From NCBI GenBank assembly GCA_002427745.1, contig DIYF01000108.1:1-25894 (forward strand): a stretch of DNA of 25,894 bases, written 5' to 3'. Shown piece after piece: positions 1 through 25,894 of this stretch. A program made the translations under genes and the position numbers. Below the pieces are notes generated by a model, which made no database searches, was not told the DNA's origin, and saw nothing but the letters and a program-made list of their open reading frames with translations. How positions within the stretch are numbered: the first letter of the stretch is position 1; every line of letters starts with the position of its first letter. Source of the DNA: Roseivirga sp. UBA6061 (lineage in GTDB: Bacteria; Bacteroidota; Bacteroidia; Cytophagales; Cyclobacteriaceae).

Positions 1-57
1 AAGGACTCAGCGCAAGCGTTTCGTTCGCAATGACCAATCACTTTTGAGACAATCTCC
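1..57 (-). repeat. Edge of a dispersed Bacteroidota-type repeat, cut by the window start
   Basis: Read on the minus strand, this stretch has GTCTCAAAAGT, six bases, then TCATTGCGAA. The element at 8418-8546 has GTCTCAAAAGT, six bases, then TCGTTACGAA. The shared words and identical spacing indicate the same repeat family. Similar GTCATTGCGA words are common in intergenic repeats of Bacteroidota. The outer end is beyond the window, so length and second arm are unknown. Confidence 0.6.
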
Positions 58-61
58 ATCT

Positions 62-81
62 GAAAACAACCTGCTGTTTTC
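62..81. repeat. Perfect 7-bp hairpin downstream of the DUF6249 gene
   Basis: The arms GAAAACA and TGTTTTC flank a six-base loop. A second short hairpin (CCCGG, TTT, CCGGG) lies at about 89-101. Both follow the stop codon of the minus-strand gene that ends at 112. They could help to end its transcript, but there is no clean T-run, so a terminator role is only possible. Confidence 0.35.
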
Positions 82-111
82 TTCAACCCCGGTTTCCGGG
101 TAGCTCAGCTC

Positions 112-474
112 CTACTTTTCTTCTTCTTTCTGTATTTCTCTGCGCATAAACACAAAGTAGATCAGAAAGCCCAGTGAAGCTGCTGTGATGACAATACCAA
201 AGGCCATACTTGATTCATAGTAGAATCGGCCATATTCGATGAGCATGAGTCCGATTCCTGAAAAGAAAAGAATGAGCCCCCATTTCAATGAGCTGTAAAA
301 GCTCTGCTTTGATCCTTCTTTCAAAAGTTCCATTGATTTTTCGTCTACCAGACCAGCGTCAATCATGCGTTTTCTAAGCCTGTAACCGGTGATTGCCTTA
401 ATGATGCCTATTGTAGTAAAACCTGTGAAGCTAAATACAACCACCTGCATTAGCACTATTTCCATTCCGTCCAT
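112..474 (-). CDS. DUF6249-like small membrane protein
   Basis: This is a 120-residue protein with three predicted membrane segments at about residues 5-25, 62-82 and 88-109, and a charged cytoplasmic tail ending in EEEK. The loop after the first helix holds the basic stretch RLRKRM and an acidic segment. It resembles the DUF6249 family, whose members in Bacteroidota often lie beside ECF sigma factor genes; no biochemical role is known to me. It is transcribed away from the sigma gene at 627. A promoter-like signal at 507-532 on its strand matches the one ahead of the sigma gene, so it is probably a target of that sigma factor. A start at the fourth codon (465) is also possible. Confidence 0.7.
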   Translation of the reverse strand: MDGMEIVLMQVVVFSFTGFTTIGIIKAITGYRLRKRMIDAGLVDEKSMELLKEGSKQSFYSSLKWGLILFFSGIGLMLIEYGRFYYESSMAFGIVITAASLGFLIYFVFMRREIQKEEEK

Positions 475-506
475 AACGTGATCTTTTCAATTGTTACGTC
501 CCTTGA

Positions 507-532
507 GACACGAGCTCATTTTCAGATGTTGC
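507..532 (-). promoter_or_regulatory. Candidate ECF-type promoter for the DUF6249 gene
   Basis: On the minus strand GCAACA is followed by exactly 15 bases and then GTGTC, ending 32 bases before the start codon at 474. The sigma factor gene on the other strand has GCAACC, 15 bases, GTGTC. ECF promoters typically combine an AAC-containing -35 with a GTC-type -10. The shared words and spacing are seen directly; use by this sigma factor is inferred. Confidence 0.6.
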
Positions 533-589
533 AGCAAAATCTGAATTTTTATCGAAATTGTTGAGAAAGCATTTTTTTAGAAGAAATCG

Positions 590-615
590 GCAACCCTTAC
601 CGAAACTTTTGTGTC
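590..615 (+). promoter_or_regulatory. Candidate autoregulated ECF-type promoter of the sigma factor gene
   Basis: GCAACC at 590-595 and GTGTC at 611-615 are separated by 15 bases and end 11 bases before the ATG at 627. If GTGTC is the -10 element, transcription would start only a few bases ahead of the start codon, giving a very short or absent leader. The divergent gene has the same arrangement at 507-532. Confidence 0.6.
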
Positions 616-626
616 ACACCTAACTC

Positions 627-1187
627 ATGGATGATCAGTCGCTGGTAAAGAGCATCTTAAATGGAAACACGCAGGCATTTTCTTTTCTGATCAGGAAATA
701 TGAAAAGCTGGTATTCCATATGATACAAAAACTGGTAAACGATGAACCTAGTATAGAAGAACTGGCCCAGGACGTTTTTATGAAAGTGCATGAGAAACTT
801 CCCGGTTTCAGGTTTGAAAGCAAACTTTCTACCTGGATCGCGACCATAGCCTACCGACATACTGTGAACCACTTGAGAAAATCGAAGCGTATGGTGTACA
901 AAGAACTGGAAGAGGCCAGCGAAGACAGATTCTTCGTTTCAGAAGAAACACCGGCACGTGTCTATGAGGCTCAGGATACAGGACAATACATTCAGGAGCA
1001 TATTCAGAAGCTTCCTGCACATTACAGAAACATACTGTACCTCTACCATATTGAGGAAATGACCTACCCTGAAATTGTAGAAATTACAGGACTGCCGATA
1101 GGAACGGTCAAAAACTACCTTTTCAGGGCCAGAAAACTTTTGAAGGAACAATTAAGTAAATTTGTAAAACGAGAGGAGCTGTTATGA
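627..1187 (+). CDS. ECF-family RNA polymerase sigma factor
   Basis: This 186-residue protein has the two domains of a group 4 sigma factor. Region 2 covers about residues 10-85 (LIRKYEKLVFHMI, then ELAQDVFMKVHEKL and the DNA-melting part with STWIATIAYRHTVNHLRK). Region 4 covers about 125-178 (LPAHYRNILYLYHIEEMTY, then the recognition helix GLPIGTVKNYLFRARKLL). It directs RNA polymerase to a small set of stress or envelope promoters. The next gene starts inside its stop codon region (ATGA overlap) and encodes a membrane protein that is probably its anti-sigma factor. The promoter-like element at 590-615 suggests autoregulation. Confidence 0.95.
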   Translation: MDDQSLVKSILNGNTQAFSFLIRKYEKLVFHMIQKLVNDEPSIEELAQDVFMKVHEKLPGFRFESKLSTWIATIAYRHTVNHLRKSKRMVYKELEEASEDRFFVSEETPARVYEAQDTGQYIQEHIQKLPAHYRNILYLYHIEEMTYPEIVEITGLPIGTVKNYLFRARKLLKEQLSKFVKREELL

Positions 1188-1591
1188 ACATTGACAAAGA
1201 ACTTCGTGATCAGGAAGCTTTTGACGAAGCACCGTTTTCAGAAGAAGACAAGAAGCTTTACACGCTGCTCATGGCTGAGCTCGACAAAGAGTCTGAGATC
1301 AGGATCAAGCCCACTTTTTCTGCAGATATCATTAAAAAGCTGGAAGCCAGGAAAAGAAGAGAAACCATATGGGAGTTTCTGCTCTTTGCCGCTGCCATTG
1401 CCGGTGTGGTGATACTTACTGCGTTGACCTTCTCTATTTTTACTTCGAATGCTACCGAGTCGGTCGACCTCTTTCAGAACAGTCCGGTAGGTCCCGTCAT
1501 TGCCCTGGTGGTTCTCATTGTGATCTTTCAGGTGGTAGATAAGAAGTATCTGAAGGATACGCGCCTGAAGAAACGACTCAATCAGAGCTGA
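1184..1591 (+). CDS. Putative membrane-bound anti-sigma factor
   Basis: This 135-residue protein starts within the stop of the sigma gene (ATGA), which implies translational coupling. An N-terminal soluble part of about 60 residues, predicted helical and acidic, is followed by membrane segments at about 62-86 and 103-121 and a basic tail. The size, topology and position fit an anti-sigma factor that holds the sigma factor at the inner membrane. It has no histidine or cysteine at all, so it cannot use the zinc-binding HxxxCxxC motif of ZAS-type anti-sigma factors. The function is inferred from context. Its 3' end overlaps the convergent gene at 1578-2663 by 14 bp. Confidence 0.65.
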   Translation: MNIDKELRDQEAFDEAPFSEEDKKLYTLLMAELDKESEIRIKPTFSADIIKKLEARKRRETIWEFLLFAAAIAGVVILTALTFSIFTSNATESVDLFQNSPVGPVIALVVLIVIFQVVDKKYLKDTRLKKRLNQS

Positions 1592-2663
1592 CCCCTTTCG
1601 GCAGACCAAAGGAGCTATTCGTTTTTATGCTATTCTTCTGTTCCTGAAATCTATGGAGTGAATTCAGGTAAGAGTCTTCTTTGCTAAGGAATACATTCTT
1701 GAGCTTAATGAATTTCGGAATGGGCTGAAAGAGCCTTTGCCTTACCAGCTCCACTTCCAGATCGAGTAGCTTGGCTACTTTCTCCCCCAGCAGAAAGTGA
1801 ACAAATGGTTTGCTTTTGCCTTCCAGTTCTGTACCCTGTGTTGCCTTCTCAAAGTAGTCCAGTAAGGAGCTGGTCAATATCACACCAGCCTCTGATTTTT
1901 TGAATTGTCTTTTGCGGATTTTCCTTTCCAGTACATTGGCAGCTCTCATAGATGCCGGTAGCAATTCCGCCTGTAGTCCCAGCAGTTCACCTATCAGATT
2001 CCAGTAACGGATGTAGCCCAGACTCTCTTCCCCCACAATGTTCTTTCCGAGGTTGCGCAGCCCTCTCATGGGTATCAGCGAAAACGACAGATTGGTACCT
2101 GCCATGTCTTCCTGATTGATGGGTTTTCCAAAGGCTTCAGACCAGCTTTTATCCTGCCCCACATAATGCCTGATGGCAGCATGCATCAGTCTTACTTTGA
2201 AGATAGAAGCCAGGGCCTTTCCGTCATGATCAAAAGCATTTGGTGCCACTACATCAAAGACAAACTCAGCCGTTTCCAGCAGTCTTTTTTCAGGCTCATC
2301 CTTGATGCGGTTAGACCGGACCAACACCTCGGCACCGTTGGCTGCCGCATAGCAATAGGGCAATGAAAGAAAGCCCAGAAGCAGCATTAAATCCGAGCTG
2401 TGTTTTGAGAAAAAAGCCTGACCTGTTTTGAGTAAACTTTCGTCAGCTATGGCCGGGTGCTGAAAGATATTTTGCCAGAGTAATTGCAGGCTCTCATGTG
2501 CCTTTGCATCGGGTTGATAACTATTGTCTTTCACACCAACCAACAGTTCCTGCAGTTCCTTTTTCCGTGTCGGGAAGTAATAATTGATCACCGCATCCGC
2601 CAGCTCATCCTGTATATGTCTGGCCCTATCCAGCAGTTCATTCGTGTAAAAAATCTCTGTCAT
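1578..2663 (-). CDS. Oxygenase MpaB / latex-clearing-protein family (DUF2236) heme protein
   Basis: This 361-residue protein carries the hallmarks of the MpaB/DUF2236 family. The segment VRLMHAAIRHY at about 157-167 holds the conserved Arg158 and His161; in rubber oxygenase Lcp the matching His is the axial heme ligand. The family motif NQEDMAGT lies at about 183-190. There is no signal peptide, so it is probably cytoplasmic. Family members cleave double bonds or oxidise lipophilic compounds, but the substrate here cannot be told. It stands alone, convergent with the anti-sigma gene and overlapping its end. A 21-bp perfect palindrome about 85 bases upstream may be an operator. Confidence 0.85.
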   Translation of the reverse strand: MTEIFYTNELLDRARHIQDELADAVINYYFPTRKKELQELLVGVKDNSYQPDAKAHESLQLLWQNIFQHPAIADESLLKTGQAFFSKHSSDLMLLLGFLSLPYCYAAANGAEVLVRSNRIKDEPEKRLLETAEFVFDVVAPNAFDHDGKALASIFKVRLMHAAIRHYVGQDKSWSEAFGKPINQEDMAGTNLSFSLIPMRGLRNLGKNIVGEESLGYIRYWNLIGELLGLQAELLPASMRAANVLERKIRKRQFKKSEAGVILTSSLLDYFEKATQGTELEGKSKPFVHFLLGEKVAKLLDLEVELVRQRLFQPIPKFIKLKNVFLSKEDSYLNSLHRFQEQKNSIKTNSSFGLPKGVSSD

Positions 2664-2714
2664 TGCCCTAACAACACAAGTTTAAGCCAAATTGATTTCC
2701 GAATATAAAAGAAA

Positions 2715-2730
2715 TGTCCCCCTGGGGGCA
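2715..2730. repeat. GC-rich inverted repeat TGTCCCC-CT-GGGGGCA
   Basis: Seven-base arms with one mismatch (a G-T pair in RNA) surround a two-base centre. It lies between the start codon of the MpaB-like gene and the larger palindrome at 2748. It could be an operator half or an mRNA leader hairpin; nothing in the sequence decides. Confidence 0.4.
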
Positions 2731-2747
2731 TACCATACCAGCCTGGC

Positions 2748-2768
2748 TGTGCTCAAAATTTGAGCACA
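2748..2768. promoter_or_regulatory. Perfect 21-bp palindrome, candidate operator
   Basis: The arms TGTGCTCAAA and TTTGAGCACA flank a single A. A perfect 10+1+10 palindrome in a divergent intergenic region is the usual form of a site for a homodimeric regulator. It is 85 bases upstream of the MpaB-like gene and about 300 bases upstream of the TolB-like gene. No T-run follows on either strand, so it is not an intrinsic terminator. No regulator gene lies next to it. Confidence 0.55.
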
Positions 2769-3071
2769 TAAATTGCATATGATTATAAATCATTTTAAAT
2801 CAGACTTCTAACAATATATAATTAAACATTTACTTTACTAAAAAATCAGATATTCAGACCGGGGTTTTCAAAAGAACCACTCTCTGAATTCAGGTCATAG
2901 TGATAAAAACTGACAAATCGTCACCCCCGTTTCTATGCGGTTTTGTTAAACCTTTCTCTTCGGAAATTATCTACCGTGTACCATTCCTACCTGTCGGCCG
3001 TTGAATGGTTGACAAGTTTCTTAATAGTCTCTATGTTCGCTCCCCAAATCAAAAACAGAAATTATCTGATC

Positions 3072-3947
3072 ATGAAAAGGTCTATCGTATTCACCCTGCT
3101 CCTATCTATTTTTGCCGGTCTTAAAATGGAAGCCCAAAACCCTCCGGGTACTGACATTTATATCTTCAATCTGAAGGAGGTAAAACGCAGAGTCAAGATT
3201 ACGAACCCCTGGAATATTACCAACCGGGACAGCTACGACAACCAGCCTCATTTCCGCAATGCCAATGAGGTGTTTTTCACCTCTGCCCAGCCTGATGGAC
3301 AAACAGATATTATCCATTACAACCTGATGGACAGCACGTCTAAAAATGTGACCAATACACCCAATACCAGTGAGTACTCAGCCCACATGTTGTCTCGTAC
3401 CAAATCGTTTGTAGTAGTACGTGTTGAAGAAGACGGAAAGCAGCGACTCTGGCAGTTTCCCATCGATGGTCAGGAGTCTCCCAAACTTATGTTTGAAGAG
3501 CTGGAACCAGTGGGTTATCATGCCTGGGCCAGTACAGAAGTAGCCATGTTTATTCTGGGTGACCCCAACTCACTTATGCTGTCGAGCACTAAGGTGCGTA
3601 ACGACCGCAAGCTGGAAGAAAACATCGGCCGAACCCTTAAGACCAGAGGCAGAAACTTTCTGTTTTCAAAGAAAACTGAAAAGGGTAATCAGGAGATCTT
3701 TATGATTGCCGGCCGTGGTGATAAAATCAGACGCATGACGGTGACGCCTAAAAATGCCAATGACTGGGCCGTGACACCACAGGGCACCTACCTCACAAGT
3801 GTGGGCAGCACTATCTGGAAAATTAACCCTGCTTTTGACAGCGCCTGGTCTCAAATTCTTGACCTAAAAGATTTGGGCGTTGAAAACATTACACGAATTG
3901 CGGTAAGTCCTGACAACACGAAAATGGCACTGGTAGTAGACCGTTGA
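3072..3947 (+). CDS. Secreted TolB-like beta-propeller (PD40 repeats) protein
   Basis: The chosen start at 3072 gives a 291-residue protein beginning with a signal peptide (MKRSIVFTLLLSIFAGLKMEAQ-like, with basic, hydrophobic and polar parts). An open frame reaches back to 2943, but that would place 43 extra residues ahead of the signal peptide. The mature part has PD40/TolB-type blade motifs, such as PHFRNANEVFFTS with DGQTDIIHYNL, and a terminal RIAVSPDNTKMALVVD. Only about four blades fit, fewer than a full six- or seven-blade propeller. It is probably periplasmic and likely binds a partner protein or peptide; the role is unknown. It precedes the actin-like gene by 140 bp and seems to be a separate unit. 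Confidence 0.7.
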   Translation: MKRSIVFTLLLSIFAGLKMEAQNPPGTDIYIFNLKEVKRRVKITNPWNITNRDSYDNQPHFRNANEVFFTSAQPDGQTDIIHYNLMDSTSKNVTNTPNTSEYSAHMLSRTKSFVVVRVEEDGKQRLWQFPIDGQESPKLMFEELEPVGYHAWASTEVAMFILGDPNSLMLSSTKVRNDRKLEENIGRTLKTRGRNFLFSKKTEKGNQEIFMIAGRGDKIRRMTVTPKNANDWAVTPQGTYLTSVGSTIWKINPAFDSAWSQILDLKDLGVENITRIAVSPDNTKMALVVDR

Positions 3948-4012
3948 ACCATATTGGGTTTTTAAATACAAAAGTTTTTAAGAAATTCGACCTGATTTTT
4001 CTTAACCACGCG

Positions 4013-4042
4013 GCAATCCATACGAATTAGTCGTATTATTGC
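4013..4042 (+). promoter_or_regulatory. First leader hairpin ahead of the actin-like gene
   Basis: GCAAT-cc-ATACGA, loop ATTAG, TCGTAT-t-ATTGC forms an 11-pair stem with a small internal bulge, ending 45 bases before the start codon at 4088. It may be an mRNA leader structure or a DNA operator. The pairing is seen in the sequence; the role is inferred. Confidence 0.5.
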
Positions 4043-4068
4043 TTTAATTGCGGCTTCAATAATAAAGC
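4041..4068 (+). promoter_or_regulatory. Second leader hairpin, sharing two bases with the first
   Basis: GCTTTA-ATTG, loop CGGCTT, CAAT-aa-TAAAGC forms a 10-pair stem with a two-base bulge, ending 19 bases before the start codon. Its first two bases (4041-4042) are also the last two of the hairpin at 4013-4042, so both cannot form completely at once. No T-run follows, so it is not a terminator. Confidence 0.5.
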
Positions 4069-4087
4069 CTAACACAAAGAACCTACT

Positions 4088-5143
4088 ATGTTTAAGACCT
4101 ACACGTTCCCTAGTGTATTTGAGGGTAACATTACAGACCTTAGAAACGTATCCCCCGACCTTATCAACGGTATTAAAATATTTCACAATGGTGACGGGTA
4201 TGTCATAGGAAATCTGGCCTTAACAGAAGGTGTTTCTCCTCATAGAAACATAAACAGTGCCCCTGATGAGCTGGATTACAACATCCTGTTAAAATCCGGT
4301 CTGCTTATCGCCAATCAGCGTCTCGGCAATCCATTGACAATCACTACAGGTTTTCCTTTTTCTACTTTCCAGTTGTATAAGGAAATGGCCTCAAACCTGA
4401 TCAACAATCAGCATGTGATTGAATACGATGCCGCTACTTACGGAGGAGGTTCTAAGAAAAATGTACAGGTCGATATAGACAACGTGCAGGTGATTCCTGA
4501 AGTAATCGGTTGTGCCATTGCCCTGAGAAAGGGAATGACCAACGCCACAGGCAATTTCTTTGTAATGAGCCTTGGTTACGGTACGCTGGAAGGTCTCTTG
4601 AGTACTGAAGGTGGTATTGTACAAAGAACCTCTCTTTCTACTTACGGACTGCGTTATGCAGTAAACCTGCTGGAAAAAGAGCTTTCAAAGCAGTATTACC
4701 TTGAATTGAAAACGGAACATCAGATTGATGCCGCCTTCCAGAAAGGTGTGATCTTCCTGAACAGAAAGCGTATTGACATTAAGCCACTGAGAGACAAAGT
4801 GCTGAGACAGTACTACGAAGATGTAATCTCTCCGGCAATGAGAAAGGCTTTCAACGATAATGACTTTACACTCTCTCATGTAATGTACCTTGCCGGAGGC
4901 GGTGCTATGTACCCTGAACTGGTGAATTGCTTTAAGCAGGAATTCCAGGACATTCTGGATCTGGAAGTTGCTCACGAACCACAGGCACTGGCCAGCAGAG
5001 GCTATTGCATCAACTCTTCTCAGCTCAATGGAGGCGTGAAAAGCACAGCCGTAGGACTTGATATTGGTAATGCATCTACCATCGTATCAATGTTCGATGA
5101 AAACAATCTTAGTTCTGAAACCAGTATACCGGCAGACTACTAA
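4088..5143 (+). CDS. Actin-like (ParM/Alp-type) ATPase, apparently circularly permuted
   Basis: This is a 351-residue actin-superfamily protein. From residue 1 it reads like a ParM-type protein that lacks its first hairpin: TYTFPSVFEGN, then LTITTGFPFS at about 83-92, the connecting segment VIPEVIGCAIALRKG at 135-149, a phosphate-2-like loop FFVMSLGYGTLEG at 157-169, and the adenosine loop MYLAGGGAMYPEL at 266-278. The phosphate-1 hairpin, normally at the N-terminus, is instead at residues 321-335 (AVGLDIGNASTIVSM) after a short linker. An in-frame TAA at 4070-4072 with no start codon after it excludes a longer N-terminus. In phosphate-2 the usual Asp is Ser161. It probably forms ATP-dependent filaments. 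A bactofilin gene follows after 3 nt. There is no adjacent ParR-like gene, so plasmid partition is unlikely. Confidence 0.8.
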   Translation: MFKTYTFPSVFEGNITDLRNVSPDLINGIKIFHNGDGYVIGNLALTEGVSPHRNINSAPDELDYNILLKSGLLIANQRLGNPLTITTGFPFSTFQLYKEMASNLINNQHVIEYDAATYGGGSKKNVQVDIDNVQVIPEVIGCAIALRKGMTNATGNFFVMSLGYGTLEGLLSTEGGIVQRTSLSTYGLRYAVNLLEKELSKQYYLELKTEHQIDAAFQKGVIFLNRKRIDIKPLRDKVLRQYYEDVISPAMRKAFNDNDFTLSHVMYLAGGGAMYPELVNCFKQEFQDILDLEVAHEPQALASRGYCINSSQLNGGVKSTAVGLDIGNASTIVSMFDENNLSSETSIPADY

Positions 5144-5146
5144 TTC

Positions 5147-5617
5147 ATGGCGAGAGACTCAGTAGCATCAAATCATTCGGTCAATATCACACAGATCAAA
5201 ACAGGGTCTGTAATCACCGGCAATATGAAGTCCAAACACAGTATACGTGTGGATGGCTATGTGGCAGGTGACCTGATTTCTGAGGAAAAGGTAATCATTG
5301 GGGTTCATGGTGAGATCGGAGGCAACCTGCATGGTGCAGATATCACGATCGAAGGCTATGTGAATGGAGATGTACTTACGAAAGGCTCCCTGCATGTAGC
5401 CAGTAAGGCGGTGATTCTCGGCAGAATCTTTTCGAAGGAAATATCTATTGAAAAGGGGGCTGAACTCAACGGCCAGGTAAATGTGGGCGTGGAAGTAGAG
5501 ATTCCTGATCTGGATACTAAAGCCCCGCCAAAGCAGCAGCCCGTCAAGAAAATAGAACCTGCCAAGCCAGCTCAAAAGCAGGCTTCAGGAGACAATTACG
5601 GAACAGTGGCCTGGTAA
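5147..5617 (+). CDS. Bactofilin (polymer-forming cytoskeletal protein)
   Basis: This 156-residue protein has the bactofilin (DUF583) core at about residues 14-115: a right-handed beta-helix of short glycine-spaced rungs such as GSVITGNMKSKHSIRVDGYV, GEIGGNLHGADITIEGYVNG and GAELNGQVNVG. The core is flanked by a short N-terminal tail and a Pro/Lys/Gln-rich C-terminal tail (residues 120-150), as is usual in the family. Bactofilins self-assemble without nucleotide and act as membrane-linked scaffolds for cell shape, stalks or enzyme placement. The gene starts 3 nt after the actin-like gene and ends within a terminator, so the two are almost certainly cotranscribed. No M23 peptidase, a frequent bactofilin neighbour, is present here. 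Confidence 0.92.
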   Translation: MARDSVASNHSVNITQIKTGSVITGNMKSKHSIRVDGYVAGDLISEEKVIIGVHGEIGGNLHGADITIEGYVNGDVLTKGSLHVASKAVILGRIFSKEISIEKGAELNGQVNVGVEVEIPDLDTKAPPKQQPVKKIEPAKPAQKQASGDNYGTVAW

Positions 5618-5630
5618 ACAGGCCTTTTTT
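5608..5630 (+). terminator. Intrinsic terminator whose loop contains the bactofilin stop codon
   Basis: GGCCTG at 5608-5613, loop GTAAA, CAGGCC at 5619-5624, then six T at 5625-5630. The TAA at 5615-5617 in the loop is the bactofilin stop codon. It closes the actin-bactofilin unit before the tyrS promoter. Confidence 0.85.
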
Positions 5631-5662
5631 CTTTTCTGCTTTTCCCCTCCCCTTTCTTATTT

Positions 5663-5670
5663 TATATTTG
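5663..5670 (+). promoter_or_regulatory. Bacteroidota -7 promoter element for tyrS
   Basis: TATATTTG matches the TAnnTTTG element used by the primary sigma factor of Bacteroidota. It lies 22 bases before the tyrS start codon and just after the upstream terminator. No clear -33 element was recognised in the T/C-rich tract ahead of it. Confidence 0.6.
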
Positions 5671-5692
5671 CCCCCCATAATTTCAGGGTAAC

Positions 5693-6979
5693 ATGAACCA
5701 GTTAATACAAGAATTGCAATGGAGAGGTATGATTCACGATATCATGCCCGGCACCGAAGATCAGCTCTCTAAAGAAATGACGACCGGTTATGTAGGCTTC
5801 GACCCTACGGCTGATTCACTGCATATCGGTAACCTGGTACCTGTGATGTTACTCGTACACCTACAGCGGGCAGGGCATAAACCGATCGCTCTGGTAGGAG
5901 GAGCTACCGGTATGGTAGGCGACCCCTCAGGCAAGTCTTCAGAGCGCCCCATGCTCTCGGAAGAGCTGCTGAACCACAATCTGCAGTGCCAGGAGAAGCA
6001 ATTGAGGCAATTTCTGGATTTTGACTGTGGTGAGAATTCGGCTGAGATTGTAAACAATTACGACTGGTTTAAAGACTTTAGCTTCCTCGGCTTTATCAGA
6101 GATGTAGGTAAGCATATCACGGTAAACTACATGATGGCCAAAGACTCTGTAAAGAACAGGCTGGAAACCGGCATGTCTTTTACTGAGTTTACTTACCAGC
6201 TGGTGCAGGGCTATGACTTTCTGCACCTCTACCAAAACCACAACTGCAAGATCCAGATGGGTGGGTCAGACCAGTGGGGTAATATTGTGACGGGCACTGA
6301 GCTCATTCGCAGAAAGGCACAGGGTGAAGCTTTTGCCATGACCGCTCCCCTGATCAAAAAGGCAGACGGTTCTAAGTTTGGTAAGTCAGAAGGAGGCAAT
6401 GTATGGCTCGATAAAGAGAAGACCTCCCCCTACAAGTTCTACCAGTACTGGCTCAATGCTTCTGATGAAGATGCTGCCAACTTTATTCGCATTTTCACTT
6501 TACTGAGTGAAGACGAAACAAAGGAGCTGGAAGCTGCTCATGCTGAAGCTCCCCATACGCGTACTTTGCAGAAGGCTCTGGCCAAAGATATCACCATCCG
6601 CGTACACTCCGAAGAGGACTACGAGATGGCCGTAAAAGCCTCAGGAATCCTTTTTGGCAAGTCTACCTCAGAAGACCTCGAATCGCTTGATGAAGCCACC
6701 CTACTGGCTGTTTTTGAAGGTGTACCCCAGGTAACTATAAGCCAGGAAGACTTTGATGCTACTACCAGCCCTATCGACCTGCTCTCAACCGTGACTGAAA
6801 GCGTGATTTTCAAATCCAAGGGAGAGGCCCGTAAGATGATTCAGGGTGGCGGTGTAAGCATTAACAAGGCAAAACTTCTGGACATCAATGAATTGCCTCA
6901 GATTAACCTCTTAAAGGATAGGTATTTTCTTGTACAAAGAGGAAGAAGAAACTACTTCCTCGTTACCGTAGCTTCATAA
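5693..6979 (+). CDS. tyrS: Tyrosyl-tRNA synthetase
   Basis: This 428-residue class I synthetase joins tyrosine to tRNA(Tyr) in the cytoplasm. The HIGH-type motif is HIGN at residues 44-47, and the KMSKS-type loop is KFGKS at 228-232, the form used by the bacterial TyrRS branch. The tyrosine- and ATP-binding core includes GSDQWGNI at 191-198. A C-terminal S4 RNA-binding domain covers about 365-428 ([20 protein letters not shown]). The length is normal for the family. It has its own promoter-like element at 5663 and stands alone. Confidence 0.98.
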
Positions 6980-7121
6980 TCAGGAGCGACCATCCAACAC
7001 ATATTGCGGTGCTGATGGCATAAATCTGCTCTATTGCTGATAAATTGGGCTATTATGCGCGTTCACTAAATACTTTACTCTTTTGGTAAACCCGTTAAGG
7101 TAACTCAACATTCGCAACACT

Positions 7122-8405
7122 ATGAATTTACGCTCTGAGCAGGCCGGCACGACCTGGACTCCTCTAAAGAATTTTTTGCTTCGATTCGGCTTTCTTTACT
7201 GGGTATTCTACATTTTTCCTTATGGCTTTGAATACCTGAACTGGCTCACACCTGACGATATTTCTCCCTGGACGGGTATTACCCAGTGGTTTGGTGAAAC
7301 CTTTCTGGGCTGGACTTTTGACCCGGAAAGATTACGCAAAGGCTTTGACACCAAATACGACTTCGCGCGCTTTATACTCATTGCGGCATTGTCATTTATA
7401 TTAACAATCATCTGGCTTTTTGTAGATGCCCGCAGACGCTGGCATTACAGCCCTAAGCTCAACAGTCTGTTGAGAACCATCCTGCGATACCATGTAGGCT
7501 TCACCCTTTTTCTTTATGGTATTGCTAAAGTCTACCTCTATCAGTTTGGCTATATGGGCCTGGACCGTATGGACAATGCAGTAGGCAATAACAGCCCCAT
7601 GGGTTTTCTGTGGCTCTTTATGAGCTACTCTCCTACCTACAACATCGGCACCGGCCTGATAGAAATGATAGGAGGTGTGTTGCTGCTTTTCAGGCGTACC
7701 ACTTTGCTGGGAGGCATTGTTTGCTTTGTGGCTATGGCCAATGTGGTCCTGATAGATATCGCTTATGATGTCACGGTAAAAATGTTTGCGATTCACCTGA
7801 CACTCATGGTGATGGTATTGCTGCTGGATGATGCCAAAAGGCTCTTCAATGTGCTGCTGTTTAACAGAGCCACCTCACCCCATCGGGAGCTACCTCTTAT
7901 TAATAACCCGAAGTATCGCATCCCCGGTTATGTAGTCAAGACCCTTCTCATCGGCTACATACTGATTGCCACTTTGCAATTTTCAGGGGGAATCAGAGAC
8001 ACCCGGATCAGTAATCGCGAGAATGCCGTACTGCACAATAAGTACGTAGTTGATCAGTTTGTCATCAACCAGGACACCCTGCCACCTCTGAAAGGTGATG
8101 CCAACCGCTGGGACGAAATGATGGTGGGTTCTTCCTATTCGCCCACCCGCATGTCTGTTAAAGATATGACAGGAAGAAGTCGATTCTATGTCTATGAAGC
8201 AGATACTGTAAATAAGACATTCGTCTTTTATTCACGAAGAGACAGTACCGACCGCTATGAAATGCGCTATTCACAACCCTCCGAAGAGCAGTTTATCATG
8301 GATGGTATCCATAAGACCGATACACTGCATATTGAAATGAAGATCTTCAGCCGCGAAGACTACGGTTTAGGCAGTGGCAAAATCAACTGGGTGCGGGATT
8401 TGTAA
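7122..8405 (+). CDS. DoxX-like multipass membrane protein with a C-terminal soluble domain
   Basis: This 427-residue protein has about seven predicted membrane segments, at roughly 18-37, 83-101, 122-141, 176-191, 196-215, 222-237 and 269-287. The region 122-237, with YGIAKVYLYQFG and a GLIEMIGGVLLLFRR segment, looks like the four-helix DoxX/DoxD fold. Residues 290-427 form a predicted beta-rich soluble domain (for example FYVYEADTVNKTFVFYSRRD) that is not part of standard DoxX proteins. No heme- or metal-binding motif is evident. The substrate or partner is unknown. It is followed by the repeat element at 8418. Confidence 0.6.
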   Translation: MNLRSEQAGTTWTPLKNFLLRFGFLYWVFYIFPYGFEYLNWLTPDDISPWTGITQWFGETFLGWTFDPERLRKGFDTKYDFARFILIAALSFILTIIWLFVDARRRWHYSPKLNSLLRTILRYHVGFTLFLYGIAKVYLYQFGYMGLDRMDNAVGNNSPMGFLWLFMSYSPTYNIGTGLIEMIGGVLLLFRRTTLLGGIVCFVAMANVVLIDIAYDVTVKMFAIHLTLMVMVLLLDDAKRLFNVLLFNRATSPHRELPLINNPKYRIPGYVVKTLLIGYILIATLQFSGGIRDTRISNRENAVLHNKYVVDQFVINQDTLPPLKGDANRWDEMMVGSSYSPTRMSVKDMTGRSRFYVYEADTVNKTFVFYSRRDSTDRYEMRYSQPSEEQFIMDGIHKTDTLHIEMKIFSREDYGLGSGKINWVRDL

Positions 8406-8417
8406 CCAAAACAAAAA

Positions 8418-8546
8418 GAGGCTGTCTCAAAAGTATTCAATCGTTACGAAGGTAGTCAGGTAATCTCCTCGTGCGACCCGGAAATAAAGGTCGGGGTTAC
8501 TTCATTTTATTTGTAATGACGACTTATTTGGTTTTGAAACAGCCTC
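8418..8546. repeat. 129-bp MITE-like element with 15-bp terminal inverted repeats
   Basis: GAGGCTGTCTCAAAA at 8418-8432 and TTTTGAAACAGCCTC at 8532-8546 are inverted copies with one mismatch. Inside lie words of the GTCATTGCGAA-type Bacteroidota repeat (TCGTTACGAA at 8441-8450, and GTCATTAC on the minus strand near the right end) and a smaller hairpin (CGACC / GGTCG). The outer arms resemble the GAGGCTGTCTC terminator stem common in this phylum. It lies between convergent genes. It encodes no transposase, and the small frame crossing it (8471-8662) is not considered a gene. Confidence 0.65.
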
Positions 8547-8566
8547 CTGCTCAATCCGGGGGATTA

Positions 8567-9445
8567 CTACTCTGCCTTTTTGAGCTTATAGGCTCCATTG
8601 ATATTATCGATATAAATGAGATAATCCCTGAAAAAGCTGATACCAATTCTTGGCTGACTTGATGTATTAATATTCACCGCTACATCCTCAAAGCTGAAGC
8701 TCCCCAGTCTGACCTGCGGGATAACTCCGACTTTCTCTGTTATTCTCTGAAGTCCTCCCAGAGTATAGCGCTCTCTTTGATTATCTGCCAATGGTATTTG
8801 ATCTGCCAGTTCTTTCGCCAGCTTTGACCCCTCTGGCAGGTTAATAACTGAGGAGCTACCGAAGTCTATAATCACCTTGTGTCTATTGCCGTTGACTGAA
8901 ATATAGGTATAAGGAGCCCCTTCCGACCTTAAGAGTTCAATTTCTTCAAAAGAATCATCCGCCAGGTCAGCATTAGACACTTCCAACGACTTGTTCGGGT
9001 AATCTATCAGCCAGTTTGCTTTACTGATAATCGGCTGGCCGATGATTCCTCCAAAACCGGGAATCTGCTCTTTTAAGCCTGCCAGGTCCCCATTAAGTGC
9101 ATTGGTATTCTTGAAGGTCACCCCACCCAGCTCAAACGAATACAGTACTTCTTTCCCAAGACTCATTTTTCTCTTTGAGGCACCTGAGTACCTGGCTGTC
9201 TTTCCCTGGGTATTACCTCGCTGGACTATAGTCAGGTCTGCTCCGGTATCGAAAAGAAAGTTCTTCACATCTCCATCTACTGTGGCTTCTAAAACAATCA
9301 CTGATTTTTTTGTAGTGAAATCAAGTTTTGCATAAAAGTTACCAGGCTCAACAGTTCCTGTTTTCTGAAGATTTGTAACTGAACAACCTGACCAGAGCAG
9401 GCAGAGGGACAAAGCCAGCCCCCTGACTGTTGTTGTATACTTCAT
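8567..9445 (-). CDS. Retropepsin-like aspartyl protease, lipoprotein
   Basis: This 292-residue protein starts with a lipoprotein signal ending in WSGC (Cys21). Two aspartyl-protease half-domains are visible: FLFDTGAD at about 63-70, with the catalytic-type DTG, and a second VIIDFGSSS at about 191-199, where DTG has become DFG. Each is followed by a glycine-bearing strand segment (GGIIGQPII and PRIGISFFRD). It is therefore a single-chain, two-lobed protease-like protein anchored to a membrane. It is the last gene of a unit with a TonB receptor and a DUF4249 lipoprotein, 9 nt after the latter. It may process peptides or its partners; DFG in lobe two might reduce or abolish activity. Confidence 0.8.
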   Translation of the reverse strand: MKYTTTVRGLALSLCLLWSGCSVTNLQKTGTVEPGNFYAKLDFTTKKSVIVLEATVDGDVKNFLFDTGADLTIVQRGNTQGKTARYSGASKRKMSLGKEVLYSFELGGVTFKNTNALNGDLAGLKEQIPGFGGIIGQPIISKANWLIDYPNKSLEVSNADLADDSFEEIELLRSEGAPYTYISVNGNRHKVIIDFGSSSVINLPEGSKLAKELADQIPLADNQRERYTLGGLQRITEKVGVIPQVRLGSFSFEDVAVNINTSSQPRIGISFFRDYLIYIDNINGAYKLKKAE

Positions 9446-9454
9446 AGAGTCAAT

Positions 9455-10306
9455 TTAATCCTCCCTGGGGTCAGTAATTATAATTTCATCCATCTCAATG
9501 GCACTCACCTGGAAGTAGCCCAGAGCACCGTTAGAAAGATTATTTCGTGGATTAGCCGGTGGCGGACTGAACATTCCTCCATCATTGTTGATGATATTGA
9601 ACAGGTCATTGTAATAGATGAAAGCTTCCCGGGTGATGCTGTACATCTCCACTCTCACCAGGTCATCCAGGGCATAAAAACCGGCAATCGGTAAGTCATC
9701 TATCGCCTCTCCGATGAATTCATCCTCAGCGAAATAAATATCCTCCTCATTGTCCTTTATCAGCTCATCGTTGCTATAGAATTTAAAAAGATAATGGTCT
9801 ACCCTATCCTGTGGTTCCTGGGCGTAAAAGAGCACTTCAAAGAAGTGTTCTTCCTCATCGGGATCGGCCAGTTCATCTTCGTTCACAATTACGGTCAGTG
9901 AATCAATCTTGGTCACCGGCATAAGTGTTTCCTGAGCCGTGTAGCTCTCACCATCTACCGTTACAGACATGGTATAGGTATTTCCTACCACTCCTGCATA
10001 GGGCGTTTCCGGCAGGTATACTCCATCCAGCTCAGGCAGGTTTTCAGGGTTGTGCAGGTAGCGCACTTCACCACCTGCATTATCGTTGACCACCACTACA
10101 GCATTGCTGATGCCTTCGGCCAGTCCTCCGGAATAGAAATCTCGGGATTTGGTCAGTTTAATATAGTTCAGGTCCTCGGTGGTGGTAATCAGGCCCTCTA
10201 TCACCACTTTGGCTTCAGATGGATCCGTATCAAGTCTCACGGTTTGCTCGCAGGCAAAGAAGCTGACCAGGATCAGACCGAATAAGTATTTTGATATATG
10301 TTTCAT
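9455..10306 (-). CDS. DUF4249 family lipoprotein
   Basis: This 283-residue protein has a lipoprotein signal with Cys19 (VSFFACEQT) and the typical start of DUF4249 proteins (CEQTVRLDTDPSEAKVVIEGLIT, with a beta-sandwich-like first domain). DUF4249 genes in Bacteroidota are nearly always placed beside a TonB-dependent receptor that has a carboxypeptidase-regulatory domain, as here, 11 nt downstream of it. By analogy with SusD it may be a surface lid or ligand-capturing partner of that receptor, but this is inference. The residue stretch 145-185 is strongly acidic (ADPDEEEHFFEV, DNEEDIYFAEDE), which might indicate cation binding. Confidence 0.85.
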   Translation of the reverse strand: MKHISKYLFGLILVSFFACEQTVRLDTDPSEAKVVIEGLITTTEDLNYIKLTKSRDFYSGGLAEGISNAVVVVNDNAGGEVRYLHNPENLPELDGVYLPETPYAGVVGNTYTMSVTVDGESYTAQETLMPVTKIDSLTVIVNEDELADPDEEEHFFEVLFYAQEPQDRVDHYLFKFYSNDELIKDNEEDIYFAEDEFIGEAIDDLPIAGFYALDDLVRVEMYSITREAFIYYNDLFNIINNDGGMFSPPPANPRNNLSNGALGYFQVSAIEMDEIIITDPRED

Positions 10307-10317
10307 GGTGAATTTGA

Positions 10318-12669
10318 TTAGAATTTGATGTTATAGGTAACTGAAGGGAGTAAAGGAAAGAGATAGATCATGCGCGCCTCTTTTGAGGTGCCATCGCCCA
10401 CAATGTCTCCATCATCATTTTGCTGAACACGGGTATAAAGCGAGAATGGATTTTTACGGCTGTAAGCATTGTACAGGGCAAACACCCAGGAAGTCTCGTA
10501 CTTCTTCCCTTTGTTCTTACGCGGAGTCAGCGTAGCACTCAGATCCAGGCGATGAAATGCCGGCAATCTGTAGCCATTGCGCTCAGTGATCACGTCAGCA
10601 ATATAGCCATCGCCCCACTGATAGGTACCCGAGGGTACTGTAGTGGGTTTTCCGGTACCATAAGTGAAGCTTCCACCAAACGACCACTTATCGTTGTAAT
10701 CATAGGTAGCCAGCATATTAAAGCTGTGTCTGCGATCGTGATTGGCCAGGAAAGTCCTGCTCAGGTTTACTCCGTCAATAGTTCTTTCCGCTTTGGAAAG
10801 TGTGTAGCTGGCAAAGCCTGTAAGTGCTCCTTTTTTCTTTTGTACGAATACCTCAAGACCATAACCTGTTGCCTCTCCCTGGCGATATTCAGTGGCGAGA
10901 TCCGTATTGAAGAAGAGTTGGGCATTGTCTGCAAAATCCGTCACATTATCCATCTTCTTGTAGTAGGCCTCGACAGATACTTCGTAGGTATTGTCCTTGA
11001 AGTTTCTGAAATAGCCAGCTGCAATCTGATCGGCCAGCTGAGGCTTCAGGTAGTAGCTACTGGGTGCCCAGGTATTGAAGGGCAAGGGTACGGTACCACT
11101 ACTGATCAGGTGAGTATTCTGCACCATGCGGTTATAGCTCAGCTTGACAGAGCTTTGCGGATTCAGCATGTAGCGCATGGAAAGCCTCGGCTCAAAGTTC
11201 ACGTAAGTTTTGATGGGCTCCAGTCGGCCAAAAGAAAGCGTATCGATACGGGTCGGATTCACATTATCCAGGTCATTTTCATAGAGGTAGACATCTCCCT
11301 TTCCTACACTCTGGAAAATAGAGAGCCTGGCTCCGTATACAAAGGTCAGCTTGTCGGAAATGCTATGCTGCGCTCCCAGATAGAAGGCATGATCGAGAGC
11401 GTACTCATTCTGTAGCTCGGTTTCTTTAAAGATCGACCCCTCCTTAGGTACAATCTTTCCCGGAGCAAATCTTCTGTAAGTAAAATGGTAGCCGAAGTCA
11501 AGTTCCAGCCTTGGGTTCACGTAGTAATTCAGGTCGTTTTTAAGGCTGTATTCCTGCAGGTCAGAATCCCAGGTAAAACCATCCGCTGCACTGGTAGATT
11601 CCAGCCCGTAATCGAAGTTAGAAGCAATAAGCGAGGTATTGCTGAACAGCTTATCATTAAAAAGGTGGTTCCAGCGGAAGGTGGCCGTACGGTTACCCCA
11701 ATCGAAGCCAAAATCATCGCCAAAACTGAAGTCGTCACGACCTGAATAGAGTGAAAGGAAAAACCTGTTTTTGTTATTGGCCCTCCAGTTCACCTTGGCA
11801 TTGATGTCATAGAAGTATACCAGGTTATCATTGTCGGCCGCTCTCAGAAAAAGGTCGACATAAGATCTGCGGGCAGAAATCAGGTAGGAACTTTCGTTCT
11901 GTTTGATAGGCCCTTCCAGAGAAATATTACTGGCCAGCAGACCAATTCCCGCTTCGCCCTCAAACTCTTTGTTGTTACCGTCTCTTGTACGGACGTCCAG
12001 TATGGAAGACAGTCTGCCCCCGAAACGAGCCGGAATTCCTCCTTTATAAAGCTCTGAGTCTTTGATGATATCAGCATTGAAGACTGAAAACAGTCCGAAT
12101 AAGTGAGAAGGATCATATACCGGAGCCTCATCAATCAGGATCAGGTTCTGGTCGGCACTACCTCCTCTTACAAAGAAGCTGGAAGTTCCCTCCCCTGCTG
12201 AAATTACACCGGGAAGCAGTTGAATGGTTTTGATAATATCCGGCTCTCCGAAGAGTGCCGGCAGCTTCTTAACCTGATCGATATTGAGCTCATTACGGCT
12301 CATTTGTATGCTGGTCACATGTTCTTCCGGTGCCTTTCCGGTAACCACTACCTCCTCCAGTTCTACAGACTCTTCTTCCAGAGAAATGTTCTGAGAAATG
12401 TCTTTGTCGAGTACCACCTGCATTTCCACTGCCTCATAGCCGATGAAGCTGTAGCGAATGGTATAGGTACCCGGTGCCAGAGTGAGGGAGTAGAAGCCAT
12501 AACTGTTGGAGATCACCCCGTTTTTGAGCTCCTTGACATATACCGTTACGCCAAGAAGCTCCTCTCCGTTGGAGGCATCTCGCACATAGCCATTGAGGGT
12601 GTATTTCTGTTGGGCAAATGCCGCTACTGCGCATAGCATTGCCAGTATTGCGAAAAAAGTTTTACGCAT
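10318..12669 (-). CDS. TonB-dependent outer membrane receptor
   Basis: The preferred start at 12669 gives 783 residues and places a signal peptide first (MRKTFFAILAMLCAVAAFAQQ-like); a longer frame to 12741 would put 24 polar residues ahead of it. Next come a carboxypeptidase-regulatory-like domain at about 22-105 (GYVRDASNGEELLGVTVYVK), the strand LEEVVVTG, and a plug domain at about 120-225 with LLPGVISAGEGTSSFFVRGG and GIPARFGGRLSSILDVR. The remainder is a beta-barrel ending in the aromatic-type terminus TYNIKF. It imports an unknown ligand across the outer membrane with energy from TonB-ExbBD. It is the first gene of a unit with DUF4249 and protease lipoproteins. Confidence 0.93.
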   Translation of the reverse strand: MRKTFFAILAMLCAVAAFAQQKYTLNGYVRDASNGEELLGVTVYVKELKNGVISNSYGFYSLTLAPGTYTIRYSFIGYEAVEMQVVLDKDISQNISLEEESVELEEVVVTGKAPEEHVTSIQMSRNELNIDQVKKLPALFGEPDIIKTIQLLPGVISAGEGTSSFFVRGGSADQNLILIDEAPVYDPSHLFGLFSVFNADIIKDSELYKGGIPARFGGRLSSILDVRTRDGNNKEFEGEAGIGLLASNISLEGPIKQNESSYLISARRSYVDLFLRAADNDNLVYFYDINAKVNWRANNKNRFFLSLYSGRDDFSFGDDFGFDWGNRTATFRWNHLFNDKLFSNTSLIASNFDYGLESTSAADGFTWDSDLQEYSLKNDLNYYVNPRLELDFGYHFTYRRFAPGKIVPKEGSIFKETELQNEYALDHAFYLGAQHSISDKLTFVYGARLSIFQSVGKGDVYLYENDLDNVNPTRIDTLSFGRLEPIKTYVNFEPRLSMRYMLNPQSSVKLSYNRMVQNTHLISSGTVPLPFNTWAPSSYYLKPQLADQIAAGYFRNFKDNTYEVSVEAYYKKMDNVTDFADNAQLFFNTDLATEYRQGEATGYGLEVFVQKKKGALTGFASYTLSKAERTIDGVNLSRTFLANHDRRHSFNMLATYDYNDKWSFGGSFTYGTGKPTTVPSGTYQWGDGYIADVITERNGYRLPAFHRLDLSATLTPRKNKGKKYETSWVFALYNAYSRKNPFSLYTRVQQNDDGDIVGDGTSKEARMIYLFPLLPSVTYNIKF

Positions 12670-12868
12670 TTTAAAAATGAGTTTTTGATGTGTTGTTGTT
12701 GATGTTGTTCTCTTCTGAAGCCTTCCTTTTGAATGCTCCACCCCTGTGACGACCCACCGGGGTATTACACGTAGAGCAAAACAAAAATTCTACCAATAGG
12801 TCGAATAAAAAGCCAAAAGGTTTCAAAAAAGGGCTAAAAAAGGCCATTATTTTTTTCGACAGCCCATG

Positions 12869-12900
12869 AAAAAAGGGCGCAGACTCACGCCTACACCCTT
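12869..12900 (-). terminator. Intrinsic terminator of the repeat surface-protein gene
   Basis: On the minus strand AAGGGTGT pairs with GCGCCCTT (two G-T pairs) around a 12-base loop, followed by a run of six T. It lies about 40 bases after the stop codon at 12941 and before the TonB receptor gene on the same strand. An inner GGCG/CGCC pairing is an alternative stem. Confidence 0.6.
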
Positions 12901-12927
12901 AACCAATCCAAAACTCTACTCTTTAAT

Positions 12928-12940
12928 CCGCGACTCGCGG
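12928..12940. repeat. Perfect 13-bp palindrome CCGCGA-C-TCGCGG next to a stop codon
   Basis: It directly follows the stop codon of the repeat surface-protein gene on the minus strand. As RNA it could form only a small CCGC/GCGG hairpin with a five-base loop. There is no T-run, so it is not a terminator by itself; it might protect the 3' end of the mRNA. Confidence 0.35.
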
Positions 12941-15900
12941 CTATTTATCTTTTTTCAGCAATTCTCTCAGCTTCTTATTCTCTTCTTCCAGCTTCTCTAT
13001 CTTTTTGTTCATTTCAATCAGATAGAGTGTTACTTCCTCTACTTTCTTTAAAAGTGTAGCATCCATATTGCCCAGGTCAATCCCCTTTTCTTCCACTTCT
13101 TTGGCAGAGGGTACTTCAGGCAGGTGCTTGTTGTCTTTGACAAAGGCTTCTACTTCGCTGAGCGGTCTCAGTCTGAACTCAGGCTCAAAGACATAGTCAG
13201 GCCAGCCCTGACCGGGAGTGGCCGTAACAATGAGCTTGGTAGCTTCCGCCTCACCATTTATAATCAGATCTCCACCGATGTCTCCTCCATTGGCGAAATG
13301 AAACGAGTTAAGGTCTACCCAAAACGGCACCAAACCATTTGCTCCATTATAAAAGACCCTATCATTTATCTTGTTATACCCCCATCCTCTGCCTTCAGAA
13401 AATTTATACGCCAGCGTTGTCATTTCTCCGGAAACATCATTATGCTCCAATACCTTTATATTACCATCAATTACAGTAACTCCTCTGACTTCAAGTTTAC
13501 CGGCTGGTACATCATTACCGGTTCCGATCCCTACTCTCCCTGAGGTGAACTGGATATCTCCTGAGTTATCTGTCCAGGGTGTGGTAAGAGTCGAAAGCAA
13601 TGGTGTTCCATCTGCCAGTAAATATTCAGTAGCTGCTACTTTACCATTTATGGTGAGGGCAGAGTTGGCCTCGAGGGTAGTAGTATTGATACCTACTTTT
13701 CCATTATCAAACTCACCGTAAATCAGCGAACCTCCCGTTTGAGAAACCTCATCATTACCAATGTAGAGCCTGTTAGATGCCAAAGCAGCTCCATTACCCG
13801 CATTATATCCGATAAAGACATTCCTTTCTCCCTCGGAGTCATATCCTGCCCGATAGCCAATTCCGACATTCTGCGAGGCGTTGACACCTACTGCACCAGC
13901 TTCGGTTCCCAAGTATGTATTACCTCCTGCCTGATTAGTGTTCTCTCTACCAGCACCATGACCAACCATGACATTTCGCATACCCAGTAGTGACTCTTTT
14001 CCTGCCTTATCTCCTATCAGCGTGTTGTAGCTTCCATTGTTACGTAGTCCTGACTGATATCCCATGTAGGTATTCGATAAACCTGTAGTATTGCCCTTAC
14101 CACTGGAATGTCCGATAAATGCGTTGTTACTGCCTGTGGTGTTAATATTTCCGGCAACATACCCCATAATGGTATTGTTATTCCCGGTTGTATTAGCTCC
14201 CCCTGCTACGTAACCAAAGACGGTATTATAAGCTCCTTCAGTATTGTCGGAACCTGCAGATCTACCAAAAAACATATTCCTTTCACCGGTCATAGAAGAA
14301 TTACCGGCTGCATGTCCAAAAGCGATATTTCGCGCGACAGAAGAGTAAGTAAGAAAATCATCCCCATTTCTGGTAATGACAACATCTGTATCAAGTTTTA
14401 AGGCTCCGGTAAGGTTTAAACCACCTGCTACCGTCAAGGCAGAGTTGGCATCGAGTGTAGCAGTTCCTATCCCCACCTTACCCGTGTCGAAAGTAATATC
14501 TGATGAAGAGGCTGTCCATGGTGTAGTGATCGTGGAGAGTAAGGGGGTGCCATCTGCCAGCAAGTATTCAGTAGCCGCTACCTTGCCGTTTATAGTGAGT
14601 GCAGAGTTTGCTTCCAGGGTAGTGGTATTAATCCCTACTTTACCATTGTCAAATTCACCGTATACCAAAGCTTCTCTCAAAGAGGCGCGCTTGTTGGCAA
14701 TGTACAGACGATCTGATTCATCAGCCGCTTCAAGACCGGCTTCATAACCCAGAAAAACATTATAATTACCATTAGCTGCGCTTCCTCCTGCCTGCGTTCC
14801 GAGTGCCACATTTCCCTCTCCTTCCAGTGCCTCACCTGCGCGGTAACCAATGGCGATATTGCTACTACCATTGATACTGTTATTACCTGCCTCCGTACCT
14901 ATGAATGTATTTCGCCCGGTTGCACTGCTGTTATTCTGCCCTGCCAGATATCCAATGGCCACATTTTCGTTGGCCAGAGCCCCTGCTGATCCTGCATTGC
15001 TTCCTAAATACACATTCTTCGCTCCATTGTTTGCTGAACCCGCTGCATAGCCTAAGTATGTATTATTAGCTCCGGTTGTATTGTCCAGACCAGCGACATT
15101 TCCAAAAAAGGCATTCTTATCGCCTGATGTGTTCTTATCACCTGCACTATAACCAAAGAATGAGTTATTAGAGGCTGTGTTATTCCTTCCAGCCCATGTT
15201 CCTACAAAAGTATTTCTGATACCAATCAGGTTGGACTTACCTGTTTCATTACCCACAAACACGTTTTGCCCACCTGTATCATTGAGTGAACCAGCCATAA
15301 GTCCCACAAACACGTTACTATTACCTGTTGTATTGCTCTTACCTGCCTCATAGCCAAAAAATGAGTTGGAGGAAGCCGTAGTGTTGGCAGTACCGGATCT
15401 TGAACCCACAAAAGTGTTGTTCCCGCCAGTCGTATTTAATCGTCCGGCTGAATTTCCAACAAACACATTATTATTACCGGTTGTATTGGCTCTTCCCGAC
15501 TCATTTCCAAAAAATGAATTTGAATGCCCCGCTGTATTATACCTGCCCGTCTCGGCACCGAAAAAACTGTTAGCTCCACCTGTAGTGGTAAGGCGGCCAG
15601 CGCCAAAACCAAAGAATGAGTTCTTAGATCCGGTATCATTGGAAGTACCGGCAGCTGCACCAAAAAATGCGTTAAAATTACCAGTTGTATTACTTTTACC
15701 ACTCTCATTACCAAAAAAAGCATTGTTACCTCCTGTCGTATTGGCTGAGCCGGCAGAAATCCCATAAAAGGCATTACTAGTTCCACTGGCTGAAGCAAAA
15801 GGAAGTCCATTGAGTGTAATACCAAAGTCGGTATCCAGCATGAGGTCTCCTCTCAGGGCAAGGCTTCCGCCAACCGTAAGAGCTGCATTCGGATCAATCG

Positions 15901-16165
15901 TAGCTGTGCCTATCCTTACCAACCCATTTTCATCAATATGAAAAGGGGCCGTTGTACCAGTGAGGTTACCGGTATAATAACCGATCTGAAAACCGCTGTA
16001 TAATCCGCTCACCAGCTCCCAGGTTTTGTTAGCGACAGTGTCTGTGAGTTGTAGCTTGCTTCCCGCCTCGTTTTGAACATCTACATTGCCCTTTACCGCT
16101 ATCTGGGCATTGACTACCAATGTGCTAAAAAGTCCGAGCAGCACTACTAGAAAAAATCTTTTCAT
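12941..16165 (-). CDS. Large exported repeat protein, YadA-head-like with C-terminal coiled coil
   Basis: This 1074-residue protein begins with a signal peptide ending at about VNAQ (residue 21). Residues about 129-480 and 608-795 are built of 17-residue repeats with the pattern N-T-T-G-x-x-N-x-F-F-G-x-x-A-G-x-x, which resembles the beta-prism head repeats of trimeric adhesins. The two blocks are separated by linkers that carry a near-identical 50-residue segment twice (502-551 and 816-865). The last 90 residues match a module often seen at the end of Bacteroidota repeat or tail-fibre-like proteins (YVFEPEFRLRPLSEVEAF, HLPEVPSAKEVEEKGIDLG) and finish in a heptad coiled coil (EEVTLYLIEMNKKIEKLEEE). 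No beta-barrel anchor or T9SS sorting domain is recognised. A fibrous surface protein or adhesin is likely. Confidence 0.75.
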   Translation of the reverse strand: MKRFFLVVLLGLFSTLVVNAQIAVKGNVDVQNEAGSKLQLTDTVANKTWELVSGLYSGFQIGYYTGNLTGTTAPFHIDENGLVRIGTATIDPNAALTVGGSLALRGDLMLDTDFGITLNGLPFASASGTSNAFYGISAGSANTTGGNNAFFGNESGKSNTTGNFNAFFGAAAGTSNDTGSKNSFFGFGAGRLTTTGGANSFFGAETGRYNTAGHSNSFFGNESGRANTTGNNNVFVGNSAGRLNTTGGNNTFVGSRSGTANTTASSNSFFGYEAGKSNTTGNSNVFVGLMAGSLNDTGGQNVFVGNETGKSNLIGIRNTFVGTWAGRNNTASNNSFFGYSAGDKNTSGDKNAFFGNVAGLDNTTGANNTYLGYAAGSANNGAKNVYLGSNAGSAGALANENVAIGYLAGQNNSSATGRNTFIGTEAGNNSINGSSNIAIGYRAGEALEGEGNVALGTQAGGSAANGNYNVFLGYEAGLEAADESDRLYIANKRASLREALVYGEFDNGKVGINTTTLEANSALTINGKVAATEYLLADGTPLLSTITTPWTASSSDITFDTGKVGIGTATLDANSALTVAGGLNLTGALKLDTDVVITRNGDDFLTYSSVARNIAFGHAAGNSSMTGERNMFFGRSAGSDNTEGAYNTVFGYVAGGANTTGNNNTIMGYVAGNINTTGSNNAFIGHSSGKGNTTGLSNTYMGYQSGLRNNGSYNTLIGDKAGKESLLGMRNVMVGHGAGRENTNQAGGNTYLGTEAGAVGVNASQNVGIGYRAGYDSEGERNVFIGYNAGNGAALASNRLYIGNDEVSQTGGSLIYGEFDNGKVGINTTTLEANSALTINGKVAATEYLLADGTPLLSTLTTPWTDNSGDIQFTSGRVGIGTGNDVPAGKLEVRGVTVIDGNIKVLEHNDVSGEMTTLAYKFSEGRGWGYNKINDRVFYNGANGLVPFWVDLNSFHFANGGDIGGDLIINGEAEATKLIVTATPGQGWPDYVFEPEFRLRPLSEVEAFVKDNKHLPEVPSAKEVEEKGIDLGNMDATLLKKVEEVTLYLIEMNKKIEKLEEENKKLRELLKKDK
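13571..13720 (-). repeat. Copy 2 of an internal 150-bp duplication in the repeat protein gene
   Basis: It encodes residues 816-865. Compared with the copy at 14513-14662 it shows about 28 base differences by hand count, yet only one amino-acid change (Leu860 for Ile546). Confidence 0.85.
14513..14662 (-). repeat. Copy 1 of an internal 150-bp duplication in the repeat protein gene
   Basis: It encodes residues 502-551, from YGEFDNGKVGI to TTPWT. It is the direct-repeat partner of 13571-13720, about 81 percent identical in DNA but 49 of 50 residues identical in protein. Confidence 0.85.
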
Positions 16166-16426
16166 TGTATGAGATTAGTTTTGGATTCTTAGGCTTAGTG
16201 GATGGTTTGATCAAAAGGTGAGCATAATACTCCCACTTATTTTGAAACAATATTCCGGGCTACTCAACCACTTGTCTGCGCAGCTGTGAGAGACTGATTT
16301 TATCCAAAAACATTGTCTGAGAACAGTCCCTGCCGAGCTACAGCAGGGCTTAGAAAACCTTTGCCGCCTACTCCTTCAGTAGACTCTACATAGCGGGCGT
16401 TGAGGGGAAAACAAAATGCCAATCTG

Positions 16427-16990
16427 TCAATCCACCCCATTCTCAGGGAACTTACCTGTTTTGGTGCGGTAAAAGGCTCTGATGGTTTCAAAGTCTTCTT
16501 CTATGTTGCCAGAAGGATAAATGGTCGGACCTATACCGGCACGCTTCTCTTTGTAATCCACAAAGCCTACGACTATCGGCACACCAGCCTTTAAAGCGGT
16601 ATAGTAAAAGCCTGTTTTCCATTCTTTCACATACTTGCGGGTACCTTCAGGTGTCACAATGACAAAAAGCGGATCATGCTTCTCAAAAAGTTCTGCCATT
16701 GCCTCTACGGTGCTCTTTCTGGGCTCTCCCTCCTTTTTAGCTCTTCGGTCTATGGGAATCGCACCCATACTCTTGAGCATCCAGCCCAAAGGACCTTTGA
16801 TGAACTCCTTTTTGATGGTGTAGCGCAGTGGCACCCGCAAAACGTAAAATGAAGCCCTGGCCCAGATAAAATCCCAGTTACTGGTATGAGGTGCCGCTGT
16901 CATCACTCCCTGAGTTACTCCCTCCGGCAGTTCTCCTTCTATCTTCCAGCCCTTAAGCCAGAACCACAATTTTGACAGCAAATACATCAT
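16427..16990 (-). CDS. PlsC-like 1-acylglycerol-3-phosphate acyltransferase family protein
   Basis: This 187-residue protein shows the acyltransferase motifs of the LPLAT family: HTSNWD at 35-40 (the HxxxxD catalytic pair), GAIPIDR at 76-82, and PEGTR at 114-118. It is shorter than the classic PlsC and has only one weak hydrophobic segment near the N-terminus, which fits the small Bacteroidota branch that is membrane-associated at the cytoplasmic face. It would transfer an acyl chain to a lysophospholipid or a similar acceptor; the exact acceptor cannot be told. A promoter-like element lies at 17020-17027. The stretch 16166-16426 downstream holds no further gene. Confidence 0.88.
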   Translation of the reverse strand: MMYLLSKLWFWLKGWKIEGELPEGVTQGVMTAAPHTSNWDFIWARASFYVLRVPLRYTIKKEFIKGPLGWMLKSMGAIPIDRRAKKEGEPRKSTVEAMAELFEKHDPLFVIVTPEGTRKYVKEWKTGFYYTALKAGVPIVVGFVDYKEKRAGIGPTIYPSGNIEEDFETIRAFYRTKTGKFPENGVD

Positions 16991-17316
16991 AAGTCATAGC
17001 CCCGTAGTATGGGGAGGCCCAAAGGTATCATAGATATGGGAGAAACGATCCATTGACCTGACTCAATTTATACCGGCCTGCCCGATAGGTTTGTAAACCA
17101 CGACAAAACCACTAAATCCATTCAGGAGATGTATGAATCAGACCATCGCCTAATTGCTCGTCCCTGCACAAATAAAAAACCGATCAGACAAACTTAAAAC
17201 CATTAAAACCAGATAATCACCAATAGCATATAATCAAAAATCGATCACCACTGATCTGTCTGTCTATAAAGTAAAGGGTTAAGACCCTGCCATTACTTCA
17301 AAACAACAAATCGATT
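16991..17316. other. 326-bp divergent intergenic region
   Basis: It lies between the acyltransferase (minus) and the GATase1-like lipoprotein (plus). It contains a -7-like element for the acyltransferase (17020-17027), a TAGGTTTG at 17086-17093 that overlaps the small palindrome GGTTT-GT-AAACC, and a weak hairpin AGGGT-TAAG-ACCCT at 17275-17288 near the lipoprotein start. No gene or RNA was recognised. Confidence 0.5.
17020..17027 (-). promoter_or_regulatory. -7-like promoter element for the acyltransferase gene
   Basis: TACCTTTG on the minus strand matches TAnnTTTG and lies 29 bases before the start codon at 16990. No clear -33 element was recognised, so the call rests on the motif and its distance. 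Confidence 0.45.
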
Positions 17317-18162
17317 ATGAAAAGAACTCATTATAAAACCTTAACCGTTAAGGGCTTTTTAGCCTTGTGTTTACTTTTTACATTTTCCTGTGACAACCTG
17401 GATGAAGTACTTCCTGAAACAGGCGAGGAGATCGGTATCGGAGAGACTCCGGGAGAATCACTGAAGATTCTGGTAGATGCCACACATGACGGAGGAGTCT
17501 GGTGGTTTCCGCAAAGCGGCACTTTTGTACAGGAACAATACCATCAGGGTACCCAGCTGGCCAGTTATCTGAGAAATAGCGGTTTTGTGGTAGACGAGCT
17601 GGGAAGGAATACCACCATCAGCGATGAGGTACTGGAAGGTTACAGCATCATTATTCGGGCGGGTGGCTTTAGTGACTATGCCGAAGAAGAAATACAGGCT
17701 TACGAAAAATCCCTCAACAGGGGCATCAAACTACTGCTGCTTTCAGACCATAAAACGCATGATACCAATGGAGATCGGCTGGCAGAAATGCTGGGTCTTG
17801 AGATAGTGGGAACTATCAATGAATACTATGCATCTAATGGGGCTCCCATGGCAGATGTGGTTGATTTTAGCGAGCATATCATCACCAGCGAAATCAAAGA
17901 AATCAACAACATTCCTGCAGCTTCTGCCCTGGTCAACGCAGAAAGTAACACGAACATCGAGGTACTGGGCAGGTTTTCTGATGAGGCCTTTGCTGATCTG
18001 AATTTTGATGGTGTGAGGGATGAAAATGAGCCTACAGGCATGGCCTTCATGGGCATTCTGAACCATCCCAGCTCCAAAATTTTCTTTATGACGGATATCA
18101 ACACAATTCAGCGTGTGCCGGAAAAACTGATAGACAATATCAAAAACTGGATAAAGGAATAA
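17317..18162 (+). CDS. Lipoprotein with a GATase1-like (ThuA/DUF4350-type) domain and an EF-hand-like loop
   Basis: This 281-residue protein has a lipoprotein signal with Cys25 (LFTFSCDN). Residues about 49-280 look like the class I glutamine-amidotransferase-like flavodoxin fold used by ThuA, DUF4350 and gliding-related GldG-type proteins: a first strand KILVDATHDGG, a loop about the length YHQGTQLASYLRNSGF, then a strand YSIIIRAGG and KLLLLSDH. No catalytic Cys-His-Glu triad is apparent, so a binding role is more likely. Residues 227-238 (DLNFDGVRDENE) have the D-x-N-x-D-G-x-x-D-x-x-E spacing of a calcium-binding EF-hand or dockerin loop. It is monocistronic; its terminator lies inside the convergent patatin gene. 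Confidence 0.65.
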   Translation: MKRTHYKTLTVKGFLALCLLFTFSCDNLDEVLPETGEEIGIGETPGESLKILVDATHDGGVWWFPQSGTFVQEQYHQGTQLASYLRNSGFVVDELGRNTTISDEVLEGYSIIIRAGGFSDYAEEEIQAYEKSLNRGIKLLLLSDHKTHDTNGDRLAEMLGLEIVGTINEYYASNGAPMADVVDFSEHIITSEIKEINNIPAASALVNAESNTNIEVLGRFSDEAFADLNFDGVRDENEPTGMAFMGILNHPSSKIFFMTDINTIQRVPEKLIDNIKNWIKE

Positions 18163-18182
18163 GTACCTGGCTAATAGTTTTA

Positions 18183-18962
18183 TTAAGAATTCAGGAGGCT
18201 CTTTACCGGAGCCTCATTTTTGTCCATCTCAAAAAGGTGATGGGTCGCTTCATAGCCGATATCAAAAATACCCTGGGCCTGTTTTAAATCGAAGGTACCG
18301 AAGGACCTGAGCTCCCGGGGCTCAATGAGTATATCGCAGTGCTTACGGCTGTTGTTCACATTGGCACTGAGGGCTACCATAGAGATACGCTCGATCATCT
18401 TTTTCATTCCGCTGAGGTTATCATCATGAATCACCGGCACCACGTTCACCCCTATTACAATGTCACAGGTTTCCTTCAGCACTTCAGCGGGCAGGTTATT
18501 TACAATGCCCCCGTCCACATAGAGTTGACCATTGATCTCTACCGGATCGAAAATAAAAGGCAGACAACAGGAAGCCATCATAGGCCTGATCAGGGGGCCT
18601 TCTGAAAAGACCTCTTTCTGCCCTGAATTAAGGTTGGTGGCTACTATACGAAATGGCAGCCGGGCATTTTCAAAGGAGTCATTTTCAAAGTACTTGCGAA
18701 ACACCTCTTCGGCCTTGCTGATGTTGAACAGGCCGCGCCAGCTGAATGCGGGCCAGACGACCTTAAAAAGACTAGTGCCGGACACCTGTTTCATGGCCTC
18801 CTCAGGATCATAACCATTGGTATAAAAGGCTCCGGCTATGGCTCCGGCACTGGTGCCTGCTACCTCGTGTACCTCTATACCCAGCTCTTTTAGCGCTTTG
18901 AGCACCCCAAAATGTGCCAGCCCTCTTGCGCCTCCTCCCGATAATGCCAGTCCTACTCTCAT
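18183..18962 (-). CDS. Patatin-like phospholipase
   Basis: This 259-residue protein is a compact RssA-type patatin. It has the oxyanion-hole motif GGGARG at 9-14, the nucleophile elbow GTSAG at 36-40 (Ser38), and the catalytic Asp in DGG at 150-152. There is no signal peptide, so it is cytoplasmic or peripheral at the membrane. It would hydrolyse acyl esters of phospholipids or related lipids. It is the last gene of a unit with four DUF6090 genes and a metallo-hydrolase, 31 nt after the latter. Its final codons also form the terminator of the convergent gene. Confidence 0.92.
   Translation of the reverse strand: MRVGLALSGGGARGLAHFGVLKALKELGIEVHEVAGTSAGAIAGAFYTNGYDPEEAMKQVSGTSLFKVVWPAFSWRGLFNISKAEEVFRKYFENDSFENARLPFRIVATNLNSGQKEVFSEGPLIRPMMASCCLPFIFDPVEINGQLYVDGGIVNNLPAEVLKETCDIVIGVNVVPVIHDDNLSGMKKMIERISMVALSANVNNSRKHCDILIEPRELRSFGTFDLKQAQGIFDIGYEATHHLFEMDKNEAPVKSLLNS
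18195..18222 (+). terminator. Terminator of the 17317 gene, embedded in the patatin coding end
   Basis: GAGGCTC at 18195-18201 and GAGCCTC at 18209-18215 form a perfect seven-pair stem with a seven-base loop, followed by ATTTTT. The T-run exists only on the plus strand, so it serves the lipoprotein gene ending at 18162. The same bases encode the last residues (EAPVKSLL) of the patatin on the minus strand. Confidence 0.7.
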
Positions 18963-18993
18963 GTTCTATTCAACTGTTTTCGAATATTGATGT

Positions 18994-19842
18994 TTACAGA
19001 ATTTCACTCAGCGGGAAAGTTCGGTCAAGCCTTACTCCCTTCTCGGTATGTTTTACGGTACAGCACTGATTTATGGCGTCATGCTCCAGAAACAGGATAT
19101 AGCCATTATCCGCTGCTTCTTTCAGGAAACTCCCTTTTTCTTCCAGGGTAATCAGCGGTCGGGTATCATAGCCCATGACATAAGGTAGCGGGATGTGCCC
19201 GGTGGATGGCAACAGGTCGGCCATAAAAACGATTGTATGTTCTTTGTACTGAATCTTCGGTAACATCTGCTTGTCAGTATGACCATCGGCTGTGATTACA
19301 TCAAACTGATCAAAAGCATTCTCTCTATCCAGGTCGATAAAGTTCAGATGGCCACTCTCCTGCATAGGCATAATATTCTCCTTGCGGAAAGACGCCTTCT
19401 CCCTGGCATTGGGTTCGGTTGCCCATTTCCAGTGGTCTGCATTAGACCAGTACCGCGCATTCGGGAAGTGTAATTCCAAACGATCCCGGTCGTCACCTAC
19501 GTAGTCTACTCCTCCTCCACAGTGGTCGAAGTGCAGGTGTGTCAGAAACATATCGGTGACATCATTCGGAGAAAACCCCGCTTGTTTGAGAGAGCCATCC
19601 AGCGAGTGGTCTCCGTGCAGGTAGTAATGACTGAAGAACTTAGCGTCTTGTTTGTTACCAATGCCGTTATCGATCAGAGTAAGCCGGTCACCATCCTCAA
19701 TCAACAGGCACCTCATGGCCCAGGTACACAGATTCTTTTCATCAGCCGGGTTGGTGCGTTGCCATAGCGACTTAGGCACCACGCCAAACATGGCGCCACC
19801 ATCCAGCTTAAAAAAGCCGGTATCAATCACATGTAATTGCAT
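18994..19842 (-). CDS. Metallo-beta-lactamase-fold hydrolase
   Basis: This 282-residue protein has the metal-binding signature HLHFDH at 102-107, a later His188 (TADGHTD), an Asp209 (VFMADLLPS) and a His254 (LFLEHD), which together form the usual two-metal site. The length and the GHTPGQ-like TADGHTDKQM segment fit the lactonase/quorum-quenching-like subgroup, although the substrate cannot be told from sequence. No signal peptide is present. It starts 8 nt after the last DUF6090 gene and precedes the patatin, so the two hydrolases probably share regulation with that array. Confidence 0.9.
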   Translation of the reverse strand: MQLHVIDTGFFKLDGGAMFGVVPKSLWQRTNPADEKNLCTWAMRCLLIEDGDRLTLIDNGIGNKQDAKFFSHYYLHGDHSLDGSLKQAGFSPNDVTDMFLTHLHFDHCGGGVDYVGDDRDRLELHFPNARYWSNADHWKWATEPNAREKASFRKENIMPMQESGHLNFIDLDRENAFDQFDVITADGHTDKQMLPKIQYKEHTIVFMADLLPSTGHIPLPYVMGYDTRPLITLEEKGSFLKEAADNGYILFLEHDAINQCCTVKHTEKGVRLDRTFPLSEIL

Positions 19843-19850
19843 ATTCTCCT

Positions 19851-20513
19851 CTATTTCAATTGCTCGTCCAATTTAGAGATCAAATAGCTGATATTCTCTA
19901 AAATCTCTTCGTAGAGTGCGAGTTTTTCATCATTGAGATCGGCCCAGTTGGCCAACAGGTTCTGGAACTCCGTATCTCTGACAAAAGCTTTATCGGGCTT
20001 GTTCTGAATGAAGTAATCCGTGTTTTTAGTGAGGTAGACGTTCATATGTTCATCCATAAAAGTCTGAATGATATTCAACATATGTTCGGTCTGGTAGGTG
20101 CGGATGCGAAAATACTGACCGATTTCGGTTCTCAAATCAAAATCCTGGATGATATCCAGCTTACCGCCACTCTTTAAAATCTCGAAGGTATTGTCATTGA
20201 TCACCCAGTTATTCCGGTTGAGAAACGAGCCGATAAACCACTGGATAGAGTCATTGTCATACTGCTTCTTTCTCAGTATCTCTTTAAAGCTGTACACGCG
20301 CCTGGCATTGGCCTGATTGGCCTCTACCTGATAGACAAAGGCGGCACTGTCTGCAGCCAGGTCTGAGCGCAGGGTTTTCAGAAACTCCTGCTCCAGTCTT
20401 CTCTCCTTGCGCTCCTCACCCCAGTTGTTGAGCCAAAAAGCAATGGTAATCCCTACAATGACAATAAGGATTTCAAGAACTATGGATTGTATAGAAAACT
20501 TCTTCTTCGACAT
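19851..20513 (-). CDS. DUF6090-like single-pass membrane protein, array member 4
   Basis: This 220-residue protein has one membrane helix at about residues 10-28 (VLEILIVIVGITIAFWLNNW), then a soluble part of predicted helices in which RRLEQEFLKTLRSDLAAD is typical. It shares start pattern and length with the three genes upstream. It lacks the basic HF motif seen in the paralogues before the helix. Its ATG overlaps the stop of the previous gene (TAATG), so it is probably translated by coupling. The function is unknown; the soluble domain may face the periplasm if the short N-terminus is cytoplasmic. Confidence 0.8.
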   Translation of the reverse strand: MSKKKFSIQSIVLEILIVIVGITIAFWLNNWGEERKERRLEQEFLKTLRSDLAADSAAFVYQVEANQANARRVYSFKEILRKKQYDNDSIQWFIGSFLNRNNWVINDNTFEILKSGGKLDIIQDFDLRTEIGQYFRIRTYQTEHMLNIIQTFMDEHMNVYLTKNTDYFIQNKPDKAFVRDTEFQNLLANWADLNDEKLALYEEILENISYLISKLDEQLK

Positions 20514-21190
20514 TATTTGAGCTTGCTCAGTTCACTGTCAATCCTGGCTACGAGGGCCTCTCTTTTCTCGCTTACCAGGGCATAGCCGGCTTCTCTCGTT
20601 CTGAGGAAGTTCATATAGCTACCCATGAGATTAATCGCCTTATTGGCCCGAAGCGCACTTACATCATCTACCCCGTCCCGCTGAGCTGAAAAACGCACAT
20701 TGTCGATCACATAAGGGTAAATCATGTTGTCTACCAGATTTCTGATCACACCGTCAAGGCGCGCGATCTCCGCATACTGTACATCATACATATCGGCCAG
20801 GGCTGACTTGATCTCAAAGTTGTGGATGAGGTTAAGGTTACCTGAGTTCACCAAAGAGATGTAGGTGCCGTTTTTAGGGTAAAAATAGGGAGCCGTATAG
20901 GTGCTGGTGACGTGGTGCCTTTTAAACACTTCCACTTTGCGGTTGGTAAACAAGAATTGAAAAGTTTCCCCTACGTAATTCCAGATTACTCTGGACGAAT
21001 CCATGACTACCTTCATATCCTCCCTGTCCTGCATAAGGTCTGTTTTGAGTGACTGCAGATAGTTGATCTCCAGCTGCCTGTTTTTACTCTTTTCAGACCA
21101 GCCTTCCAGGGCAAAAGCAATGGAAATACCAATAATCACTACCAACAGCTCTATAAAATGGGTTCTCCACTGAATCTTGTTCTTACTCAT
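20513..21190 (-). CDS. DUF6090-like single-pass membrane protein, array member 3
   Basis: This 225-residue protein begins MSKNKIQWRTHFIELLVVIIG with the membrane helix at about 10-30 and continues with FALEGWSEKSKNRQLEINYLQSLKTDL. The soluble part is helical and keeps the conserved block with SGNLNLIHNFEIKSALADMYD near residue 115-140, matched in the other members as SGKL or SGDL then a short acidic-aromatic segment. It starts 1 nt after the stop of the member upstream and overlaps the next by one base (TAATG). No enzyme motif was seen. Confidence 0.8.
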   Translation of the reverse strand: MSKNKIQWRTHFIELLVVIIGISIAFALEGWSEKSKNRQLEINYLQSLKTDLMQDREDMKVVMDSSRVIWNYVGETFQFLFTNRKVEVFKRHHVTSTYTAPYFYPKNGTYISLVNSGNLNLIHNFEIKSALADMYDVQYAEIARLDGVIRNLVDNMIYPYVIDNVRFSAQRDGVDDVSALRANKAINLMGSYMNFLRTREAGYALVSEKREALVARIDSELSKLK

Positions 21191-21191
21191 A

Positions 21192-21860
21192 TCAAAAGTT
21201 ACTTACCTCAGTTTTGACCAGCTCTAAAATCTCCCTGCTATAATTACTCGCCTTCATATATCCCTCCTTCATATTCACCAGCTGACCTTCCAGGCCTGCA
21301 AATGTATTTCGGTTCTCACGCAGGTCGAAAAACCGCCTGTCCAGCTTCTCGGCAAAGGTATAATCTGAGTATTTCAGCTGTATGGGTGTGACATATTTTT
21401 CCAGATAGGCCGCATGCAGCTCATTGAGAAAATGGATATCATCCATTTTATGCTCATAGTGATACACAATACTTTTTCTCAGTTCGAAATTGGAAAGTTT
21501 ATCCAAGTCACCGGAAGTTTTCAGCGAGTTATAGCCAATACTTCGGGGCTCTGTACTGCTCACCCAACCTGCCCTAAGCAACAGAAAATTCAGGGAATCA
21601 TTCCCGACATCCTTATCTCTGATCAGCTCATTCAGGCGTCTTACATAGTTCAGTGTGTTGCCTACATAGCCGGCAAACTCTTCAAAAGATTTAGCGTCTT
21701 TTTCCAGGTCATCCATCAGGCCTTTCAGGTGCTGTAGCTCTTCACCTTTCTCCTTCCGGTTGGCCGCATAGTTTTCGATAGAAAAAGCGATGGAAATACC
21801 AATGATTACTACCAACAGCTCTATCAGGTATTCGCTCCACCTTAATTTAGTTCTCGCCAT
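21192..21860 (-). CDS. DUF6090-like single-pass membrane protein, array member 2
   Basis: The preferred start at 21860 gives a 222-residue protein beginning MARTKLRWSEYLIELLVVIIG, in register with its paralogues (MSKNKIQW, MADNKINW). An upstream start at 21878 would add six residues and overlap the previous gene by 17 nt; with the chosen start only one base separates the two genes. The membrane helix covers about 11-30. The soluble part has the family block TSGDLDKLSNFELRKSIVYHYE at about 115-136. The function is unknown. Confidence 0.8.
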   Translation of the reverse strand: MARTKLRWSEYLIELLVVIIGISIAFSIENYAANRKEKGEELQHLKGLMDDLEKDAKSFEEFAGYVGNTLNYVRRLNELIRDKDVGNDSLNFLLLRAGWVSSTEPRSIGYNSLKTSGDLDKLSNFELRKSIVYHYEHKMDDIHFLNELHAAYLEKYVTPIQLKYSDYTFAEKLDRRFFDLRENRNTFAGLEGQLVNMKEGYMKASNYSREILELVKTEVSNF

Positions 21861-21861
21861 C

Positions 21862-22527
21862 CTATTTGAGTTCTTCATTTATGGCCTCCAGCAGGTTTTT
21901 AGACGAATTCGTCATCCGCTTATACTCACTTACCTTAAAACTGATAATGTTTCTCCATCGGGCTACCATACTGCGAAAGCCCGGGTCTTTAAGCAATTTT
22001 TTATCCCCAAAATCTCTGTCAAAGATGGCCGATGAGTGCTCAGAGATATAGGTAAGCAGCCGGTCATAGTAGTCCGTATTTACATTGGAGATGTATTCTG
22101 ACTGCTTGAAGTTATTTTCGTAATGGTTGACAATTTTCTTTCGCAGCTCAGCATTGGGAATATCTTCCAGCTTACCGGATGATTTGAGTGATTCATAGGT
22201 GGCATTCGTAATACGGCTGTTGGCCGAGCCGAACATGCGACTGATGGTCTTGTGCAATGAATCGCTTTCAAGCTCTTCGGCCCTGAGTTTTTTCAGTATG
22301 AAGTCGAGTTCATCTACCCTTCCCTGATTAATGGGGATTTGGCTGGACTCGAAGTTGCGGATATCGCGCTCCAGATCATCTTTGAACGAAATGAGTGCCA
22401 GCACCATCTGCCCGTCTTCCTTGCGCCTCTCGGCATATTTATCGATACCAAAGGCAATGGTGATGCCGAATATCACCACAATCAGTTCTACAAAGTGGTT
22501 TTTCCAGTTAATCTTGTTATCTGCCAA
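21862..22527 (-). CDS. DUF6090-like single-pass membrane protein, array member 1
   Basis: This 221-residue protein, the first of the array, begins MADNKINWKNHFVELIVVIFG, with a helix at about 10-29, then FGIDKYAERRKEDGQ. The conserved block is SSGKLEDIPNAELRKKIVNHYE at about 115-137. It lies downstream of accA and its terminator, but no convincing promoter element was found in the 90 bases between, so the array may have a weak or unusual promoter or be read through from accA. Confidence 0.8.
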   Translation of the reverse strand: MADNKINWKNHFVELIVVIFGITIAFGIDKYAERRKEDGQMVLALISFKDDLERDIRNFESSQIPINQGRVDELDFILKKLRAEELESDSLHKTISRMFGSANSRITNATYESLKSSGKLEDIPNAELRKKIVNHYENNFKQSEYISNVNTDYYDRLLTYISEHSSAIFDRDFGDKKLLKDPGFRSMVARWRNIISFKVSEYKRMTNSSKNLLEAINEELK

Positions 22528-22556
22528 ACTATAGCCGTTTCTTGAAAATTAACTAA

Positions 22557-22590
22557 AAACAAAAAGACCACAAAGCAGCTGCCTGTGGTC
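22557..22590 (-). terminator. Intrinsic terminator of accA
   Basis: On the minus strand GACCACA (complement of 22584-22590) pairs with TGTGGTC (complement of 22566-22572), with an inner GCAGCTGC palindrome, followed by TTTTTGTTTTT. It lies 27 bases after the accA stop and 30 bases before the first DUF6090 gene. Confidence 0.8.
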
Positions 22591-22617
22591 TCATTTATAT
22601 AAGTTTTGAGGGGTAGC

Positions 22618-23562
22618 TTATTCTACCACTTCTCCCATATCGGAGAACTTCTCAATGCGTTTGTCAATTCTTTCGTCAGGATCCATCGCCATCAGCGCTT
22701 TCAGCTCTTCCAGAATCGTTCTTTTCATTTCAGCATACATCCAGTCGGGGTCCTGATGTGCCCCTCCCAGTGGCTCTTTCACAATGGCATCTACCAGGCC
22801 AAAGCCTTTCATATCGTCTGCCGTAAGCTTCAGTGCCTCTGCAGCCTGCTCTTTGTATTCCCAGCTTCTCCACAAAATGGAAGAGCAAGACTCTGGCGAG
22901 ATCACTGAGTACCAGGTGTTTTCCAGCATCAGCACACGATCACCAATGGCAATACCCAGGGCACCTCCCGAGGCTCCCTCGCCAATGATAATGCAGATCA
23001 CCGGTACCTTAAGACCAAACATATCACGGATATTTCTGGCAATTGCCTCTCCCTGACCGCGCTCTTCTGCCTCAAAGCCGGGATAGGCTCCGGGGGTATC
23101 GATCAGGGTTACGATAGGACGATTGAATTTCTCGGCAATACGCATCAGACGCAGGGCCTTGCGATAGCCTTCCGGATTGGCCATACCAAAGTTGCGCATC
23201 TGGCGCTGCTTGGTATTTCTACCTTTTTGCTGACCAATGAACATCACGGTTTGTCCATCCAGTGTACCAAAACCACCTACCATGGCTTTGTCATCCTTCA
23301 CGGTACGGTCTCCGTGAAGTTCTATGAAATCGTCAGTGATATTGTATATATAATCTAAGGTATAAGGTCTTTCAGGGTGGCGGGAAAGTTGTACTTTCTG
23401 CCAGCGTGTAAGGTTGCCGTAGGTATCTTCCTTTAGCTTCTGAATCTTATCTTCCAGTGAAGAAATGGTATCAGATACATCTACCTTACTGCCTTCCGCA
23501 AGCTTCTTCATCTCTTCCAGCTTCTCTTCCAGCTCAAATATTGGTTGTTCGAATTCCAGCAT
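22618..23562 (-). CDS. accA: Acetyl-CoA carboxylase carboxyltransferase subunit alpha
   Basis: This 314-residue subunit joins AccD to move the carboxyl group from biotin to acetyl-CoA, giving malonyl-CoA for fatty acid synthesis. The N-terminal helical region (about 4-50, [20 protein letters not shown]) is typical. The crotonase-like core contains [14 protein letters not shown] at about 59-72, [16 protein letters not shown] at about 155-170 and the oxyanion region [10 protein letters not shown]. The length is normal for the family. It is separate from accD and the biotin carrier genes, as in many Bacteroidota. A -7-like element lies at 23582-23589 and a terminator at 22557-22590. Confidence 0.97.
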
Positions 23563-23581
23563 AGGGACATTTTTGAAGGTA

Positions 23582-23589
23582 CAAAATTA
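23582..23589 (-). promoter_or_regulatory. -7 promoter element for accA
   Basis: TAATTTTG on the minus strand matches TAnnTTTG, 19 bases before the start codon at 23562. No definite -33 element was recognised upstream of it. Confidence 0.5.
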
Positions 23590-23675
23590 ATATTAATCGA
23601 CTACGCTGGGTAAAGTCAGGTGAAAAATTCGTCAGGCCCCTCCATTTTTACTACTTTTCCGTAAAAGGACATTTT

Positions 23676-24746
23676 ATGACCTCCGAAGCACACCTGGCTA
23701 CCATAAAGAACATCCTGATTTTTTTTATGGCGATTGCGATCATTCTGATCATCAAAACGCTGTCAGGACTGCTCATTCCACTGGCCTTTGCCATCTTCAC
23801 TGGTATTCTGCTACAGCCCATCATTGCCTACCTGGAGAAGAAAAAGTGGCCCTATACCATATCCATCACCCTCATCACCCTGCTGACCGTAGCTTTCTTC
23901 TACCTGGTAGGACTGATTATCGTAGACACAGGTTCCCAGATTGTTTCTGAAAAAGACAAGCTTCTCGGGCAGATTGAAGCCAAAGTGGAATCCATGATTG
24001 TACAGTTCGATCACCTGCCTGGGGTAGACAAAATTGAAGTAACCAACTTTACCGAACTGATCAACAAAGTGGCTACCTCTGACTTTATTCTGAATACTTC
24101 AGGCGTGGTAGCGGGCCAGCTGGGCACCTTTACCTGGAATTTTATCCTGGCAACGATTTACCTGGTAGCCGTTCTGGGCAGTATTGTCCGCTATGAAAAA
24201 TACATCCACTACCTGGAAGGTGATGATGACGTAGGGCAGAAACGCCTGGTCAAGGCCTTTGTAGAAGTGCGCGACTCGATCGTAAGCTACATGAAAGTAA
24301 AGTTCCTCACCAGCTTCTGTACCGGAGTTTGCTTCGGGTTGATCTGCTGGGCCTTCAAAATAGACTTTGCTCTCTTCTGGGGCTTTTTCGCCTTTATGCT
24401 CAATTTCATTCCCACGGTAGGCTCCATCACCGCTACTATCCCCCCTATTTTGCTGGGACTTATCCAGATTGACTCGGGAGGCACCTATACCTTCTTTATT
24501 ATACTGCTGATCTCCACACAGTTTGTCTGGGGTAATGTGATAGAGCCCCTGGTAATGGGCTCCTCTGTAGCGCTGAACACCGTCACGGTAATTCTCGGAC
24601 TGGTGGTCTGGGGCTATATCTGGGGTGTATCCGGTATGCTGCTTTCCGTACCACTGATTGTGCTGGCCCGGGTAATTCTGGCCCAGATGCCCGATGCGGA
24701 TATGATCGTAAAGCTGATGGGGCGCAGTGAGTTGAAAAAAGATTAA
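23676..24746 (+). CDS. AI-2E family transporter (PerM/YdiK type)
   Basis: This 356-residue membrane protein has the layout of the AI-2E exporter family: two or three N-terminal helices (about 10-50 and 60-85), a soluble stretch at about 85-145, and five more helices to about residue 340. The family signature is visible in the C-terminal half, with FALFWGFFAFMLNFIPTVGS at about 228-247, GNVIEPLVMGSSVALNTVTV at about 287-306 and VWGYIWGVSGMLLSVPL. Members have been linked to export of AI-2, sodium-proton exchange or other solutes, so the substrate is not fixed by homology. The ApbE-like gene follows after 29 nt in the same direction. Confidence 0.9.
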   Translation: MTSEAHLATIKNILIFFMAIAIILIIKTLSGLLIPLAFAIFTGILLQPIIAYLEKKKWPYTISITLITLLTVAFFYLVGLIIVDTGSQIVSEKDKLLGQIEAKVESMIVQFDHLPGVDKIEVTNFTELINKVATSDFILNTSGVVAGQLGTFTWNFILATIYLVAVLGSIVRYEKYIHYLEGDDDVGQKRLVKAFVEVRDSIVSYMKVKFLTSFCTGVCFGLICWAFKIDFALFWGFFAFMLNFIPTVGSITATIPPILLGLIQIDSGGTYTFFIILLISTQFVWGNVIEPLVMGSSVALNTVTVILGLVVWGYIWGVSGMLLSVPLIVLARVILAQMPDADMIVKLMGRSELKKD

Positions 24747-24775
24747 TCGCCTTTACCATCCATTTGAATTTTTGA

Positions 24776-25678
24776 ATGCACTCTTTTGAACACCAGGCCA
24801 TGGCCACGCAATTTCTGATTCGTATTGAAAACGAAGCAGAAGACTATGCTGAAAACGCAGCCATTCAGTGCTTCCAGCTACTGGATGCCCTGGAAGCGAA
24901 GCTCAGCCGCTTTGTAGCAGACAGCGATATCAGCCGCATTAATAAAATGGTCCATGAAGATCAGCTGCCGCTGGATACCGAAACCTGGCAGGTGATACAG
25001 CAGGCCATACAGGTACAGCAGTGGACCTCGGGCACCTTTGATATTGGCGTGGCCGAGCATATGGACATCTTCAGAGCTGCAAAACAAGGCATTCTCAATG
25101 AGTTTGAGATGAACCAGGCCCTTGGGCAGGCACAGGAAGCCAAAATGGGATCCAGTATTTACCTGAGCCCGGATAGCCCGGTGATCTACTGCATTCAGCC
25201 CGGTATGCGCTTTGACCTGGGCGGCATAGGCAAAGGCTTTGCCCTGGATCAGCTCGCTGTTTTACTGGACGATCTGGAGGTAACCACCTATAGCATCAGT
25301 GCCGGAGACAGTACCGTAATGGTAAAGAACGAGCCCGCTGTAAAACCCCACTGGATCTATGACATTACCTCCGCCACCGAAAGGAAAAAACTGAGTCTGA
25401 GCAATGTAGTAGTGAGTGCCTCGGGCACCTTTCACCAGGGCAACCATATCTTCGACCCCAGAACGGGAAGTAATACGGCAGTTTCTGAATTTGACCGCAT
25501 CTGGGTGGCTGCTGAAAATGCCGCTTATTCCGATGCGTTTTCCACCGGACTCTTTTTGCTGTCAGTCGAAGAAATTAAGGAGCTGGTCGACAGCCTTACA
25601 GAAATTACATGGGTGGCTTACAGCAAGGAAGGAAAACTTCACTTTTTAAGCCGAAATCCCTTAAATTTCGTGGCTTAA
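24776..25678 (+). CDS. ApbE-like FAD:protein FMN transferase
   Basis: This 300-residue protein has the ApbE motifs in order: DLGGIGKG at 147-154, SAGDST at 175-180 (where most ApbE proteins have a GGN/GGD-type loop), HIFDPRTG at 224-231, and YSDAFSTGLFLL at 251-262. Such enzymes attach FMN from FAD to a threonine of targets such as NqrB, NqrC or RnfG. Most are exported, often as lipoproteins, but this one has neither a signal peptide nor a lipobox; it begins MHSFEHQAMATQF, so it may act in the cytoplasm. The altered loop and the lack of export make a divergent role possible. It is placed between a permease and a Tat-exported oxidoreductase. Confidence 0.85.
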   Translation: MHSFEHQAMATQFLIRIENEAEDYAENAAIQCFQLLDALEAKLSRFVADSDISRINKMVHEDQLPLDTETWQVIQQAIQVQQWTSGTFDIGVAEHMDIFRAAKQGILNEFEMNQALGQAQEAKMGSSIYLSPDSPVIYCIQPGMRFDLGGIGKGFALDQLAVLLDDLEVTTYSISAGDSTVMVKNEPAVKPHWIYDITSATERKKLSLSNVVVSASGTFHQGNHIFDPRTGSNTAVSEFDRIWVAAENAAYSDAFSTGLFLLSVEEIKELVDSLTEITWVAYSKEGKLHFLSRNPLNFVA

Positions 25679-25729
25679 TCGGCTTAACGCGCTGGATTTC
25701 ATTTTTAACCCTCAAAAACTCACTGGCCT

Positions 25730-25894
25730 ATGACTACAGGTAAGACTAACAGACGAAATTTTATTAAGACCTCTACCCTCTTCGGAACGGGGCTGGTTTT
25801 AGCCAATCCGTTTAGCATTACCGCTAAACCGCTGATGGCAGCTGACAAGGTAAATGTAGCCGTAGTAGGTTGCGGAGGCCGTGGTGGCGGGGTC
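25730..25894 (+). CDS. Start of a Tat-exported Gfo/Idh/MocA family oxidoreductase (truncated by the window end)
   Basis: Only 55 codons are present. They encode a twin-arginine signal (TNRRNFIKTSTLFGTG), a hydrophobic stretch to about residue 37, and the first strand and glycine loop of an NAD(P)-binding Rossmann fold (KVNVAVVGCGGRGGG). This combination is typical of exported Gfo/Idh/MocA dehydrogenases of Bacteroidota, which act on sugars or related compounds and are often near sugar-degradation genes. The rest of the gene lies outside the window. It starts 51 bases after the ApbE-like gene in the same direction. Confidence 0.8.
   Translation, partial: MTTGKTNRRNFIKTSTLFGTGLVLANPFSITAKPLMAADKVNVAVVGCGGRGGGV

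What the first reader, a model, noticed from the sequence alone, without database searches (positions are those of the whole stretch)
4088..5143. Actin-like ATPase with its phosphate-1 hairpin at the C-terminus: apparent circular permutation
Seen: the frame starts at the sequence that follows the first beta-hairpin in ParM-type actins (TYTFPSVFEGN), runs through the TGFPFS, connecting, phosphate-2-like and adenosine (LAGGGAMYPEL) motifs in normal order, and ends with AVGLDIGNASTIVSM at residues 321-335. That last motif is the phosphate-1 loop that belongs at the N-terminus. Upstream there is an in-frame TAA at 4070-4072 and no start codon between it and 4088, so a missed N-terminus is excluded. 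In actin folds both termini lie in subdomain IA, so moving the hairpin is structurally plausible. I do not recall a described actin homologue with this arrangement. An alternative is that the C-terminal strand pair is donated to the neighbouring subunit in the filament.
Basis: partly seen in the sequence, partly recalled or inferred. Interest (0 to 1): 0.9.

Follow-up and report, generated by a model that had tools for sequence, protein, structure and literature searches.

The report
Circularly permuted bacterial actin beside bactofilin
A bacterial relative of actin has its ATP-gripping first hairpin moved from the front to the back end of the protein; the relatives examined share this rearrangement, and the gene is often paired with that of another cytoskeletal protein, bactofilin.

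The parts
4088..5143 (+). Circularly permuted actin-like ATPase gene, 351 aa
4094..4111 (+). Residues 3-8: N-terminal strand, equivalent to beta3 of canonical actins, next to the PSV motif
   Evidence: strand in the full-length model, coil in the model without the hairpin; aligned with the MreB strand after its hairpin
4499..4501 (+). Glu138, catalytic-position glutamate, invariant
   Evidence: 56 of 56 rows; aligned with MreB Glu
4568..4585 (+). Residues 161-166 SLGYGT: phosphate-2 loop with Ser in place of the usual Asp
   Evidence: S161 56 of 56; Ser in 198 of 204 proteins, 5 not matched by the pattern, 1 Asn; MreB has Asp there
4886..4918 (+). Residues 267-277 LAGGGAMYPEL: adenosine motif
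   Evidence: G270 and G271 invariant in 56 rows, G272 in 55
5048..5092 (+). Residues 321-335: relocated phosphate-1 beta1-beta2 hairpin
   Evidence: strands 321-326 and 330-335; matches MreB columns 10-25 out of order, E 0.0011; rotation test
5147..5617 (+). Partner bactofilin, 156 aa, 3 nt after the actin stop, C-terminal ...NYGTVAW
   Evidence: PF04519 75.6 bits; adjacent to the actin in 18 of 18 genus genomes that have it and in 55 of 80 named loci
5612..5614 (+). Terminal Trp codon (TGG) of the bactofilin, the proposed tag
   Evidence: 59 of 70 distinct linked bactofilins end in Trp, 70 of 70 have W/F/Y in the last two residues; 0 of 54 unlinked
5608..5624 (+). Possible terminator after the bactofilin (stem-loop plus T-run)
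   Evidence: one site found where shuffles give 1.5 on average: weak

Best explanation
This is a naturally circularly permuted actin-like ATPase. The chain begins at beta3 of subdomain IA, runs through the actin fold in normal order, and ends with the beta1-beta2 phosphate-1 hairpin, which folds back in cis next to beta3 and completes the nucleotide site. The cut lies at the same place in all members seen, from Roseivirga to Balneolales, so the rearrangement is old. Inferred mechanism: the protein binds ATP and polymerises; the invariant Ser in place of the phosphate-2 Asp makes hydrolysis slow or absent, so filaments are stable; filaments are coupled to a neighbouring-gene bactofilin polymer through the bactofilin's C-terminal aromatic tip, which in one clade is carried on the actin's own long tail. 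Together they would form a chromosomally encoded scaffold, separate from MreB, rather than a plasmid-segregation motor. Shown: sequence order, conservation, predicted fold, gene pairing, tip correlation. Inferred: nucleotide binding, polymerisation, slow turnover, tip docking, scaffold function.
For: Order in homologues. Structural alignment in which model residue 1 or 2 pairs with target residue 16-60 and the model stops aligning at 311-319 in all 50 listed rows. Rotation raises ALP_N from 41.5 to 50.4 bits and covers 1-148, shuffles 42.1-42.3, phosphate-2 decoy 42.9; a Balneolales homologue goes from 46.2 to 53.9; phrog_691 73.1 to 82.5. Out-of-order matches to Hsp70 and MreB. Strand 3-8 is lost when the hairpin is removed. 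Gene pairing 55 of 80, with changing outer neighbours. Aromatic tip 70 of 70 linked, 0 of 54 unlinked. Tip on the actin in 21 of 21 proteins with tails over 60 residues. No matches in plasmid, phage or viral collections.
Against: No coordinates were available, so the cis packing is read from DSSP and confidence, not geometry. 25 of 80 named loci have no bactofilin next door (4 of them have under 1 kb of sequence downstream), mostly Bacteroidales, so the partner is not universal. Tails of 41-60 residues (7 proteins) and 31-40 residues (8) do not end in Trp. In G279 a bactofilin without an aromatic tip lies about 1.2 kb downstream, one gene away. Linked bactofilins are related to each other, so the 70 are not independent. 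Rotation with the full natural junction gains less: ALP_N 42.6 against 39.2, phrog_691 76 against 73.1.
Confidence: 0.75

Rival explanations
1. Strand donation in trans: the C-terminal hairpin inserts into the empty phosphate-1 place of the next subunit, so nucleotide sites are completed only on polymerisation.
For: The hairpin is at a chain end and the N-terminal strand needs a partner strand; a monomer prediction cannot test trans placement.
Against: The monomer model forms the hairpin in cis with block pLDDT of about 84-94 and pTM 0.87. The linker is short and nearly constant, 15 or 16 residues between Y306 and G323 in 256 of 268 scored sequences. A few members have longer linkers, up to 34 (L079, L099).
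Confidence: 0.12
2. Circularly permuted and cis-folded, but not a filament: an ATP-binding switch or regulator of the bactofilin polymer.
For: Ser in place of the phosphate-2 Asp suggests weak ATPase activity; tight pairing with one partner.
Confidence: 0.2
3. A chromosomal ParM-type DNA segregation system.
For: Similarity to phrog_691 'partition protein' and to chromosome-encoded Dh-cParM1; source annotation as ParM/StbA.
Against: The next gene is a bactofilin in 55 of 80 named loci; only one 8-nt direct repeat pair and no parC-like array upstream; no matches in plasmids or phages. ParR was not searched with a model of its own.
Confidence: 0.08
4. Annotation or assembly artefact: a truncated canonical actin with a chance or phosphate-2-like motif at its end.
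For: None remaining.
Against: Conserved in 18 of 19 genus genomes, in 203 of 204 proteins and 100 of 100 distinct locus ORFs; the motif matches the MreB N-terminal hairpin (score 33.4) better than the phosphate-2 region (17.9).
Confidence: 0.01

Closest known systems
ParM / ALP family (Pfam PF17989 ALP_N; phrog_691; chromosome-encoded Dh-cParM1, PDB 8x1i, PMC12270681)
   Different: Phosphate-1 hairpin at the C-terminus, Ser in phosphate 2, bactofilin instead of a known ParR neighbour. The paper's held main text has no occurrence of 'permut', 'bacteroid' or 'bactofilin' (passages).
MreB
   Same: Actin fold with aligned motifs; possibly an envelope scaffold.
   Different: MreB has the hairpin at the N-terminus and is a separate gene in the same genome; best match from profile position 2 or 3 in 31 of 31 genomes of the phylum.
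Bactofilin-M23 peptidase systems (PMC10945521, listing and abstract start only)
   Same: Bactofilin as a scaffold working with a neighbouring partner.
   Different: Here the partner is an actin and the bactofilin has an aromatic tip.
McdB C-terminal Trp (PMC11321042, listing and abstract start only)
   Same: A single C-terminal Trp that mediates an interaction in a bacterial positioning system.
   Different: Unrelated proteins; the target there is the carboxysome.

Membership tests
Actin-like ATPase (actin/ParM/MreB/Hsp70 fold) | Actin fold | tested here: met
Actin-like ATPase (actin/ParM/MreB/Hsp70 fold) | Phosphate-1 hairpin present with its Asp | tested here: met
   D325 in 56 of 56 rows
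Actin-like ATPase (actin/ParM/MreB/Hsp70 fold) | Phosphate-1 hairpin at the N-terminus | tested here: not met
   C-terminal in 203 of 204 proteins, none N-terminal
Actin-like ATPase (actin/ParM/MreB/Hsp70 fold) | Phosphate-2 Asp | tested here: not met
   Ser161 in 56 of 56 rows
Actin-like ATPase (actin/ParM/MreB/Hsp70 fold) | Catalytic Glu/Gln and adenosine glycines | tested here: met
   E138, G270, G271 in 56 of 56 rows
Actin-like ATPase (actin/ParM/MreB/Hsp70 fold) | Nucleotide-dependent polymerisation | not testable with these tools
   needs purified protein
ALP family PF17989 (ALP_N) | Score over the curated cut-off | tested here: met
   39.2 against 26.3 bits, but only profile 18-148
ParMRC plasmid segregation | Carried on plasmids or phages | tested here: not met
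   no match in plasmids, phages, viral contigs; relatives on contigs up to 4.78 Mb
ParMRC plasmid segregation | Adjacent ParR gene | not tested
   neighbours were read and the next gene is a bactofilin in 55 of 80 loci, but no ParR model was searched
ParMRC plasmid segregation | parC repeats beside the gene | tested here: inconclusive
   3940-4110: one pair of 8-nt direct repeats only; further away not searched
Bactofilin (partner gene) | PF04519 over the cut-off | tested here: met
   75.6 against 27.9 bits

The most novel reading that the evidence does not exclude
A two-polymer cytoskeleton not described so far: a circularly permuted actin whose filaments dock on a bactofilin polymer by a single terminal aromatic tag. 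The permutation puts both chain ends in the beta2-beta3 turn, so that in one clade the tag could move from the bactofilin onto the actin's own C-terminal tail and the linked bactofilin could be dropped.
Probability: 0.35. Interest if true: 0.9.

Novelty: new variant of a known kind. Interest (0 to 1): 0.8.

Why it matters
Actin's fold is ancient and the order of its nucleotide-site motifs is normally taken as fixed. A natural circular permutation, shared across much of a phylum, would show that the fold tolerates a cut in subdomain IA. It also explains why these genes are filed as ordinary ParM/StbA or hypothetical proteins. It adds a second actin to MreB-containing Bacteroidota and ties an actin to bactofilin through a testable one-residue tag. 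It gives a natural experiment on how chain order affects actin folding, nucleotide coupling and assembly.

Tried and rejected
Missed start, assembly error or fragment: rejected. A duplication intermediate with hairpins at both ends: looked for in 204 proteins and 100 distinct locus ORFs, none found; one could exist among the hits that were not listed. Phage or plasmid copies: none; a rotated query against phages gave one match at E=7. An hhalign rotation scan at every fourth cut point was uninformative, since the top local alignment does not span the cut and its score stays near 42 for most cuts. PDB sequence searches were weak: chance hits for the single protein; for the profile the top row is a ribosomal protein (9e-4), then Dh-cParM1 (0.003). 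The six-frame ALP_N search did not ring in G000 itself, so it undercounts. parC-like repeats: none. Promoter-like sites are at chance level (3 found, shuffles 3.4) and the terminator-like site too. A 16-sequence rotated set was printed and not used further. Rows dropped: P0032 (partial) from the alignments; duplicates, loci before L020 and loci with under 1 kb downstream (96 rows used), 20 of 289 sequences did not fit the linker pattern, 1 lacks the motif, and two values of 47 are pattern errors. Not followed: what the Bacteroidales members without a bactofilin neighbour work with.

Literature: searches listed no permuted actin and no actin-bactofilin pair. The library holds open-licence PMC papers only, so a subscription paper or preprint could be missed. 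Passages seen: PMC12448750, PMC12270681, PMC1079889; PMC7203096 (no occurrence of the terms in the part held). PMC10945521 and PMC11321042: search listing and abstract start only.

Full report
The observation. The frame 4088-5143 (+) is a 351-residue ATG-started ORF. The in-frame TAA at 4070-4072 and the absence of a start codon between it and 4088 are confirmed. The phosphate-1 sequence AVGLDIGNASTIVSM lies at residues 321-335. The window lies in G000 (8.18 Mb, 188 contigs), whose named near relatives are Roseivirga.

What it is. Pfam finds ALP_N (1e-9), but only from profile position 18 onward. PHROGs finds the partition-protein family phrog_691 (4.6e-20) from position 43 of 329. The AlphaFold2 model on 56 sequences has mean pLDDT 85.6 and pTM 0.87. 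Its best solved matches are ParMs and archaeal Ta0583. In the structural alignment all 50 listed rows start at model residue 1 or 2, paired with target residue 16-60, and end at model residue 311-319. The target's start and the model's last hairpin are thus left over, as expected for a permutation if the aligner works in chain order.

Tests of the permutation. (i) Order in homologues: 203 of 204 retrieved proteins and 100 of 100 distinct locus ORFs have the motif at the C-terminus, none at the N-terminus; the exception is a partial record. All 11 ALP_N places found in 10 of 296 Bacteroidota genomes begin at profile position 16-21 (that search missed G000's own copy), whereas the best MreB match in 31 of 31 genomes of the phylum begins at position 2 or 3. 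(ii) Rotation: for the N-terminal 149 residues, putting the hairpin in front gives ALP_N over its whole length, 50.4 bits against 41.5 without it. Four shuffled hairpins give 42.1-42.3, all starting at position 16, and a phosphate-2 decoy 42.9. A Balneolales homologue goes from 46.2 to 53.9. For the whole protein, phrog_691 rises from 73.1 to 82.5 bits and extends to position 5, and ALP_N from 39.2 to 47.8. With an 11-residue longer junction that keeps the natural tail the gains are smaller: 42.6 and 76 bits. (iii) Out-of-order matches: the family profile matches an Hsp70 chain as profile 318-339 on residues 3-24, then 130-183, then 251-317; each piece is weak alone. Against Bacteroidota MreB, residues 320-335 match columns 10-25 as a separate alignment (E 0.0011), and after rotation this joins the beta3 region in one alignment.

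Cis or trans. In the full-length model DSSP shows strands 3-8, 321-326 and 330-335. With the last 35 residues removed, strand 3-8 becomes coil while the rest is nearly unchanged (mean pLDDT 88.2, pTM 0.86). The simplest reading is the canonical beta3-beta2-beta1 sheet formed within one chain. I had no coordinates, so this is read from secondary structure. Between Y306 and G323 lie 15 or 16 residues in 256 of 268 scored sequences. Donation to a neighbour remains possible but less likely.

The nucleotide site. D325, E138, G270 and G271 are kept in all 56 aligned rows, G272 in 55. The phosphate-2 position that is Asp in MreB is Ser161 in all 56 rows, and Ser in 198 of 204 proteins by pattern, with five not matched and one Asn. 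I recall that a comparable Asp-to-Ser change in Hsc70 weakens hydrolysis; this comes from no call, and slow hydrolysis here is inference.

The partner. A bactofilin gene lies downstream on the same strand within 600 nt in 55 of 80 named loci (54 under the narrower rule). In 48 of the 55 the gap is between -4 and +31 nt, while outer neighbours differ between lineages (ten loci read). The 55 include 21 Cyclobacteriaceae, 14 Sphingobacteriaceae, 12 Roseivirgaceae, 2 Dysgonomonadaceae, 1 Porphyromonadaceae and 1 Balneolales. Of the 25 without it, 18 are assigned to Bacteroidales, and 4 have under 1 kb downstream. On a quick actin tree of 96 rows the bactofilin label needs 7 changes, against a shuffled mean of 27.0. 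In the genus, the best bactofilin match is the adjacent one in all 18 genomes that have the actin.

The aromatic tip. Of 70 distinct linked bactofilins, 59 end in Trp, 67 have Trp in the last two residues and 70 have W, F or Y there. None of 54 unlinked ones does: 13 in the same loci, 6 more in G000, 28 in loci without actin and 7 in actin-bearing genomes whose actin has no bactofilin within 600 nt; totals. The linked ones are related, so these are not 70 independent cases. In G180 a bactofilin ending LFF lies about 1 kb downstream of the actin, so the pair count is a lower bound; in G279 one without an aromatic tip lies about 1.2 kb downstream, one gene away, and was counted as unlinked. All 21 retrieved actins with tails over 60 residues end in Trp; of shorter-tailed ones 0 of 7 (41-60 residues), 0 of 8 (31-40) and 2 of 167 (30 or less) do. 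Six loci of the long-tailed kind have no adjacent bactofilin, and the only bactofilin found in each of three such genomes ends without an aromatic. The three long-tailed rows lie in a 38-row clade (SH-aLRT 99) whose other 35 members all have the bactofilin. In G009, a 2.6 Mb genome of the genus (84% complete), no actin was found and it is missing from the bactofilin-tyrS neighbourhood; that bactofilin ends in Gly (codon GGG) where its relatives have Trp (TGG). This is one case, but it goes the way a tag for the actin would predict.

Distribution. Found in 18 of 19 genus genomes and 1 of 18 same-family genomes, 24 of 395 phylum genomes, one of them a fragment at a contig end, and 4 of 295 class genomes. 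It reaches Balneolales and, by a source's name, Rhodothermales. It is not found in the plasmid, phage and viral collections. The patchy spread means it is accessory; loss and horizontal spread were not separated here. The genome also has an ordinary MreB.

Mechanism. Shown: the permuted order, its conservation, the predicted fold, the gene pairing and the tip correlation. Inferred: ATP binding in a site completed by the C-terminal hairpin; filaments with slow or absent hydrolysis; docking to the bactofilin polymer by the terminal aromatic; a scaffolding rather than DNA-segregating role. The claim 'it works like a ParM/MreB-type actin' is likely. The claim 'it is a ParM of the plasmid kind' fails on element order, phosphate-2 Asp and location; ParR was not tested with a model of its own.

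Novelty. Ten literature searches listed no permuted actin and no actin-bactofilin pair, with the most direct phrases, found 0 papers. The 2025 paper on genome-encoded ParMs has no occurrence of 'permut', 'bacteroid' or 'bactofilin' in its held main text. The library holds open-licence papers only. I file it as a new variant of a known kind: the fold and motifs are those of actins, the chain order is not.

Noticed in passing
L084 5574-5945, L097 5528-5941, L098, L067, L075, L077, L086, L095: A second, shorter bactofilin without an aromatic tip lies directly upstream of the actin in eight Sphingobacteriaceae and Bacteroidales loci, giving a bactofilin-actin-bactofilin order.
   Followed up: partly
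L176 3531-3998 (-): In the reduced genus genome G009 the bactofilin-tyrS neighbourhood lacks the actin and the bactofilin's last codon is GGG instead of TGG.
   Followed up: partly
G000 and G008: These two genomes are about 8.2 and 8.6 Mb, while the other 17 genus genomes searched are 2.1-5.8 Mb; real expansion or mixed assembly not examined.
   Followed up: no
window 19851-22527 (-): Four consecutive ORFs of 220-228 aa with similar starts; the two that were searched match DUF6090. Looks like a tandem family of membrane proteins.
   Followed up: partly
window 12941-16165 (-): 1074-aa ORF with many repeats of the type NNAFFGxxAGxxNTTG and a helical C-terminus; no Pfam match at 0.01.
   Followed up: no
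window 2943-3947 (+): The ORF upstream of the actin has no Pfam match; a similar ORF stands in the same place in L020.
   Followed up: no
L084 and L097 (Dysgonomonas mossii): One genome carries two copies of the permuted actin, each with its own bactofilin downstream.
   Followed up: no
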